Of a stretch of 64,000 nt of DNA, positions 1 to 64,000 are shown one piece after another. The stretch lies in NCBI GenBank assembly GCA_014055495.1, contig WIAG01000011.1:1-64000 (forward strand). Direction: 5' to 3'. A model generated the notes under the pieces. It was given only the letters and a program-made list of their open reading frames with translations. It had not been told where the DNA came from and made no database searches. Position numbers and translations under genes: made by a program. Source of the stretch: Nitrospira sp. CR1.2 (GTDB taxonomy: Bacteria > Nitrospirota > Nitrospiria > Nitrospirales > Nitrospiraceae). Position 1 is the stretch's first letter, and each line of letters begins with the position of its first letter.

Positions 1-14
1 GGAGCAGACAGACC

Positions 15-719
15 ATGATTGCGACTCAACATGTGATGATGCAACTCCAGGCCGGTGGGGAAATGGTGAGGATTCTCGATGACGTGACGCTGGAGATTCC
101 AGACAAGCAGACGGTTGCCATTGTCGGCCCATCCGGGAGCGGCAAATCCACGCTGCTGGGTTTGATCGCGGGGCTTGATCGACCAACCTCCGGAACAATC
201 TGGCTCAACGGTGTTGACATCACGACGCTTGGAGAGAAGGCGATGGCTCGTCTGCGTCTCGCAAGTATCGGGTATATTTTTCAGTCCTTCCATCTCATTC
301 CGACGCTCACGGCGGTGGAGAATGTGTCGATTCCACTCGAACTCGCCGGTGAGATGCGCAGTCGTGAGCGGGCGCGCGACTTGTTGGAGGCCGTCGGTTT
401 AGCGCACCGGATGTCGCATTATCCGGTGCAGTTGTCGGGAGGGGAACAGCAGCGTGTGGCCGTCGCGCGCGCCTTTGCCTGTCGGCCGCCGATTCTGATG
501 GCCGACGAGCCGACCGGAAACCTAGATTCCGCCACCGGCCGGCAGGTGATTGAGCTGATCATGGCGTTACACCGCGATGCGGGAACCACACTGGTCTTGG
601 TGACGCACGATTCAGAGCTGGCCGTCACGATGGAGCGGGTCATCACTATTCGGGACGGCCGGATTGCGTCAGACCGACTGACGGACGGTTCCCACCACCA
701 GTCTCAGTCTCTCTCATAA
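15..719 (+). CDS. ABC transporter ATP-binding protein, LolD/MacB-type
   Basis: This 234-residue ATPase would power an FtsX-type inner-membrane permease that extracts or exports a lipid or lipoprotein substrate. Visible motifs are Walker A GPSGSGKST (residues 38-46), Q-loop Gln90, signature LSGGEQ (140-145) and Walker B ILMADE (160-165), which is a complete functional set. The start ATG lies shortly after a GGAG ribosome-binding site at the window edge. Its stop overlaps the start of the next gene (TAATG), so the two are translationally coupled. The family (LolD, YbbA, MacB) is clear; the substrate is not, because LolD and YbbA cannot be separated by eye. Confidence 0.93.
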   Translation: MIATQHVMMQLQAGGEMVRILDDVTLEIPDKQTVAIVGPSGSGKSTLLGLIAGLDRPTSGTIWLNGVDITTLGEKAMARLRLASIGYIFQSFHLIPTLTAVENVSIPLELAGEMRSRERARDLLEAVGLAHRMSHYPVQLSGGEQQRVAVARAFACRPPILMADEPTGNLDSATGRQVIELIMALHRDAGTTLVLVTHDSELAVTMERVITIRDGRIASDRLTDGSHHQSQSLS

Positions 720-3388
720 TGCCCTTCTGGTTCATCATGGGCTGGCGGGAATTGCGGTCCGCTTGGCGCCACTTCCTCTATTTTCTTGCCTGTATCGCGC
801 TGGGGGTCGGCGCCGTCGTTGGGGTATCCCTCTTTTCGGCGAACGTTGAGCGTGCCGTGCTCAAAGAAGCGCGAGGCTTGCTCGGTGGTGATGTGGAAAT
901 TCGAGTGTCCAGACCACTGGGTGATGCCGGCTTGGCTGTGATCAGGCCGCTCGCGGAACGTGGCATTCTTACCACGCGTGTGAGCGAATTAGTGGCGATG
1001 GTGGCTCGAATCGACCGTGCCGCGGGCGGGGTCGACGTCACGCAGCTGGTTGAATTGAAAGCGGTCGAGCCTGGATATCCGCTCTATGGTGCGGTAAGGA
1101 CGGAGCCGGATCGTCCCCTCACAGCGTTGCTGCATCCCTCGACGAGCGATTGTCGAGAGGCTTGCCACGGCGCCGTCGTGCAAGACGGGCTCTTGATTCG
1201 TCTGGGGCTGGCTGTCGGTGACGTGATCAAGATTGGGCGGGTCTCCTTTGTCATCACGGGCGTCATTCACACCGAGCCCGACCGGATGGCCAATATGTTC
1301 AGTCTGGGGCCGCGGGTGCTGATTTCGCAAGAAGGGCTCGCGGCCGCGAATCTGATCAAGCCCGGCAGTCGCCTGCGCGAGCGACACCTCTTGAAGCTGC
1401 CGGGAAGCATGGCTCCCTCGCCCCTTCTGCATGAGTTGCGGGAGCGTCTGGCCGTTGACTCTGCACGTGTCTCTTCCTATCGGGATGCGCAACCTCAGCT
1501 CAAGCAGTTTCTGGAGCAATTGGCTCGCTATTTGGGACTGGTCGGCCTGACGGCGCTGTTTGTCGGCGGAATCGGTGTGGCACTCTCGATTCAGGCATTC
1601 TTGCGTGAGAAGCTGCACTCCATCGCCATCCTAAAGACGGTGGGGGCGGATAGCCAGACCATCATCGCTTCCTATTTGGGGCAGGCCGTTGGATTGGGCT
1701 TTCTGGGCAGTGCGGCGGGTCTCGCGATCGGTGTTGCACTGCAATCGATGCTCCCGCAGGCCGTTTCCACTGTACTGGCCACTGATGTGCTGCAGCAGAT
1801 TGAGTTTTCGGCTGTGCTCTCACGCTCGGCGTTGGCGCCGCTGGCGAAAGGCGTGGCCTTGGGCATGTTGACCACGTTGTTGTTTAGTCTATGGCCCTTG
1901 CTGACGATTCGTGAAATCAAACCGGCGTCCATTTTCCGGCATGAGGTGGAGGGTGGGCCTGTGCCGGCGGTGTTATGGGGCGCATCGTGGTGGAGGCGAG
2001 CGGTTCGTATGGTCACGGCCGATTCCGTTCGTGCGGCAACGGCGGCCGGCATCGGACTGGGTTTGGCAGGGCTTTCGGTGTGGCAGGCAGGCTCGTTCGC
2101 CATCGGCGGGCTGTTTATCGCCGGTTTAGTGGTGGCGGTGCTGGTGTTGACCCTGTCAGCTCATCTGTTGTTGTGGGCATTGCGTACGATTCCCGTGCCG
2201 CGGGTGCTGTCCGTGCGACAGGCGCTCGGCAATCTTCAGCGTCCCGGGGCGCAGACCCTTGGGGTGATGGTCGCGATCGGCGTCGGGGTGATGGTGATTC
2301 TCGCGATCGGCCTGCTGGAGCATGCCTTGGTGCGGCAGGTGGGCGAGAATCGGCCGTTCGATTCGCCGACGTTTTTCTTTATCGACATTCAGCCGGATCA
2401 AGTGGCTCCGTTCGCCGAGCTGGTTCATCGACGGACCGGCGATTTCGCGCCCGATTTCACGCCGCTGGTTCGTTCTCGCCTGCATGCCATCGAGGGTCGG
2501 ATCCTCACCGTGGACCGCGACTCCGAACAGGATGAGCCGCCGAATCAGTCGCGCGAGGAGAAGCGCAAGAACTGGTATGTGAACCGGGAGTACGTGCTGA
2601 CGTTTCTGGATGACGTGCCTAAGGACAACCGGATCGTGCGCGGCGCGTGGTGGAAGCCAGGACAGACATCTGTGCGACCGCAGGTGTCCGTCGAAGAGGA
2701 AGCCGCGAAAAGTCTCGGGATCGATGTGGGTATGGTCGTGGATCTCAACATCCAGGGCACGATTGTCCAGGCCGAGGTGGGCAGCATTCGAAAAGTCGAA
2801 TGGGGAAATTTTTTGACCAATTTCTATTTGATCATGTCGCCCGGGTCGCTGGATGGCGCACCGATGACCTATGTGGCGACGGTTCGCGTCGCGCCGCAGG
2901 ACGAGGCGGCCTTTCAGTCGGCCGTGGTGGCGGCGTTTCCGAATGTCACCGCCATCAACATCGGCGAAGTGTTGAGTAGTTTCGCCCGCGTGCTCGATCG
3001 CCTCTCGCTGGCCATTCGCGCCGTCGCGGTGTTCTGCCTGCTGGCTGGCGCGTTGGTGATGGCGGCCGCATTGGCCGCGACGCGGTATCGACGACTCTAT
3101 GAGGCGGTGATTTTGAAAGCGCTTGGCGCGACCCGCGGGTTGCTCGCCCGGTCCTTTGCGGCCGAGTATGCGCTGCTGGGTTGTGTGGCGGGCACAATCG
3201 GCGTCGTCCTCGCGAGTGCGTTTTCGTGGGCGATCCTGCGGTATATCTTGGAATTGCCCTGGGCGTTGGAGCCTGAACTGTTGGGCTTCGGCCTGGGCTG
3301 CACCATCCTGCTTACCCTTCTGGTGGGATTTCTCAGTACCTACCGCCTTCTTGGACAACCTCCCTTGAGTGTGCTGCGGCACGAATAA
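719..3388 (+). CDS. FtsX-family ABC transporter permease (YbbP-like, two FtsX units)
   Basis: This 889-residue membrane protein is the partner of the upstream ATPase. An N-terminal membrane segment (about residues 15-35) is followed by a periplasmic MacB_PCD-like domain. A first FtsX core follows (about 265-400), then further membrane segments, a second periplasmic domain, and a second FtsX core at the C-terminus (about 770-880). The double FtsX arrangement and length match the YbbP/COG3127 group of predicted lysophospholipase or lipoprotein-release permeases rather than the shorter LolC/E. It overlaps the ATPase gene by one base. Substrate is not inferable from sequence. Confidence 0.9.
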   Translation: MPFWFIMGWRELRSAWRHFLYFLACIALGVGAVVGVSLFSANVERAVLKEARGLLGGDVEIRVSRPLGDAGLAVIRPLAERGILTTRVSELVAMVARIDRAAGGVDVTQLVELKAVEPGYPLYGAVRTEPDRPLTALLHPSTSDCREACHGAVVQDGLLIRLGLAVGDVIKIGRVSFVITGVIHTEPDRMANMFSLGPRVLISQEGLAAANLIKPGSRLRERHLLKLPGSMAPSPLLHELRERLAVDSARVSSYRDAQPQLKQFLEQLARYLGLVGLTALFVGGIGVALSIQAFLREKLHSIAILKTVGADSQTIIASYLGQAVGLGFLGSAAGLAIGVALQSMLPQAVSTVLATDVLQQIEFSAVLSRSALAPLAKGVALGMLTTLLFSLWPLLTIREIKPASIFRHEVEGGPVPAVLWGASWWRRAVRMVTADSVRAATAAGIGLGLAGLSVWQAGSFAIGGLFIAGLVVAVLVLTLSAHLLLWALRTIPVPRVLSVRQALGNLQRPGAQTLGVMVAIGVGVMVILAIGLLEHALVRQVGENRPFDSPTFFFIDIQPDQVAPFAELVHRRTGDFAPDFTPLVRSRLHAIEGRILTVDRDSEQDEPPNQSREEKRKNWYVNREYVLTFLDDVPKDNRIVRGAWWKPGQTSVRPQVSVEEEAAKSLGIDVGMVVDLNIQGTIVQAEVGSIRKVEWGNFLTNFYLIMSPGSLDGAPMTYVATVRVAPQDEAAFQSAVVAAFPNVTAINIGEVLSSFARVLDRLSLAIRAVAVFCLLAGALVMAAALAATRYRRLYEAVILKALGATRGLLARSFAAEYALLGCVAGTIGVVLASAFSWAILRYILELPWALEPELLGFGLGCTILLTLLVGFLSTYRLLGQPPLSVLRHE

Positions 3389-3412
3389 GGCGAGTCAGCC
3401 GTCGACGCCCGG

Positions 3413-5992
3413 TCAGCTCGTCTTGCGTGCCAGCACCGTGCGAATTGCATCACGGTCGCGTTCGCCAAAACGTACCGCGATGTGCAGCTGCTCAAGGTAC
3501 TGCTCCAGGCTTTTCCCGCCGAGGTCGATCTTGCGCGTGGAAAAGAATTGCCGTACGTCCCGTTCCAGTTCAGGCGTGGAGAGCCCGACAATGCCTCCAC
3601 ACATCCGGCGCAGACCGCTTTTGGGAAACAGTCGATCCATTCGTTCCCAGTTCGTTTTCACAAACTCCCAGGCCTTTTCACGGATGTAGACATTGTGGAG
3701 AAGGCTACTGACAAGGAAGGGCGCATCCTGGGTCCGGACTTCATCGGTCAGGGTCTTGAGCAGCGTTCGCTCCAGCAAGGCGGGATGACGAAAGGCTGCG
3801 AGCGAAAAGAGATAGCGGCGTTCCTCCTGCGGGGTGGTTGCTTCATGGAAGTGTCGGGTGAATTCTTCGTAGCGCGCCTCGTCTCCCGTGAATGCCAAAA
3901 TGGAGACCAGCGCGGGAATGACGTTGGGGTCAATGGGCCTGCCTTGAGTTTGCAGGGCATGGTAGGCCTCGGCTGCCTGGGCCTGAACGGTTTCGTCGCG
4001 TCCCAGGGTACCGAGCGCGCGTATGATATCGCCGCGCAATTCCCTGACCAGTTCACGTTCATCGGCGCGCGGTGCCCATCCAAGATCGGCGAACGTTGAA
4101 GTGAGACGGTTCCGTACAAGCGCCGCCAACAGCGGGCGGTCTTCCTCGGCGAGCATCTGGTGCAGGGTGGAAAACGATCCCAACATCACGGCCCAGACAT
4201 GCGGATCGCGCTCTCCGTGAACATGTTCGGTGAGGGCCAGGTAGTCTGCGGGGGCTACCATGCCGGCGACGGTGGAGGCCCAGGTGTCGTTGAGGAGATT
4301 GAATCGCTCGACCGGATCTAGCCTGTCCAGGCCCCGCGTCTGCAAGCCGGCCAGCAAGTCCGTGCTATAGCGGACGCGGTAAAATCCATGCCCGCCTTCA
4401 TTGGCCAGGATCGACGTCCAATCGTGCGGCAAGGGGATACGTCTCTCCAGCTCGCCGAGCAGCACGCGTCGGGTTTCAACTCCTTGTTTCGTGACAATGC
4501 GGAGTTGGACCGGAACCTTCCAGTGGGGCGTGGCCGATGGTGAGGCCGTCGTCGGACCATCCTTGGCATAGGTAAACCTCTGTTGCCTGAGGGTGAGCGT
4601 CGAGGGTGTGTCCACGCTCAGCGAAAGCAACGGATAGCCGGGGGAAAAAATCCATTCGTTCATGAGTGCCGGAACATCCTGCTTCGATGCGTGCCCAAGG
4701 GACACCCAGAGATCGGTGGTTTCGGCATTGGCATAGGCATGCGCCGTGAGATAGTGACGAACACCGTCGCGGAAGACCGTTGGTCCGAGATGTTGCTCCA
4801 GCATGCGCAATACCGAGGCGCCCTTCTCATAGGTCAACACGTCGAACATGGCCTCGGCTTCTTTGGGGGCACGTACGGGAAACTCAATCGGCCTGGTGCT
4901 GAGAAGGCCATCCACCGACAAGGCGGCGGCGCGTGCGATGCCGAAGGCCGTCCAGCGTTCCCATTGCGGCTTCCAGGCGTCGACGACGAGCATTTCCATA
5001 AACGTGGCAAAGGCTTCGTTCAGCCACAGGCCGTTCCACCACGCCATCGTGACCAGGTCTCCGAACCACATATGGGCGTTCTCGTGCGCCACGACATCGG
5101 CTACGCGCCCCTGCTCGGCGTGTGTGGCGGTTCGCTGGTCGAGGAGCAAGGCCGTCTCTCGAAAAGTGATCGCGCCCAGATTCTCCATGGCACCGGAAGC
5201 GAAATCCGGAATGGCGATCAGATCCAATTTGTCCCCTGGATAGGGAATGCCGTAGTAGTCGGCCAGAAAGTTGAGCGAATAGACCGCGATCTCGTGGCCA
5301 AAGGCGGTGAGGTGTTGTTTGCCCGGCACGGACCACAGCCGGACCGGGGTCTGTTGGGCCATGATCGGTGGAGTCGCCACCAGTTCTCCGACGATGAACG
5401 CAACCAGATAGGTCGACATCGTGATTGATTCCGCAAAGCGGACCACGCGTTTGCCCTGTTCCTGTCGATCCTCGATGACTCGCGAATTCGAAATGGCCGT
5501 CAGTGACGGATCGATCACCAACGTGACGGCGAAGATGGCTTTGAATTGCGGTTCATCCCAACAAGGAAAGGCTCGCCGCGCGTCGGTGGCCTCAAATTGT
5601 GTTGCTGCTATGGTATGGAGGACGCCATGGCTATCCTTGTAGCTGCTGCGATAGAACCCGCGGAGTTTGTCGTTCAAGGTCCCGCGAAAGGCGAGGTGCA
5701 ACGTCCAGACGCCGACCGGAATCACTTGTGGAAAGCTGATACGGCATCGCTGATGTTCGTCGTCCATCTGGACGGTTCCGGTTTTGGGCTGTTGTCCTTC
5801 CGCGGACACCATCGCTGAGGAAATCTCCAGCTCTGATGCGTTCAGCAGGATGTCTGACGTCGGTTCGGTCACCGACAAGGTGACGATCTCATGGCCGATG
5901 AAGGAGTGGGCTGTGAGATCGGGTTCGATTTGCAGATCGTAGTGAGTCGGTCGGATGTGGTGCGGGAGTCGATAGGGATCTGGTCTGGTCAT
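3413..5992 (-). CDS. M1-family zinc aminopeptidase (aminopeptidase N / ERAP type)
   Basis: This 859-residue metallopeptidase removes N-terminal amino acids from peptides. From the chosen start, GAMEN (267-271) is the exopeptidase substrate-binding motif, and HENAH (303-307) with Glu326 in NEAF gives the complete HEXXH-x18-E zinc site. The C-terminal half looks like the helical ERAP1_C domain. I chose the ATG at 5992 because the family N-terminus (RPTHYDL) begins just after it and GGGGA lies upstream. An in-frame ATG at 6190, overlapping the rpiA stop, would add 66 residues unlike the family. No signal peptide is seen, so it is probably cytoplasmic. It is the last gene of the pgi-pgl-glk-rpiA string. 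Confidence 0.95.
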   Translation of the reverse strand: MTRPDPYRLPHHIRPTHYDLQIEPDLTAHSFIGHEIVTLSVTEPTSDILLNASELEISSAMVSAEGQQPKTGTVQMDDEHQRCRISFPQVIPVGVWTLHLAFRGTLNDKLRGFYRSSYKDSHGVLHTIAATQFEATDARRAFPCWDEPQFKAIFAVTLVIDPSLTAISNSRVIEDRQEQGKRVVRFAESITMSTYLVAFIVGELVATPPIMAQQTPVRLWSVPGKQHLTAFGHEIAVYSLNFLADYYGIPYPGDKLDLIAIPDFASGAMENLGAITFRETALLLDQRTATHAEQGRVADVVAHENAHMWFGDLVTMAWWNGLWLNEAFATFMEMLVVDAWKPQWERWTAFGIARAAALSVDGLLSTRPIEFPVRAPKEAEAMFDVLTYEKGASVLRMLEQHLGPTVFRDGVRHYLTAHAYANAETTDLWVSLGHASKQDVPALMNEWIFSPGYPLLSLSVDTPSTLTLRQQRFTYAKDGPTTASPSATPHWKVPVQLRIVTKQGVETRRVLLGELERRIPLPHDWTSILANEGGHGFYRVRYSTDLLAGLQTRGLDRLDPVERFNLLNDTWASTVAGMVAPADYLALTEHVHGERDPHVWAVMLGSFSTLHQMLAEEDRPLLAALVRNRLTSTFADLGWAPRADERELVRELRGDIIRALGTLGRDETVQAQAAEAYHALQTQGRPIDPNVIPALVSILAFTGDEARYEEFTRHFHEATTPQEERRYLFSLAAFRHPALLERTLLKTLTDEVRTQDAPFLVSSLLHNVYIREKAWEFVKTNWERMDRLFPKSGLRRMCGGIVGLSTPELERDVRQFFSTRKIDLGGKSLEQYLEQLHIAVRFGERDRDAIRTVLARKTS

Positions 5993-6186
5993 AGATGACG
6001 TCCCCAAGTTAGTCGTGGAATCTTGTTGGGTGTGAGGTGGAGTGGACGCACTCCACGCCGCGCGGGCGAAGAGCAGCCATGAGGCGCTTTGCCAGGTCCC
6101 GATCCAGAGGATCGCGTCGGCAGTGGCGCGAGCGACCAATCGTGCCGTCTGCCGGCGTGTGATCGGACGACCAACTGATCCTTCGG

Positions 6187-6888
6187 TCATCGCGGTGTGG
6201 CATGGGTGACGTCGACACCCTGCGCCTGGCCGACGATCAGAATACTGGTCCGGCCGATGAACAGTCCGGTTTCGACGATGCCGGGGATCTGATTTAATTC
6301 GATCTCCAGCGTGGCCGGGTCGTCGATCTCGGGCATGTGGAGATCGAGGATCACATGGCCGGCCTCGGTTTGAAATACGGTCCCATCACGTTCGCGCAGC
6401 ACGGCCTTGCCGCCGGAGACCTGTTCGATATTGCGAGCGGTGCTGCCCCATCCGAACGGGACAACTTCGATCGGCAGCGGGAAGCTTCCTCCGAGTCCCG
6501 GTACGAGCTTCGTGTGATCGACCATGACGATGAATTGCTTCGCCGCCGCGGCCACAATTTTTTCCTTGAGCAGCGCCCCGCCACCACCTTTCACGAGGTT
6601 CAATTTTGGGTCGACTTGGTCGGCCCCGTCGATGGCGATATCGATCATCCAGGCATTGTCGGACTCGATGAGGGGAATGCCGGATTGTCGTGCCAGCGCG
6701 GCGGTGTCGTGGGAGGTCGGGACGGCCTGAATCTTGAGCCCGGCCCTGACACGCTCGCCCAGGGCCAGAATCAAATGCTTCGAGGTTGTGCCGGTACCCA
6801 GTCCGACAACCATACCGTCACGCACAAATTCGGTTGCCTTCAGGGCGGCTTGTCGTTTCTCAGAATCGAGATCGTATGATGGTGTCAT
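6187..6888 (-). CDS. rpiA: ribose-5-phosphate isomerase A
   Basis: It interconverts ribose-5-phosphate and ribulose-5-phosphate in the non-oxidative pentose phosphate pathway. The 233-residue length is typical. Visible motifs are the phosphate-binding GLGTGTTSKH (about 29-38), DGAD (87-90) and KGGGG (100-104), which form the RpiA active site. The start overlaps the glk stop by four bases (ATGA), so translation is coupled. It sits with pgi, pgl and glk on the same strand; rpe lies elsewhere in the window at 45.5 kb. Confidence 0.97.
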   Translation of the reverse strand: MTPSYDLDSEKRQAALKATEFVRDGMVVGLGTGTTSKHLILALGERVRAGLKIQAVPTSHDTAALARQSGIPLIESDNAWMIDIAIDGADQVDPKLNLVKGGGGALLKEKIVAAAAKQFIVMVDHTKLVPGLGGSFPLPIEVVPFGWGSTARNIEQVSGGKAVLRERDGTVFQTEAGHVILDLHMPEIDDPATLEIELNQIPGIVETGLFIGRTSILIVGQAQGVDVTHATPR

Positions 6889-7970
6889 GATGAGTGTGAT
6901 GAGGTCAGTTGAGCCGCCATGGAGGCGGCGCCAAGTAGGGCCGTTTTGTCGTTCATGACGATCTTCACGGGAATCTGGGTCATCATCCGCTTGTAACGCC
7001 CTTTGTTCGTGAAGCCGCGCATAAACGAACCATCCTGCAGTTTGGTGAGTAATTTGGGTGCGATGCCTCCGGCGACGTAGACGCCGTCCAACGTCAGGGC
7101 CTTCAGTGCCAGGTTGCCCGCCTCTGCGCCGTAAATGGTCGCGAATAAATCCAGCGCCTGCTTGGCGATCTCGGCTTGGCCCTTCAGTCCTGCTTCGGCA
7201 ATCTCCGCGGCCGGGTTGCCGACCTTGATCTTTTCCGCCAGCCAGGTCGGCTCATTTTTCTTGGTGTCGCGGAGATATTCATACACGGCGTGGAGGCCTG
7301 GGCCTGACACGATCCGTTCGTAGCTGACATGCAGGTAACTGCCGCGGAGATGCCGCAGCAACTCAATCTCCGTGTCGCTATTGGGTGCGAAGTCCGTGTG
7401 CCCACCTTCGGAGGGCATGGGGCGATAGCGGGTGCCGTCCCAGTACAGGATACATTCTCCGAGGCCGGTTCCGGCTGCGATGAGGGCCAGGGCTTGCTTC
7501 TTTCTTGGCGGCGTTCCGGCGTTCAGTACGACGAGTTCATCCTGCGTGAGGAGCAGGATGCCATGTGCCGTGGCTTCGAGATCATTAAGAAGTCGCACGT
7601 GGGGAATGGCGAATCGCTCGGCGAGCGTGGCTCCCTCAATGATCCACGGTAGATTCGTGGTGCGACAGCGATTGTCGATGACCGGACCCGCCACGCCGAA
7701 GCACGCGGCGGTCACACGGATCGGTTCGGGAGCCGCTTTAACGGCGTCCGTATCTCCTTCCGGAGCCGCATCACCTGACACTCGTTCCTGGTCGCCCTCA
7801 ATCTCCGGCTTGGCAAGTGGCGTGCTCAGGAATTCTTCGACGATGTCTTCTAAATTTTTGTAGTCCGCGCTGTGGAAACTGTCTTTGCGGACCGGTTCGA
7901 CACGTCCGTTTGTCCACTCGTAGAGGGCCAAATTCGTTTTTGTGCCGCCGATATCACCTGCCAGAATCAT
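6885..7970 (-). CDS. glk: glucokinase (ROK-independent Glk family)
   Basis: It phosphorylates glucose with ATP to glucose-6-phosphate. The start at 7970 gives GDIGGTKTNLALYEW (about 5-19), the ATP-phosphate site, directly at the N-terminus and has a clear AGAGGA ribosome-binding site. A GTGLGE motif lies mid-protein. At 361 residues it is slightly longer than E. coli Glk, because an acidic low-complexity stretch is inserted after about residue 55. It overlaps the pgl stop by four bases (ATGA) and the rpiA start in the same way. It may serve to return glucose from storage polysaccharide to central metabolism; that role is inference from the neighbours. Confidence 0.94.
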   Translation of the reverse strand: MILAGDIGGTKTNLALYEWTNGRVEPVRKDSFHSADYKNLEDIVEEFLSTPLAKPEIEGDQERVSGDAAPEGDTDAVKAAPEPIRVTAACFGVAGPVIDNRCRTTNLPWIIEGATLAERFAIPHVRLLNDLEATAHGILLLTQDELVVLNAGTPPRKKQALALIAAGTGLGECILYWDGTRYRPMPSEGGHTDFAPNSDTEIELLRHLRGSYLHVSYERIVSGPGLHAVYEYLRDTKKNEPTWLAEKIKVGNPAAEIAEAGLKGQAEIAKQALDLFATIYGAEAGNLALKALTLDGVYVAGGIAPKLLTKLQDGSFMRGFTNKGRYKRMMTQIPVKIVMNDKTALLGAASMAAQLTSSHSS

Positions 7971-8749
7971 GGATCCTCTTTCGATGTCGAAGGTGGTGGT
8001 GTCGTGGTCAATTCGGATGCTGCGGCGCGGTCGAGATACCACAACAGCCGTCCGTGCTCAGGCCGAACCATTGCCGCCGGATAGGGGCTTGGCTCGCCGG
8101 CGCTGTTCTCTAGGATGCGTTGAACGACCCCTGCCTTGTTATGCCCCGTGACGAGAAACAGTATCACACTCGCATGATTGATCACACCTAGCGTGATGGT
8201 GATGCGCGACCGAGTTCCCTGTGGAGCGTACCCCGGGACCACCCAACGGGTCGATTCGCCCAACGCCGGAGTACCGGGGAACAGCGAGGCGGTGTGGCCA
8301 TCGTCACCCATCCCTAACAGGATAAGGTCGAACATCGGCCATTGCCCCTCCGGTCCGGCGGTCAGACGACGAAGCAGCGTCTCGTAACGAATCGCAGCTG
8401 CATCCGGCGGATCTTCGCCCCGTATGCGGTGGATCGAGGAATGGGGGATGTGTAACGGGGCGAACAACATCGCCTGGGCAAGGCCAAAATTGCTGTCAGG
8501 GTGCTCAGCGGGAACGCAGCGCTCGTCTCCGAAGAAAAAATGGACCTTCGCCCAGTCCAATCGTTGCGCGATGTGAGGACTCGCGAGGGTGGCGTAGAGT
8601 GCGTTCGGCGTCGATCCGCCGGAGAGCGCCACAAGAAAACGGCTGCGCTTGGCGATCGCGCGCCGTCCCACCTGCAGAAAAAGGTGTGCCGCGGCCTGCA
8701 CTAGTTCCTGCGCGTCTGCGAAGGTATGCAGTTCCGGTGCGGGCGGCAT
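7967..8749 (-). CDS. pgl: 6-phosphogluconolactonase (DevB/SOL family)
   Basis: It hydrolyses 6-phosphogluconolactone to 6-phosphogluconate, the second step of the oxidative pentose phosphate pathway. Family motifs visible are LSGGSTPNALYATLA near residue 40 and FFGDERCVPAEHPDSN near residue 75, with LGMGDDGHTASLFPG in the middle. I chose the ATG at 8749 (MPPAPELHTF), one base after the pgi stop, giving 260 residues. An upstream in-frame ATG at 8842 would bury 93 bases in pgi and adds non-family sequence. Its stop overlaps glk by four bases. Confidence 0.95.
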   Translation of the reverse strand: MPPAPELHTFADAQELVQAAAHLFLQVGRRAIAKRSRFLVALSGGSTPNALYATLASPHIAQRLDWAKVHFFFGDERCVPAEHPDSNFGLAQAMLFAPLHIPHSSIHRIRGEDPPDAAAIRYETLLRRLTAGPEGQWPMFDLILLGMGDDGHTASLFPGTPALGESTRWVVPGYAPQGTRSRITITLGVINHASVILFLVTGHNKAGVVQRILENSAGEPSPYPAAMVRPEHGRLLWYLDRAAASELTTTPPPSTSKEDP

Positions 8750-8750
8750 G

Positions 8751-10457
8751 TCAGCGACGGGCCCGACGTGCTGAGGGAGTCGGGCTGGTTGTCGCAGGCC
8801 TCTTCCGACTGACACGCGCGGCCGGAGCGACCAGTGCAACAAGCCGGCGTATGGCGCGAACAGGATCTGCCCCTAGGCTGATTCGAACGGCAGGACGCTG
8901 GTGGCTGTGCAGCGACTGAAGATCGCCAAGTGCCTGGGCTTGCGCGAGCGTACCGAATGTATAGGACTGTTCCGGAATCGGGAGATCCGGCTTCATGGCA
9001 TCGACCAACTCCAGAAACAATCCACTGTTGGGGCCACCCTTGTGCAGCTGTCCTGTCGAGTGCAGATAGCGTGGGCCATACCCGGCCGTGGTGGCCAAGT
9101 GATGCCGAGTCATGATCCCCTTGCGTAAGGCACGCAGTGCGGCATCAATTCTGGGGCTCGGAGTCGTGTACGCGAGAATCGCCACATATCGATGAGGTGC
9201 CGCTTGCTCAAGCAACTGCGCAAGTGCCTGCCGGGAGGGCGGCGTCGGCAGTGCCGGAAGTCGTCCTCGACTGTCGACCTCCTTCAAGACGCGGGCGGTG
9301 TTGTCTTTACTTTCCTGAACATTCGGCTGATCGAATGGATGAATCCCGAGGACATGGCCGGCGACCGCGGTAGCGAATTCCCAACGGAAGAATTCCGCGC
9401 CCAGATCGTACCGATCGTTGAGGTTGAGTCGGAAGATCGGGTGTCCGGCCTTGTGCAGGGCGGCGAGGTTTCGGTCCAACGACGCATTCCGGTCGCCCTT
9501 CAGTCGAAGGGAGACGAAAAATCGATCGGCACCATAGGCGGACGGAGGGGCAAGGGGTTCTCCTGCAATGGGGACGAGCCCCGTTCCTTCCTTGCCGGTA
9601 CTTTCCGCCAGGAGTTGCTCCACCCAGAGTCCGAACGAATTCAGTGTGGGGGAGGTGAGGAGGGTCACTTTGTCGCGTCCGGCTCGGGCCATGGCCGCCA
9701 TTGTGCTTCCCAGGATGGCGCCCGGATTGTCTTGTGGTGAAGCCCTATGCCGGCAGGCTTCCCGCATTGCGAGGGCTCGGGTGAGGAGTTTTTCGACATT
9801 GAGTCCGAGGAGTGCCGCAGGAACCAGGCCGAAATAGGAGAGCACTGAGTAACGCCCACCGATGTCTGGTTGGTTGGTGAAGATGCGCCAAAACCCGCGT
9901 TCGCGCGCCAGTCGTTCCAGGCCTGTACCGGGATCCGTGATGGCGACAAACTGGGCTCCGCCGCGATGGCCTCTGGTTCGGTGGGCGAGGTTCCAGAAGT
10001 GGGTGAAGAGGGACATCACTTCGATCGTTCCGCCTGATTTGCTGGCAACAAGGAAGAGGGTACGCGCCGGCTGAATGGCGTTGGTCACGCGCCGCACCCA
10101 ACCGGGAACCGTTGAGTCAAGCACCCAGAGTCTTGGGGCGCCTTGAGATGGGCCAAACGTGCATCGTAAGACCTCGGGACCGAGGCTGCTCCCGCCCATG
10201 CCGAGCAGGACTACGTCGGTGATACGAGCTTCCCGGACCGCTTGCGCAAAGGTTCGCAAATCGGAGATTCCGTCTTGCATCTGATCGAGTACCGTCAGCC
10301 AGCCGAGGCGGTTTTCAATTTCTGCCGGGTTGGGCTTCCATACGGTGTGGTCTCGAGTCCAGATCCGCTCGATGGTGTGGCTTCCGGCGAGATCTTCAAG
10401 TATTCGGGTGCTGGCCTCGTCGGTCGGTCGTGACGGTGGGTTGGGGCGGATCGGCAT
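8751..10457 (-). CDS. pgi: glucose-6-phosphate isomerase
   Basis: It interconverts glucose-6-phosphate and fructose-6-phosphate. Visible are the sugar-phosphate-binding SIS-type motifs LLGMGGSSLGPEVL (about 84-97) and SKSGGTIEVM, then GGRYSVLSYFGLVP, and a C-terminal YLHSTGQLHKGGP segment typical of the family. The 568-residue protein resembles the isomerase half of transaldolase/isomerase fusions found in several bacteria rather than E. coli Pgi; here it stands alone. It is the first gene of the string pgi-pgl-glk-rpiA-aminopeptidase. Confidence 0.94.
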   Translation of the reverse strand: MPIRPNPPSRPTDEASTRILEDLAGSHTIERIWTRDHTVWKPNPAEIENRLGWLTVLDQMQDGISDLRTFAQAVREARITDVVLLGMGGSSLGPEVLRCTFGPSQGAPRLWVLDSTVPGWVRRVTNAIQPARTLFLVASKSGGTIEVMSLFTHFWNLAHRTRGHRGGAQFVAITDPGTGLERLARERGFWRIFTNQPDIGGRYSVLSYFGLVPAALLGLNVEKLLTRALAMREACRHRASPQDNPGAILGSTMAAMARAGRDKVTLLTSPTLNSFGLWVEQLLAESTGKEGTGLVPIAGEPLAPPSAYGADRFFVSLRLKGDRNASLDRNLAALHKAGHPIFRLNLNDRYDLGAEFFRWEFATAVAGHVLGIHPFDQPNVQESKDNTARVLKEVDSRGRLPALPTPPSRQALAQLLEQAAPHRYVAILAYTTPSPRIDAALRALRKGIMTRHHLATTAGYGPRYLHSTGQLHKGGPNSGLFLELVDAMKPDLPIPEQSYTFGTLAQAQALGDLQSLHSHQRPAVRISLGADPVRAIRRLVALVAPAARVSRKRPATTSPTPSARRARR

Positions 10458-10629
10458 AACACGCTCTTTTCCATGAGGTGGAGGAACGACAATGCACGTC
10501 GGCTCTGTCGTATATTAGGTTCGGGAATTCAAAAAGGCAAACAGGTGGATGGCAAGGTCGGTCAGGAGATGGGGGCACGCGTGGCAGAAGCGGATGCGAT
10601 CGACTTAGTTCGAGGGGATGATCGAGATG

Positions 10630-11778
10630 CTAGGTTTCTTCTTCCTGATCGCCCAGGTCGGCTAGGACGAGTGAAATAGAGTTGTGTGATTCCAACGCAC
10701 CGACAATGTTGACCGGTGTGCCTACAGCTACCTGATCGAACAGCACGGCAATCTGTGGATTGTCCAACACGATGCTGCCGTATGGCTGGTCCGTGATGCC
10801 CTGGGCCATCCCATGAAGCTGAATCAGCCCAGGCATCTGCCGGTTTTTGGGAATCAGGCCCGCTTGTTGCGCAGCTTCAAACCGACGTCGGTCATCCGCG
10901 TTGGGGTAATCAAGAATCAAGGCACGAAAATAGGGCGTTTGCCCCGGTCCACGTTTGCGCTGGATGCGATATTCGCCCTCCGGGGTCGCGCCATCTCCGT
11001 AGTGTTGTTTCGCACGGATGCCTCTCGAGCCCAGGCGGATCGGGTAGGTCAGAATTTTCCTGCCGCTTTTATACACGGTGAGGACGCGGTCGGCTTTGCT
11101 GACCACAATGGCATGCGCTCGGTTTTTTCGAGACCAGTCGATGGTGCGTTGTGCAGATTCCCGCCAGGCGGCGATCAGGTCGTCGTCGGCGTACCGTCCT
11201 AGTTCATTCGTGAGCAGAGCGGTTTGGGTCAGGAGGATCTTGCCTGCGCGTTCGGAGGCCTGATTCGCATACTCAAACTGTCCCTGCTCAAGGTAATGGC
11301 GCGCCTGCTTTACGAGCAGTTCGGTCTCGAGCGGATGTTCGCCGAGCACCACGCGACTGCCGATGTCTCCAACGCGGGTGTTCAGGAGCCGCACGCGTTG
11401 CTCGACTTTGGCCAGCTTGGCTTCTGCTGCGGTTCGTTGCGCGAGGATTTGGCTGTTCACCTCAGCTATGAGCTGAGTTCCTTCTGCCTGAAGCGCTTCC
11501 AAATCCGTTTCCAGCTCGTTATCTTCCCAAGGCCATCGAACGATATTCTCCTCCGACCGGACGCGGCCTCTGAGGGCCATCCATTGGCGTGAAAACTTGG
11601 AATACGCCTCGGGCGTGATTGTTGAGGCTCGCAAGGTGCCGAGATCACGATCAATGCTTTCGATCGCTTCTACCAATTCTTCAGGCACGGTCTCGACGCA
11701 CCCGCCCATACTCATCGAGAAAAGGCCAATGAGTGCCATGCGCGAAACGGTGCGAAGGATGTTGAACGTCTGATCCAT
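10630..11778 (-). CDS. lipoprotein with YkuD (L,D-transpeptidase-like) domain lacking the catalytic Cys
   Basis: The 382-residue product has a lipoprotein signal (SMGGC, Cys27), a long helical, probably coiled-coil middle (about 30-215) and a C-terminal YkuD domain (about 222-360). Typical YkuD features are present: GDGATPEGEYRI (261-272), LDYPN (289-293) and LHG with His322. YkuD L,D-transpeptidases need HG-x(n)-GC, but here the position reads YGSIVLDN, so Ser335 (AGC at 10774-10776) replaces Cys. Known members with Cys crosslink peptidoglycan or attach lipoproteins to it. This one is either catalytically altered or binds peptidoglycan without transpeptidation. It is 172 bases downstream of nothing on its own strand and precedes pgi. 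Confidence 0.85.
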   Translation of the reverse strand: MDQTFNILRTVSRMALIGLFSMSMGGCVETVPEELVEAIESIDRDLGTLRASTITPEAYSKFSRQWMALRGRVRSEENIVRWPWEDNELETDLEALQAEGTQLIAEVNSQILAQRTAAEAKLAKVEQRVRLLNTRVGDIGSRVVLGEHPLETELLVKQARHYLEQGQFEYANQASERAGKILLTQTALLTNELGRYADDDLIAAWRESAQRTIDWSRKNRAHAIVVSKADRVLTVYKSGRKILTYPIRLGSRGIRAKQHYGDGATPEGEYRIQRKRGPGQTPYFRALILDYPNADDRRRFEAAQQAGLIPKNRQMPGLIQLHGMAQGITDQPYGSIVLDNPQIAVLFDQVAVGTPVNIVGALESHNSISLVLADLGDQEEET

Positions 11779-12261
11779 ACTCAGTGTATTCTATCGTGTA
11801 CGGGGAGTCCCTGCGAGCTCTTCCGGTCTTTCGACAAGCTCGGTCGGCAAGGATTCCGAAGAAACTCTTGCGCATCCCGATCGGCCAGATCTGCGAAGCC
11901 TGTTCGCATTGGATTTCTCCCCCCGCATGCTGCGGACGCAATGTGAGTGCCAGAGATGTCTCGTTCCGCTGCGGCTGCCAATTGTTTTGTGGAACAAGTA
12001 GTTAGATGGAAATCACCAAGACGACGCCTGGCGTTTGGTTGTGGCATCTTTGCCAATCAAGGGCAAGAGTGCCTCAAGCTTTCGCGGCCGGTCTCTCACG
12101 GTTCGGTTCTCTCGCCTGGTGCTCGCTCTGTGGTGGTGGAGGTTTTGGCTCTCCTCTCCCTGACGAATGCCGTACCCGTGCGCATTGATTGACACCCTCC
12201 TGTCACGCCCCTATAATGCGGCCTCTTGATCGAAAATTGATTTCTCGAGAAGGAGCGCGCA
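11779..12261. other. intergenic region between divergent blocks, upstream of rpmH
   Basis: This 483-base gap separates the minus-strand block (YkuD lipoprotein, sugar genes) from the plus-strand rpmH block. It contains the strong rpmH promoter at its right end. In many bacteria oriC and dnaA lie beside rpmH; I looked for TTATCCACA-type DnaA boxes here and found none, and no dnaA. Short reading frames here look like noise. Confidence 0.6.
12189..12217 (+). promoter_or_regulatory. consensus sigma-70 promoter for rpmH operon
   Basis: A perfect TTGACA (12189-12194), a 17-base spacer and a perfect TATAAT (12212-12217) lie 44 bases before the rpmH start. This is the best match to the housekeeping consensus in the window and fits the high expression expected for a ribosomal protein gene. 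Confidence 0.9.
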
Positions 12262-12399
12262 ATGTCGTTCACTTTTAAGCAGCCCTCGAATCTCAAGCGC
12301 AAGCGGGAGCACGGATTTCGGAAGCGCATGAGCACCAAAAACGGCCGAAAAGTCATCGCTCGTCGTCGAGCCAAAGGCCGTGCTCGTCTCACCGTCTGA
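12262..12399 (+). CDS. rpmH: 50S ribosomal protein L34
   Basis: The 45-residue basic protein is the large-subunit protein L34. It starts [19 protein letters not shown] and contains [19 protein letters not shown], the L34 signature. AAGGAG precedes the ATG. It opens the conserved order rpmH-rnpA-yidD-yidC-mnmE-mnmG behind a consensus promoter. Confidence 0.98.
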
Positions 12400-12567
12400 T
12401 TCTTTCCTGCCGCTAGGCTATCTGCATGTAGGCAAACATCCAGGTGGTGGGCGCTTGACCCTGGGGTGGGCACTGCTGTCTTACCTGTTTGTCATTCATC
12501 ATTGTGATGATGCGCGATTTCTGGCCTTCCAGGGCTCGCGGTCAGGTACCCAGCGGGCGGGTTTGTA

Positions 12568-12936
12568 ATGACGGCAGGACAACGGGTCGTCCCGTTTTTC
12601 TTGAAGCGGAGCCGGGAGATCCAGCACATCAAGAAGAGCGGGCGGCGTGTCTCGACGGGACTGTTCAATCTCCAAATTTGTTCGGGTTTGTCCCAGGATG
12701 CAATGATGGGGATTGTGATCGGGCGGCGGTTCGGAACAGCGGTGCGCCGGAATCGGGCGAAACGTCTGTTTCGAGAGCTGGGCCGTGCGGATAGGCCTGT
12801 ATTGGTGCCGGGGCACGCATTTCTGGTGTTTCCGAAACGCGAGTGCCTGAGTCTGTCGTTTGTGGAATTGCAGAGCATATGGCGAGCCACATTAGAAAGA
12901 CAGCGGTTGGCCCGTTTTGGGGAACCCTTGCGTTGA
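12568..12936 (+). CDS. rnpA: ribonuclease P protein component
   Basis: This 122-residue basic protein is the protein subunit of RNase P, which matures tRNA 5' ends. The signature [19 protein letters not shown] (about 53-71) is intact. The RNA subunit gene rnpB is not in this window. The ATG overlaps a preceding TAA (TAATG) of a short doubtful frame. The stop overlaps a likely TTG start of yidD by four bases. Confidence 0.97.
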
Positions 12937-13142
12937 GGCGTGTCTGTCTGATGCTCTTGTCTGTCTACCGGTTCTGCGTGTCGCCATTGCTCGGGCCCGC
13001 GTGTCGGTTCTATCCGACCTGTTCGGTCTATGCGCAGGATGCCATTGAGCGGTATGGCGTAATCAAGGGGGGGCTTATGGCAGTTCGACGGCTGCTGAAA
13101 TGCCATCCCTTCCATCCCGGCGGCGTGGATCCGGTACGGTAA
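12933..13142 (+). CDS. yidD: membrane protein insertion efficiency factor YidD
   Basis: The small (69-residue) membrane-associated protein assists YidC-dependent insertion. The family signature is clear: [18 protein letters not shown] followed by [20 protein letters not shown] chose the TTG at 12933 (overlapping the rnpA stop as TTGA) because family members have about ten residues before the conserved Tyr-Arg. The first ATG is at 12951 and would give 63 residues. It lies directly between rnpA and yidC as in most bacteria. Confidence 0.92.
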
Positions 13143-13189
13143 CCCTCGTGGCAACAACTCCTCAGACCCCACCCATCAGCTGAACATCC

Positions 13190-14941
13190 ATGGAAAAACG
13201 CGTCGTTGTGTTCCTCATCGTATCCTTGGCCGTCATTATCGGCTACGACTATCTGCTGAAAGGCATGGGGTTGTTGTCGCCCTCAGAGCCGGTGCAAGTG
13301 GCCACGACGGGGAACTCCGCCACGGCCACTGCCAAGCCGTCGGTGCTCGAGGGCGTTACTGCCCAGAGTGCCAGTGCCACGGGGACGACGTCTTCACCTG
13401 TCAGCCTGAAGCCTGGCTCGAACGACAGCTCGGGGGGGGCGGTCAAGGAAGACGAACAAACGGTCGAGGTGGACACCGAACTGTTTCGGGCCAAGTTCAG
13501 CAATCGCGGCGCAGTACTCAAATCCTGGGAGCTAAAGCGTTACACGACGGCGCCTGAAAATGGTGCCACGCCGGTTCAACTGGTCTACAAGGGTGGGCGA
13601 TTCAAGGGGCCGCTCAGTCTCCTCACCGGTGATCAGGCCCTGACGAACGATCTTGGAACCGCCGTCTACCAGGTCACTCAGGACATTACTCGTCTGGACA
13701 GTGCACACCCCGTCGGCCATCTCACCTTCCGCTATCACGATGCACAGCGAAGCATAGAAGTCGAAAAAGAACTAACCTTCCATCACGGATCCTACGTCGT
13801 CGACATTGCGATCAGGACGCAGGGGCTGACGACTCCGCTCGATGTCACGCTGGGGACCAATTTCGGTATCGTGGAGTGGGGGGAAGGCTTCATCGGGCTC
13901 ATGGGGTCGGCCTCTTCAGTCGATGACAAGGTGCTGAAGGAAACGCCGGATGGCGAGGCCGAGCGTAAAGGCGAGGTGAAGTGGTCCGCCATTCAAGACA
14001 AGTACTTCTTGAGCGTGCTCATGCCGCAAAAGGCTGCGGCGGCGCTAGCCAAGAAGGAGGGGGACAAGCTGGTGTCGGCCGGTGTCCGGTTCCCCACGCC
14101 TGCAAATGGATCTGTTGTGGCGATGCAATTGTATGCCGGTCCCAAGGAGTATGACATCCTCAAGGCGTTGAATGTCGGCCTGGAAGATACGATTGACTTC
14201 GGTTGGTTTGTGTTCGGCAGCTGGGCCTTGGTCAAAGCGGTCGCCAAGCCGATTTTCTACGTGTTGCGCTTCCTGTATGAATTTACGCACAACTACGGGA
14301 TCACGATCATCCTCTTGACCATGCTCATCAAGCTCATGTTCGTGCCCTTGCAGTACAAGAGCTACAAGTCGATGAAGCAAATGCAGGTGATTCAGCCGAA
14401 GGTGCTGGCGATCCAGGATAAGTACAAGGATGATCGCGATCGGCTGAACAAGGAATTGATCAAGCTGTATAAAGATCACCGGGTCAATCCGGTCGGCGGC
14501 TGCTTGCCGATGGTGCTGCAGATGCCGGTGTTTGTCGCGCTCTTCAACATTCTCTACATGACGATCGATCTTCGCCAGGCCCCATTCATGCTCTGGATCA
14601 AGGATTTGTCCGTGCAGGACCCGTATTACGTGCTGCCGATCATCATGGGGGCGACGATGGTCATTCAGCAGAAGATCACGCCGACCACCATGGATCCGAC
14701 GCAAGCGAAGATCATGTTGTTCTTGCCGGTGTTTATGACGTTTCTCTTCGTGAATTTCCCTGCCGGCTTGGTGCTCTATTGGTTGACGAACAATACGCTC
14801 ACGATTACCCAGCAGGTGGTCACAGAGCGGCTGTTCGGAAACAAATGGCAAGTCCCGGCGTCGGATGGTGAGTCTCCAGGCGGAGACGGGCCAAAAGAGC
14901 AGAAACCCAACGGCAAACGACAAAAGGGTCAGTCCGAGTAA
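13190..14941 (+). CDS. yidC: membrane protein insertase YidC
   Basis: YidC inserts and folds inner-membrane proteins alone or with SecYEG. The 583-residue protein is of Gram-negative type: an N-terminal membrane anchor (about 5-22), a Ser/Thr-rich linker (about 35-80), a large periplasmic beta domain (about 85-330), and a C-terminal insertase core with five membrane segments (about 350-560) containing HRVNPVGGCLPMVLQMPVF. The tail is basic (KRQKGQ), as expected for ribosome contact. It is 47 bases downstream of yidD. Confidence 0.97.
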   Translation: MEKRVVVFLIVSLAVIIGYDYLLKGMGLLSPSEPVQVATTGNSATATAKPSVLEGVTAQSASATGTTSSPVSLKPGSNDSSGGAVKEDEQTVEVDTELFRAKFSNRGAVLKSWELKRYTTAPENGATPVQLVYKGGRFKGPLSLLTGDQALTNDLGTAVYQVTQDITRLDSAHPVGHLTFRYHDAQRSIEVEKELTFHHGSYVVDIAIRTQGLTTPLDVTLGTNFGIVEWGEGFIGLMGSASSVDDKVLKETPDGEAERKGEVKWSAIQDKYFLSVLMPQKAAAALAKKEGDKLVSAGVRFPTPANGSVVAMQLYAGPKEYDILKALNVGLEDTIDFGWFVFGSWALVKAVAKPIFYVLRFLYEFTHNYGITIILLTMLIKLMFVPLQYKSYKSMKQMQVIQPKVLAIQDKYKDDRDRLNKELIKLYKDHRVNPVGGCLPMVLQMPVFVALFNILYMTIDLRQAPFMLWIKDLSVQDPYYVLPIIMGATMVIQQKITPTTMDPTQAKIMLFLPVFMTFLFVNFPAGLVLYWLTNNTLTITQQVVTERLFGNKWQVPASDGESPGGDGPKEQKPNGKRQKGQSE

Positions 14942-14961
14942 CTCCACCCACTGGGTGCGTC

Positions 14962-16392
14962 ATGCATGGCGCGCTGGACGATACCATCTGTGCTCTCGCC
15001 ACTCCCCCTGGGGAAGGGGGCATCGGCGTGATCCGCGTGAGCGGGCTTCATGCGCTTGATGTCGCCTCTCAACTCATCCTTCCCCGATCAGGCACACTTC
15101 TGCACCAACTGGTTTCCCATAAAATGACGATCGCCGATGTCTGTGCTCCTGTGCTCACTGCGGGCATGGCCCACGGAGAACAAGTACCCGCGAGGTCCGT
15201 CATCGATGAGGCGTTGGTCGTCGTGATGAAGGGGCCCCACTCTTACACGGGGGAAGATGTCGTGGAGGTGCAATGCCACGGAGGTCCCGTGGTACTCGAT
15301 CAGCTCTGCCGAGGGTTGCTGGCTGTCGGGGCACGACTCGCAGAACCCGGCGAATTTACCAGGCGCGCATTTATGAATGGGAGGCTCGACCTTGCGCAAG
15401 CCGAGGCCGTACTCGATACCATTCGTGCCAAGACCGCGCGCTGCTTGACCGCCGCCCAGTCACAGCGGCGCGGCGAATTGTCCCGCGAGGTGGAGTTGAT
15501 TCGATCCGATTTAGTGACCGCCCTGGCGCACATCGAGGCCGCGTTGGATTTCGGGGACGAGGATATTACGTTTGTGGGGAAGGCCGAACTTCTCTGGCTC
15601 CTGGATGCCACGCGGCTGAAGCTCCGGCGTTTGGTTGAATCCGGCAAAGAGGGGCGCATCTTGAGGGAAGGTGCCGTGGTCGCAATCCTCGGCCGTCCCA
15701 ATGTGGGCAAGTCGAGCTTGCTGAATGCGTTGCTGCGTAGCGATCGCGCCATCGTAACTCCCATCCCCGGCACGACACGAGACGTACTCGAGGAGTTCCT
15801 GAGTATCGAGGGGATTCCGGTGCGATTGGTTGATACCGCTGGCATCCGCCAGACCGATGATCCTGTGGAGGCGGAAGGCATTCGTCGCAGCAGGCTCGCA
15901 TGGCACGATGCAGACCTGGCATTGATCCTTCTGGACGGGTCCGAGGCGCTTACCGACCAAGACCGTCTCCTGCTTTCCAGTGGTGAGATTGCCGGTGCGA
16001 TCCTGGTCATGAACAAGTCAGACTTGCCACGTCAGTTCTCCCGGGCAGACCTCGAGGCTCTGTGTCCGGATCATGGGGGCATTATCGAGATCTCCGCGAC
16101 CATGCGTCTCGGTCTAGATGAATTACGCGGAGCAATCCGTAGGCGCTTGATGGCGAGTGGGTTGGAATCGCGCGAGGGGGTGTTGGTGACCAACCTTCGG
16201 CACGCCGATGCCTGTGCCCGTGCGCTGTCGGGGGTTGAGCAGGCCCATCAGTCGGTGGCGGCAGACCGTGCGGGCGAATTGATCGCGGTCGATCTCCGGA
16301 TTGCGGCAGATGCGTTAGGGGAGATCACGGGGGTTATCACCACGGACGACATACTTGAACGCATTTTTTCCGAGTTTTGTATCGGGAAGTGA
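14962..16392 (+). CDS. mnmE: tRNA uridine-5-carboxymethylaminomethyl modification GTPase MnmE
   Basis: With MnmG it installs the cmnm5 group on U34 of certain tRNAs. The 476 residues comprise an N-terminal tetrahydrofolate-binding domain, a helical domain and an inserted G domain with P-loop GRPNVGKS (244-251), DTAG and NKSD. The protein ends in CIGK, the conserved C-terminal Cys motif. It lies 20 bases after yidC and immediately before mnmG. Confidence 0.97.
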
Positions 16393-16405
16393 AGGGATCG
16401 ATCTG

Positions 16406-18286
16406 ATGGATTATCGGTGCGATGTGATTGTGGTCGGGGGCGGTCATGCAGGGTGTGAAGCCGCTCTGGCCGCAGCGCGCATGGGTGTGCGGACGTTGTT
16501 GCTGACCATGGACACTGACCGCATTGCGCAGATGTCCTGCAATCCTGCTATCGGCGGGATCGCCAAGGGACACCTGGTGAAGGAGATCGATGCGTTGGGC
16601 GGTGAGATGGCCAGGAATACGGACCAGGCGGGTATTCAATTTCGCATGATCAACACGAGTAAAGGCCCGGCCGTTCGAGCGTTGAGGGCGCAGTGCGACA
16701 AGAAGGTGTATCGGCAGGTCATGCAGAAGACGCTCACCGGGCAGCCAGGGCTTACGATCATGGGCGGGACGGTCGATCGCGTGCTCACACGCGCCGGAGC
16801 AGTCACGGGGATCGTTACCGATGCCGGCATGCACATTCAGGCGAAAACCGTTGTGCTCACTTCCGGGACGTTTCTGAAGGGTCTTATCCATATCGGTCTG
16901 AATCATTTCCCTGCTGGGAGAGCCGGGGAGTCTTCGGCGGAGCACCTGTCGGACTGCATGCGCGATTTTGGTTTCGAAGTCGGACGTCTGAAAACAGGAA
17001 CTCCGCCTCGGTTAGACCGAGACTCCATCAATTTTTCTGTTATGGAGCTGCAGCCTGGAGATGATCCACCCCCGGCTTTTTCGTATCGGACTGCCCGGAT
17101 TCCGTTGCGGCAGGTACCGTGCCACCTCACCCATACAAATTCTCAAACACATGATATTATTGCGAAAAATGTTGATAGATCGCCCTTGTTTAGTGGAGTG
17201 ATTGAATCTGTAGGTCCCCGGTACTGCCCCTCGATTGAAGATAAGGTCGTGAGGTTTGCCGACAAGAGCCGCCACCAAATCTTCATCGAACCGGAGGGGC
17301 TGGAGACCAATGAGTTTTACCCGAACGGCATCTCCACCAGTTTGCCGGTTGATGTCCAGGCGGCCATTTTGAAAACCATTCCAGGACTGGAGCAGGCGAA
17401 AATGCTCAAGCCCGGGTACGCCGTAGAATATGACTACTTTCCTCCGCGTCAGCTGCACGTTACGCTGGAGACCAAGTTGGTGGAGGGGCTGTATCATGCT
17501 GGGCAAATCAATGGGACGTCCGGCTATGAGGAGGCGGGGGCTCAAGGCATCATGGCTGGTATTAATGCGGCCTTGAAGGTCCGTGGAGAAAAACCGCTCG
17601 TGCTTGACCGGTCACAGGCCTATATCGGTGTCTTGATTGACGATTTAATTACGAAGGACGCGAGGGAACCCTATCGTATGTTTACCTCACGAGCTGAGTA
17701 TCGTTTATTGCTTCGTCATGACAATGCGGATTTACGCTTGATGGAGATCGGTCACCGTATTGGATTGATTCCTGGGGAAACCTGCGAAAGGCTTGTGGCG
17801 AAGCGGGAGCTGATCGAGCAAGAGGTCCTGCGTCTGAGGGAGACGAGACCAAGGCTCACGCCTGAGGTGCGGCGTCTGATCGAAGACGAGGCAGTCGGCG
17901 CTGTGTCTCCCATCCAATCGCTCGCAGAGATTTTGCGGCGGCAGGACATGACCTATACAAAGGTAACGGCGGTCTTCGGCGGGGCGGGCATTCATGATCC
18001 TGATGTGGTAGAGGCCATTCAGCTTGAGGTGAAGTATGAAGGGTATATCAAAAGGCAGCTCCAGCAGATTCAGCGGTCGCAAAAGTTTGAACACAGAGCC
18101 ATACCGGCTGAGTTCGACTACGACAGCGTCTCCGGATTTTCTTCAGAGGTCAGGGAGAAGTTCAAACGAGTCAGGCCCGCTTCGGTGGGGCAAGCGTCCC
18201 GCATTTCCGGTGTGACGCCTGCCGCCATCTCGCTGCTTCTCGTTGCCATTGAGCGCTCTAGGCGACAGTCAGCAATGGATGAATAG
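16406..18286 (+). CDS. mnmG: tRNA uridine-5-carboxymethylaminomethyl modification enzyme MnmG (GidA)
   Basis: The FAD-dependent partner of MnmE. The 626-residue protein begins [20 protein letters not shown], the dinucleotide-binding motif, and contains [12 protein letters not shown] and [13 protein letters not shown] typical of GidA. The ATG at 16406 follows GAAGGGATCG. An in-frame ATG at 16355 would overlap mnmE and add unrelated residues. A gap of about 85 bases without an obvious strong terminator follows before rsmG. Confidence 0.97.
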
Positions 18287-18372
18287 CCTGCGCCCTGCGT
18301 GACTGGTCTTCGCCTGGTCTTTTTATAGAAACCGCGACATGGTTCTTGACCATTGGGATTCCTTTCGCGTAA

Positions 18373-19029
18373 TTGTTCCACGTGGAACAGGGAACAACTC
18401 ATTTCGAGCGCTCCTTTCGAGCATTTGCCGGGCAACTCTCACTCTCCCTTCCTGATTCGTCAATTCCTCAATTCTCTCGGTATTTGAGCGAGCTTAAAGT
18501 TTGGAACAGGGCCATTAATCTCACGGCCATCGATCAAGATATCGAGGTCGTGATAAAGCATTTCATTGATTCAATGGCTGGTGTGCAAGTAATTGGAAAT
18601 AATAGTGAAATGTCAATTTTGGATATTGGGGCGGGAGCCGGTTTTCCCTCCCTTCCGATCAAATTTATACGGCCTGATGTCGCCATGGTACTGCTGGAGC
18701 CGAGCGAGAAAAGGAGCTCATTTTTGCGGTACATGATTGGATCGCTCGCTTTGTCAAGGATGACTGTGGTGACTGCCAAATTGCAGGAATACATCGAGAG
18801 GCAGGGCGTGGCGCAGATATTTGATTACATTGTCGTTCGGGCATTGAAGGTGGACGGGCTCGGTCTAGAGCTTGGAAGGTTGCTCAAACCAGGCGGGAAG
18901 GTGATTTTATATCGAGCCGAACGGGTTGGAAATGGGTATGAACTGCCCAGCCTTGCTTTGCTCGAAGAACTCGAGTATGAGCTTCCGTCTGGATACGGTC
19001 ATCGCGTGTTATCGGTGTTCTCGAAGTGA
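18373..19029 (+). CDS. rsmG: 16S rRNA (guanine527-N7)-methyltransferase
   Basis: It methylates G527 of 16S rRNA. The SAM-binding motif ILDIGAGAGFPSLPIKF (about 76-92) and KPGGKVILYR later are diagnostic. No in-frame ATG exists before residue 67. The reading frame opens just after a TAA at 18370, so the start must be the TTG at 18373 or the GTG at 18382, both lying on a parS palindrome. The start is therefore uncertain, and no good ribosome-binding site is visible. Codon use is less GC-rich than in the neighbours. It sits between mnmG and parA as in many chromosomes. Confidence 0.92.
   Translation: MFHVEQGTTHFERSFRAFAGQLSLSLPDSSIPQFSRYLSELKVWNRAINLTAIDQDIEVVIKHFIDSMAGVQVIGNNSEMSILDIGAGAGFPSLPIKFIRPDVAMVLLEPSEKRSSFLRYMIGSLALSRMTVVTAKLQEYIERQGVAQIFDYIVVRALKVDGLGLELGRLLKPGGKVILYRAERVGNGYELPSLALLEELEYELPSGYGHRVLSVFSK
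18374..18389. promoter_or_regulatory. parS: parS centromere site 1
   Basis: The 16-base perfect palindrome TGTTCCACGTGGAACA matches the ParB-binding parS consensus (TGTTNCACGTGAAACA) except for the symmetric GGAACA half. It overlaps the 5' end of rsmG. A second identical copy lies at 19035, and parA and parB follow, which supports true centromere function. Confidence 0.9.
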
Positions 19030-19034
19030 GTCGA

Positions 19035-19050
19035 TGTTCCACGTGGAACA
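19035..19050. promoter_or_regulatory. parS: parS centromere site 2
   Basis: The same 16-base palindrome as at 18374 sits between rsmG and parA. Here the symmetry extends four bases further on each side, giving a 24-base perfect palindrome at 19031-19054. ParB loading here would be immediately beside its own operon. Confidence 0.92.
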
Positions 19051-19092
19051 TCGACGCTGAAACAGCTAGGTGCTAGCGGAAATGGGGACGAC

Positions 19093-19869
19093 ATGGCTCG
19101 AATCATTGCTGTTGCAAATCAAAAAGGTGGAGTGGGTAAAACGACCACCTCGGTGAATCTTGCCGCAGCCCTGGCGATCGAAGGGGGGGCTGTCTTGCTG
19201 GTGGATATCGATCCTCAGGGGAATGCCACCAGCGGGCTTGGCGTGGATGCCATGGCGCTCGGGAAAACGATTTACAATGCATTGATTGTGAGGGAAAGTC
19301 TTGCCGCTCTCACTATGAATACTGCGGTGAATGGATTGTCGTTGGCTCCTGCCAACTCGCACCTCGCCGGCGCAGAGGTTGAACTGGTGAATATTGAAGG
19401 GCGAGAGCATCGTCTGAAGGAAGCATTGGCAGAGGTCGCCGACCGATACGACACGATTTTGCTGGATTGCCCTCCCGCCCTGGGCCTCTTGACGATCAAT
19501 GCGATGGTGGCTGCCCATTCGGTGCTGATTCCCGTTCAATGTGAATACTATGCGATGGAAGGATTGGGTCGGCTCATGGAGAGCATTCAGCGTCTCAGGC
19601 AATCACTCAATCCGAATCTTGAGATTGAGGGTATTGTGCTGACGATGTACGACGCGCGTAACTCGCTGGCACGCCAAGTCGTTGAGCAGATTCGCGGGCA
19701 TTTTGGTGAGCGCGTCTATCAAACCATGATCCCTCGCAATGTGACGTTGGCTGAAGCGCCGAGCTACGGCCGTCCGGCGCTGCTCTACAACATGGCATCT
19801 TCCGGTGCCCAAGCCTATCTTTCCCTAGCCAAGGAGTTTGTGGTCCATGGAGAAAAAAGCCCTCGGTAG
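19093..19869 (+). CDS. parA: chromosome-partitioning ATPase ParA (Soj)
   Basis: The 258-residue Walker-type ATPase forms DNA-bound gradients that move ParB-parS complexes. The deviant Walker A KGGVGKTTTSVNLA begins at residue 11, DIDPQGNATSGLG follows, and DCPPALGLLTINA marks the Walker B region. The short N-terminus without a DNA-binding domain marks it as chromosomal type Ia-less Soj. It overlaps parB by 23 bases. Confidence 0.97.
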   Translation: MARIIAVANQKGGVGKTTTSVNLAAALAIEGGAVLLVDIDPQGNATSGLGVDAMALGKTIYNALIVRESLAALTMNTAVNGLSLAPANSHLAGAEVELVNIEGREHRLKEALAEVADRYDTILLDCPPALGLLTINAMVAAHSVLIPVQCEYYAMEGLGRLMESIQRLRQSLNPNLEIEGIVLTMYDARNSLARQVVEQIRGHFGERVYQTMIPRNVTLAEAPSYGRPALLYNMASSGAQAYLSLAKEFVVHGEKSPR

Positions 19870-20695
19870 AGGTCTCGATGCGCTCTTGCCGAGCGGTCGA
19901 GCAACAGCGGATCCTGAGCGTGGGGACGTCCAGGAGTTGCGCCTGGAAGCCATTGTCCCGAATAGGTTTCAACCACGACAGCAATTCTCAGAAGTTGAAT
20001 TGGCCGAACTCACGGCATCACTGAAAGAAAATGGCCTCCTCCAGCCGATTCTTGTGCGACGCAAGGGGGACGGCATTTATGAATTGATTGCCGGTGAACG
20101 TCGATTGAGAGCTGCTAAGTTGGCGGGAATGCAGAAGATTCCTGCTCTTGTTCGAAATGTCTCCGATCAAGAGTCCATGGTCCTCGCCTTGGTGGAAAAC
20201 CTGCAACGGGACGACCTGAATCCCATGGAGACCGCGCGAGCCTATCAGCGGATGTTGAACGAGTTCGGGCTCACCCAGGAGGCCATCGCGCAGAAGGTGG
20301 CTTGCGATCGGTCGTCTGTGGCGAACATGTTGCGCTTAACCTCGTTGCCTGTCGAGGTTCAGCACATGATCGAGACCGATCAATTGTCGACAGGGCACGC
20401 GAAAGTGATTCTGGGGCTCGTGACGCCTGCTGCGCAAATCAGCTTGGCGACGCAGATCGTCCATGAGCAATTGTCGGTGCGTGAGGCCGAGCGGGTGGTG
20501 CAGGGGCACGCGGAGGCGAAAAAGGCTGGGAAGCGTCCGGTTCGGGCACCCCTGCGGTCGGATCTCGAGGAGCGGCTACAGAAGCGCTTGGGGACGAGGG
20601 TGGATGTTCAGCGAGGGCGCCGCAGCGGTAAAATCGTCATTCATTATTTTTCTCCTGAAGAATTGGAGGGGCTGGTTGAACGATTGCTCGATTGA
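19847..20695 (+). CDS. parB: chromosome-partitioning protein ParB (Spo0J)
   Basis: ParB is a CTP-dependent clamp that loads at parS. The 282 residues begin MEKKALGRGLDALLP, the usual ParA-stimulating N-terminus. GERRLRAAKLAG is the CTP-binding Arg motif, LTQEAIAQKVACDRSSVANM is the helix-turn-helix, and a C-terminal dimerisation domain ends the protein. The start at 19847 overlaps parA. Two parS sites lie within 1.5 kb upstream. Confidence 0.97.
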   Translation: MEKKALGRGLDALLPSGRATADPERGDVQELRLEAIVPNRFQPRQQFSEVELAELTASLKENGLLQPILVRRKGDGIYELIAGERRLRAAKLAGMQKIPALVRNVSDQESMVLALVENLQRDDLNPMETARAYQRMLNEFGLTQEAIAQKVACDRSSVANMLRLTSLPVEVQHMIETDQLSTGHAKVILGLVTPAAQISLATQIVHEQLSVREAERVVQGHAEAKKAGKRPVRAPLRSDLEERLQKRLGTRVDVQRGRRSGKIVIHYFSPEELEGLVERLLD

Positions 20696-20840
20696 TGGCC
20701 GACACATTTTCAGGGCAGCTTTTTGCTGTTTGACCGGAGTAGAATGCCGGCACATTCACCGGGATTGGCGTGACCTGGGTGTGAATAACTGTCCGCCGAG
20801 GTGACCTTGTGTGAAGTAGTAACACGTGGGAGGTGTGAGC

Positions 20841-21323
20841 ATGGCGTGGATTAATAAGGACAAGCCGGAAGGAAAGCGTCAAGCGGGACAAAGTGAGGGA
20901 AGTGAAATGGAAAATTTGGAATCGACGGCACCTCGTGAAGGGAACGAAGAGATTAATGCCTTTGTGGGAAAGGGAGTCAGCTTTAAGGGCGTGATTTCCT
21001 ATAACGGCACGGTCCGCATCGACGGCAACCTGGATGGAGAGATTCATACGGAAGGCGTCCTGTTGGTCGGAGAAGATGCCGTGTTGACGGCGAAGATTAC
21101 GGCCGGGACGGTCGTGTGTAAGGGGAAAATCACCGGCGATATCAGCGCGCGGGAAAAGGTGAAATTGCGGGCTCCTGCCGTCGTCAATGCCGGAGTGAAG
21201 GCACCGTTGCTGGCGATGGAGGAGGGAGTGGTGTTCAACGGTACGTTGGAGATGAGCCAGACCGGTACGCGCGAGCCTCAGGGGACGACGCGGGGTCAGG
21301 GCGTGAAGCTGGTGAACGGATAG
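20841..21323 (+). CDS. bactofilin (first of two)
   Basis: Bactofilins polymerise into non-polar cytoskeletal filaments. The 160-residue protein has a charged N-terminal tail (about 1-35) and a central beta-helical DUF583 core (about 40-135) with FKGVISYNGTVRIDGNLDGE and short repeats. A Gln/Gly-rich tail completes it. GGGAGG precedes the ATG at 20841. Position directly after parAB suggests a role in anchoring the partition complex, as known for bactofilins of Myxococcus; that function is inference here. Confidence 0.93.
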   Translation: MAWINKDKPEGKRQAGQSEGSEMENLESTAPREGNEEINAFVGKGVSFKGVISYNGTVRIDGNLDGEIHTEGVLLVGEDAVLTAKITAGTVVCKGKITGDISAREKVKLRAPAVVNAGVKAPLLAMEEGVVFNGTLEMSQTGTREPQGTTRGQGVKLVNG

Positions 21324-21447
21324 TCCGGTTCGACGCCGATGTCACGTCGGTCGAACTGGTCCTTGCGCGCAAGAGGCGGGCAGGGCGGTTGAATTCAGTC
21401 CGCGCCACGGGTGGTCATCACCGTGGGGGATGTCAAGGAGGACGCTG

Positions 21448-21903
21448 ATGTGGGGTGAGACTAAAAAGCAGTCCGTCGCGGAAGACGACAAGTTCACCTT
21501 TCTCGGGAAGGGCACAAGTTTTAAAGGCATCGTCACCTTCGATGGCACCGTCCGTATCGATGGCCGTGTCGAGGGGGAGGTCCACACAGGTGGCGCGGTG
21601 ATCGTCGGGGAAAGCGCCCTGATTAAAGGCGTGATCGCCGCCGGCTCAGTCGAGATCAGTGGGCGGGTGAAGGGGTCGATTACGGCGCAACAGAAGGTGG
21701 AAATTCAGAAGCCCGGGATTCTCATCGGGGACATCCAGAGCCCCGTCATCGTGATTGAGGAAGGGGCGCATTTTCACGGCATGAGTAATATGGGCGCCGA
21801 GAAGTGGTCGGAAGACGAGTCCTCCGAATTCGGTGCTCCGCAGGATCCGGGTGTGCGCGACCTCGTCGCCCATCGCGGGAAAGTCAAAACTCAAGAGCCG
21901 TAA
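21448..21903 (+). CDS. bactofilin (second of two)
   Basis: The 151-residue paralogue of the preceding gene shares the core motif FKGIVTFDGTVRIDGRVEGE and the beta-helix repeats, but has a shorter N-terminal tail and a longer acidic C-terminal tail. AAGGAGGA lies eight bases before the ATG. The pair probably arose by duplication and may co-polymerise. Confidence 0.93.
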   Translation: MWGETKKQSVAEDDKFTFLGKGTSFKGIVTFDGTVRIDGRVEGEVHTGGAVIVGESALIKGVIAAGSVEISGRVKGSITAQQKVEIQKPGILIGDIQSPVIVIEEGAHFHGMSNMGAEKWSEDESSEFGAPQDPGVRDLVAHRGKVKTQEP

Positions 21904-21934
21904 GTGCCGGCTCGTTGTTCTCCCGGTATCAGGT

Positions 21935-23017
21935 ATGACACGTCAGACGGTGCTGCTAGGTATGAGCGGCGGAGTGGATAGCTCCGTCGCCGCATCCTTA
22001 CTCGTCCAGCAAGGGTATGAGGTCCACGGCGTTACGCTACAGGTGTGGGAGCACGAAGACGAGCAGGTTGCCGCATCGAAACGCTGGGAAGAGCGAGGCT
22101 GTTGCAAGATTGGAATTGCAAAGTTTGTCGCGCAGCGTCTACGTATTCCATACGAGGTGGTCGATCGCCGCGACGTCTTTCAACATGGCGTCATTGACGA
22201 TTTCGTCGCGGGATATGCGTCCGGCACGACCCCCAATCCCTGTGTCCGCTGCAACGAGCGGGTGAAGCTCCGGTCACTCTATGCCCTGGCACAGGAGCGA
22301 GGCATGGACTACGTGGCGACCGGGCATTACGCGCGTGTTCAGGAGGCGGCGGGCCAGTGGTCGTTGCACCGAGCACTCGATGCGCGCAAAGATCAGAGCT
22401 ATTTCCTGTATCGAATCCAGGCAGACTGGCTGCCGCGGTTGTTGTTTCCGGTGGGCGCCCTGCAAAAAACCGACGTCTGGAAAGAAGCGGCATCCCTTGG
22501 GCTGCCGGTTGAAGAACTCAAGGAAAGCCAAGAGATTTGTTTTGTGAGCCATGGCGATTATCGCACGTTCCTGGAAAAAGAACGGCCGGAACTGAAGCAG
22601 CCAGGCTCCTTCGTGGGGGTCGACGGGGAAGTGCTGGGACGGCATGAGGGCATCGCCTTTTATACGCCGGGTCAGCGTCGTGGCCTCGGCATTGCGGTGG
22701 GACAGAGGTTGTACGTGCAAAAGGTGGAGCCGGAATCGGGGCACGTCGTGTTGTGCGCAGAGGAGCAGCTGGCGCAGGCACATTGCCTGGTCGGCGATCT
22801 CAAGTTGTTCGCGGAGGGGATTGGCGCACACCCGGTGGAGGCCGAGGTGAAGATTCGTTATGCCACGCCGCCGACCGCGGCAACACTCCTTCCCTCAGGT
22901 GACGGAACTCTGCTGATCCGATTCCACCAGCCGCAGCGGGCCCTGAGTCCAGGACAGTCCGCCGTCTTTTATCGAGGCGACCGGGTACTCGGGGGTGGGA
23001 TCATTCAACGTTCTTAG
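21935..23017 (+). CDS. mnmA: tRNA-specific 2-thiouridylase MnmA
   Basis: It transfers sulfur to U34 of Lys, Glu and Gln tRNAs. The 360-residue protein starts with the PP-loop GMSGGVDSSVAASLL (about 9-23). The two catalytic cysteines are visible in NPCVRCNERVK and SQEICFV. It shares the U34-modification theme with mnmE and mnmG upstream. I chose the ATG at 21935 because the PP-loop follows immediately; an upstream start would overlap the bactofilin. Confidence 0.96.
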   Translation: MTRQTVLLGMSGGVDSSVAASLLVQQGYEVHGVTLQVWEHEDEQVAASKRWEERGCCKIGIAKFVAQRLRIPYEVVDRRDVFQHGVIDDFVAGYASGTTPNPCVRCNERVKLRSLYALAQERGMDYVATGHYARVQEAAGQWSLHRALDARKDQSYFLYRIQADWLPRLLFPVGALQKTDVWKEAASLGLPVEELKESQEICFVSHGDYRTFLEKERPELKQPGSFVGVDGEVLGRHEGIAFYTPGQRRGLGIAVGQRLYVQKVEPESGHVVLCAEEQLAQAHCLVGDLKLFAEGIGAHPVEAEVKIRYATPPTAATLLPSGDGTLLIRFHQPQRALSPGQSAVFYRGDRVLGGGIIQRS

Positions 23018-23056
23018 GCCGCGGGTGGTTCGCACCCTTCGCGCCACGTTCTCTCC

Positions 23057-23086
23057 TTGACAGTACCCGCGTTTGAATGCTAACTT
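23057..23086 (+). promoter_or_regulatory. sigma-70 promoter for the atpHAGDC operon
   Basis: TTGACA (23057-23062), an 18-base spacer and TAACTT (23081-23086) lie 78 bases before the atpH start, in the gap after mnmA. It suggests the F1 genes have their own transcript. Confidence 0.7.
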
Positions 23087-23164
23087 GGCGCGCTTTTTGT
23101 CGTGCCCACCGCACGCAAGCTTCCCGTTTGATCAAAACACGGTTAACCGTAGCGGATAGTCATT

Positions 23165-23704
23165 GTGATTAAGACAGCCGTCGCACGTCGATACGCAAAA
23201 GCTCTGTTCGAACTTCTTGACACACCCAGCATCGAGTCGGCCCGCGTGACGTTGAATGGCTTAGGAGAGGCCTTCGCGCAGTCGGCCGCCCTGCGGCACG
23301 CGGTCGCGTCACCGGTATTCCCGGAAGCCACCAAGTTAGGCGTGCTGATCGAAGTGGCCACCAAGCTCGGGTGCCCTGCGGTCGTCAAGCGGTTCCTTGA
23401 TCAGTTGGTGAAAAAGAATCGCGTCAGTTTCCTGCCCGACATCGCCGAGGCCTTTGCCAAGCTGGTGGATGAATCCAAAGGGACGCAGCAAGTGCTTGTG
23501 TCCTCCGCAACCGCCTTGCCTGCGACCGAGCAAGATCGGATTACCAGCCGATTGCGTGATGTGTTGCAGCGCGACGTCGATGTCACTTTCCATACAGAAC
23601 CTGAACATGTCGCCGGCCTCCATATCCGCCTGGGCAGCACCGTCGTAGATAGCACGGTCCGGGGCCGACTGAGCGCCATGCAGCGTGTGTTGACCAAGGA
23701 GTAG
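23165..23704 (+). CDS. atpH: ATP synthase subunit delta
   Basis: The 179-residue subunit links F1 to the F0 stator. It begins with a GTG start and [18 protein letters not shown], and contains [20 protein letters not shown] and the C-terminal [19 protein letters not shown] typical of the OSCP/delta family. The usual upstream genes for a, c and b subunits are absent; mnmA precedes it instead. Confidence 0.96.
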
Positions 23705-23706
23705 CC

Positions 23707-25224
23707 ATGCAGATCAAGGCAGAAGAGATCAGCTCCATTATCAAAGAGAAGATCAAGGGCTTCGATCAACAGGTCGATGTCAGCCAGACCGGGTCCGTCA
23801 TTCAGGTCGGTGACGGTATTGCGAAAGTGTACGGACTGGATGGCGCGATGGCCGGCGAAATGCTCGAATTCCCGGGCGGACTGTACGGCATCGCCTTGAA
23901 CCTCGAAGAAGACAATGTCGGCGCGGTGCTGATGGGCGACGACGTTGGGATTAAAGAAGGCGATCCCGTCAAGCGTACCGGCAGAATTGCGGAAATCCCG
24001 GTCGGTGAGGCGCTGGTCGGCCGCGTGGTGAACGCGATCGGGCAGCCGATCGACGGTAAGGGGCCGATCAATTCGCAGCACTCCTCGCGCATTGAAGTCG
24101 TGGCGCCGGGTGTGAATACGAGACAGTCCGTTCGTGAACCGCTGCAGACGGGAATCAAGGCCATCGATGCCATGATTCCCATCGGTCGCGGTCAGCGCGA
24201 GTTGATCATCGGCGATCGCCAGACCGGAAAAACTGCCATTGCCGTCGATACCATCATCAATCAGAAGGGGCTCGGCGTCTTCTGTATCTATGTCGCCGTC
24301 GGACAAAAGCGGTCGACCGTCGCACGCGTCGTGAAGACCCTGGAAGAAAATCACGCCATGGAATACAGCATGGTCGTGGCGGCCACCGCCAGCGATCCTG
24401 CGCCGATGCAGTTCTTGGCTCCGTTTGCCGGGGCCGCGATCGGTGAATATTTCCGTGATAACGGGAAGCACGCCCTGATTGTCTACGACGATCTGTCGAA
24501 ACACGCCGTCGCCTATCGTCAGCTTTCCCTCCTGCTCCGTCGTCCCCCTGGCCGTGAGGCCTATCCCGGCGACGTGTTCTATCTGCACTCTCGTCTCTTG
24601 GAGCGTGCCGCGAAATTAAGCGATAAGTTGGGCGGTGGTAGTTTGACGGCCCTTCCGATCATTGAAACACAGGCCGGCGACGTGTCGGCTTATATTCCGA
24701 CCAACGTCATCTCCATTACCGACGGACAGATCTATCTCGGCAGTGATTTGTTTTATTCCGGGATTCGTCCGGCGATCAACGTCGGTCTGTCCGTGTCCCG
24801 CGTCGGCGGTTCCGCGCAGATCAAGACCATGAAGCAGGTCGCCGGTACGCTCCGCCTTGATCTTGCGCAGTACCGAGAAATGGCTGCGTTCGCGCAGTTC
24901 GGCAGCGAGCTGGACAAAGCGACCCAGATGCAGCTTGCCCGTGGTGTCCGCATGGTGGAACTGCTGAAGCAGGGGCAATACAAACCGATGCCGGTCGCCG
25001 ACCAGGTTTTGTCGATCTATGCCGGAGTCAACGGTTTCCTGGATGACGTCCCTGTGGAGAAGGTGCTGCAGTTCGAAGCAGACCTGCTGCACTATGTCGC
25101 GCAGAACCATCAGGATATGCGCAAAGATATCGCCACGGTCGGAAAGATCGATGACAAAGTAGGTGGGAAGCTCAAAGAAATCATTTCGACGTTTAAGCAG
25201 AAAATGGGCTATGGAGGAAAGTAA
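23707..25224 (+). CDS. atpA: ATP synthase subunit alpha
   Basis: This is the non-catalytic nucleotide-binding F1 subunit. The 505 residues include the P-loop GDRQTGKT (about 169-176), [20 protein letters not shown] before it, and the signature [17 protein letters not shown]. It lies two bases after atpH. Confidence 0.98.
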
Positions 25225-25309
25225 GATATTGTGATGGCGTGATGGGGGGGGAGTGATCATTCCTCTCTTCGCTGAATCGCCCAATCGCCTCTGTCTACTT
25301 CCGTAAGAT

Positions 25310-26194
25310 ATGCCGAGTTTACAATCACTCAGGCGGAAAATTGCCGCCTTCAAAAATACGCAGAAGATCACGAAGGCCATGAAAATGGTCGCGGCGGCGA
25401 AGCTCAAGCGCTCGCAGGATCGTATTCTCGCGGCTCGTCCGTACGCGCATAAAATGCGAGGCGTGCTCAGCAATCTGAGCCAACGTGTGAATCGTACCTC
25501 CCATCCCTTGCTCCAAAAGCGTGAGGGGAGGAAAATCGAAATCCTCGTCGTTACGAGCGATCGCGGTCTCTGCGGCGGCTTTAACGGAAATATCGTCAGA
25601 AAGAGCGCCGAATTCGTCCGGCAATGCGAGGCCCAAGGCTTGTCGGTCAATCTCAGTCTCATCGGGCGCAAGGGCCGTGATTATTTCCGTCGACGGTCGT
25701 GGCCAATTAGGCAGGAGTGGACCGGGATTTTCGATAAATTGAGCTTTGAGCATGCCATCGATATCGGTGGTGACCTGGCCGAAAATTTCGTCAAGGGGAC
25801 CTTCGACGAACTATACGTGGTCTACAACGAGTTTAAGTCTGCCATTCAACAGCGAGTGATTGTCGAAAAGCTGTTCCCTATCGATGCCGCTGCGGAATTC
25901 GGTGCGCCACAAGCCACCGAAGGTTCTTCCCTTGGCGGCAGCTATCTGTATGAGCCAGATGAGGGCGAACTTCTGAACGCGCTGGTTCCGAAGCACTTTC
26001 AGATTCAAACCTACCGAATTTTGCTGGAGTCTGCGGCCGCGGAGCATGGCGCACGAATGGCGGCCATGGACGGCGCGACCCGCAATGCCGGTCAGCTGAT
26101 CAAGAAAGTCACGTTGTATTACAACAAGACCCGCCAAGCGGCCATTACCAAAGAACTCATGGACATCGTGGGTGGCGCAGAGGCCCTGAAATAA
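25310..26194 (+). CDS. atpG: ATP synthase subunit gamma
   Basis: The central rotor shaft of F1. The 294-residue protein starts MPSLQSLRRKIAAFKNTQKI, and the C-terminal helix contains ERGARMAAMDGATRNAG-like residues (here EHGARMAAMDGATRNA). Both coiled-coil termini are intact. An 85-base gap separates it from atpA. Confidence 0.97.
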   Translation: MPSLQSLRRKIAAFKNTQKITKAMKMVAAAKLKRSQDRILAARPYAHKMRGVLSNLSQRVNRTSHPLLQKREGRKIEILVVTSDRGLCGGFNGNIVRKSAEFVRQCEAQGLSVNLSLIGRKGRDYFRRRSWPIRQEWTGIFDKLSFEHAIDIGGDLAENFVKGTFDELYVVYNEFKSAIQQRVIVEKLFPIDAAAEFGAPQATEGSSLGGSYLYEPDEGELLNALVPKHFQIQTYRILLESAAAEHGARMAAMDGATRNAGQLIKKVTLYYNKTRQAAITKELMDIVGGAEALK

Positions 26195-26226
26195 AATCTG
26201 GACTGAGGAATGCTGCACGACGGTAA

Positions 26227-27705
<1,479 letters not shown>

Positions 27706-27720
27706 GAAGGGGCGAATCGA

Positions 27721-27788
27721 GCGTCCTCGTTGCTCGCGCAACGCGCGGCCTCCGAAGGCCCTCGTTGGACGCGCGCAGGCGAGGACGC
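27721..27788. repeat. large imperfect inverted repeat between atpD and atpC
   Basis: Outer arms GCGTCCTCG (27721-27729) and CGAGGACGC (27780-27788) are perfect complements. An inner hairpin GGCCT-CCGA-AGGCC lies at 27747-27760, and GCGCG-rich segments lie between. It looks like an intercistronic palindromic element. I cannot test from this window whether it is dispersed through the genome. Confidence 0.65.
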
Positions 27789-27829
27789 ATCGCTTCTCCC
27801 TCATGGTGCAGGGGAGTAGTAGAACAAAG

Positions 27830-28252
27830 ATGGCTGGAAAGATTCTCTTAGAAGTCGTGACGCCGGAGAAGTTGCTCTTGAGTCAGGAGGTTGATGAGGT
27901 CATCGCTCCAGGCAGTGAGGGAGAGTTCGGCGTTCTACCAGGACATTGCCACCTGTTGTCCAGTCTGCGTATCGGAGAGCTTCGGTATAAGTCACAAGAG
28001 GTCTGGCACTTTATGTCGATCCTGTGGGGCTACGCCGAAGTCACACCCGCCAAAGTCACCGTCATGGCGGAAATTGCTGAGAAGGCTGAGGACATCGATG
28101 TTGGTCGTGCGCAACAGGCCGTTGAAAAGGCTGAGCAGCGCCTCCAGGCAGGGGGGCTTCCCTCGGAAGTCAAAGAAGCGCAGATCAGCCTGGAAAAGGC
28201 TCGTCTTCGGAAAAAGATTGCCGATCGTGCGCGCAAGGCTGGCCACGCGTAA
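27830..28252 (+). CDS. atpC: ATP synthase subunit epsilon
   Basis: The 140-residue regulatory F1 subunit begins MAGKILLEVVTPEKLLLSQE. The sandwich-domain motif GSEGEFGVLPGHCHLL is clear, followed by a two-helix C-terminal domain (about 90-138). I chose the ATG at 27830, about 13 bases after GGGGAG; longer in-frame extensions run into the inverted repeat. It ends the F1 operon. Confidence 0.94.
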   Translation: MAGKILLEVVTPEKLLLSQEVDEVIAPGSEGEFGVLPGHCHLLSSLRIGELRYKSQEVWHFMSILWGYAEVTPAKVTVMAEIAEKAEDIDVGRAQQAVEKAEQRLQAGGLPSEVKEAQISLEKARLRKKIADRARKAGHA

Positions 28253-29201
28253 AGATTCGACCTCCCGGCCCTCCGTCGTTGCATCTCCGTGTCCCCGATC
28301 TTCTCGTGCCGACGTCTTCCGCACCAACCTCGTCCGGTTCTCTCTTCTCCTCATACTCCTGTGCCTGGTCTCAGCTTGTGCTGCCCCTGCGATCCATACT
28401 CGGCCGGTTCAGGAGGAGGCCGAATGGCTCGTTCGATTGGATTCGGTCGCTCCTGTTGATCGCACCGGGATTCGTTACGAACATCCGGCGACGTGGAGTG
28501 AGCAGGATCTCTTTGCCATTCTGAGTCGGCTGTTCCTCGAGCAGCGCGTCGGCCTGATGGATGAGCCGAAACCGGTGCGGGAAGTGTTTTCACGTGAGGA
28601 GTTGCAGAATATCCTGCCAGGGTTGAGAACGGCATTTCAAACCGCCGCGGCGAATGAATGGGTGGCCTTCAGCATCATGCAGTACCAGGGTGCCGAAGAA
28701 CGTGTCGTGACGTCGGGGGGATTGTTTCAGGACCAGCATCGATTACACATTGTTGTCGCCAATCATCGGGCAATCATTCAAGCGAACTCCCGGGAGTTGC
28801 TCAAGATCAAACACAATCCCCTGTACTCAGTCAATGGACCCGGGGGCATTCTGGGCATCGAACCTCGCCGGTATGTGCTCTCAACCAAGGCGAACTGGTC
28901 CGGAGGCTACCAAGCATCGGCTAACGAGATGGTGCTGGACCATGAGGGATTTCTGGCAACCCTCAACGCGTCCGATCGCCGGGGGGTGACCACATACATC
29001 AGGCGATCGGGGCCACTGGGCGAGACTCATACCTCTTCAAGCCTTGTGGAATCGGCGGGTGAAGGGAGCACCAACAATCCATCGGCGACCCTTGAACGCC
29101 TCGAAGCTGAAATCGAACAACTCAAGCGGCAGCTTGCCGACAAGCAACTGCAGGTGGAGCGCCTGAAGGGCATCCCGTCCCGCCTACCAACCAACCGGTG
29201 A
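28227..29201 (+). CDS. putative lipoprotein of unknown function
   Basis: The frame has a lipoprotein signal FSLLLILLCLVSAC (Cys51 from the chosen start) followed by about 270 exported residues. No family was recognised. The C-terminal 45 residues (LERLEAEIEQLKRQLADKQL) form a coiled coil. The start is uncertain: the only codons near the signal are GTG at 28227 and TTG at 28218, both inside the end of atpC, which leaves an unusually long basic n-region. A non-standard start closer to the signal cannot be excluded. It follows the ATP synthase operon on the same strand. Confidence 0.75.
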   Translation: MRARLATRKDSTSRPSVVASPCPRSSRADVFRTNLVRFSLLLILLCLVSACAAPAIHTRPVQEEAEWLVRLDSVAPVDRTGIRYEHPATWSEQDLFAILSRLFLEQRVGLMDEPKPVREVFSREELQNILPGLRTAFQTAAANEWVAFSIMQYQGAEERVVTSGGLFQDQHRLHIVVANHRAIIQANSRELLKIKHNPLYSVNGPGGILGIEPRRYVLSTKANWSGGYQASANEMVLDHEGFLATLNASDRRGVTTYIRRSGPLGETHTSSSLVESAGEGSTNNPSATLERLEAEIEQLKRQLADKQLQVERLKGIPSRLPTNR

Positions 29202-29320
29202 GCCTCACGGGACTATAGTGAACCACCGCACGGTCATGAGGGGGAGCCAGTTCCCAAAGCACAGCCCCTCTTGTCGAGCGTAACTCTCGCTATGCCAACA
29301 CTGCAAAGCGTGGGGAAGAC

Positions 29321-30259
29321 GTGCAGACAGAGTTCATCATCTCCGCGGGTGAAAGACCAAAACGACTAGACCTGTTTTTGGTTCACCGTGAACCGAAACT
29401 CTCGCGAGCGGCCTTGCAGCGGATGATTCAAGCCGGGTGGGTGAGGATCAACGATCGTGGCGCGAAACCGAGCCGGAAGGTGAAGCCAGGGGATGTCGTA
29501 CGGTTCGATAGCCCACAACCTGCGCCACTATTGTGCCACGGTCAGACCCAGGTTCTCGACATTCTCTATGAGGACCCTGCCTGCCTCGTCATCAACAAAC
29601 CGGCCGGCATTGTGTGTCATCCCGGTCCTGGCCATTGGAACGACACCTTGCTCAATGCTCTCCTCGACCACCTGGGGGTAACCGGAGCTATCAGCAAAAT
29701 CGGGTTCGTCCACCGACTCGACAAGGACACGTCGGGGTTGCTGGTCGTGGCCAAAACTCCGGAGGCCCACCGGTGTCTGTCCGAACAATTCGAGCACCAT
29801 ACCATCACGAGAGCGTACGAAGCCTTGGTTCATGCAGTTCCACGACTACCCACAGGCCTCATCGACAGGGCGATCGGCCCTGAGACGGGAAGCTTGACAC
29901 GCATGTCGGTTCATACACTGCGCCCAAAGTCCTCCAGCACAGCCTATCAGGTCGAGGAAACGTTCGCTGGGAGAGCTGCACGCCTGGTGTTGATGCCGCG
30001 TACGGGCCGGACTCACCAGATTCGTGCGCATCTTGAGACGATCGGGCATCCGATCATCGGTGACAAGGTCTATGGCGGCAGCCCCACCAGTGTAGCCGAC
30101 AGGATACCGGCTCCCCGGGTGATGCTGCACGCGCGGAAACTCGCCTTCCAACATCCGGAACATCGGGACTATTGTGAATTCGAGGTGGAGGCGCCAACGG
30201 ACTTTCAGTCGATCAGTGGCATGCTTCGTCTGCTGGTGTCTAGAGAGCCCAAGCCATAA
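29321..30259 (+). CDS. RluA/RluD-family pseudouridine synthase (first copy)
   Basis: It converts specific uridines of 23S rRNA (or tRNA) to pseudouridine. The 312-residue protein has an N-terminal S4 RNA-binding domain (about 12-70) and the catalytic domain with VHRLDKDTSGLLVVAKT (the Asp is catalytic) and RTGRTHQIRAHL. The start is a GTG at 29321. A second RluD-like gene lies 1.2 kb downstream. The pair differs enough to be specialised paralogues; which target each modifies is not readable from sequence. Confidence 0.93.
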   Translation: MQTEFIISAGERPKRLDLFLVHREPKLSRAALQRMIQAGWVRINDRGAKPSRKVKPGDVVRFDSPQPAPLLCHGQTQVLDILYEDPACLVINKPAGIVCHPGPGHWNDTLLNALLDHLGVTGAISKIGFVHRLDKDTSGLLVVAKTPEAHRCLSEQFEHHTITRAYEALVHAVPRLPTGLIDRAIGPETGSLTRMSVHTLRPKSSSTAYQVEETFAGRAARLVLMPRTGRTHQIRAHLETIGHPIIGDKVYGGSPTSVADRIPAPRVMLHARKLAFQHPEHRDYCEFEVEAPTDFQSISGMLRLLVSREPKP

Positions 30260-30624
30260 CCAGAGGTCCACGGAGAGATGCCTTCCGTCCCCGTACCCAC
30301 AGGCCGGACCAAATCTCTACCATCCGGCACAAGGACGAAACCATCGGAGACCGGAGCGGCGCCCTGCCCGGATTGTACTGTGTACGAGGTCGGGTCTTTC
30401 CGAGCGCCTCGATGAAGCTGGTTCACTGAGGGCTGCGTCAAGACAAGCGTTGATCACGGTCTCTGGACGGCGCGCCAATAGGCTCCCTACGCATCCTTCT
30501 CGAGTCTGTAGGCTGGTCTCTTTCCGACCCTGCTGCTCCCGTCCGGGAAGCCAATTACGAACGGGTGGCGACACAGGCGGACGGGCGTGACCGACCATGC
30601 TGCCAGGAACCCGGGCGACTCAGA
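30260..30624. other. 365-base region without a convincing gene
   Basis: Short overlapping reading frames occur on both strands but none has a ribosome-binding site or a recognisable motif. I compared both strands by eye with the conserved cores of tmRNA and RNase P RNA and saw no match. It lies between the convergent ends of the first pseudouridine synthase and the PilZ gene and may hold remnants or a structured RNA. Confidence 0.4.
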
Positions 30625-31104
30625 CTAAAGCGAAAGGCTGGAAATATCACGATCCAAATGCCGGCGCTGGAGGAGAAAGAAGGGAAAACCTCCGAAGGCG
30701 AGATGGCATCCAACCAGATAGCAGGGTTGTTGCGGTCCGACCGGAAGTTCCGTTGTCCATCTCACTTCAAACAGACTCGACCCCCGTTGCGCCCGCAGCG
30801 CGGGATTGTGGAGCGTCAACAATTGGCCGTCGTGAGGTTTTCGGTCCAGTAATAGGAGAATGCCGCCCGAGCTAATGTTCAGGGAATGTGCTTTCCCGGC
30901 GATGAGCGGCACTTCCTGCCGTTGCCCCAACCCATAGAGACAAGGGGTCTTCACTGAAAATCGCGCATCAATGCGCCGCTCGTGCTGGGCCACCGGTTCA
31001 ACAACCGCCTGCTGGTTGTCCACAGGATGCGACTGCGCAAGTGAGTTCGGATTCAGCGCCTCTTGTAGCGACCTGAGCACTCTGTGGATAAAATCAGAGG
31101 TCAT
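30625..31104 (-). CDS. PilZ-domain protein
   Basis: The 159-residue protein carries a probable c-di-GMP-binding PilZ domain: HERRIDARF supplies the RxxxR motif (about 43-51) and SLNISSGGILL the D/NxSxxG motif (about 73-83). A helical N-terminal 40 residues and a hydrophobic, aromatic C-terminus flank it. I chose the ATG at 31104 with GGAG upstream over a TTG at 31125. It stands alone on the minus strand between two rluD-like genes. A diguanylate cyclase at 40-41 kb shows c-di-GMP signalling in this genome. Confidence 0.85.
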   Translation of the reverse strand: MTSDFIHRVLRSLQEALNPNSLAQSHPVDNQQAVVEPVAQHERRIDARFSVKTPCLYGLGQRQEVPLIAGKAHSLNISSGGILLLLDRKPHDGQLLTLHNPALRAQRGSSLFEVRWTTELPVGPQQPCYLVGCHLAFGGFPFFLLQRRHLDRDISSLSL

Positions 31105-31365
31105 TGGGCTGCCCTGCTCCAACAATGGTGTGACGAGAACTCTCCCTCATAGAGAAAGCAATTCAAATGCCTATTGGAGGCGCTGCACGTGGATCGCTAA
31201 CAGCCTGATTTTGGTTCGACGAGAACATGAGTTGGTAATCTGCGGTGCTGGGTGTGCTGTCAAAACTTTCGCAAGAACGTCAGAAATGAGGACGTTCGCA
31301 AGGGCACACGGTTATGGATGTGCGCGCAGTGCGAGGCGTTCACTCTGTGGATGAAATGTGGATGA
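31016..31365. other. cluster of DnaA-box-like nonamers
   Basis: Four close matches to TTATCCACA lie within 350 bases: TTGTCCACA at 31016-31024, a perfect TTATCCACA on the minus strand at 31083-31091, and two TCATCCACA on the minus strand at 31346-31354 and 31357-31365. The first two are inside the PilZ coding sequence; the last two are intergenic, eleven bases apart. Confidence 0.45.
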
Positions 31366-31480
31366 CCTGTGCGTCAGATGTGCAGAACCGGTGGGTTGTT
31401 CGGCATCTTGTTTTTGACGAGCCCCTGTGTCAGCCTACGCAGGCATTCATGCAGGTCACACCGCAAGTAATCATAGCGTG
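31105..31480. other. intergenic region upstream of PilZ gene and second rluD-like gene
   Basis: This 376-base divergent region contains the two TCATCCACA nonamers but no reading frame I can support. Promoters for both flanking genes must lie here; none is close to consensus. Confidence 0.5.
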
Positions 31481-32455
31481 ATGAGCATAAGCACGACCCC
31501 GGTTGAAATTGTGGTGACCGGAGGCGAATCCTCAAAACGGATCGACGTCTTTCTTGCCAATCGTGATCCCACCTTTTCCCGGTCGGCGTTGCAGCGTTTG
31601 ATCGGAGAGGGACGTATACAGATCAATGGCCGCACTGTGCGGCCGAGTCAAAAGATCAAGCCGGGGGATCGCATCAGATTGGAGGTTCCTCGTCCGGAGC
31701 CGCTTGATCTCCGGCCAGAGGCCATTCCGTTTGAGATTCTACACGAGGATGCCGATGTGTTAGTGCTGAACAAGCCGGCGGGTCTGGTTGTGCATCCAGC
31801 GCCGGGAAATTGGTCGGGCACCCTCGTGAATGCGCTGCTGCACCACTTTGCGACATCGGGAGTGACGCCGTCGCACGTGGGAGGAAAGGAACGACCGGGC
31901 CTGGTCCACCGGCTGGACAAAGAAACCTCCGGCGTGATGGTCATCGCCAAGACGGACCAGTCGCACCGCGCATTGGCGGCCCAATTTAAGCTCCATACGA
32001 TCACTCGCGTGTATGAGGCGTTGGTGTGGGGGGTGCCGAAAAAGGGCCATGGGCTGATCGACCTTGCCATCGGCCGTGACACCAAGGAGCGGAAGAAGTT
32101 CTCAAGCCGGACGACGAAACCGAAAGCCTCAGCGACCGAGTATCGAGTTGAAGCACGGTATGGAAAGATGGCTGCGCATGTGAGGCTTGTTCCGAGGACA
32201 GGGCGTACGCATCAATTACGGGTGCATCTGAGCTCGATCGACCACCCCATCCTCGGTGACAAGACCTATGGTGGTGCCAAGGTGATGACTGTGGAGGGGA
32301 TTCCGGTACCACGCGTGATGCTTCATGCCCGCACGCTCGGTTTCACCCATCCGACCGGTGGTGAGTATCATCAGTTCGATGTGCCGTTTCCCGCCGATAT
32401 CGTGCAGGTACGTGATGGCCTCGAGGCCGCGACCGCGCGCGACGTGATGTCATAG
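31481..32455 (+). CDS. rluD: RluA/RluD-family pseudouridine synthase (second copy)
   Basis: The 324-residue protein has an S4 domain (about 15-75) and a pseudouridine synthase domain with VHRLDKETSGVMVIAKT carrying the catalytic Asp, and RTGRTHQLRVHL. It is slightly closer to RluD in overall arrangement than the upstream copy. I chose the ATG at 31481; an upstream in-frame start at 31427 adds 18 residues without family match. Confidence 0.92.
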   Translation: MSISTTPVEIVVTGGESSKRIDVFLANRDPTFSRSALQRLIGEGRIQINGRTVRPSQKIKPGDRIRLEVPRPEPLDLRPEAIPFEILHEDADVLVLNKPAGLVVHPAPGNWSGTLVNALLHHFATSGVTPSHVGGKERPGLVHRLDKETSGVMVIAKTDQSHRALAAQFKLHTITRVYEALVWGVPKKGHGLIDLAIGRDTKERKKFSSRTTKPKASATEYRVEARYGKMAAHVRLVPRTGRTHQLRVHLSSIDHPILGDKTYGGAKVMTVEGIPVPRVMLHARTLGFTHPTGGEYHQFDVPFPADIVQVRDGLEAATARDVMS

Positions 32456-32521
32456 AGCTGAGTGCCCCGCCCTGCGCGGGATGGTGAAGGACCCGTCGGT
32501 GACTGTCAGGAAAGGAGCGTC

Positions 32522-32944
32522 ATGGAAACCAGTGCCGTGCTTGACCGGATCGGTGAGCTGATTGCGCAGCTCAAAGGCTACGCCTCCAAGCTACCGACAG
32601 TCGTGCATCTCGCATCTGTGCCGACCGGTGTCAAACCCAAACCGGAAGCCGTGGAGGCATTTGAACAGGCGCTGCTGAGATTTCGAGAGCAAAGCGGGCG
32701 TTCTCCATACAGGGGGCTGCAAGATTATCTCATCGAATCACTGGAAGCCTTTGAGGTGGGCAATGTGTTGGGCGCGGTGCAGCCACTACTGGCGGTTCTC
32801 GACCATCTCGAACGGATGCAGCGGGACAAGGAAATCAAAGTGGTTCCGGCAGAAGAGAAACGGATGGGGGAGTACCGCAGCGCCTTGGTGAAAATCCTCC
32901 CCGGCAGTCAACCAGAACTTGAGGGGGCCGGGCGTGGCATGTAG
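32522..32944 (+). CDS. conserved hypothetical helical protein
   Basis: This 140-residue protein begins METSAVLDRIGELIAQLKGY after AAAGGAGCG. It is predicted largely helical, with no membrane segment or signal peptide and no motif I recognise. It follows the second rluD-like gene by 66 bases and may share its transcript. Confidence 0.75.
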   Translation: METSAVLDRIGELIAQLKGYASKLPTVVHLASVPTGVKPKPEAVEAFEQALLRFREQSGRSPYRGLQDYLIESLEAFEVGNVLGAVQPLLAVLDHLERMQRDKEIKVVPAEEKRMGEYRSALVKILPGSQPELEGAGRGM

Positions 32945-33019
32945 GGCGGCAGTCGTGAGGGCTCAGCGTCAAGTGATGAATTGAATCCACAACTCAGCAT
33001 CTAGCGCGTGGTCGGCGAA

Positions 33020-33199
33020 TCAGTGCCCCATCTTCGGGCCGGCTGCGTTCGCTCCGGCCGTGACCAGTTGAAACCGGACGCTCGAACCACAGTGCGGGCA
33101 CGTGGCACGGACGGTCTGCTCATCGATGACTTCGTAGTGATCTTGTTTGAGCCACATCAATTGAAAGCACTTCGGACAGCTTCGGACTTGCGTTCCCAT
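33020..33199 (-). CDS. small zinc-ribbon protein
   Basis: A 59-residue protein with two CxxC knuckles: CPKC (8-11) and CPHC (34-37), separated by 22 residues, a zinc-ribbon layout. The ATG at 33199 follows AAGGGGAAG at good spacing. It has no signal peptide. It could bind nucleic acid or a protein partner; nothing in the context decides this. Confidence 0.8.
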   Translation of the reverse strand: MGTQVRSCPKCFQLMWLKQDHYEVIDEQTVRATCPHCGSSVRFQLVTAGANAAGPKMGH

Positions 33200-33262
33200 G
33201 GTCTTCCCCTTACACTACGATGAATCAGCTCCCCCTGCGTGGAGCGATTAATGTAGTACAAG

Positions 33263-33703
33263 ATGCCTCCTGCTCTCAAGACCGGCCAACGACCCATCAC
33301 ATTTTCCGATCGCAACGATTTCGACGCGGCACAACTGATTCAATTGTACCGGCAAGCTCCTTGGACAAAGGATCGAGCCCTTGAGCAGGCGCGGGCGATG
33401 CTGGCCCACACGGATCTCGTGATTTCCGCCTGGGACGGATCCCGGCTGGTCGGCTTCGGGCGGGTGCTGACGGACTACGTGTTCCGCGCGTCCATCTGGG
33501 ATGTGATCGTCGACCGCGACTATCAAGGTCAGAAGATCGGTACCGAGATTGTGCGCCGCATTCTCGACCATCCCACGTTGCAGCACGTTGAGCTGTTCTG
33601 GCTGTGCACGCGACGGCCGGGATTCTACGAGCGGCTTGGTTTCAGCGCCAAAGAGCAGACCGGCATGGTCTGGTCTCGAAAGAATTCCGGCTCGCAGGCC
33701 TGA
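33263..33703 (+). CDS. GNAT-family N-acetyltransferase
   Basis: The 146-residue protein has the acetyl-CoA-binding core: VDRDYQGQKIGTEIVRRIL (about 84-102) is motif A with Q/RxxGxG/A, and RRPGFYERLGF is motif B. It resembles the YjdJ/YhbS type of small acetyltransferase. The substrate is unknown. It is preceded by the divergent zinc-ribbon gene. Confidence 0.9.
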   Translation: MPPALKTGQRPITFSDRNDFDAAQLIQLYRQAPWTKDRALEQARAMLAHTDLVISAWDGSRLVGFGRVLTDYVFRASIWDVIVDRDYQGQKIGTEIVRRILDHPTLQHVELFWLCTRRPGFYERLGFSAKEQTGMVWSRKNSGSQA

Positions 33704-33790
33704 GTCGTCCCTCCCCTGGTCAGTGTGCCGCCTACATTCGGCTTGTGCGATGAGCGTGAGCCTGAGGGGATGTTTCCGGCCAAAATGGGG

Positions 33791-34612
33791 CTATTCAGGA
33801 TGCACACGATGGAGCCGTTTCGGGGAGCAGCAGACTGCGAGGAAAAAGATCGCGGTGGCAAGCAAGACGATGGACGGCCCAGAGGGTAAGTCGAACATGT
33901 ACGACAGCAGGACGCCGGTGACGGCACAGAACACGCCAATGAGCATGGAATAGAGCGTCATTTGACTGAGGCTGTGGGTAAGCTGGTAGGCGGTCGAAGC
34001 CGGTATCAGGATCATGGCAAATACCAGAATGGCGCCGACGGTTTTGAGGGCAATCACCACAGTCAGCGCCACCAGCGTCAGCAACAAGTAGAAAATCTGC
34101 CGGGCCGGCACGCCGGAGGCTGCGGCCATTTCCTGATCGAACGCGATGAAATACAGTTCCTTCGACAGCAGGAGGATCGTGCCCAAGACCCCGACGCTAA
34201 GCCCGCCGATCGTCAGCAGTTCCTCCTTCGTGACCGACAGCACACTGCCGAACAGGTACCCGTAGACCTCCGGGTTATACGTCTTCATCAGGCCGAGAAA
34301 CAGAATCGCCAACGCCATGGTGGCGGTGTAAAGGATGCCGATCGAGACATCCAGTTTCATGCGGCCCTTTTCCTCCACCCAGCCGGTGATCCAGACCGTC
34401 GCCAACCCGAAGACGATGGCGAGGCTCAGGGGCGGAAGTCCGAGCAAATAGGCAAGCGTCACACCGGCAAACGCGGCATGGGCTGTCCCGGCGCCGGCAA
34501 AGGCCAGTCCGCGCAGCACCACGAACACGCCGATGACGGAACATACCGATCCGACCAAGGCGGCGGCCAACAGGGAACGTTGCATGAAATCGTAGGCGAG
34601 CAATTCGAGCAT
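33791..34612 (-). CDS. znuB: zinc/manganese ABC transporter permease (ABC-3 family)
   Basis: The 273-residue membrane protein has about eight hydrophobic segments and belongs to the ZnuB/MntB ABC-3 family (VFVVLRGLAFAGAGTAHAAF near residue 30 is typical). It forms the channel for the ATPase and binding protein encoded upstream on the same strand. Metal choice between Zn and Mn cannot be fixed from this subunit; the His-rich loop of the binding protein favours zinc. Confidence 0.9.
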   Translation of the reverse strand: MLELLAYDFMQRSLLAAALVGSVCSVIGVFVVLRGLAFAGAGTAHAAFAGVTLAYLLGLPPLSLAIVFGLATVWITGWVEEKGRMKLDVSIGILYTATMALAILFLGLMKTYNPEVYGYLFGSVLSVTKEELLTIGGLSVGVLGTILLLSKELYFIAFDQEMAAASGVPARQIFYLLLTLVALTVVIALKTVGAILVFAMILIPASTAYQLTHSLSQMTLYSMLIGVFCAVTGVLLSYMFDLPSGPSIVLLATAIFFLAVCCSPKRLHRVHPE

Positions 34613-34716
34613 GGTGTTAGTCGATCATGGGCACGTGTCGGATCAGGGAAAACGGTGTGGCCGATGCTTCGGAAGCCTGAGCGAGAGGGTGCCGGCCGCA
34701 TTCCTCACGAGTGTTT

Positions 34717-35496
34717 TTAATGGTGGTGGTAATCCTCCACGATCACAAAGTCCTTGTCGGTGATGACCAGTTCCTTCCCATACACCTGGCTCAAGATGTC
34801 CGGCTGCAGCACCTCGTGCGGCGGGCCGGCCGCGAACAGTTTGGTCTTGAGCAGCACCAACCGGTCGACCCGTGAACGAATCATGTTGATGTCGTGCGTG
34901 ATCATGAGAATGGTCAGTTTCAAGGCCCGGTGCAGCTGCTGGATGAGTTCTACCACGCTATGTTGTGCCGTGAGGTCTAGGCCGGTGGTGGGCTCGTCCA
35001 GTAGGAGAATGCGCGGCTGTTGCGCCAGCGCCCGCGCGATGAAGACGCGTTGCTGTTGGCCGCCGGACAGCGCCCCTAGGGCCGAGTCCCGGTGGTGATC
35101 CATGCCGACTTGCATGAGCGCTTGCCGGGCGATGTCACGATCCTTTCCCGAAGGACGTCGAAACAGGCCGAGTGCTCCGTAGCGACCCATCATGACGGCT
35201 TCCAGAACGGTGACCGGAAAGTTGCGATCGAGCATGCCTTTTTGCGGAAGATATCCGATGAGGGCCCGGTGGTGGCAGCGGAGTTCTTCGCAGGCACAGT
35301 CGAGGACCCGGAGGGTGCCGCTGAGTGGGGCCATCAGGCCGAGCACGGCGCGGCAGAGCGTGGTTTTGCCTGAGCCGTTCGGGCCGATCACGCCGACAAA
35401 TTCCGACTCGGGAATGGAAAGAGAAATATCCTCCAGCGCGATGGTGCCGGGAAATCCGAAGGTGGCATGGTCGAAGCGAATAATGGGATGGGTCAT
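34717..35496 (-). CDS. znuC: zinc/manganese ABC transporter ATP-binding protein
   Basis: The 259-residue ATPase has Walker A GPNGSGKTT (about 38-46), signature LSGGQQQRV and Walker B ILLLDEPTTGLD. Its C-terminus ends in DYHHH, which may bind metal. It lies between the genes for the binding protein and the permease, 104 bases before the latter. Confidence 0.93.
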   Translation of the reverse strand: MTHPIIRFDHATFGFPGTIALEDISLSIPESEFVGVIGPNGSGKTTLCRAVLGLMAPLSGTLRVLDCACEELRCHHRALIGYLPQKGMLDRNFPVTVLEAVMMGRYGALGLFRRPSGKDRDIARQALMQVGMDHHRDSALGALSGGQQQRVFIARALAQQPRILLLDEPTTGLDLTAQHSVVELIQQLHRALKLTILMITHDINMIRSRVDRLVLLKTKLFAAGPPHEVLQPDILSQVYGKELVITDKDFVIVEDYHHH

Positions 35497-35555
35497 GCGC
35501 GGCGTGTTCGATGAACCTGCTGGGTTGTCGGTCGATGTCCGGTTGGGAGCGGCGG

Positions 35556-36482
35556 TTACGTCTGTTCCAGGGCTCGGGCCAATTGGAGCACATTATAGCG
35601 AAGCATGTCGAGGTAGGTCTCGGTGCCTGGCAGGCCTCCGGGGAGCGTGGTGAGCACGGCGATATGCGCCCCGGTTTCCCGTGCCAGGAGCTGTGGCACT
35701 TTTTGATTCAGCTGCACCTCTGAGATGATGACTCGAACGTGGTCGCGTTTGATGGTCTCGATCAGCCAATGGAGGTGCCGCGCAGACGGTTCCCCTCCGG
35801 GTTGCGTAAGGATGGTACCCGCGATGTGCAGGTCGTAGCGTTGGGCGAAATAGGGCCAAGCGGGGTGATGGACCACCACCGCGCGATTCGGCAACTGTTT
35901 CAAGCGGCCCAAGGTTTCTTCCTGGACACGGGCGAGTGTCTGGAGATAGGTGGCGGTATTGGTCCGGTAGTCCGTCGCGTGAACCGGGTCTGCCGCGGCC
36001 ATGGCGTTGGCAATGTGCTGCACCATCCTGGCGGCCGAAGCGGGATCGAGCCAGACGTGTGGATTGCCTGCTTGATGCTCGTGCCCATGCGCATCTCCGG
36101 TTGATTCCGGTTGATCGTGAATCAGCGGAATATCCTTGGACGTCGTGATGACTTGCAGCGAAGCATTGCCTGCATTTTTGACGAGCGACGTCACCCAGAC
36201 CTCAAGCCCCGCCCCGACCTCGAACAACAGCGCCGCCTTTCGGACCGCGACCAGGTCGCTGGGTTTGGGGGAATAGGTGTGTTCACTCTCGTAGCCCGTC
36301 ATGAGGGAGACGACGCGCACATGCGCGCCTCCGACCTGTTGCACCCAGTCTTTCAAGACAGGAAGCGTGACGACGACGTTGAGTGGCTCGGCTGTGGCGG
36401 CCGCCCCAACGGGAGCGGACGCGCTCCAGTCGAATGGTACGGCAAGTGCGATGAGCAGCACACAGAGGATCAGACGACACAT
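35556..36482 (-). CDS. znuA: zinc ABC transporter periplasmic binding protein
   Basis: The 308-residue protein has a signal peptide (CRLILCVLLIALAVPF h-region) and the cluster A-I metal-binding fold. A His-rich acidic loop (HDQPESTGDAHGHEHQAG) precedes NPHVWLDP, the arrangement of ZnuA. Further metal ligands are in VHHPAWPYFA. I chose the ATG at 36482, which puts the signal peptide at the N-terminus. It heads the znuA-znuC-znuB operon, divergent from anmK; I saw no clear Zur box. Confidence 0.91.
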   Translation of the reverse strand: MCRLILCVLLIALAVPFDWSASAPVGAAATAEPLNVVVTLPVLKDWVQQVGGAHVRVVSLMTGYESEHTYSPKPSDLVAVRKAALLFEVGAGLEVWVTSLVKNAGNASLQVITTSKDIPLIHDQPESTGDAHGHEHQAGNPHVWLDPASAARMVQHIANAMAAADPVHATDYRTNTATYLQTLARVQEETLGRLKQLPNRAVVVHHPAWPYFAQRYDLHIAGTILTQPGGEPSARHLHWLIETIKRDHVRVIISEVQLNQKVPQLLARETGAHIAVLTTLPGGLPGTETYLDMLRYNVLQLARALEQT

Positions 36483-36545
36483 CCGGCGGACGGTAGCACC
36501 CGATATCCGCAAAGTCAACGCGAAGCCCCATGCTGGTTGCGCCGC

Positions 36546-36574
36546 TTGACCCGTTGCCTGCTTTCGATTAGCGT
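36546..36574 (+). promoter_or_regulatory. possible promoter for anmK
   Basis: TTGACC (36546-36551), a 17-base spacer and TAGCGT (36569-36574) lie 55 bases before anmK. The -10 match is weak. Confidence 0.35.
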
Positions 36575-36628
36575 AGCGCACCGAAGCCGGAAGAGAAACG
36601 TGGATGTGGTGAGCGGGAGGAGCGCAAC

Positions 36629-37813
36629 ATGAAGGTGGTCGGGCTCATGTCCGGGACATCCGCCGATGGAGTCGATGCAGCATTGGTGAACATCGTCCGG
36701 CGGGGCGGCAGTTCGCGGATCACCCTGCTTGCTTTCGCATCGGTACCCTATCCGAGGGCTCTGCAGCAACGCCTGGTGGAACTCTCGCTTCACGGACAGG
36801 TGGCGGAGATCTGCCATATGAATGCCTATCTAGGAGAGCTGTTCGCAAGGGCGGCGCTCCGTGTTATTCGTAACGCGAAGTGTCGGCCGGCCGATATCGA
36901 TCTGATTGGATCGCACGGACAAACGATTCACCACTTGCCCAAGGGCATTCGTGAGCCTGGCGTGGGGGTGGTCCGATCGACGCTGCAGATCGGTGAGCCG
37001 GCTGTCATCGCCGAACGAACAGGCATCACCACGGTGGCGAATTTCAGGCCGCGTGATATGGCGGCGGGTGGAGAAGGGGCTCCGTTGGTTCCCTATGCCC
37101 ACGCGATCGCGTTCCGCCATCCTCGGCGGAGTCGCGTGGTGGTGAATATCGGTGGGATCAGCAATGTCACGTATCTTCCTGCAGGGGGAGCCGTCGACGA
37201 GCTGCGCGCGTTCGACACGGGTCCAGGCAACATGGTGCTGGATGCGATCGTGCAGGTGGCGACCCAGCGGGCACGGTCGTATGATGCCGGGGGACGAATG
37301 GCGCGGCAGGGATCGGTTAATCAGGCGTTGCTGGCGGAACTCATGGCCCATCCCTTCCTCATGCGGCGTCCGCCAAAGTCAACCGGGAGGGAAGAATTCG
37401 GTGCCCCGTTCGTTCAGGCGTTGATGGCCAGGCAGCGAAAAGCCCGGTTGTCCCTCGAGGACCTGTTGGCGACCTGCGCGGTCTGGACGGCTGAGGCCAT
37501 CGGCTCTTGCCGGCGATGGGTCTCCGGTGAGATCGATGAAGTGATCGTCGGTGGAGGCGGCGTGTACAACCGCGCCATCATGGACGCGCTTCGCACGGTA
37601 TTTGCGCCGGCGCCGGTGTTGACGTTTGACGACTGCGGATCGAGCAGCAAAGCGTTTGAAGCGACGGCGTTTGCGCTGCTCGCTCACGATATGTTGCATG
37701 GGCACTGCACGAATGTTCCAGGGGTGACGGGGGCAGATCATCCCGTGGTGCTTGGCTCGGTGGTGCCCGGGGGCGTGGGTATGCCGGTCATGCAGGCACG
37801 GGGTCCTCGCTGA
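36629..37813 (+). CDS. anmK: anhydro-N-acetylmuramic acid kinase
   Basis: It phosphorylates 1,6-anhydro-MurNAc during peptidoglycan recycling. The 394-residue protein begins MKVVGLMSGTSADGVDAALV, the AnmK signature, and contains NIGGISNVTYLP and FDTGPGNMVLDAI. GGAGGA lies before the ATG. A lytic transglycosylase at 41.6 kb could supply its substrate. Confidence 0.96.
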   Translation: MKVVGLMSGTSADGVDAALVNIVRRGGSSRITLLAFASVPYPRALQQRLVELSLHGQVAEICHMNAYLGELFARAALRVIRNAKCRPADIDLIGSHGQTIHHLPKGIREPGVGVVRSTLQIGEPAVIAERTGITTVANFRPRDMAAGGEGAPLVPYAHAIAFRHPRRSRVVVNIGGISNVTYLPAGGAVDELRAFDTGPGNMVLDAIVQVATQRARSYDAGGRMARQGSVNQALLAELMAHPFLMRRPPKSTGREEFGAPFVQALMARQRKARLSLEDLLATCAVWTAEAIGSCRRWVSGEIDEVIVGGGGVYNRAIMDALRTVFAPAPVLTFDDCGSSSKAFEATAFALLAHDMLHGHCTNVPGVTGADHPVVLGSVVPGGVGMPVMQARGPR

Positions 37814-37828
37814 CCGACATAGGCTTGT

Positions 37829-38347
37829 ATGGAACTACTGTATCCAATATTAGGGGTCGGCGTGCTGGCTTTTCTGGGAAGTCTGGCTTGGGAGACCTTC
37901 GGTCGCCGACGTGCATCCAATGCGCCGGCGGGTACCCCTCCATCGGGAATGACCTTTGCTGCCAAACCGTTGCTGACAGACCAGGAGGTGCAGCTCTATA
38001 ACCTGCTGCGGCTGGCGGTGGAAGATCGGTACCTCTTGTTCACGCAGATCCCGCTCTGGAGCATCCTGGATCTTCGAGCCCCTTCCGGCACACCGCCGGC
38101 CATGACGCTTCGTGAACTGGCGCTCAAACGCGCAACGTTCGTGCTGGTGCATCCAGGAAGCCGGTTGGTGGAGAAGGTGGTGCAGGTGGATCCGCCGGCC
38201 CCGCAGGATGCGCCGGATGTCGCGGACGAGGCGTTGTTTGACGGGGCGCTTCGCGCAGCCGGGGTCCAACTCGTGCGACTAAGCCCACTGCATACCTATA
38301 CCGTTCCGGGGCTCATGACTGTGTTGGATCTGGCCGATCCGGACTGA
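37829..38347 (+). CDS. DUF2726-domain membrane-anchored protein
   Basis: The 172-residue protein has one N-terminal membrane segment (about 3-22) and a soluble domain beginning KPLLTDQEVQLYNLLRLAVE, which matches the DUF2726 pattern. That domain is related to restriction-endonuclease-like folds; activity is not established here. It follows anmK by 15 bases and is probably co-transcribed. Confidence 0.75.
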   Translation: MELLYPILGVGVLAFLGSLAWETFGRRRASNAPAGTPPSGMTFAAKPLLTDQEVQLYNLLRLAVEDRYLLFTQIPLWSILDLRAPSGTPPAMTLRELALKRATFVLVHPGSRLVEKVVQVDPPAPQDAPDVADEALFDGALRAAGVQLVRLSPLHTYTVPGLMTVLDLADPD

Positions 38348-38400
38348 GGCTGCGTGATCCCCTTCGCGGTGAGGCGGTGAGACGTGCCAGGCCGGCCCCG

Positions 38401-38916
38401 TTAATTCAGCTCGGCCGCTACTGGGTCACCCTTTGCGGCTTCCGCTTCCAGCGCCTTACGGGCGACTTCAGCTTCGGGGCTGTCGGGATATTGGCCGGTG
38501 ACCCGCTCATACATCATCTGCGCTTTGTCGCGATCGCCCTGTTTCGTATAAATCTGCCCGATCTTGAGGGTTGAGGCGGCGAGTTTCTGGCTCATCGGGT
38601 AGTCGGAGATCAGTTTGAAGAAGGAGGTGAGTGCATCGTTGTGCCGCCCCATGCGGTACTGACATTCACCCATCCAGTATTGTGCGTTGGCCGAGAGTGA
38701 CGACTGCCCATGGAGTTCAAGGAAGAAGCGAAAGCCAGCGAGCGCGGCGGCATAGTCTTTGTGCCGAAACTCCTCCATGACACGATCGTAGAGGCGGTGG
38801 GCGGCATCTGGAGGCTGGGGTGTTGCCGCGTACAGAGCGGGCGTGGTGTGGAGTGTGCTGAACAGAAGTAGTGCGGCGGCGACGCCTCGGACTGAATCAG
38901 CGGTGAATCGAGCCAT
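38401..38916 (-). CDS. tetratricopeptide periplasmic protein, CpoB/YbgF-like
   Basis: The 171-residue exported protein has a signal peptide (GVAAALLLFSTLHTTPALYA) and three TPR-like repeats (about 40-155), e.g. AQYWMGECQYRMGRHNDAL. This is the C-terminal part of the CpoB/YbgF architecture, without its coiled-coil region, and lacks a lipobox, so it is not YfiO/BamD. I chose the ATG at 38916 with AGAGGGAA upstream. No tol-pal genes adjoin it. Confidence 0.8.
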   Translation of the reverse strand: MARFTADSVRGVAAALLLFSTLHTTPALYAATPQPPDAAHRLYDRVMEEFRHKDYAAALAGFRFFLELHGQSSLSANAQYWMGECQYRMGRHNDALTSFFKLISDYPMSQKLAASTLKIGQIYTKQGDRDKAQMMYERVTGQYPDSPEAEVARKALEAEAAKGDPVAAELN

Positions 38917-39234
38917 GGTGATCAGGTTCCCTCTTGTTTCAGTGGTGAATGGGGGTAGCTCCGTCTGCGCGTTCTGCCTTCCCACTATGAAAGAACCGCA
39001 CCAGTGCGAGGACCGACAGAAATCTACTGTGAAATTGGATGGTTCCGGCCGTGATGGTATCGGACGCATCCGGTTGGAGCCGAACGTCCTGTGCGGAAAG
39101 CAGACAGGAGTGTACGGAAACCGTCTGGGGCGAAGACGGCACGAGCTCGGCTTGACAGATGCCGGATGGTCAGTTGTTATCGGTTAGCATGTTCTCGGTC
39201 CGCTGAGGCACGACTTCGTGCAAACCGGACGAGC
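38917..39234. other. divergent intergenic region with one good promoter
   Basis: This 318-base gap between the TPR gene (minus) and the beta-helix gene (plus) holds the promoter at 39152. Otherwise I see no supported reading frame. Confidence 0.6.
39152..39180 (+). promoter_or_regulatory. sigma-70 promoter for beta-helix gene
   Basis: TTGACA (39152-39157), a 17-base spacer and TGTTAT (39175-39180) lie 54 bases before the ATG at 39235. Confidence 0.7.
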
Positions 39235-40083
39235 ATGATACAGGTGCGTATGGAAAGACCGTATGAACCGGGCTCTTCCGAAGCAGGGAGTGAGCCGATT
39301 CGTGAGCCGCCTCTCAACCCTAAGGGGGGCAGGACGCTGATCGTCGATGCCCGCGATCCCCACGCGTACCTCCGCCCGAGCGCGGCGCTGAACGATGCCG
39401 GGGACAACGACCAGATCTTCATCCGCCCCGGGGTCTACGAGGATAAGGTGTTTGTGGCCGATCGGCCCGTGCGGCTCATTGGGGCCGGTCGGGATCACGT
39501 CCAGATTTACAGCCGTCGGGGAGGACCGCTGTATGTGCAGCGAGTGCCCAGTGGCATCATTATGGGGATCACATTCCGGTACGTGGGCAGTGACCAGCAT
39601 TCAGCCATGAACGTGCTGGATTCGGTGTGTACCGTCACCCAGTGCCGGGCGACCGAAGGCGTGTTGTCCGGGGTGGTCATCTATGGTCCTGAAACCCGTG
39701 CGATCTTTGTCGACAACGAAGTCTGTTACAACCGGGAGTCCGGCATCTTTGTGTTTGCGGGCGCCCAGCCGCGCGTGGCCGACAACCGATGTTTCGGCAA
39801 CCATCATTTCGGGATAGCCGTGCGAGATCCCGGAAGCCATCCGGACTGTGTGCGCAATGTTTGTGACGCCAACATGCTGAGCGGTATCCTGCTCTTCCAC
39901 CATGCAGAGGCGCTGTTGTTGGGTAATACCTGCCGCGACAATCAGCACTGGGGGCTTGTGATGACACCGGATACGCATCCGACGCCGTCGCATGACGAGT
40001 TGGTGAGCGCGAACATGTTTCAACAGAATCCCCGAGGTTCCCTCGTTGTGACGGAGCAGCCGCTTGCCGAGATCGGGCGGTAG
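39235..40083 (+). CDS. right-handed parallel beta-helix repeat protein (NosD/PbH1-like)
   Basis: The 282-residue protein has a DAxDPHAYLRPSAAL-like opening (here DARDPHAYLRPSAALNDAGD), then a run of beta-helix coils with NEVCYNRESGIFVFAGAQP, NHHFGIAVRD and NMLSGILLFHHAEALLLGN, typical of PbH1 repeats (about 85-270). Such proteins are often carbohydrate-active or scaffold-like. No signal peptide is seen, so it may be cytoplasmic. An alternative ATG lies at 39250. Function unknown. Confidence 0.8.
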   Translation: MIQVRMERPYEPGSSEAGSEPIREPPLNPKGGRTLIVDARDPHAYLRPSAALNDAGDNDQIFIRPGVYEDKVFVADRPVRLIGAGRDHVQIYSRRGGPLYVQRVPSGIIMGITFRYVGSDQHSAMNVLDSVCTVTQCRATEGVLSGVVIYGPETRAIFVDNEVCYNRESGIFVFAGAQPRVADNRCFGNHHFGIAVRDPGSHPDCVRNVCDANMLSGILLFHHAEALLLGNTCRDNQHWGLVMTPDTHPTPSHDELVSANMFQQNPRGSLVVTEQPLAEIGR

Positions 40084-40135
40084 AAGTGCGGTGCCTGTGA
40101 GGCACAGGAAGGGGAGGAGCGCAGAATGCCGATGG

Positions 40136-41068
40136 CTAGGGTCGCGACGCGGGCGTGCTCGATGGGGAGCGCCCGGCTGGTGCATGAAATTGAAACCGCC
40201 CTCCGCCTTGCTGCTTGGCGGCATACATGGCTTTGTCCGCATGCCTGAGCAGTTCGTCGATATCGTCGTCATCGGCCGGGTAGAGCGTGATGCCGATACT
40301 CACACCGATGGAGAGTTGATGCGGCCCGATCTGAAACGGGGAACCGATCGACTCCACGATCCGTTTCGCGACCACCAAGACATCGCCTTCGCCTGAAATG
40401 CCTTCCAGGATCGCGGTGAATTCATCGCCGCCCATGCGCGCGACGGTATCGACTTCGCGCACGGAGTCCAGCAATCGCGCGGAGACTTCCTTCAGCAGCT
40501 GGTCGCCGATATCGTGCCCAAGGCTGTCGTTGACGGCCTTGAAACGATCGAGGTCGAGCAGCATGACGGCCAGGGGCTGATCCTTCCGCTTGCTGCGCGC
40601 CATTGCGTGGAAGAGCCGGTCACGAAACAGGGGGCGGTTGATCAGTCCGGTGAGCTGGTCATGTTGCGCGAGATAGGTCAGCTGCTCCTGCGCCCTCTTC
40701 CGCTCAATCGCATACAGAATCGAGCGCGCAAGAAACTCGGTTCCGCCGTCCCCTTTGACCAGATAATCCTGCGCACCGTGTTGGAGGGCTTGCAGCGCAA
40801 GCGGGTGGTCATCATGCCCGCTTAGTACCACGACCGGCACGTCGGGGCTGGTTGCCAAGACCTGGGTGACCGTGCTGAGTCCGTGGGTGTCGGGGAGCGA
40901 GAGATCGAGCAGTACGGCGTCGAACCGGCCGCGACCCAGTGTGACGAGTCCGTCCGACAACGTGGCGGTATGGGTGATCTCGAACTGATTGAGGGACCAC
41001 TCGGCGAGGAGGTCCTGCGTGAGTTGGGCATCCACGGCATTGTCCTCGACCAGCAGCAGTCTGATCAT
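40136..41068 (-). CDS. response regulator with diguanylate cyclase output (REC-GGDEF)
   Basis: The 310-residue protein has a receiver domain (about 1-120; phospho-acceptor Asp55 in LLDLSLPD) and a GGDEF domain (about 130-300). The active site GGDEF (213-217) is intact, with the product-inhibition site RxxD (204-207) five residues before it. It should make c-di-GMP when phosphorylated, with feedback control. I chose the ATG at 41068. No histidine kinase adjoins; a PilZ protein at 30.6-31.1 kb is a possible receptor. Confidence 0.94.
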   Translation of the reverse strand: MIRLLLVEDNAVDAQLTQDLLAEWSLNQFEITHTATLSDGLVTLGRGRFDAVLLDLSLPDTHGLSTVTQVLATSPDVPVVVLSGHDDHPLALQALQHGAQDYLVKGDGGTEFLARSILYAIERKRAQEQLTYLAQHDQLTGLINRPLFRDRLFHAMARSKRKDQPLAVMLLDLDRFKAVNDSLGHDIGDQLLKEVSARLLDSVREVDTVARMGGDEFTAILEGISGEGDVLVVAKRIVESIGSPFQIGPHQLSIGVSIGITLYPADDDDIDELLRHADKAMYAAKQQGGGRFQFHAPAGRSPSSTPASRP

Positions 41069-41628
41069 AAAGCAGTGCCCATACACAGGCAGAAGGCAGC
41101 CGTAGAAATCCCACGGTGTGAGGTCACGGTATGCTCGCGGACCATGCGGGTGAACAGCCTAGAGAAGAGTGTCGTCATCGTAGGTCGAATGGAGCCTGCC
41201 CGCAAGTCGCGAGAATGCCGGCTCTGTTGCACGTCGCGCATGAATGGTGACTGGGTTCGGGCGATTCTAGCACGTCGGTTTCAACCTTCAAACAAGAGCC
41301 TGATTCCGCGTGGTGGCGTTCCTGTCCGGCCAACTGCTTCAATCTGACATCGTTTGGATTCCACCTTCGATGACCGTCACGCCATAACGGTGAAAAACAA
41401 GCTCCTGGTCAAAATTCGGCCGTATTGTGGCCAAAAACGGCTCGCCTCGCTCCGCGGTCTGTCCAGGCGCAGTCCATGGCAACAGGAGCTAAACCTATGA
41501 AGAGGTTGGAGATGGGCGTTTTTGTACACCGTCAGGCGGTGGCACAACATCTGCGGGAGTACGGTTCGTTCTCGAGGTGCCGGGGCGCCTGCAGGGCGCA
41601 ATACGCTGCGGGAGAAATGGGAGGGAGT
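41069..41628. other. 560-base divergent region between cyclase and transglycosylase genes
   Basis: No separate gene is supported. A short hairpin (GGCCGTATTGTGGCC) lies around 41419-41433. An AGGAG followed by an ATG at 41497 could start a longer, in-frame form of the transglycosylase. I looked for a c-di-GMP riboswitch because of the neighbouring cyclase and did not find its conserved core. Confidence 0.4.
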
Positions 41629-42393
41629 ATGGACCACACGCGATGTGTTTCGAATGAGCCGGATCTCACGACTATGGAGCCGCGCGAGGCCGGAGATCGG
41701 GTATCTGTCGCCTGGGCGATCCCTCTGGCGATTGCGAGTGCGCTGGTCGTCGGAGAGTCAGCGTCTGCCGAGAGTGAGATCTATGGATATGTGGGGGCAA
41801 ACGGCGTGTTTGAAATGACGAATGTTCTGAGCGATGGGCGGTTTCGCCCGGCTGATTCCCAGACGCGCCGATTGGCGCACCGGGTGTCGGTGGCGGAAGT
41901 GGAAGAAGCCGTGGAGCGGTACGCGCGGCAGTTCCACCTCCATCCGGCCCTGCTCCTGGCCGTGATCAAGGCCGAGTCGGACTTCAACCCAACGGTCATT
42001 TCTAGAGCGGGCGCGGTGGGGTTGATGCAATTGATTCCTGAGACGGCGATTCGGCACGGGGTGCGCAACTTGTACGACACCGGCGACAATATCCGCGGCG
42101 GGGCGCGGCACCTGCGCTATTTGCTGGATCGCTTCAACGGCAACGTACGGTTGGCCGTGGCTGCGTACAATGCCGGAGAACGACGAGTCGAGCGATATCG
42201 TGCCATCCCGCCGTATCAAGAAACCCGAGACTACGTTCGGAAAGTGATGATCTACTATAAGAATTTCCGTGGGGACTATCAGGTCAGCCCTGCAAAGGCG
42301 GTGTTGCTGGCCATGCATCACAAGCCGCTCCAACTTACACTGTTCTCTGCTCCCGCCGATCTTGGGAGCCCTCGGCCTATTCCAAGGAAGTAA
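41629..42393 (+). CDS. lytic transglycosylase (SLT domain)
   Basis: The 254-residue periplasmic enzyme cleaves peptidoglycan glycan strands to 1,6-anhydro-MurNAc ends. A signal-like hydrophobic segment (VAWAIPLAIASALVV, about 31-45) is followed by the SLT domain with catalytic Glu in IKAESDFNPTVISRAG, GLMQLIPETA and AVAAYNAGERRV. I chose the ATG at 41629 behind GGGAGGGA; an ATG at 41497 with AGGAG upstream would add 44 residues. Products would feed AnmK. Confidence 0.92.
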   Translation: MDHTRCVSNEPDLTTMEPREAGDRVSVAWAIPLAIASALVVGESASAESEIYGYVGANGVFEMTNVLSDGRFRPADSQTRRLAHRVSVAEVEEAVERYARQFHLHPALLLAVIKAESDFNPTVISRAGAVGLMQLIPETAIRHGVRNLYDTGDNIRGGARHLRYLLDRFNGNVRLAVAAYNAGERRVERYRAIPPYQETRDYVRKVMIYYKNFRGDYQVSPAKAVLLAMHHKPLQLTLFSAPADLGSPRPIPRK

Positions 42394-42848
42394 TGCACGA
42401 AGAACTGCCTCCGAATTCAGCACGGGTTGAACCGAGCCCACGACGTGAGACGGAAGGATTGGAGCAGGCGTTTGCAGTTCATGTGCGGGAGGACATGGCC
42501 CGAAACGCGTGGCGGAAAAAGGGAATGCGAACTTTGCTCGCAGCATTCATGAACACTTCTGCTGCACTCGCCGATCCGCTGTTCCGACAAGCCTGCGGCC
42601 GGCGGGCTCGCCCTTCGGACCGGCCGCCTCACCGATTCGGCGGCGCGCACAGACGTGACGCTCTTTCTTCATCGCGCCGTGCGCCCGCGCCGTACTGCAC
42701 GAATACGCCTCGGGACCCCACGGCTCCGCGCGCCGGTTTCGCGACGAACCGTCATGAGTCATGCGGGTTAGCACGATCGGCTTCTCACACGCGCGTCGAG
42801 GCCGGCGTTGACACTGGTGCAAGTGGTTCAAAGAGAAGTGAGAGGGGT
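42394..42848. other. 455-base GC-rich region without a supported gene
   Basis: Between the transglycosylase stop and the initiator tRNA. It contains an inverted repeat GCGGCCGG (42596-42603) / CCGGCCGC (42621-42628). Open frames on both strands run through it, one continuing across the tRNA, and none has a recognisable domain. Confidence 0.5.
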
Positions 42849-42925
<77 letters not shown>

Positions 42926-42930
42926 ACCGG

Positions 42931-42960
42931 ATACTAACAGGCAGGTGAAACGAGAGTCAA
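42931..42960 (-). promoter_or_regulatory. possible promoter of tRNA-fMet
   Basis: On the minus strand TTGACT (42955-42960), an 18-base spacer and TAGTAT (42931-42936) precede the tRNA. The -10 is very close to the mature 5' end, so the exact start is uncertain. Confidence 0.45.
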
Positions 42961-43012
42961 GAAAGCGGCCGCGAGAATTGCATTCGCGAAGTGAGAATGA
43001 TAAAGCCAGAGC

Positions 43013-43963
43013 ATGCGCATCGTATTTATGGGAACCCCCGACTTTGCCGTGCCCTCGTTGGAGGCATTGCTCAAGTCGGCCGACGAAGTGGTGGGGGTCG
43101 TCACCCAGCCGGATCGGCCGAAGGGGCGTGGGCAAGCGGTGATTCCTTCCCCTGTGAAAGTCGTCTGTCAGCGCGAAGGTATTCCCGTGTTGCAGCCCCT
43201 CAAGATGAAAGACCCCGCGTTCTTGGATGCGTTGCGCCAGTGGGCTCCTGATGTGATCGCAGTGACAGCCTTTGGCCGGATTTTGCCGCCGGTGATTTTG
43301 TCGCTTCCACCACTGGGTTGTATCAATGTGCACGGGTCGTTGCTGCCGAAGTATCGCGGGGCGGGCCCCGTGCAATGGGCTCTTATCAGAGGTGAACGAG
43401 AAACCGGCATCACGACGATGTTCATGGCCGAGGGGATGGACACCGGCGACATGTTGTTGCGCGAGACCGTAGAGATCCGCCCCGACGATACCGCCGGCAC
43501 GCTGGCTCCTCGCCTCGCCGAGGTAGGCGGGCGGTTGCTGGTTGAGACCCTGCGGCGCCTCAAGGCAGGGACGCTCACTCCGGAACGACAGGATGATGCG
43601 CAGGCGACCCTGGCGCCGCTGCTCAAGAAGGAAGATGGGTTGATCGACTGGACGTTGACGGCCACGGAGATCGCCAATCGCGTCCGTGGGTTGTCTCCTT
43701 GGCCCGGCGCCTATACCTTCGTGAACGGGGAGCGCTGGACGCTGTGGCGTGTTCAGGCCGGCGACGAATCGACCGGAGCCACTCCCGGGACCGTCACCAA
43801 GGTTGCCAAAGACCGAGTTGAGGTCGCGACCGGTGGCGGGACCATTCACATCATGGACGTTCAACCCTCCAACAGCCGGCGCATGACGATGGCGCAGTAT
43901 TTGGCAGGCCATCGGTTACCTGAAGGTCTCAGTTTGCAGGCCGCTCCGCCGCCGGCGGGATGA
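43013..43963 (+). CDS. fmt: methionyl-tRNA formyltransferase
   Basis: It formylates Met-tRNA-fMet. The 316 residues start MRIVFMGTPDFAVPSLEALL and include the folate-binding HGSLLPKYRGAGPVQWALI (about 108-126) and a C-terminal OB-like domain. It heads the string fmt-rsmB-rpe-pheS-pheT and sits beside its substrate tRNA gene. Confidence 0.97.
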   Translation: MRIVFMGTPDFAVPSLEALLKSADEVVGVVTQPDRPKGRGQAVIPSPVKVVCQREGIPVLQPLKMKDPAFLDALRQWAPDVIAVTAFGRILPPVILSLPPLGCINVHGSLLPKYRGAGPVQWALIRGERETGITTMFMAEGMDTGDMLLRETVEIRPDDTAGTLAPRLAEVGGRLLVETLRRLKAGTLTPERQDDAQATLAPLLKKEDGLIDWTLTATEIANRVRGLSPWPGAYTFVNGERWTLWRVQAGDESTGATPGTVTKVAKDRVEVATGGGTIHIMDVQPSNSRRMTMAQYLAGHRLPEGLSLQAAPPPAG

Positions 43964-44021
43964 GTATGCGCGCAGCATTCCCGCGCCGCTGCGCCTTCCC
44001 CCGCGATCGATCATTCTACCC

Positions 44022-45464
44022 ATGGCTCCTGATCCACAATTACCACAGCCGATTGACGCCGCGTCCAGGGGACGCCGTGCCGCCATGAAGGCACTCATGG
44101 CAATCGAGAAGGCCGAACAGATGAGCGAAGAGCTCTTCGATCAGGTCTCGTCTGCCGCCTCGTTGGACCAGCGGGATCGGGCTTTCATGGTCGAGCTCAC
44201 GCGTGGGGTATTGCGATATCGGGCGACGCTTGATTGGCGGCTGGGCCTCGTGGCGGATCGGCGGATCGCGAAACTGCCCATCCTCGTCCAGACAGCTCTC
44301 CGGTTAGGCGCGTACCAACTGCTGTATCTGGATCGAGTCCCGGATTCGGCTGCCGTCAATGAATCGGTGCGTTTGATCAAGCAACAGAGTCGCCGTCTCG
44401 GGCGAGACTGGAGCGGCTTCGTGAACGCCGTGCTCAGGGCTCTACTGCGATCGCCTGAACCGGCCTGGCCGGATGTGGCGCAGGACCCGGTGACGTCCTT
44501 CAGCGTGCGGTATTCCTGTCCGGTCTGGTTGGTCGAGCGATGGTGTCGTGATTGGGGCGTCGAACGGGCCGAGGTTTTGTGCCGTGCCACGGTGGAGATG
44601 CCTCCGCTGACGCTTCGAGTGAATCGGCTCCGAACCTCGCGCGGCGCACTGCTGGCGGAACTGGCTGCGGCCGACGTAGACGCCGGCCCGACGTCGATCA
44701 GTGAGGTAGGCATTCAGCTGGCTCGCGCTATTTCGGTCGCAGATCTTCCGGGATATGCGGCGGGACATTTTTATGTCGAAGATGAGGCGGGCCAACTCAT
44801 TCCGTTGCTCCTGGACGTCCAACCGGGACAGCGGGTGCTCGACGCTTGTGCGGCGCCGGGAGGGAAAACGACGCACGTGGCGGCGTTAATGGACAATCGG
44901 GGTACTATCGTCGCCGTCGATCGGTCTGCCGTACGGCTGGATCTGGTGATGCAGAACTGCCGGCGCCTCGGGGTGAACATCGTCACGCCTCTCGTGGGTG
45001 ACATGCGTGCGCTGATTCAGGAAGAGGCGGCATCGGGGGCAGGGGGGTCGACCGGTGCGGCGCGCGCATCGGTGTCGTTGAGAGCGTTCGATCGCATTCT
45101 CCTCGACGCACCCTGCAGCGGGTTGGGAGTGTTACGCCGTCATTCCGACGGCAAGTGGCACAAAACGCCGGAGATCATTGCGCACCATCGAGTGGCGCAG
45201 ATGGACTTGCTTGCGGAGACGAGTCGTCTCTTGCGGCCCGGCGGGGTGTTGGTCTATAGTACCTGCTCGATCGAGCCGGAAGAAACCGAATCGATCATCG
45301 ACGAGTTTTGTCAGTCTCATCGCGAGTTTCAGCGTGAGTCGGCCGCGCCTTGGTTGCCCCCAGCCGGTCTGCCGTTCGTGACCCCTCGAGGGGATCTCTC
45401 TACGATGGCGAACATGAACAAGATGGATGCGTTTTTTGCCGCTCGCGTGCGGAGGAGCGAATGA
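44022..45464 (+). CDS. rsmB: 16S rRNA (cytosine967-C5)-methyltransferase
   Basis: The 480-residue protein has an N-terminal NusB-like domain (about 10-150) and a C-terminal SAM-dependent domain with LDACAAPGGKTTHVAAL, the catalytic DAPCSGLGVLRR and the YSTCSIEPEE motif. A Gly/Ala-rich insertion lies before the catalytic motif. It overlaps the first possible rpe start. Confidence 0.95.
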   Translation: MAPDPQLPQPIDAASRGRRAAMKALMAIEKAEQMSEELFDQVSSAASLDQRDRAFMVELTRGVLRYRATLDWRLGLVADRRIAKLPILVQTALRLGAYQLLYLDRVPDSAAVNESVRLIKQQSRRLGRDWSGFVNAVLRALLRSPEPAWPDVAQDPVTSFSVRYSCPVWLVERWCRDWGVERAEVLCRATVEMPPLTLRVNRLRTSRGALLAELAAADVDAGPTSISEVGIQLARAISVADLPGYAAGHFYVEDEAGQLIPLLLDVQPGQRVLDACAAPGGKTTHVAALMDNRGTIVAVDRSAVRLDLVMQNCRRLGVNIVTPLVGDMRALIQEEAASGAGGSTGAARASVSLRAFDRILLDAPCSGLGVLRRHSDGKWHKTPEIIAHHRVAQMDLLAETSRLLRPGGVLVYSTCSIEPEETESIIDEFCQSHREFQRESAAPWLPPAGLPFVTPRGDLSTMANMNKMDAFFAARVRRSE

Positions 45465-46165
45465 TGATGGGGCGGACCGTACGTATTGCCCCCTCTATAC
45501 TGTCGGCTGACTTTGCCCGTCTGGCCGAAGAGGTCTCGCGAGTGGAGGCGGCGGGCGCCGACTGGTTGCACATCGATGTGATGGATGGCCACTTTGTTCC
45601 CAACCTCACCGTCGGGCCGCCGATCGTGGACGCGCTGCGGAAGGTGACGACGCTCCCGCTAGATGTCCATCTCATGATGACGAATCCGGATGCGTTCATC
45701 GTGGAATTTGCCGAAGCGGGAGCGGATTATCTCACGGTGCATGTGGAGACCTGTCCTCACCTGCATCGGACGGTTCAGTCGATCAAGGAGCGAGGTGTGA
45801 AGGCTGGCGTCACGTTAAACCCCGCCACGCCGGCTGTAACCCTGTCGGAAATCGTGCGTGATGCCGATCTGATCCTCATCATGTCTGTGAATCCGGGATT
45901 CGGCGGACAAAAATTTATTCCCTCGTCGCTCCAAAAGATTGCCGAGGTTCGTGGGTTGATCGACCGCACGCGCAGCCATGCGCTTTTGGAGGTCGATGGC
46001 GGGGTGAAGCCGGACAATGCAGATGCGATTCTTGCGGCAGGTGCGGACGTGTTGGTGGCGGGATCCGCTGTATTTTCCGGTGATGACTATGCTGCCGCCA
46101 TTACCGCGTTGCGGGCCGGGCATGCACCTGCTGCTCGAACGGCGAGAATTGCCGCTACCCGATGA
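45461..46165 (+). CDS. rpe: ribulose-phosphate 3-epimerase
   Basis: It interconverts ribulose- and xylulose-5-phosphate. The TIM-barrel motifs HIDVMDGHFVPNLTVG, SVNPGFGGQKFI and EVDGGVKPDN are intact. Three consecutive ATGs (45461, 45464, 45467) follow GGAGGAGCGA; the first overlaps the rsmB stop (ATGA). About 234 residues. Its stop overlaps pheS by four bases. Confidence 0.96.
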   Translation: MMMGRTVRIAPSILSADFARLAEEVSRVEAAGADWLHIDVMDGHFVPNLTVGPPIVDALRKVTTLPLDVHLMMTNPDAFIVEFAEAGADYLTVHVETCPHLHRTVQSIKERGVKAGVTLNPATPAVTLSEIVRDADLILIMSVNPGFGGQKFIPSSLQKIAEVRGLIDRTRSHALLEVDGGVKPDNADAILAAGADVLVAGSAVFSGDDYAAAITALRAGHAPAARTARIAATR

Positions 46166-47739
46166 GCGAAGAGGGCCAGACCGCACCCCCATTCATGGAT
46201 AACCTTCATCCCCTCGAAAGCAAAGTGCTGCTGGCGTTAGTCCCGCCGCAGAGTGCCCCTCCGACACTTGATCAGCTTGCCTCGTCCACCGGGTTAGAGC
46301 CGTCGCAGTTGAGTATGGCTGTGGAATGGCTCTTGGCCAAATCCCTGATTGCCGTGCACGCTGAAACGACGGCATACATTGCCTCGCTGACAGCGACCGG
46401 GGAAGTGTTTTTCGACCAGGCTGCGCCGATCGAACGTGTGCTCTCGGCGGCTCGGGAGGCCGGGCAGACTGGGAGGCGGCTGACGATTCAGGATATTCAG
46501 TCAAAGGAACAACTCGAACCCTCCGATGTGAGCAAGGCCGTTGGGACCCTCAAGAAAGAAGGGGCGATTCTCATCGTGCAGGGCGGCTGTATTGAAAGCA
46601 CCGGCCGCAACAGTGCCACGGCCGAAGCCATGCGGGCGTTATTGCAAGCATTACGGGACGGGCAACGGGACTTGGAGACGTTCGCCGAGCCACTCCGATC
46701 CGTGCTCCAGCAGCATGCAGTGAAGAGGGGGAATGCCCGGGAGCCTTTCCGTGTGGACGAACGGGTGACGCGGTCGTTCGTGTTGACGGATGCCGGCCGG
46801 AATGTCGCGGAGCGGTTGTCGCGCGACGGTGTGGCGGAGGAAGTCTCTCAGTTGACGCCGGAACTTCTCAAAGAGGGGGCGTGGAGGACGAAGCAGTTCC
46901 GGAAGTACACCATCAGTTTGCGGGCTCCGCGCATTGCGGCAGGGAAACGACATCCCTATCGTGAGTTTCTCGATCTCGTCAAACTCAAGCTGGTCAGCAT
47001 GGGGTTCCAGGAGATGCGGGGTACGCTCGTGGAGACCGAGTTCTGGAATATGGACGCGCTCTTCATGCCGCAATTCCACCCGGCTCGCGACATTCACGAC
47101 GTGTACTTCGTGAAGAATCCCACCCATGCCCGTGCTATCGCCGAGCCATATCTGACAAATGTCACGCAGGTCCACGAGAAAGGAACGGGGGCGAGCTCTA
47201 CCGGCTGGAGGTATCAGTTTGATGTGGAACGAGCCAAGCGCTTAGTGCTCCGCAGTCAGGGGACCGCTGTTTCGGCGCGCCGGCTGGCGGCGAATCCTTC
47301 CGTGCCCGGGAAATATTTTTCCATTGCACGCTGCTTCCGCTATGACCAGGTCGACGCCACCCACGCCACGGACTTTTTTCAGGTGGAAGGGATCGTCTTG
47401 GGGGCGGATATCAACTTTCGCACACTGTTAGGCCTGCTCAACCTGTTCGCGCGAGAAGTGGCCCAGGCCAAGGAAGTGAAATTTCTCCCGGCCTATTTCC
47501 CGTTCACCGAACCATCGGTCGAGATGCACGTGCGTCACCCGAAGCTCGGCTGGATGGAGCTGGGCGGTGCAGGATTGTTTCGTCCCGAGGTTACGACGCC
47601 GCTGGGCGTGTCGGTCCCGGTGATTGCCTGGGGGCTCGGGTTGGATCGGATGGCGATGGTGGCGCTGGGGATTCACGATATTCGCGATTTGTTCTCGGCG
47701 GACCTGGAGTTCATTCGCACCATGAGAGGAAGTTTTTAG
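46162..47739 (+). CDS. pheS: phenylalanyl-tRNA synthetase alpha subunit, archaeal/eukaryotic type
   Basis: It charges tRNA-Phe together with PheT. At 525 residues it is far longer than bacterial PheS (about 340) and has N-terminal winged-helix domains (about 10-180), as in archaeal and eukaryotic enzymes. Motif 2 regions FHPARDIHDVYFV and THATDFFQVEGIVLG are of the archaeal form. C-terminal GLGLDRMAMVALGI is motif 3. The start ATG overlaps the rpe stop (ATGA). Archaeal-type PheRS is known in spirochaetes through transfer; here it fits a similar history. Confidence 0.93.
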   Translation: MSEEGQTAPPFMDNLHPLESKVLLALVPPQSAPPTLDQLASSTGLEPSQLSMAVEWLLAKSLIAVHAETTAYIASLTATGEVFFDQAAPIERVLSAAREAGQTGRRLTIQDIQSKEQLEPSDVSKAVGTLKKEGAILIVQGGCIESTGRNSATAEAMRALLQALRDGQRDLETFAEPLRSVLQQHAVKRGNAREPFRVDERVTRSFVLTDAGRNVAERLSRDGVAEEVSQLTPELLKEGAWRTKQFRKYTISLRAPRIAAGKRHPYREFLDLVKLKLVSMGFQEMRGTLVETEFWNMDALFMPQFHPARDIHDVYFVKNPTHARAIAEPYLTNVTQVHEKGTGASSTGWRYQFDVERAKRLVLRSQGTAVSARRLAANPSVPGKYFSIARCFRYDQVDATHATDFFQVEGIVLGADINFRTLLGLLNLFAREVAQAKEVKFLPAYFPFTEPSVEMHVRHPKLGWMELGGAGLFRPEVTTPLGVSVPVIAWGLGLDRMAMVALGIHDIRDLFSADLEFIRTMRGSF

Positions 47740-47748
47740 GACGACAGT

Positions 47749-49467
47749 ATGCCCACCATTTCCCTACAACGAGACGATCTCGAAGCCCTCATCGCAGGAC
47801 CTGACGGAACGCCGGTGCGCATTCCCCTTGATCAGCTGGAGCAGTCGCTGATGTTGGTGAAGGGCGAGTTGAAGGGACACAACGCCGAGACCGGCGAGTT
47901 GCGGATCGAACTGCAAGACAGCAACCGGCCCGATTTGTGGTGTTGCGAAGGCATCGCCCGGCAGATCCGTATCAAGCAGCGGGGCGCCGCTATCTCCTAT
48001 CCCTTCTTCAAGAAACAGAAGCGCGTCGCGGGGAAGCTGGTCGTGGCGCCGGGGTTGGATCGGATTCGTCCCTATGTGGCGGCCTGCACGGCAATCGGAT
48101 ATCGGGTCACGGCTTCCGGGCTCACCCAGTTAATCCAGACACAGGAAAAGCTGGCCGATATTTTCGGGCGCAAGCGGCGGACGGTCTCTATCGGCCTGTA
48201 TCGTTTGGCTCCCATCGTCTTTCCCGTGTCGTACGACTTGGTGAGGCCTGATGAGGTGCGCTTCACGCCGTTGGGGATGGAAACGGTGATGACCCTGAGC
48301 GAAATCCTCATGGTCCACCCGAAGGGCGTAGAGTATGGCGGGATCCTGAGTGGCCATGATCAGCTTCCCGTGTTGCGCGATGCGAAGGGGCAGGTGCTCT
48401 CGTTCCCGCCTATCATCAACAGCCGGGAAATCGGCGAGGTGCAGGTCGGCGATCACGAGTTGTTCGTCGAAGTGACCGGAACCGATTTGCACATGGTGGC
48501 GCTGACGCTGAATATTTTTGCGGCCAACCTTGCCGATCGAGGGGCGGTGATCACCCCGGTGGAGATTCAATCTCCTGCAAAAACCGCATTCGGACGACGC
48601 TGGAACACGCCGGTGGATTTCGGTGCGCCGCGGACGATTCCGCTCAAGGCCATTGAAGGGGCGCTGGGTGAGGCCTTGGGCAGTAAGGAAGTCACCACGG
48701 CGCTCAAGTCTTATGGCTACACAGTCAAATCAGCCGGCCCCAAAGTAGCCGTGCAATTGCCCCCGTACCGGAACGATCTGTTGCACACGGTGGATGTAGT
48801 GGAGGATGTTGCGATCAGTCAAGGGTATGCCAGGTTTGCGCCGGTCATGCCGTCGCAGTTCACCGTCGGCGGGCTGTCGCGATTGGAACAAATGGCCGAC
48901 CGGGTTCGTCATCTCATGGTGGGGATGGAGTTTCAGGAAATTATTTCCAACATCATGGGATCTCACCAGGACTTTTGTGCCAAAATGCGGGTGGACGGCA
49001 CCGAGTGGGCGAAGGTGGTGGAAGTCGACAATGTGATGTCCCTCAGTTATTCCTGCCTGCGTCAGTGGATCACGCCGTCGTTGTTGCAGGTGGAAACGAA
49101 TTCAAGCCGTGCGTTTTATCCGCATCGCATGTTCGAAGTCGGGGAGGTGGCGATTCCGGATGTGAGTGCTGATATCGGCTCACGAACCGTGACGAAGCTG
49201 GGCGCTGTGATCGCGCACGCCGGCGCACACTTCTCTGAGATTCACTCGTGTCTGGATCTGCTGCTGTACTACCTGGATCGACCCTTTACCCTGGAATCCG
49301 TACCCCATCCGTCGTTTCTCGAGGGACGGGCCGGAGCCATCGTTGTCGGCGGACGGGTGATCGGGTTGCTGGGCGAATTGCATCCAGAGGTGCTGGAGCA
49401 GTGGCAGATCGGCGTACCGGCCGTTGCGCTGGAGCTGGAGGTCGACCGTTTGTTTGATGAAGGATGA
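47749..49467 (+). CDS. pheT: phenylalanyl-tRNA synthetase beta subunit, archaeal/eukaryotic type
   Basis: The 572-residue subunit is much shorter than the bacterial one (about 800) because it lacks the N-terminal tRNA-binding (EMAP-like) domain and the C-terminal anticodon-binding domain. It starts MPTISLQRDDLEALIAG and contains ELQDSNRPDLWCCEGIARQI and SPAKTAFGRRWNTP, then a B5 region and a synthetase-like core (FEVGEVAIPD). All this is the archaeal/eukaryotic layout. It lies 10 bases after pheS and ends convergent with rplT. Confidence 0.93.
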   Translation: MPTISLQRDDLEALIAGPDGTPVRIPLDQLEQSLMLVKGELKGHNAETGELRIELQDSNRPDLWCCEGIARQIRIKQRGAAISYPFFKKQKRVAGKLVVAPGLDRIRPYVAACTAIGYRVTASGLTQLIQTQEKLADIFGRKRRTVSIGLYRLAPIVFPVSYDLVRPDEVRFTPLGMETVMTLSEILMVHPKGVEYGGILSGHDQLPVLRDAKGQVLSFPPIINSREIGEVQVGDHELFVEVTGTDLHMVALTLNIFAANLADRGAVITPVEIQSPAKTAFGRRWNTPVDFGAPRTIPLKAIEGALGEALGSKEVTTALKSYGYTVKSAGPKVAVQLPPYRNDLLHTVDVVEDVAISQGYARFAPVMPSQFTVGGLSRLEQMADRVRHLMVGMEFQEIISNIMGSHQDFCAKMRVDGTEWAKVVEVDNVMSLSYSCLRQWITPSLLQVETNSSRAFYPHRMFEVGEVAIPDVSADIGSRTVTKLGAVIAHAGAHFSEIHSCLDLLLYYLDRPFTLESVPHPSFLEGRAGAIVVGGRVIGLLGELHPEVLEQWQIGVPAVALELEVDRLFDEG

Positions 49468-49500
49468 CGGGGAAGTCGCTCGATGAGGACCTCCCCGTCA
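49465..49500. terminator. bidirectional hairpin between pheT and rplT
   Basis: A 9-base-pair stem TGACGGGGA (49465-49473) / TCCCCGTCA (49492-49500) lies between the convergent ends of pheT and rplT. It overlaps the pheT stop. No long T-run follows. Confidence 0.6.
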
Positions 49501-49519
49501 CGCGACTGATGTGGCTTGG

Positions 49520-49888
49520 TTAGCTCGCGGCGGTCGCGAGCTGTTGCTTGGCCACCCCGACGAGTTTCTCGAATCCCGCCATATCCCGGATCGCCATATC
49601 GGACAGCACCTTCCGATCCAGCAGGATATTCGCCTTCTTGAGGGCATTCATGAACCGGCTGTAGGCGATGCCGTGCATACGGGTCGCCGCGCTGATGCGC
49701 GCAATCCACAGTTGGCGAAAGTCGCGTTTCCGCTGCTTTCGCCCGGAGTAGGCGTACGCCTGGCCTTTGTCGACAGACTCGGTTGCACTTCGGAACAAGC
49801 GGCTCTTCGCGCCGTACTGGCCTTTCGCCAGTTTCAGGCGCTTTTTTCGCCGCTGTCGGGTTTTCGGACCACCTTTTGTACGAGGCAT
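49520..49888 (-). CDS. rplT: 50S ribosomal protein L20
   Basis: The 122-residue basic protein begins MPRTKGGPKTRQRRKKRLKL and contains KQRKRDFRQLWIARISAA, the L20 signature. It is the last gene of thrS-infC-rpmI-rplT. Confidence 0.98.
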   Translation of the reverse strand: MPRTKGGPKTRQRRKKRLKLAKGQYGAKSRLFRSATESVDKGQAYAYSGRKQRKRDFRQLWIARISAATRMHGIAYSRFMNALKKANILLDRKVLSDMAIRDMAGFEKLVGVAKQQLATAAS

Positions 49889-49931
49889 GGGGAACGACTC
49901 CTTTCAGATCCTGTTCACGGCACCATCATCG

Positions 49932-50129
49932 TTACTGCGGAAGCAACTTATTCAGCGCGGGCGTCGACGCAGAGGAGACTTCCGTAACCCCCTTCAGGTT
50001 CCGCTTGCGATCACGCGGCTTGCCGGTCAGCAAATGCCGGCTACCGGCCTTTCGACGAACCAGCTTGCCGGTTCCTGTGCGTCGGAACCGCTTCTTCGCG
50101 CCGCTGTGAGTTTTCATCTTCGTCTTCAT
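49932..50129 (-). CDS. rpmI: 50S ribosomal protein L35
   Basis: The 65-residue protein contains MKTHSGAKKRFRRTGTGK and the RHLLTGKPRDRKR motif, typical L35. The start may be the first Met or the second, four codons in. It lies between infC and rplT. Confidence 0.97.
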   Translation of the reverse strand: MKTKMKTHSGAKKRFRRTGTGKLVRRKAGSRHLLTGKPRDRKRNLKGVTEVSSASTPALNKLLPQ

Positions 50130-50162
50130 GCTCGCATTCCTTCCTTGCGTACGTTATGCACG

Positions 50163-50669
50163 CTATTTGGGAGCCAGAATCATGATCAGGCTCCGCCCTT
50201 CCATCCTCGGCGCAAACTCAACGGTTCCCGCCTCTGAACATTGCTGAATGACGCTGGTCATCATGGTGCGGCCCATTTCCTGATTGGCCATTTCGCGACC
50301 GCGATAGGTGAGCGTCACTTTGGTCTTATTCCCGTCGGACAGGAACTCCTTGATCTGGCGGATCTTGATTTCGAGATCATGCTTGTCCGTACGGGGACGC
50401 AGTTTGATCTCTTTCACTTGCGTGGACTTTTGATGCCGCCGACTTTGGTGATCCTTCTTGCTGAGCTCGAACTTGTACTTCCCATAGTCCATGATGCGGC
50501 AAACCGGCGGCTGGGAGGTCGGAGCTACCTCGACAAGGTCGTATCCCCCCTCTTGTGCCTTGTTGTATGCCTCGACAGTCGGCAGTATGCCCAATTGCTC
50601 GCCGTCAGGACCGATCACTCGAACTTCCCGAATCCTGATTTCCCGGTTTACACGTAATTTAGGGACGAT
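50163..50669 (-). CDS. infC: translation initiation factor IF-3, AUC start
   Basis: IF-3 monitors initiator tRNA and start-codon choice. The family N-domain RVNREIRIREVRVIGPDGEQ lies upstream of the first GTG (50618), so the gene must start earlier. After the thrS stop in the same frame the only reasonable codon is ATC at 50667-50669, with GAGGTGA just upstream, giving 168 residues. Non-AUG (AUU or AUC) starts for infC are known and let IF-3 repress itself. The C-domain contains KEIKLRPRTDKHDLE. A start at 50618 would truncate the N-domain by 17 residues. Confidence 0.9.
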   Translation of the reverse strand: MVPKLRVNREIRIREVRVIGPDGEQLGILPTVEAYNKAQEGGYDLVEVAPTSQPPVCRIMDYGKYKFELSKKDHQSRRHQKSTQVKEIKLRPRTDKHDLEIKIRQIKEFLSDGNKTKVTLTYRGREMANQEMGRTMMTSVIQQCSEAGTVEFAPRMEGRSLIMILAPK

Positions 50670-50679
50670 AGGTCACCTC
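50667..50679 (-). promoter_or_regulatory. infC ribosome-binding site and AUC start overlapping the thrS stop
   Basis: On the minus strand GAGGTGA (50679-50673) includes the thrS stop TGA, then CCT, then ATC (50669-50667). thrS and infC share one frame, so infC is bounded by the thrS stop. Spacing from GAGGTG to ATC is four bases, which is short. Confidence 0.65.
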
Positions 50680-52628
50680 GTTTGTGAGAGGGTTGGTGTG
50701 CCGCGTAATGTCTGATTCGTATCCGTGCGAAGGAGTTCCAGGAACTGTTCGATCGGCATGCTCCCATGGTTGGTGCCGCTCCGTCCGCGAACTGCCACCA
50801 TGCCGCTTTGCACTTCCTTGTCCCCGACCACCAGCATGTAGGGAATCTTGAGTTTTTCCGCTTCGCGGATTTTAAACCCGATCTTCTCGTTCCGGAGGTC
50901 CGCTTCGACTCTGAATCCGTGGCTTTTGAGGGTCGAGACGATCTTGGCGGCGAACTCCCGCTGATTGTCGGTGATCGTGAGTACCACCGCCTGTACGGGG
51001 GCCAGCCATGTCGGAAAGGCTCCGGCAAAGTGTTCGATCAGGATGCCGAAGAAACGTTCGATGGAACCCATCAATGCCCGGTGAATCATGATCGGCTGAT
51101 GGTGCTTCCCATCCTCGCCGGTATAGGCCAGTTTGAAGCGTTCAGGATTATTAAAATCGACCTGCACTGTGGAACATTGCCAGGAACGACCGAGGACGTC
51201 CTTGATCTTGATGTCGATCTTGGGGCCATAGAACACGCCTTCGCCCGGATCGACCTGATAGGCCACGTTGCGACTCTTGAGCGCGGCCTCGAGCGCGTTT
51301 GTGGCGATGGCCCAATTTTCATCCGAGCCGACCGATTTCTCGGGACGCGTGGAGAGATAAATTTCGAATTCGTGAAAGCCGAAGGTGCCGAGCACGAAAA
51401 ACGTGAAGTCGAGCACGCGGCTGACTTCATTTTCGATCTGATCCGGGCGACAGAAGAGGTGCGCGTCGTCTTGCGTGAACCCCCGGACTCTCAGGAGGCC
51501 GTGCAGCACGCCGGTCCGTTCATAGCGGTAGACGGTGCCCAATTCTCCGTATCGGATCGGCAAATCGCGATAGCTTCGTAAGTGCGATTTGTAGATCATG
51601 ATATGGAAGGGGCAGTTCATCGGCTTGAGTTGATACTCGCTGCCCTCCAGCTTCATGGAGGCGAACATATTCTCGCGGTAGTAATCGACGTGCCCGCTCG
51701 TCTTCCAGAGATCCAGCCTGGCGACATGGGGAGAATAGACCAGATCGTACCCGTCCTTGATGTGCTGTTCCCGCCAGAAGTTTTCGATGAGCAGGCGAAT
51801 CAATGATCCCTTGGGATGCCAGAGCACCAAGCCGGGGCCGATTTCGTCCTGAATGGTGATCAGGTCGAGCTCCTTGCCGAGCTTTCGATGGTCACGACGC
51901 TTGATTTCCTCAAGTTTTGCCAGATACGCATCGAGTTCCTTCCTCGTGGGAAAGGACGTGCCGTAGATGCGCTGCAACATGGGGTTACGTTCGTCCCCAC
52001 GCCAATAGGCCCCTCCGGTGGAGAGGAGCTTGAAGGCGCCGACATGGCCGGTGGTCGGAAGATGCGGCCCGCGGCAGAGGTCGACGAAGTCACCCTGGCG
52101 ATAGAGGGAGATGGGTGAGCCATCGTCGAAGCTGTTAATCAATTCAACTTTGTACTGTTCGCCGCGATCCTGAAAGAACTTGATGGCGTCGTGTTTCGAC
52201 AGTTCGCTGCGACTGACGGCCAGCCCTCGTTTGGTGATTTCCACGGCGCGGGCTTCGATCTTTTCCAGATCCTCAGGGGTGAAGGGTCGGTCGAATGCGA
52301 AGTCGTAGTAAAACCCGTCTTCGAGAGCAGGGCCGATCGTGAGTTGCGCTGTTGGAAACACTTCCTTCACGGCTTGCGCCATAATATGGGTGCTGCTGTG
52401 GCGATAGACTTCACGACCATCCGCCGACTCGAAGGTCAGGAGTTCGACGGTGGCGTCTTGTTCCAGTGGATAGAATAAATCCACCGGCGTCCCGTTGACC
52501 TTGGCCGCCAGGATCTTCTGGTCGAGGCGTTTCCCGTCCGGCGTGACTGCATCCCGGACCGTACATCCTGCTGGTACTTGTTTTCGAGTTCCGTCAGGAA
52601 GGGTTATCTGAATAAACTGTGAGGTCAC
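50673..52628 (-). CDS. thrS: threonyl-tRNA synthetase
   Basis: It charges tRNA-Thr. The chosen GTG at 52628 gives 651 residues beginning TSQFIQITLPDGTRKQ, the TGS domain (about 3-62). A second editing-like domain (about 70-230), the class II core with zinc ligand Cys in KPMNCPFHIMIYKS, and the C-terminal anticodon domain (about 545-640) follow. An in-frame ATG at 52709 adds 27 residues not typical of the family. It starts the thrS-infC-rpmI-rplT string. Confidence 0.96.
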   Translation of the reverse strand: MTSQFIQITLPDGTRKQVPAGCTVRDAVTPDGKRLDQKILAAKVNGTPVDLFYPLEQDATVELLTFESADGREVYRHSSTHIMAQAVKEVFPTAQLTIGPALEDGFYYDFAFDRPFTPEDLEKIEARAVEITKRGLAVSRSELSKHDAIKFFQDRGEQYKVELINSFDDGSPISLYRQGDFVDLCRGPHLPTTGHVGAFKLLSTGGAYWRGDERNPMLQRIYGTSFPTRKELDAYLAKLEEIKRRDHRKLGKELDLITIQDEIGPGLVLWHPKGSLIRLLIENFWREQHIKDGYDLVYSPHVARLDLWKTSGHVDYYRENMFASMKLEGSEYQLKPMNCPFHIMIYKSHLRSYRDLPIRYGELGTVYRYERTGVLHGLLRVRGFTQDDAHLFCRPDQIENEVSRVLDFTFFVLGTFGFHEFEIYLSTRPEKSVGSDENWAIATNALEAALKSRNVAYQVDPGEGVFYGPKIDIKIKDVLGRSWQCSTVQVDFNNPERFKLAYTGEDGKHHQPIMIHRALMGSIERFFGILIEHFAGAFPTWLAPVQAVVLTITDNQREFAAKIVSTLKSHGFRVEADLRNEKIGFKIREAEKLKIPYMLVVGDKEVQSGMVAVRGRSGTNHGSMPIEQFLELLRTDTNQTLRGTPTLSQTR

Positions 52629-52716
52629 TCCGGTCAATCCTGCCCAAAAAATACAACGTGGTGCCGACCGCCCTGCTTTCGACAGTCGGATCACACACGC
52701 ATTGCGCACACAATAA

Positions 52717-52791
52717 TGGTAGGCGCGGACGGTCTTGAACCGTCGACCTCTACCGTGTCAAGGTAGCGCTCTCCCCCTGAGCTACGCGCCT
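52717..52791 (-). tRNA. tRNA-Val (GAC)
   Basis: The 75-base cloverleaf has acceptor stem AGGCGCG/CGCGCCT, anticodon loop TTGACAC on CTACC/GGTAG and an encoded CCA. The anticodon GAC reads GUC/GUU valine codons. It lies upstream of thrS on the same strand. Confidence 0.95.
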
Positions 52792-52805
52792 ATCGAACGG
52801 CGATG

Positions 52806-52832
52806 CTAATACAGCCTTGCTAAAGGTGTCAA
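52806..52832 (-). promoter_or_regulatory. possible promoter of tRNA-Val
   Basis: On the minus strand TTGACA (52827-52832) and TATTAG (52806-52811) are 15 bases apart, a short spacer, and lie just upstream of the tRNA. Confidence 0.5.
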
Positions 52833-52834
52833 GG

Positions 52835-52858
52835 AAAGCCCTGGGGAAAACAGGCTTT
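52835..52858. terminator. possible terminator after the HU gene
   Basis: A hairpin AAAGCCCTG (52835-52843) / CAGGCTTT (52851-52858) with one bulged base lies about 70 bases past the HU stop and before the tRNA-Val promoter. Confidence 0.4.
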
Positions 52859-52926
52859 TCTCAAGAGTGCAGGCCGGGAGCTGCCGTTTTCCGCCGTGCT
52901 AGTTACCCGCATTTGCCGGTCGCGAG

Positions 52927-53199
52927 TTATTTGACTGCTGCCTTGAGCTCCTTCCCGGCCGAAAACTTCGGAATCCGGGCAGCAGGGATTTTCAGGGATT
53001 CGCCGGTCCGCGGGTTGCGACCCATTCTGGCCTTCCGTTTGGAGATTGTAAAGGTGCCAAAATTGACCAACGTTACCCGCTTCCCCTTCTTGAGTGAGGT
53101 GGTGACGGCGCCGGTAAAGGCTTCGAGCGCCACTGTTGCGGCGACCTTGGTGATGCCCGCGCTGCTGGCCATTTTCGCGATCAATTCTTCCTTGGTCAT
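52927..53199 (-). CDS. hup: HU-family DNA-binding protein
   Basis: The 90-residue nucleoid protein begins MTKEELIAKMASSAGITKVA and carries the DNA-binding arm with GRNPRTGESLKIPAARIPKF, the HU/IHF signature. GGAGG precedes the ATG. It is more like HU than IHF because it stands alone and has the HU-type arm. Confidence 0.96.
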   Translation of the reverse strand: MTKEELIAKMASSAGITKVAATVALEAFTGAVTTSLKKGKRVTLVNFGTFTISKRKARMGRNPRTGESLKIPAARIPKFSAGKELKAAVK

Positions 53200-53296
53200 T
53201 GCATGCCTCCGTAAGTGGTTGGCAACCGATAGATGTGAGGAACGCTGATGGGATTGGGTTCCGAGTGCGGTGCTGATGGGCTGCGCCCGTATGGAC

Positions 53297-53881
53297 CTAG
53301 CTTGCTCTGGCTCGTTTGACCGGAATCTCCAGATCGACGATTTTCTTCCGCAGGGTGTTGCGGTTCAGCCCGAGCAACTCTGCGGCTTGGATCTGGTTGC
53401 CCTTGGTTTCCCGTAGAGTCAGGAGTATTAAGGGACGCTCAACTGCCGCGATCAACATTGGATGGAGATTTTTCCCCGCTCCATTCCGCATGCCTTTGAC
53501 GAAATCGCCGACTTTGTGTTCCAGGTAGGTGTCCAAGCACAAGCCCTGCCCCTTTCCGTTGGACAAGGAGGCCTCTGCTTTCGGAGTCTTACCGGCTAAG
53601 AGTGACGATGCGGTCTGTTTCAGTACGGTTCGAGATCCGACAATCAGTAGTGTGTGTGCCGGATCGATGCCTGCTATGAGCTTGGCAACATCCGGAGACG
53701 AGGTTGTTTTGGACTCGACGATCACCGCGTCGTATCCGCGTTTCGCGAAGTCTTTCGGCAGCGCCAACACGTCTCGGCCGATCGTGATCGATGGCTCTCC
53801 GAACAGGTCTCTGTAGTGCGCTTGGACCTCGCTGTCCGAGCTGAAGAGCAGAATGGTGAATGTTGATGAACGCTGCGTCAT
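53297..53881 (-). CDS. Fis-type helix-turn-helix regulator with degenerate receiver-like domain
   Basis: The 194-residue protein has an N-terminal receiver-like fold (about 8-110) without the usual phospho-acceptor Asp (YDAVIVESKTTSSP reads Glu-Ser), a linker, and a C-terminal Fis domain with NQIQAAELLGLNRNTLRKKI (about 165-184). It lacks the AAA+ domain of NtrC, so it would act with sigma-70 or as a nucleoid-type factor. The start at 53881 is the in-family ATG; an ATG at 53938 adds 19 residues. Confidence 0.8.
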   Translation of the reverse strand: MTQRSSTFTILLFSSDSEVQAHYRDLFGEPSITIGRDVLALPKDFAKRGYDAVIVESKTTSSPDVAKLIAGIDPAHTLLIVGSRTVLKQTASSLLAGKTPKAEASLSNGKGQGLCLDTYLEHKVGDFVKGMRNGAGKNLHPMLIAAVERPLILLTLRETKGNQIQAAELLGLNRNTLRKKIVDLEIPVKRARAS

Positions 53882-54241
53882 GAACGGTACCGAGGAAGAA
53901 GAGGGCGGGATTATTGCGCAGGCCCCACATGATGTCAATCAGGAAAAGTGTGTCGAAATCGTGCAGAGGGACAGGGGCGTGGGTGTTGGCCGGGGGAGTT
54001 GAATCGCCTGTGCGCTGATCGTTGGTGAGGCGAAACTTGCGCATCGCGGGAGATCCGTTCAGTAGGGACATCGAACGTGCTTGTCGTCACGTCGGGGTAA
54101 GGAGTCAATCGGGGCGTGACGGCTTCCTCGGAAAGGGCTGAGGGTAACCGCGGCTTTTAGTGAGTGGGGCGGTGGTGCGCTTGACAAGGAAGACGTGAAG
54201 AAGGTATAGGATTGCATGAATCCCCATCGGAATAGTCGAAA
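53882..54241. other. divergent region between Fis-type and Rrf2-type regulator genes
   Basis: About 360 bases with no supported gene other than the Rrf2 promoter at its right end. Confidence 0.5.
54181..54210 (+). promoter_or_regulatory. sigma-70 promoter for the Rrf2/sulfur operon
   Basis: TTGACA (54181-54186), an 18-base spacer and TATAGG (54205-54210) lie 31 bases before the Rrf2-type gene. Confidence 0.7.
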
Positions 54242-54694
54242 ATGAAAGTGAGTCTTCGAGCTACCTACGGGATTATTGCTGCCGTCGATCTTGCGTTACA
54301 CGATGCCGAGCAGCCGGTGTGTGCCAAGTCCATTGCCAAGCGTCAGGCCATTCCGGCGCGGTTCCTTGAACAAGTGCTTCATGCGATGAAGAAGGCCGGG
54401 GTGGTGACGAGTCAACGCGGGGCGCAGGGCGGGTATGTCTTGAATCGCAAACCATCCGAGCTGTCCGTCGCGGACATTCTCGATGCGTTGGAAGGCCCCC
54501 TGCTGTCAAGCAACGGAGAGGCCGGTCCCAAGGGCACATCGTCGCGAGCCGCGAAGCAAGAAGCGTTGTTGGCACACATTTGGGATCGAGTGAAACGGGC
54601 GGAACTGAGTGTCTTGTCGGAAGTCACGGTCGAAGAGTTGGCCATGCGCCAACGAGCCCTCGACGCGCAGCATACGTTGATGTATCACATCTGA
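54242..54694 (+). CDS. Rrf2-family transcriptional regulator (CymR-like)
   Basis: The 150-residue winged-helix repressor starts MKVSLRATYGIIAAVDLALH and contains RFLEQVLHAMKKAGVV and RGAQGGYVLNRKPSELSVAD, the Rrf2 signature. The three Fe-S ligand cysteines of IscR/NsrR are absent (only Cys27 is present), as in CymR, a regulator of cysteine and sulfur metabolism. Its place before the sulfate-assimilation genes supports control of that operon. Direct evidence of its ligand is lacking. Confidence 0.9.
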   Translation: MKVSLRATYGIIAAVDLALHDAEQPVCAKSIAKRQAIPARFLEQVLHAMKKAGVVTSQRGAQGGYVLNRKPSELSVADILDALEGPLLSSNGEAGPKGTSSRAAKQEALLAHIWDRVKRAELSVLSEVTVEELAMRQRALDAQHTLMYHI

Positions 54695-54704
54695 ACCATA
54701 CCGA

Positions 54705-54724
54705 GTCATGCGTAGAGGCATGAC
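54705..54724. promoter_or_regulatory. inverted repeat between the Rrf2 gene and the reductase gene
   Basis: GTCATGC (54705-54711) and GCATGAC (54718-54724) are perfect 7-base arms around six bases. The position suits an operator of the Rrf2 regulator or a leader hairpin. Confidence 0.45.
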
Positions 54725-54745
54725 CACCCAACAAACGAGGTCGTT

Positions 54746-57250
54746 ATGACGAGTTCTCATACAGTGGCGCTCCGTCCCGCCGTCAAAACAGAGCCCATTC
54801 CTCCGCACATCGTGGAGGAAATCGAGACATTCGAAGCGGAAGCCCAACGCGTCCTTGCGGGGGACCTTTCGACCGATATTTTCAAGCCCTTCCGGCTGCA
54901 GTATGGCGTGTATGGTCAACGCCAGCCGGGCGTACAGATGTTCCGCATCAAGATTCCGTTCGGCGGCCTGACGGCCAATCAGGTGCGGCGGGTCGCCGAA
55001 TTGGCCGACCAGTTTGCTACCGGTGTCGGCCATGTGACCACGCGGCAAGATATCCAGTTGCATTTCGTGGAGCTCACGCATGTGCCGGAGATGATGCGGT
55101 CGTTGGCGGCTGTGGGGCTGACGACACGCGAGGCCTGCGCCAACACCGTCCGGAATGTCACCGCCTGTCACCTGGCCGGCGTCTGCCAGGGGGAGGTGTT
55201 CGATGTGACGCCGTATGCGAAGACGGTGGCCTATCATCTGCTGCGGAATCCGCTGAACCAGAGTATGCCGCGGAAATTCAAGATCGCCCTTTCCGGTTGC
55301 CGGCAGGACTGCGCGCTGACCCCCATTCACGACATCGGCCTCCTTGCGGCCAAGCGGGCGGACGGGACCATCGGGTTCCGAATGGTTGCGGGCGGCGGAC
55401 TGGGCTCGACCCCGCGAATGGCGCAGGTGCTCCGAGAGTTTACGCCGATGGAGGAATTGCTGCCGAGTATCGAGGCGGTCATCAAGGTGTTCGACACCCT
55501 GGGCAACCGGAAAAATCGCAACAAGGCTCGCATGAAGTTCGTCATTGAAAAGCTCGGCTTCGACGAGTTTAGGCGACGGTGGGAAGCGGCCTACGCGGCC
55601 ATGGGGTACGCAGTGCCGACCCATGAGCCGATCAAGTTATTAGAGTACGCCGACACGCCGCCATTGCTGATGCCGACCAAGGCACCGGTTGCGTCCGTCG
55701 GGAACGGCAACGGAAATGTGAGTGGCAACGGCCATGCGCCAGTGGGAGCTGCGCACAACGGGCAGGAGACCGCCTTCCAAGCCTGGAGGCGGACCAATGT
55801 GGTGCCGCAACGTCAGGCAGGATTCGTAACTGCGGCCATCAAGCTTCCTATGGGTGACCTCACAGCCGACCAGATGTGGGTGGTGGCTGATTTGGCCGAG
55901 CGCTATTCCAATGGCAACATCCGCACCACCATCAATCAAAACATGGTGATCCGCTGGATACCCGAATCTCGCTTGGAAGCATTCCATGGCGAGCTCGTGG
56001 CCCACAGTCTCGGCGATCCCGGTGCCGAGTTGGTGGAGGACATCATTGCCTGCCCCGGGACGGACACCTGCGGATTAGGGATCACCTCGTCCAAGGGAAT
56101 GGCCCGTGCGTTGGCCGAAGTGTTTCCGGCCGGCCAGGTGCCTGAGGACCTGCGAGATGTGAGCGTCAAGATCAGCGGCTGTCACAATTCGTGTGCTCAG
56201 CACCACATCGCCACCATTGGGCTGCACGGCGTCGGCAAACGTCTTGGTGAGCATACGGCGCCGCATTACGAGCTGCACCTTGGCGGACATGTGGATGGCA
56301 CGCCAAAAATCGGGCAGTTGGCCGTGAAGTTGCCGGCGAAAAGCGTTCCGGCCGCCGTGCGTCATCTGGTGGACGTCTATCGCCGTGATCGGACGACCGG
56401 CGAGAGCCTGCAGTCGTTTATCGGCAGGGTGGGGAAACATGTCCTCAAGGACGAATTGATTCCCTATACGTTTGTACCGCCCTATGAACAGGATCCGACC
56501 TACTACTACGATTGGGAAGGTGAAGCAGAATTTGTGCTGGAAGATCTGGGGCCCGGCGAGTGTGCGGGTGGCGCCTTAGAGATGATCGATGACCGTATGT
56601 TGGAGGCGGACCAGGAACTCTATCAGGCCAAATTGTTGGTCGAAAAACATCAGTATGCCTTGTCGGTCAATAAGTCGTATCGAGCCGTGCTGGCGGCGGC
56701 CAAAGGGTTGTTGGTGACCGAGGGGTTGGATCCGGCTACTGATGCGGATACGTTCCAGGAGTTCGATCAGCGTCTGGCGAGCAAGGGCATCGTGCCGGTC
56801 AGTTACGCCAATCTCGGTGCTCAGGTCGGCGATCTTGGATCGAAGGATGCAACTGCCGAGGCTGCCACGGAGAAAATGGCGTTTGCCAAGCGGTTTCTCG
56901 CGGTTTGCCGGGCGGCCACGGAACAGATGGGAAAGGATCTCAAATTGGCCCAAGTGAAAGAAGAAGTGTTGCCGACCCCGGCTCCGAGTGTGGCGCCGGC
57001 GGCGCCGGTTTCGACGGCGCCGGTGTACGACTTGCGCGGCGTCGCCTGCCCGATGAACTATGTGAAGACCAAACTCAAGCTCGAAATGATGGACGACGGC
57101 GAGCGACTCGAAGTGTGGCTCGATGCCGGAGAACCGATCCGGAATGTGCCGATGAGTTTGCGGAACGACGGGCACAAAATTCTCGAAGAGGGACCGTTGG
57201 AGCCTGAAGCGGCACATTTCAAAATTCTTGTGGAAAAGGTCGAGGGGTAA
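54746..57250 (+). CDS. nitrite/sulfite reductase fused to a C-terminal TusA-like domain
   Basis: The 834-residue protein has two homologous reductase halves (about 45-290 and 345-600) joined by a Gly/Asn-rich linker (319-340). Half 2 has the siroheme-[4Fe-4S] ligands Cys436, Cys442, Cys479 and Cys483. Half 1 also has a full set, Cys141, Cys147, Cys185 and Cys189, where homologues usually lose them. A helical region follows (about 600-740), then a TusA/SirA domain (about 755-834) with ACPMNYVKTKL (Cys768). With cysH, cysD and cysN downstream, the substrate is most likely sulfite. The fusion suggests sulfide or persulfide handover to TusA, which is inference. Confidence 0.88.
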   Translation: MTSSHTVALRPAVKTEPIPPHIVEEIETFEAEAQRVLAGDLSTDIFKPFRLQYGVYGQRQPGVQMFRIKIPFGGLTANQVRRVAELADQFATGVGHVTTRQDIQLHFVELTHVPEMMRSLAAVGLTTREACANTVRNVTACHLAGVCQGEVFDVTPYAKTVAYHLLRNPLNQSMPRKFKIALSGCRQDCALTPIHDIGLLAAKRADGTIGFRMVAGGGLGSTPRMAQVLREFTPMEELLPSIEAVIKVFDTLGNRKNRNKARMKFVIEKLGFDEFRRRWEAAYAAMGYAVPTHEPIKLLEYADTPPLLMPTKAPVASVGNGNGNVSGNGHAPVGAAHNGQETAFQAWRRTNVVPQRQAGFVTAAIKLPMGDLTADQMWVVADLAERYSNGNIRTTINQNMVIRWIPESRLEAFHGELVAHSLGDPGAELVEDIIACPGTDTCGLGITSSKGMARALAEVFPAGQVPEDLRDVSVKISGCHNSCAQHHIATIGLHGVGKRLGEHTAPHYELHLGGHVDGTPKIGQLAVKLPAKSVPAAVRHLVDVYRRDRTTGESLQSFIGRVGKHVLKDELIPYTFVPPYEQDPTYYYDWEGEAEFVLEDLGPGECAGGALEMIDDRMLEADQELYQAKLLVEKHQYALSVNKSYRAVLAAAKGLLVTEGLDPATDADTFQEFDQRLASKGIVPVSYANLGAQVGDLGSKDATAEAATEKMAFAKRFLAVCRAATEQMGKDLKLAQVKEEVLPTPAPSVAPAAPVSTAPVYDLRGVACPMNYVKTKLKLEMMDDGERLEVWLDAGEPIRNVPMSLRNDGHKILEEGPLEPEAAHFKILVEKVEG

Positions 57251-57258
57251 GACACACC

Positions 57259-57990
57259 GTGGCGGAATTGAAAAACACTCATCCCGCAGTCGATCGTCCG
57301 GCGGATGACGAGCTGAAATCGCTGAGCGATTCGTTCGAGGCCAAACAACCGTGGGAGGTGCTGGAGTATGCGTTGAAGGCGTACCGGCACCGGATTGTGT
57401 TGGCCTGTAGTTTCGGGGCTGAGGATGTAGCGCTCGTGGATATGGTGCATCGCATCGATCCCGAGGCGCCGCTGTTTTACCTCGATACCGACTTTCTGTT
57501 TCCTGAAACGCTCGAGGTGCGCGATCGCATCATCGGGAGGTACGGATTGAAGCCCGCCCAGGTCATTCAGATGAAACCGCTGTTGACGCCGGAGCAGCAG
57601 GTTGCGCAGCACGGCGACGCGCTCTGGGCAAGCAAGCCCGATCGATGCTGCGAAATTCGGAAGATTGAACCGCTGACTCGCGTCTTGTCACAATACGGCG
57701 CCTGGATCACCGGCATCAGAAGAGATCAAGCCCCGACGCGAGCCAATGCCGGGTTGATCGAGTGGGATAAGAAGTTCCAGTTAATCAAATTCAACCCGTT
57801 GGCCCGTTGGACGAGTGAGCAGGTCTGGATGTATCTCCAGCTCCACGAAGTCCCGTACAACAGGCTCCACGACCGTAACTACCCCAGCATCGGCTGCACT
57901 CATTGCACTGCGCCTGTCCTTCCGGGCGACGATCCGCGTTCTGGTCGATGGAAGAATTTCGGCAAGACCGAATGCGGGCTGCACAAATAA
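57259..57990 (+). CDS. cysH: adenylyl-sulfate (APS) reductase, assimilatory
   Basis: It reduces activated sulfate to sulfite. The 243-residue protein has the PP-loop-like ACSFGAEDVALVDM start region and the catalytic ECGLH C-terminus (Cys239). CC (130-131) and CxxC (213, 216) are the [4Fe-4S] ligands that mark APS reductases rather than PAPS reductases, so APS kinase should be dispensable for assimilation. The start is a GTG at 57259, eight bases after the reductase stop. Confidence 0.94.
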   Translation: MAELKNTHPAVDRPADDELKSLSDSFEAKQPWEVLEYALKAYRHRIVLACSFGAEDVALVDMVHRIDPEAPLFYLDTDFLFPETLEVRDRIIGRYGLKPAQVIQMKPLLTPEQQVAQHGDALWASKPDRCCEIRKIEPLTRVLSQYGAWITGIRRDQAPTRANAGLIEWDKKFQLIKFNPLARWTSEQVWMYLQLHEVPYNRLHDRNYPSIGCTHCTAPVLPGDDPRSGRWKNFGKTECGLHK

Positions 57991-58031
57991 CATCATCGTC
58001 ACCCTGACATCGAGAAGGTTACCAACGATCC

Positions 58032-59090
58032 ATGCAACATCTGCTCGCCAAAGTCGCCAAGGGTCAAAAAACGTCCAAAGATCTCACTTGGGAAGAAGCC
58101 AAGCAGGCCATGCGGTTAATGATTGAAGGGACGGCCACACCGGCGCAGGTCGGTGCGTTTCTCACCGCCATGCGCTTCAAGTCGGAATCTGTCACCGAGC
58201 TGGCGGCGTTTACCGCCACCGCGCGGCAATATGTGCCGCCCGTGCCGGTACGTGCCGGACTTGGGGTCGTCGATGTGCCGGTCTACGCGGGCAAACGCGA
58301 GACGTTTCATGCCATCGTGCCTGCCGCGATTGTCGCGGCCGCAGCGGGAGCGGTGTTGTTGCTCCATGGCGTGGATGGTCCTCCTGATCGGCAGGGTGTC
58401 TCGTCGGTGCTGAAGCTGCTGGGCATTCCAGTCGATCTCACTGCCAAGCTCGTTGGCCCGGAACTGGAACGCACCGGTGTCGCCTACCTGGATCTGGCGC
58501 TCTATCACCCGCCGGTCAGCCGGTTTCTCGAACTGCGTCAGGAATTGGGTGTGCGCAATTTCTTTCATCCCGTGGCAAGGATGCTCAATCCCGCTCGCGC
58601 CGGGTCCCAGGTGATCGGGCTGTCCCATCCCCCCTATTTTGAAAAAACGGTCGAGGCGTTGCGCATGCTGAGTTGCCCGCGGGCGCTGGTGATCCGTGGG
58701 GTCGAGGGCGATCCGGAACTGTCGATCGGGAATACGACCCGTCTATTGGAACTCAAGGGCGAGCGCATCACACCGTTCACATTCCAGCCCAAGGATGCGG
58801 GGCTGACGATGGCCACGTTTAGGGAGATGGCGGGATTTCCCGCCGAGCAGCGTGAACGCGAGGCGGACTTGATCAAGCGAATCATCGCCAACGAAATACA
58901 GGGCGGGCAACGAGACTGGGTGTTACTCAACGCTGCCATGCTGTTGTATGCGGCAGGCAAGGGCACATCGATTGCGGGAAATCTGGCCGCCGCCCGGCAC
59001 GCGCTCGAGTCCGGGCAGGCCAAGGCGAAGCTGGCCGAGCTGAGTGCGGGCGCCGGAACCGTGCCGAAGGTCCGCCTGTCGGCCCAATAG
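58032..59090 (+). CDS. TrpD2/YbiB-like protein (anthranilate phosphoribosyltransferase family)
   Basis: The 352-residue protein has the fold of anthranilate phosphoribosyltransferase: an N-terminal helical domain with [19 protein letters not shown] and a larger alpha/beta domain. The PRPP-binding GTGGD of TrpD is replaced by YAGKRETFH, as in the TrpD2 (YbiB) branch. E. coli YbiB binds DNA rather than making tryptophan. No trp genes are near. It lies between cysH and cysD on the same strand, so a role tied to sulfate assimilation is possible but unproved. Confidence 0.8.
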
Positions 59091-59103
59091 GAAGAGTGGA
59101 AGC

Positions 59104-59901
59104 ATGAAACACCTACGTCAATTGGAAGACCAAAGCGTCTATATCCTTCGCGAAGCCTATAAACATTTCAATCACCTCGCCATGCTCTGGTCGATGGGGA
59201 AGGATTCAACGGTGTTGCTGTGGCTGGCCCGCAAGGCCTTCTTCGGGCACGTGCCGTTTCCCCTCTTACACGTGGACACCAGCTACAAAATTCCTGCCAT
59301 GATCGAATATCGCGACCGGATTGCCCGTGAATGGCGGCTGAATCTCGTGGTCGGCCAAAACAAAGAGGCGTTGGCCGCCGGGATGAACCATACGCTGGGT
59401 CGTGACGTCTGCTGCACGGCGTTAAAAACCACGGCGATGAAGAATCTGGTCGAGGAAAAGGGGTACACCGGCATCATCCTGGGTGTGCGTGCGGATGAGG
59501 ACAGTACCAGGGCCAAGGAGCGGTACTTTTCGCCCCGCGACAAGCACGGTGATTGGGACTTTCGCGATCAGCCGCCGGAATTGTGGGATCAGTTCAAGAC
59601 GACGTTTCCGCCGGGTACACATATTCGTATTCACCCGCTTCTCGATTGGACCGAAATCAATATCTGGGAATATATCAAGCACGAGAATATTCCCTTCATG
59701 GATCTCTATTTGGACCGGGGAGATGGCACACGCTATCGCAGTCTGGGCTGTGCTCCCTGTACCAGCCCGATTCAGTCGACGGCGAAGACGGTGGACGAGA
59801 TTATTGTCGAGCTTCGCAAGAGCAATGTGGCGGAGCGGGCCGGTCGGGCACAGGATGCAGGGCGAGGCATGGAGATGCTTCGTAAGAAGGGCTATATGTG
59901 A
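59104..59901 (+). CDS. cysD: sulfate adenylyltransferase subunit 2
   Basis: It forms APS from sulfate and ATP with CysN. The 265-residue PP-loop protein begins [20 protein letters not shown] and contains [18 protein letters not shown] (the PP-loop), [15 protein letters not shown] and [10 protein letters not shown] chose the ATG at 59104 after GGAAGAG. It follows the TrpD2-like gene by 13 bases. Confidence 0.96.
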
Positions 59902-59947
59902 GGCCGGCACGGCGCGGCCACTTCGCAGGCGCGTCTGAGCGAGGACC

Positions 59948-61831
59948 ATGGAACAACCGAAGTTTTCTCGAACGAGTAACCCTATGACACAGCATAATCA
60001 GGGTAAGCCGCAGGAGAGTCTGAACATCGTCATCGTGGGGCATGTCGACCACGGGAAGTCCACTTTGGTGGGCCGTCTGTATGCCGATACCGGCTCGTTG
60101 CCGGAAGGCAAGCTGGAGAAGGTCCAGGCGATCTGTCGACAGCAGGGCAAGGAATTCGAATATGCCTTCCTGTTCGATGCGTTTTTGGAAGAGCAGGAAC
60201 AGGGCATTACGATCGACACCGCGCGCACCTTTTTCATTTGGAACGAACGGCAGTACATCATCATCGACGCTCCGGGGCATAAAGAGTTCCTGAAAAACAT
60301 GATCTCCGGCGCCGCTCGTGCCGAGGCGGCACTGTTGTTGATCGATGCCGTGGAAGGCGTGCGTGAACAGTCGAAGAAGCACGGATATCTGCTGTCTCTC
60401 CTGGGGGTCACGCAGTTTGCGGTTGTCGTCAATAAAATGGACCTGGTCGGGTATCGACAGGACGTGTTTGACGCAATAGAAAAGGAATATCGGGAGTTTC
60501 TCGGGCAGTTTCGGGCCGTGCCGCAACAGATGATCCCGGTCAGCGCCAAGATGGGCGACAACATTGCGGCGCGCAGCCGCCACATGAATTGGTACCAAGG
60601 TCCCACGGTGCTGGATACCCTCGCGCTCTTCAAGAAGGAGCAGGTGCGTTCCGAGCAGCCCCTCCGATTCCCGCTGCAGGATGTGTACAAATTCGATGCG
60701 CGCCGTATTCTAGCCGGGCGCATTACCGCGGGTCGCCTGAAGGTCGGTGATCATCTGGTCTTTTCCCCATCCAACAAAACAGCGATCGTGCAGTCGATCG
60801 AGGGATTCAATGTCGATCCACCGACAAGTGAGGCACAAGCCGGACAATCGGTCGGCATCACACTTGACGAACAAATTTTTGTGGAACGCGGCGAGATTGC
60901 TTCCCATCGGGATTCGGTCCCCCTGGTTTCGACGGCCGTCCGGGTGAACTTGTTTTGGATGGGGCGGCGGCCGCTGGAAAAGGGGCGGAAATACACACTG
61001 CGGCTCGCCACGCGTGAGGTCGCCTGTGAGGTCTCGACGATTCACCGTATTATCGACACCGCTGACCTGGCGCAACTTCAGGAAAGCCAATCGGTCGCCA
61101 AGAATCAGGTGGCCGAATTGACGTTGCGGGTCAAGTCGCCGATTGCGTTTGACCTCTCGTCTTCCTTCGAGGCGACCGGTCGCTTTGTGTTGGTGGATGA
61201 GTACGACATTTCCGGCGGTGGGATCATCACCGAACTGGTGCACGACGAACAGGAGGGGCTCCGCGAAGAGGCCCGGCAGCGGGAGTATGCCTGGCTCACG
61301 GGGGACGTCCGTTCCGAAGATCGCGCCCTGCAGTATGGGCATCGAGCCGCCATCGTGCTCTTTACCGGCTCAGCGCAAACCGGCAAGACCTTCCTCGCGC
61401 GACGGGTCGAGGCGTTGCTGGTTGCCGACAGCCGGCATGCCTATCTGTTGGAGGGGGAGAATCTCCTGCAGGGATTGGATGCGGATTTGTCGGCCGCCGA
61501 TCCCTCGTTCGCTTCGGAGCGGGTGCGTCGGTACGGCGAAGTCGCCAGGTTGCTGATCGATACGGGCCTCATCGTGGTGTCTACAAGTAAAACCTTCGGC
61601 ATCAACTATCAACGAATGGCGGAGATGATACGGACCCTCGTCCAACCGGCTCCGGTGATCGCGGTGCATATGAGTCGAGCCGGGGAGGAGCCGCCGCCGA
61701 ACACGGATCTGCATTTTGCGGGGCCGCAGGACTTCGATGCGGCTGCCCGACAAATTATTGAAGAGCTAAAACGGCGGGGTGTGTTGATCCAACCCTCCGG
61801 CACCAGGGCCACGATCCAGTATTCCATTTGA
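59948..61831 (+). CDS. cysN: sulfate adenylyltransferase subunit 1 with degenerate C-terminal APS-kinase domain
   Basis: The 627-residue protein has an EF-Tu-like GTPase domain: [21 protein letters not shown] and SAK are intact (about 31-180), then beta-barrel domains. The C-terminal part (about 459-627) resembles APS kinase but the P-loop reads GSAQTGKT (474-481) instead of GLSGAGKS, and LDGDN is LEGEN. The domain is likely inactive or altered. The ATG at 59948 follows GAGGACC; a second ATG is at 59984. Confidence 0.92.
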
Positions 61832-61978
61832 GGGAGCTGACGACAACCCTTGCGGATGCGTCGGGCGACCGTCACGGGATCATCGCACGCTCGGCGGGTA
61901 TGTGGTCGTTCGAAGGCTGTTTGACTCTCTTCAAATTCCTGTGGTAGCGTCCTTGATCAACAATTTCGAGGGCTTTTC

Positions 61979-62905
61979 ATGACCATGGCTGCCGATAAGG
62001 ATCTCAAGGCGATCCTGACAAAACTGCAGTATTCCGACGACGCAAAGGTCGTGCAACAGATTACCGCGCAGATGAAGCAGGTGCAGGCTCGGATGGCCGG
62101 CATCAAGCGGAAACTCGTGGTGATGAGCGGAAAGGGTGGAGTCGGGAAGAGCATGACGACCGTGAATCTCGCCTTGGCATTCGCCCGCCAGGGAGCTAAG
62201 GTCGGATTGCTCGATGTGGATTTGAATGGTCCCTGTGTTCCGCGGATGATGGGCCTGCATGGCCAGTCGTTGACCATGACTGCCGATGGAGCTCTGCCCC
62301 CGGTCGGGCCGCTCGGGATCAAGGTCGCCTCGATGGATTTTTTCCTCGGCGATGCGTCGCCCGTCCGGTGGAAAGGCCCGATGGATCTGAGCCCCGTGTG
62401 GCTGGGATTGATGGAAATGAATGTAATCCGGGAGTTCCTCGCTGATGTGGCATGGGGGGAGTTGGATTATCTTCTGGCCGACTTGCCTCCGGGCGCGGCC
62501 GCGGATAAACCGCCGGTCATTGCCGGGTTTATTCCGGATCTAGCCGGGGCGATTGTCGTGACGACACCGTCGGAGGTGGCGTCAGATGTGGTGCAGAAAT
62601 CGGTGACCTACGCCAGAGACATGGGCATCCGGGTGTTAGGCATTGTGGAAAATATGAGTGAGTATCGGTGCCCGTCCTGTGGCGCTGAAAATGAACTATT
62701 CGAGGGGAATACCGAGGCGATGTGCGAGGTGCTGGACGTGCCGTTGCTGGGCCGCATCCCCTTCGATCGCACGCTTGCCAAGACGTTCGATAAGGGGCAA
62801 CCGCTTCTCGATGCTGACTATCCGACCATTCGGAAATATCAGGACATTGTCGGGCGGGTTCAAGCGTTATTGGATTATAAAAAAGTCCTGGCGGAGAAGC
62901 TGTAA
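61979..62905 (+). CDS. Mrp/NBP35-family ATPase (iron-sulfur cluster carrier)
   Basis: The 308-residue P-loop protein carries an N-terminal segment, then VVMSGKGGVGKSMTTVNLA (about 47-65, the deviant Walker A), VDLNGPCVPRMMGL and a C-terminal CPSC pair in RCPSCGAENELF. This family assembles or transfers Fe-S clusters, or is linked to nitrogen and sulfur enzymes. The start ATG at 61979 follows GAGGG; an ATG at 61985 is also possible. It lies 147 bases after cysN and may serve the Fe-S reductases upstream, which is inference. Confidence 0.93.
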   Translation: MTMAADKDLKAILTKLQYSDDAKVVQQITAQMKQVQARMAGIKRKLVVMSGKGGVGKSMTTVNLALAFARQGAKVGLLDVDLNGPCVPRMMGLHGQSLTMTADGALPPVGPLGIKVASMDFFLGDASPVRWKGPMDLSPVWLGLMEMNVIREFLADVAWGELDYLLADLPPGAAADKPPVIAGFIPDLAGAIVVTTPSEVASDVVQKSVTYARDMGIRVLGIVENMSEYRCPSCGAENELFEGNTEAMCEVLDVPLLGRIPFDRTLAKTFDKGQPLLDADYPTIRKYQDIVGRVQALLDYKKVLAEKL

Positions 62906-62931
62906 GCACACCGACCTGGAAGGGGGATCCT

Positions 62932-63675
62932 ATGAAGTTCGTTTGCCTGAACTGCGAGACCTACATGACGTTTCAGAAGGTCGAAAAACCCGGTGAGGGC
63001 TCACTCGGTGTGTTCTTCGGCTGCCCATCGTGCGACGCAAAGTTTTCCATGGTGACGAACCCCGGTGAGACGCAAATGGTTGCGTCCCTCGGCGTGAAGC
63101 TCGGAGGCCGAACCGAGACGGCGGAGCCGTTCGAAATGACTCGTGGAACCTTGAAGGATGAGGCTCAGGCCGGTGCAGGGCAGATGGCGGCGTATCTTAA
63201 CGAGAAGATCCAGGGTGGTCAACCGGCAGCGGCCAAACCTGCTGCCCAGGCGGCCAGTGGAGAGAAGACCAGTGGAGGATGTCCATTCTCAGCGATGGTC
63301 GCTGAGATGGGGCTGACCTCCGGGGGCAAGCCTCAGAACGGCACCGGCGAATTTACTTGGACTCCGGATGCCAAAGAAAAACTGGAGCGCCTCCCGTCGT
63401 TCGTGAAGCCGATGGTGCAGAGCAGCGTTGAAGCTTATGCGCGTAAACATGGGTATAAGTCGATTACGTTGCAGGTCATGGACGACTCGAAGAACGATTC
63501 GCCCAATGGGATTGCCTGGACGAAGGACGCAGAGCAGCGTATGGATAACATCCCTGACTTCATCCGCCCGATGGCCAGGCGAGAAATCGAACGGATCGCC
63601 AAGGAGCGGGGCTTGGCCGAGATCACGGCGCAAGTGATGGACGAGGCCAAAGAAAAGTTTATGAAGTTTATGTAG
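62932..63675 (+). CDS. zinc-ribbon protein with two PCP_red domains
   Basis: The 247-residue protein has an N-terminal zinc ribbon (CLNC at 5-8, CPSC near 32-35) and, after a low-complexity linker, two copies of the PCP_red domain: WTPDAKEKLERLPSFVKPMV and WTKDAEQRMDNIPDFIRPMA, each with GY/L-x-x-IT-x-QVMD. PCP_red domains occur at the C-terminus of BchB/ChlB (light-independent protochlorophyllide reductase) but also as stand-alone proteins in non-phototrophs. Nothing else here is photosynthetic. The AAGGGGGATCC region precedes the ATG. Confidence 0.85.
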   Translation: MKFVCLNCETYMTFQKVEKPGEGSLGVFFGCPSCDAKFSMVTNPGETQMVASLGVKLGGRTETAEPFEMTRGTLKDEAQAGAGQMAAYLNEKIQGGQPAAAKPAAQAASGEKTSGGCPFSAMVAEMGLTSGGKPQNGTGEFTWTPDAKEKLERLPSFVKPMVQSSVEAYARKHGYKSITLQVMDDSKNDSPNGIAWTKDAEQRMDNIPDFIRPMARREIERIAKERGLAEITAQVMDEAKEKFMKFM

Positions 63676-63684
63676 TGGGCGTGC

Positions 63685-64000
63685 ATGCCTGAGACGAGTC
63701 TCTGGCCCATCCGGCCTGCCGGATGGGCCGTTCGATTCCTGCCAAAGTCGCTGTTCTCACCCATACCGTGCTTGAGTGCTCTGCTGTCAGGGGTCCCGCT
63801 GCTGTGGCTTCTTTGTCTGCTGCTGTCCGTCGTGGCCGCCTCTCAATCCATGGCCCAGCCCGCCGATCACAGTCAACCCCATGCGCTCGACGGGCAGGCG
63901 CACCACCATAACCATGCTTCCGCCGGGGAGAACGAATGGGAAGGATCTCGTCAAGGCATTGCCTACTCCGAGTTCAATCACCATCTCGCCGGAGTCTTTC
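63685..64000 (+). CDS. partial His-rich exported or membrane protein (runs off the window)
   Basis: An open frame without a stop continues to the last base (105 codons). A hydrophobic segment LLWLLCLLLSVVAASQS resembles a signal peptide, followed by a His-rich stretch (ALDGQAHHHNHASAGE) and YSEFNHHLAGVF. The His-rich stretch suggests metal (copper or zinc) binding. The start is uncertain: the ATG at 63685 lies only nine bases after the previous stop and before a strong hairpin, so a downstream start is possible. The family cannot be decided from this fragment. Confidence 0.55.
   Translation, partial: MPETSLWPIRPAGWAVRFLPKSLFSPIPCLSALLSGVPLLWLLCLLLSVVAASQSMAQPADHSQPHALDGQAHHHNHASAGENEWEGSRQGIAYSEFNHHLAGVF
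63704..63729 (+). terminator. hairpin after the PCP_red gene
   Basis: A 12-base perfect stem GGCCCATCCGGC (63704-63715) / GCCGGATGGGCC (63718-63729) lies 28 bases after the PCP_red stop. No T-run follows. It probably terminates that transcript and argues that the next gene starts downstream. Confidence 0.55.

Follow-up and report, generated by a model that had tools for sequence, protein, structure and literature searches.

Among proteins of the YkuD fold, L,D-transpeptidases as a rule carry an Arg two residues after the catalytic Cys, and DpaA-like proteins mostly have Ala or Asn at this position, as described in PMC8263019. Lys83 of DpaA and Lys107 of Csd6 are reported to bind the D-centre carboxylate of mDAP (PMC10653827). 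Replacement of the catalytic Cys is known from inactive laboratory mutants, namely LdtMt2 C354S (PMC11410929) and DpaA C143A (PMC8263019). According to the experiments described in PMC11410929, LdtMt2 C354S converted none of the four fragments offered into product; one of them is a non-substrate for the native enzyme, too. A search of the open-access literature, which leaves subscription journals mostly outside, retrieved no report of a natural Cys-less YkuD pseudoenzyme or of such a case in Nitrospira (Nitrospira and YkuD occurred together in a paper on polymorphic toxins), and a word search of a 2025 review on LD-transpeptidases (PMC12729407) returned neither "pseudoenzyme" nor "Nitrospira". 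In the Nitrospira locus described here, the same Cys change was fixed naturally across a genus and appears to have been followed by tighter rather than looser selection; nature thereby provides a way of testing which function a YkuD pocket serves when catalysis is gone.

The window, i.e., the whole stretch of 64,000 nucleotides that was analysed, belongs to a genome of 4.06 Mb, whose genus includes "Candidatus Nitrospira defluvii" (the G023 match at 320816–321943 coincides in position with the FP929003 locus L074). As claimed by the earlier note, the reading frame at 10630–11778 encodes a YkuD lipoprotein; it is located on the minus strand, and the plus-strand frame is interrupted by stops. 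The features of the locus are as follows.

10630..11778, minus strand: gene of the Cys-less YkuD lipoprotein, 382 aa
11698..11709, minus strand: lipobox MGGC, residues 24–27, with Cys27 within
11122..11697, minus strand: N-terminal all-helical domain, residues 28–219, from the structure model
10705..11112, minus strand: YkuD domain, residues 223–358, from Pfam PF03734 and VIA-align
11008..11010, minus strand: Lys257, aligned with the Lys of DpaA (GPKQ) and of Csd6
10975..10998, minus strand: GDGATPEG motif, residues 261–268
10813..10815, minus strand: His322, the catalytic base position, kept
10774..10776, minus strand: Ser335 at the position of the catalytic Cys, codon AGC
10458..10629, minus strand: 172-bp gap between the lipoprotein gene and pgi, where sister genera have a YkuD partner and a third ORF
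8751..10457, minus strand: pgi, the downstream syntenic anchor, from Pfam PGI and synteny
12262..12399, plus strand: rpmH, the divergent upstream syntenic anchor

The protein begins with a signal sequence and a lipobox, as expected for a bacterial lipoprotein. Cys27 of this lipobox is the sole Cys among the 382 residues, and it is present in all 28 sequences of the Ser-bearing clade and in all 65 Cys-bearing sequences with an adjoining partner gene that are compared below. PF03734 matched residues 223–358 with 55.9 bits (cut-off 23.4), and the motifs read by the earlier note, GDGATPEGEY, LHG (with His322), and YGSIVLDN (with Ser335 at the nucleophile site), are present. After the YkuD match, 24 residues remain, and a C-terminal NTF2 domain is absent. 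For the N-terminal domain (residues 28–219), no Pfam family reached its cut-off, and VIA-align returned a single row, a designed helical repeat (Z 9.2, rmsd 19.7). On the divergent upstream side, the lipoprotein gene is followed by rpmH and, further on, yidC. The minus-strand row at 6885–10457 comprises ORFs for glucokinase, a 6-phosphogluconolactonase-like protein, and glucose-6-phosphate isomerase, whose ends overlap as listed.

An orthologue of the lipoprotein was found in 28 of the 29 genomes of the genus, the window's copy counted; the genome lacking it (G009) is 88% complete and consists of about 1030 contigs. The orthologues are of full length and 77–95% identical to the window protein. 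The earlier note had proposed to check the conservation of the Ser, and position 335 is occupied by Ser in 27 orthologues, by Gly in one (G025, otherwise 95% identical), and by Cys in none. Ser was also found at each of the 16 named loci that belong to this clade (L069–L084, including "Ca. N. defluvii" FP929003, L074) and in a sister-genus copy with 74% identity (L149 of G069), which, together with 27 sequences from the genus, gives the 28 distinct rows of the Ser clade. The mature protein is free of Cys in all of these rows. Two objections that the earlier note had raised against itself were thereby rejected: a sequencing error, since Cys occurs in 0 of the 28 genus orthologues, and a different active-site Cys, since the mature protein holds none.

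Outside this clade, Cys was present in all eight single copies taken from eight other genera of the family. Among the best 80 of 216 relatives (named loci), 63 carry Cys and 17 Ser (L069–L084 and L126). The Cys-bearing orthologues have the motif LGC[VIL]ML instead of the HGCIRLDN that the earlier note had expected: in all 65 partner-bearing loci, Leu replaces the second His and Met occupies Cys+2. The mature proteins of these loci contain one Cys in 64 cases and two in one case. Judged from the aligned sequences, what has actually changed is Cys335, now Ser, together with Leu333, now Tyr or Phe. His322, the base of the HG motif, is retained in every row of both sets (28 of the Ser clade, 65 of the Cys forms with a partner). 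A distant orthologue with 38% identity (L160 of G065) has lost Cys to Gly (TGGMMLDN) and lacks an adjoining partner; this is possibly a further independent Cys loss. In a genome from another family of the order (L039), two Cys-bearing relatives (SGC and NGC) are located approximately 8 kb apart, and their N-terminal starts resemble membrane anchors, not lipoboxes.

The nearest solved proteins in a profile search were DpaA (8ikr), Bd1075 (7o21), and Csd6 (4xzz), and DpaA and 7o21 led in a single-sequence search as well. In HMMER alignments, Lys257 pairs with a Lys of DpaA, Bd1075, and Csd6, and it is kept in all 28 Ser-clade rows and all 65 Cys-bearing rows with a partner. The aligned Lys of DpaA is taken to be Lys83, counted on the E. 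coli sequence, and that of Csd6 is presumably Lys107. The Arg at Cys+2 is absent, the position being occupied by Val, Leu, or Gln in the Ser clade and by the above-mentioned Met in the partner-bearing Cys forms. Because the Lys of the LD-carboxypeptidases and DpaA is present and the transpeptidase Arg is absent, the Cys form is probably a hydrolase. The family is thus probably part of the LD-carboxypeptidase/DpaA branch, with mixed evidence from the fold, and the label "L,D-transpeptidase", under which the earlier note had placed the protein, is probably wrong.

The structure models of the Ser form and the Cys form had a mean pLDDT of 80.7 and 82.3, respectively, with pocket loops of low confidence (pLDDT < 50) at residues 251–263, which include Lys257, and 326–333 in the Ser model and at residues 249–259 in the Cys model. 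For the Ser model, VIA-align placed Bd1075 (Z 13.1, rmsd 2.1, 124 aligned) and Csd6 (Z 12.7, rmsd 2.5, 124 aligned) in a tie, with Pgp2 (Z 11.3, rmsd 3.0, 126 aligned) and B. subtilis YkuD (Z 11.3, rmsd 2.3, 106 aligned) behind them; in Foldseek, LdtMt1 of M. tuberculosis came first (E 6.3e-5) and DpaA fourth (E 4.6e-4). For the Cys model, B. subtilis YkuD (Z 15.7, rmsd 2.3, 105 aligned), LdtMt1 (Z 15.7, rmsd 2.1, 101 aligned), and Bd1075 (Z 15.1, rmsd 2.5, 131 aligned) were tied.

Most of the Cys-bearing relatives have a second YkuD gene of about 207–225 aa with the motif THGC[IV]RL directly downstream. The order in the sister genera is lipoprotein, YkuD partner, a third secreted ORF, and pgi; at the window's locus, the partner and the third ORF are both missing, and pgi is next. 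Measured from the tblastn match, pgi starts 124–205 bp past the lipoprotein at the 17 Ser loci (the 16 named ones and L149). At 45 of the 64 loci L085–L148, pgi is present on the available sequence, in 41 cases at a distance of 1.4–1.8 kb and in four cases at 475–663 bp, the latter including the Ser-bearing L126.

The presence of partner and Cys was compared for 108 distinct loci, four of which lie at a contig end and were left unjudged. An intact adjoining partner was found at 65 loci, all of them with Cys, and the partner is absent from all 29 non-Cys loci (Ser or Gly) with a readable flank. Five loci have Cys without an intact partner (L085, L088, L159, L164, and L100, the last with a remnant), and at five partner-less loci the YkuD domain is lost. 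The association of Cys and partner is one-way and without exception among the loci compared, and it rests on few independent events: a sign test, in which the domain-lost rows were scored as Cys-less, comprised three independent pairs, too few for it to become significant (median p 0.5). In the tree, the Ser clade forms one group (SH-aLRT 99), L126, known from a single MAG, represents a separate Cys loss, and the Gly form L160 sits on a long branch whose placement is unsure. Parsimony on substitutions alone counts two Cys-loss changes because the long-branched L160 groups with the Ser clade, which is unsupported (38).

A partner match (E 1e-10) was obtained in 118 of 175 genomes of the family, one of which (G170) is a remnant with stops, and in none of the 29 genomes of the window's genus; a relocation of the partner to another site was rejected at this sensitivity. 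The lipoprotein matched in 158 of the 175 genomes, truncated matches counted. The third ORF was found at 61 of the 65 partner loci (of the other four, one shows a short match and three have flanks of less than 1300 bp) and, among partner-less loci, as a short match in L126 only. In N. moscoviensis (L087:7809–8456), this ORF encodes a secreted protein of 215 aa. The third ORF of the sister loci had no Pfam match, and its profile showed weak similarity to the start of the partner YkuD (45 columns, 61% probability). From their motifs, the Cys form is probably a hydrolase and the THGCIRL partner a transpeptidase. That Cys loss goes together with partner loss suggests that, in Nitrospiraceae, two enzymes of one fold, a transpeptidase and a hydrolase, cooperate as a pair.

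Of the 28 genomes of the genus that have a PF03734 match, 15, among them "Ca. N. defluvii", gave no second one (E 0.001). The genus has 14 accessory YkuDs, with Cys in all 10 that were read by motif; they align with the partner over short stretches only (≤109 residues). The window's genome itself encodes one more YkuD of 196 aa with an intact TRGC on another contig (L001, G000:C94). VanW was found in none of the 29 genus genomes; the control matched in four genomes.

The selection acting on the Ser form was compared with that on the Cys forms by median dN/dS (NG86, pairs with dS 0.05–1.2 only). The ratios, which are rough because the dS medians of the Ser genus are high (0.79–0.92) and the pairs non-independent, were 0.079 for the N-terminal domain, 0.038 for the YkuD domain, and 0.025 for the active-site segments in the Ser genus (81–109 of 351 pairs, 27 sequences), versus 0.103, 0.091, and 0.052 in the partner-bearing Cys loci (191–269 of 2080 pairs, 65 sequences). 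The YkuD domain of the Ser genus has the lowest ratio of the groups compared; by this measure, the Ser form is not decaying. Lys257, His322, Gly323, Gly334, and Asn340 are invariant across the Ser clade, and D262, T265, P266, and G268 are invariant in the 28 Ser-clade and the 65 partner-bearing Cys rows. Fourteen positions are fixed to different residues in the two clades, 12 in the YkuD domain (140 positions), one in the N-terminal domain (193 positions), and residue 369. From the Cys to the Ser clade, they include Glu256 to Ala, Gln260 to Tyr, Thr332 to Pro, and Cys335 to Ser. The excess of such switches in the YkuD domain over the N-terminal domain was significant for all positions (Fisher p 0.0002) and borderline among positions fixed in both clades (12/69 vs. 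1/34, p 0.056).

Plain decay, in which the enzyme became useless once the partner was lost and is now on its way out, is the course that genus g30 of the same family appears to have taken. Here, the partner is missing in L085, L088, L126, and L164 and present as a remnant in L100 (43%, E 5e-12 in tblastn), and the lipoprotein either carries Ser for Cys (L126/L150), has an in-frame deletion that removes the loop with Lys257 and most of TPEG (L164), or has lost the YkuD domain, with in-frame stops (five genomes, L165–L169). The window's genus, however, keeps the full length and high identity of 28 orthologues and the lowest YkuD dN/dS, and decay is an unlikely explanation for it. The same five g30 genomes retain an open N-terminal lipoprotein ORF without YkuD (dN/dS 0.157; six pairs, four sequences), as would be expected if the YkuD domain were a folded scaffold only and the conserved function resided in the N-terminal helical lipoprotein domain. 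However, these ORFs are shortened and stop near, but before, the domain end, the matches continue beyond stop codons in four of five, and they may be young pseudogenes. Since, in addition, the YkuD domain of the Ser genus is under tighter constraint than the N-terminal domain, with its active-site segments the tightest of all, a mere scaffold role seems improbable.

The strong constraint on the pocket, the presence of Ser in all genus orthologues but one (27/28), and the retained His322 could also indicate that Ser335 is a working nucleophile and the protein a serine variant of a YkuD hydrolase. Lpg1514 of Legionella, which has the YkuD fold, hydrolyses beta-lactams via Ser132, and the tested YafK homologues do likewise according to the Discussion of the same report (PMC13400389). 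However, Ser132 lies off the Cys position and Cys174 is retained (PMC13400389), and Lpg1514 therefore provides no precedent for Cys-to-Ser catalysis. The Gly335 of G025, joined by the Gly in the distant L160, argues against Ser as the nucleophile, and LdtMt2 C354S is inactive (PMC11410929). In principle, a Ser close to a His might retain activity towards a bond of higher reactivity; as a whole, we give the serine nucleophile little credence. Of the two options offered by the earlier note, the Ser-based variant is thus unlikely, and the pseudo-enzyme gained ground from the absence of Cys in 28 of 28 mature proteins, the inactive C354S mutant, and the Gly of a congener.

The best reading of the Ser form is a pseudoenzyme, not a serine transpeptidase. 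Because the catalytic residue and the partner genes are lost and the rest is kept more strictly than in the working relatives, it is probably a wall-binding protein. That Lys257, His322, Gly323, Gly334, and Asn340 have been retained where constraint is strongest suggests that the pocket continues to bind a ligand, for which the peptidoglycan stem would be the natural candidate. A peptidoglycan-binding pseudoenzyme, probably descended from the LD-carboxypeptidase/DpaA branch, is in our estimation a fairly likely identity, with the binding as its putative part.

The course of events may have been the following. Originally, a YkuD-fold lipoprotein hydrolase, probably of the LD-carboxypeptidase/DpaA branch, would have worked together with a separate YkuD transpeptidase encoded by the adjoining gene. 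The ancestor of this Nitrospira lineage would have lost both the partner and the third ORF, its Cys nucleophile would have been replaced by Ser, and the pocket would have been remodelled and then frozen. The gene loss, the Cys loss, and the frozen pocket emerge from the comparison of sequences; their order and direction are what we infer. Today, the protein is most likely non-catalytic, and the ligand of the kept pocket (Lys257, His322, Gly334) would probably be the stem peptide of peptidoglycan, held by its diaminopimelate end. The lipid anchor and the helical domain would hold the protein in a membrane, so that at the wall it might act as a tether, a competitor, or a sensor.

In a more far-reaching version, put forward tentatively, the loss of the partner transpeptidase freed an LD-carboxypeptidase-type lipoprotein from catalysis, and its dead site was refitted genus-wide as a strictly conserved non-covalent receptor of peptidoglycan stems that ties a membrane to the wall, with no canonical YkuD (PF03734) enzyme left in about half of the sampled species. 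The coupling with partner loss further predicts that "Ca. N. defluvii", which was enriched from activated sludge (PMC4070959), is devoid of peptidoglycan cross-links made by YkuD enzymes. A link to cell shape, an idea derived from the shape-determining LD-carboxypeptidases, is not claimed, since the descriptions of both "Ca. N. defluvii" and N. moscoviensis include a spiral shape beside other forms (PMC4070959; see also PMC13049253).

Compared with the known systems, the window protein shares the fold and the TPEG and HG motifs with the canonical YkuD transpeptidases (the THGCIRLND partner and LdtMt2), but it lacks the Cys, the Arg at +2, and the His of HGC. From Lpg1514, it differs in the spacing between the His and the Cys position, which is 13 here and 8 there (His166/Cys174; PMC13400389). 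The best PDB sequence match is DpaA (8ikr; E 1.2e-5 with the window protein, 2.1e-6 with the Cys-form profile), and the absence of Arg at Cys+2 is a further likeness to DpaA/YafK; however, the window protein has no nucleophilic Cys, it scores 23.1 bits against the 365-bit cut-off of NCBIfam NF040599 (LdtF_DpaA_YafK), and the family has Val, Leu, Gln, or Met at the position where DpaA-like proteins mostly have Ala or Asn (PMC8263019). The shape-determining LD-carboxypeptidases Bd1075 (Bdellovibrio), Csd6 (Helicobacter), and Pgp2 (Campylobacter) lead VIA-align for the Ser model, and Bd1075 has a His–Cys pair without the HGC histidine, with His141, Ala142, and Cys156 as its triad (PMC8938487). 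These three proteins have a Cys and a C-terminal NTF2 domain, whereas the window protein combines Ser with a lipobox and an N-terminal helical domain.

Follow-up and report, generated by a model that had tools for sequence, protein, structure and literature searches.

Does a siroheme reductase whose single chain carries cluster-type cysteines in both halves hold a second iron-sulfur centre, and how would such a centre operate next to a fused sulfur carrier? The question is raised by an open reading frame of 834 aa in Nitrospira sp. CR1.2, which runs exactly from the ATG at position 54746 to the end of the stop codon at 57250 of the window, i.e. the entire stretch of 64,000 nucleotides that was analysed. 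The best relative is 95% identical, and the genome is placed near N. defluvii. According to PMC10229431, the accepted account is that one repeat of the fused assimilatory enzymes lost the cluster motif.

Domain searches at curated cut-offs yielded two copies each of NIR_SIR (195.2 bits) and NIR_SIR_ferr (126.7 bits), which assigns the protein to the siroheme reductase superfamily, followed by HEPN and TusA (Table 1); fold families other than those listed by the structure search may also match. The helical region and the TusA domain named by the sequence-only reading were thus recovered, the former as a HEPN-fold domain by Pfam and fold search, the latter by Pfam. The protein contains cysteines at positions 131, 141, 147, 185, 189, 436, 442, 479, 483, 606, 721, and 768. 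Nine of them lie in the core (residues 45-572), namely C131 and the eight cysteines of two complete CX5C...CX3C sets, C141/147/185/189 and C436/442/479/483, precisely where they had been reported. Y56 (54911-54913) and C131 (55136-55138) co-occur in 37 of 51 sequences, and C131 is aligned with the tyrosine-cross-linked cysteine of M. tuberculosis NirA.

Table 1. Features of the reductase locus and the adjoining genes (positions refer to the window).
Feature	Positions	Strand	Remarks
Rrf2 regulator	54242..54694	+	nearest named model CymR, below its cut-off
Twin-motif siroheme reductase (most likely of sulfite), HEPN-fold domain, TusA fusion	54746..57250	+	834 aa
Repeat 1, ferredoxin-like half domain and NIR_SIR	54905..55585	+	residues 54-280
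C141 and C147	55166..55186	+	half-1 first CX5C
C185 and C189	55298..55312	+	half-1 CX3C
Repeat 2, ferredoxin-like half domain and NIR_SIR	55805..56458	+	residues 354-571
C436 and C442	56051..56071	+	half-2 CX5C
C479 and C483	56180..56194	+	half-2 CX3C; C483 is the expected siroheme-bridging cysteine
HEPN-fold helical domain	56567..56932	+	residues 608-729; Pfam HEPN 24.2 bits; Z 13.4 to 2hsb
TusA domain	57026..57238	+	residues 761-831; active-site Cys768 in CPMN
CysH, (P)APS reductase	57259..57990	+	
TrpD-like phosphoribosyltransferase	58032..59090	+	inside the cys operon; below the trpD cut-off
CysD	59101..59901	+	
CysN-CysC fusion	59948..61831	+	
Mrp/ApbC-type Fe-S carrier ATPase	61979..62905	+	
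Small protein	62932..63675	+	two PCP_red domains

The protein did not reach the cut-off of any of the named reductase models tested. With the NCBIfam NirA equivalogs it scored 281 bits for NF007126 (cut-off 523) and 252.7 bits for NF007125 (cut-off 594), with CysI TIGR02041 126.8 vs 756.55 bits, and the ferredoxin-dependent sulfite reductase TIGR02042 121.8 vs 731.5 bits. The dsrA model gave 37.1 bits (cut-off 392.85) and the dsrB model 77.8 bits (cut-off 341.5), and the chain is fused with a CX5C...CX3C motif, which separates it from DsrAB. Nor is it of the monomeric aSir type, in which half 1 is without the cluster motif, given the presence of C141/147/185/189.

Alignment places both cysteine sets at the cluster cysteines of solved siroheme reductases. 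When the half-1 fragment was aligned to the F420-dependent sulfite reductase 7np8, all four cluster cysteines were matched, with ACPGGGNC and SGCPNGC opposite ACHLAGVC and SGCRQDC. Moreover, when the two halves were aligned as profiles (probability 99.8), this paired C141 with C436, C147 with C442, C185 with C479, and C189 with C483. The solved plant NiR and M. tuberculosis NirA chains align over the same half-1 stretch and are devoid of the motif, and the complete first set was present in none of the solved NiR/SiR chains aligned. The E. coli CysI sequence, used as a lead only, presumably does not carry the half-1 motif either. The AlphaFold model of the whole protein (mean pLDDT 65.6, pTM 0.52) is weak at both motif regions, with pLDDT below 50 at residues 131-136, 430-447, and 479-484. 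Taken together, the proposal that the half-1 cysteines occupy cluster positions agrees with the alignments to the solved enzymes and to half 2, and these sequence comparisons give good support to a second set of cluster-binding cysteines in half 1. The accompanying statement that the C-terminal repeat alone keeps the four cysteines applies to the monomeric assimilatory enzymes; it does not extend to DsrA and DsrB, separate subunits each of which has a cluster site (PMC10229431).

The half-1 set is also conserved. It is complete in 79 of 79 close sequences of a first examination and, among 24 diverse Nitrospirota orthologs whose core identity is as low as 42%, in 22; the half-1 CX5C occurs in every member of the first close Nitrospira set (80 sequences, including the window and its reference copy), as well as in three loci missed by the CX5C pattern. 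An ortholog is present in Nitrospira moscoviensis (L063). Both exceptions (L115 and L116) belong to one clade, family f8, in which C147 and C189 were lost together, leaving the pattern C,S,C,H. Since the set is retained in 22 of 24 orthologs at such divergence and the exceptions form a single clade, the alignments indicate that it is more than chance. The 27 relatives compared outside the family have zero to three half-1 cysteines each, and among the 528 core columns C147 is the sole one conserved inside (at least 22/24) and rare outside (at most 5%; here 0/27). On an unrooted tree the four-cysteine state requires three changes, consistent with one origin or retention followed by a few losses. 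As phyla outside Nitrospirota were sampled through plasmid records only, the twin motif may exist elsewhere as well.

These data bear on the reading that the protein is an ordinary single-site assimilatory sulfite reductase, in which the half-1 cysteines are relics of the duplication, kept for folding or redox protection, and bind no second cluster. Partial relics are indeed common, as three of the four half-1 cysteines are found in many NirA-type relatives, and the Thermus enzyme as well as one Nitrospirota family do without two of the four. However, the family-specific conservation of C147 and its joint loss with C189 argue against this reading, and relic cysteines with no ligand to hold should hardly last where core identities fall to 42%. 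We consider it unlikely. Still, the incomplete sets of that Nitrospirota family and of Thermus indicate that the scaffold would not depend on a second cluster.

Several variants of the half-1 motif were observed in addition. The C,S,C,H pattern of L115 and L116 recurs in Thermus oshimai (L151), with the histidine at or near the position of the bridging cysteine. In the NirA-type half 1s with three of four cysteines (L002, L140-L145, L158-L160, L162) the fourth is often Asp or Ser, and these might still hold a cluster. Furthermore, open frames of ~1,070-1,100 aa (L135-L139) comprise a siroheme-reductase C-terminal part with PNRLN instead of PRKFK, whereby both substrate lysines are replaced.

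The two cluster sites differ in their surroundings. For Fsr and its relatives, PMC10229431 describes sulfite binding by two arginines and two lysines, joined by a further arginine in the assimilatory types; one repeat provides most of the siroheme anchoring, and the partner repeat holds the cluster. In the query, the corresponding R67, R136, K177, and K179 of half 1, together with the aSir-type R100, are invariant in 24 orthologs. Their half-2 equivalents A364, E431, D471, S473, and N397 are replacements and mostly variable. The half-2 CX5C...CX3C motif combined with these half-1 residues conforms to the superfamily, the residue roles being taken from PMC10229431; judged by its residues, the cluster site of half 2 amounts to a full assimilatory active site that would receive its sulfite-binding residues from half 1. 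The half-1 cluster site is most likely a non-catalytic [4Fe-4S] centre similar to the DsrA site, because half 2 provides none of the four sulfite-binding residues. Two coupled cofactors in one chain, as initially suggested, would be plausible, whereas the notion that they are of equal catalytic rank is not supported, given the half-2 replacements.

N481 in the half-2 CHNSC is invariant in the family and its half-1 counterpart Q187 is not conserved; thus, siroheme binding may have been lost at the second site, leaving a cluster without siroheme. If siroheme is present, the spacing of 9.4 Å between the sirohemes of Fsr, as given in PMC10229431, suggests by analogy that electron exchange between the sites would be feasible. 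In that case the enzyme could comprise a catalytic siroheme-[4Fe-4S] centre and another for relay or storage, and could pass sulfur straight to the fused TusA, as a fused assimilatory counterpart of DsrAB plus carrier that keeps both cluster sites of the duplicated ancestor. We regard this as a tentative reading of rather low probability.

The C-terminal domains are likewise distinctive. The HEPN assignment exceeds the Pfam cut-off of 22 bits, and the match to 2hsb extends over 119 residues at 3.1 Å. The HEPN RNase motif RX4-6H was not found in the HEPN domain of the query, which has KLLVEKH instead, and it is not conserved in the relatives. TusA scored 57 vs 28.6 bits with Pfam, and the CP cysteine is present in all fused copies examined. 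All fused copies and the adjacent stand-alone copies have CPxN and not CPxP, which may mean a different chemistry or different partners for the carrier. Among the Nitrospirota members examined in detail, family f6 alone is without the TusA fusion; there, the gene directly after the reductase encodes a separate TusA of the same CPMNFVKTKL type. This recurrent fusion or adjacency supports, at the level of gene arrangement, a working link between reductase and carrier. Together with the conserved CP cysteine, it lends indirect support to the hand-over of sulfur to a carrier that the sequence-only reading suggested.

A tie between the twin motif and the TusA fusion was considered and ruled out, as the two vary independently: f6 has the motif with a separate TusA, and f8 has the fusion with two half-1 cysteines lost. 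Neither feature therefore explains the other.

In the window the reductase gene follows the Rrf2 gene and precedes cysH, the TrpD-like gene, cysD, cysNC, mrp, and the PCP_red gene. In distant relatives the order is Rrf2-TauE-AprA-ferredoxin-reductase-Sat, with DsrE in one. Such operons in four Nitrospirota loci (L115, L116, L117, L122; AprA verified in L115 and L122, TauE in L115 and L117) represent a compact sulfate-to-sulfide set based on AprAB and the reductase. In family f8 (L115, L116) the Mrp and PCP_red pair likewise follows the reductase, which suggests that the pair may take part in loading Fe-S clusters or siroheme. The TrpD-like gene lies beside the reductase in L119 and L120 as well, two loci without a detected cysH in the vicinity. 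A search for sigma-70-like promoters, terminator-like sites, and Rfam elements returned none at the locus.

The genome contains only two NIR_SIR genes, the reductase and a NirA-type gene that adjoins a cyanase gene (read from its translation). Given the Rrf2, CysH, CysD, and CysNC neighbours here, AprAB, TauE, and Sat in the relatives, and the NirA type of the other NIR_SIR gene, the enzyme is most likely an assimilatory sulfite reductase. Since no CysJ-type FAD_binding_1 domain was found while the controls were positive, we infer that ferredoxin is probably the electron donor. A function as nitrite reductase is conceivable insofar as NirA or plant nitrite reductases provide the nearest solved chains and the nearest NCBIfam models, the scores staying below the model cut-offs, and siroheme enzymes often reduce both sulfite and nitrite (PMC10229431). 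However, the cys operon, the AprAB-Sat operon in relatives, the TusA fusion, and the separate NirA-type gene in the same genome make it very unlikely. That the chain forms two fully catalytic siroheme-[4Fe-4S] centres, as in a homodimeric ancestor, is likewise very unlikely. Half 1 does resemble a whole Fsr repeat, substrate residues and cluster cysteines included, but its cluster site would depend for substrate residues on half 2, in which none of the four is kept.

With moderate confidence we therefore favour a ferredoxin-dependent assimilatory sulfite reductase with a single catalytic site, a second, non-catalytic [4Fe-4S] cluster in half 1, and a TusA domain placed by the HEPN fold. The chain would fold into two tandem repeats in the arrangement of a fused pair, and sulfite would be reduced at one siroheme-[4Fe-4S] centre with the cluster from half 2 and the substrate residues from half 1. 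Half 1 would bind the second cluster, at which no sulfite could be held without substrate residues in half 2; this cluster would be a counterpart of the non-catalytic DsrA site that might play a structural part and relay or store electrons. TusA would be positioned by the HEPN-fold domain such that Cys768 could take the reduced sulfur or hand it on.

As far as the searched literature shows, this is a real, conserved variant of a known enzyme class that has gone undescribed; among the papers listed by the searches, none was described there as treating such an enzyme in Nitrospira, a SiR-TusA or SiR-HEPN protein, or thiocarboxylate links. A family that kept the motif across several Nitrospirota classes offers an intermediate, open to testing, between homodimeric, DsrAB-type, and single-site enzymes, and its natural losses allow comparison. 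Moreover, in view of the fusion one may ask if the assimilatory reduction of sulfite can deliver bound sulfur instead of free sulfide. Separately, a scan of viral contigs for diverse homologs returned one locus only, on IMGVR_UViG_3300048686_000783 (L164:2878-4440), where a NirA-type nitrite reductase gene lies between genes that by eye resemble phage structural genes, a possible phage-borne nirA.

Among known systems, the query shares with CysI, plant SiR, plant NiR, and M. tuberculosis NirA the tandem repeats, the catalytic cluster in half 2, and the substrate residues in half 1; its best fold match is 1zj8 (Z 29.2 over 482 residues). Unlike the solved assimilatory enzymes aligned, it keeps the half-1 motif, and the compared sequences are without HEPN or TusA. 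It resembles DsrAB, whose functional pair combines a catalytic with a structural cluster site (PMC10229431), in having two such sites. DsrAB passes its sulfur to the carrier DsrC, the putative counterpart here being the TusA domain. Whereas DsrAB consists of separate subunits with inserted ferredoxin domains and CXnCCX3C, the query is one chain with the assimilatory CX5C...CX3C. Half 1 aligns to the single repeat of Fsr with all four cluster cysteines and the substrate R/K residues matched, and the fold match to 7npa has Z 18.5 over 220 residues. Fsr, however, assembles as a homotetramer, and its chain joins one repeat to an F420H2-oxidase half. The plasmid-borne nitrite/sulfite reductases of the Bacteroidota Persicobacter and Aureibacter have the same core and HEPN region, but no cysteine at the four half-1 positions and no TusA. 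Finally, the plasmid-borne nitrite/sulfite reductase of Thermus oshimai, 42% identical over the matched core and encoded in a sulfate-assimilation operon, has C,S,C,H in half 1 and neither HEPN nor TusA.
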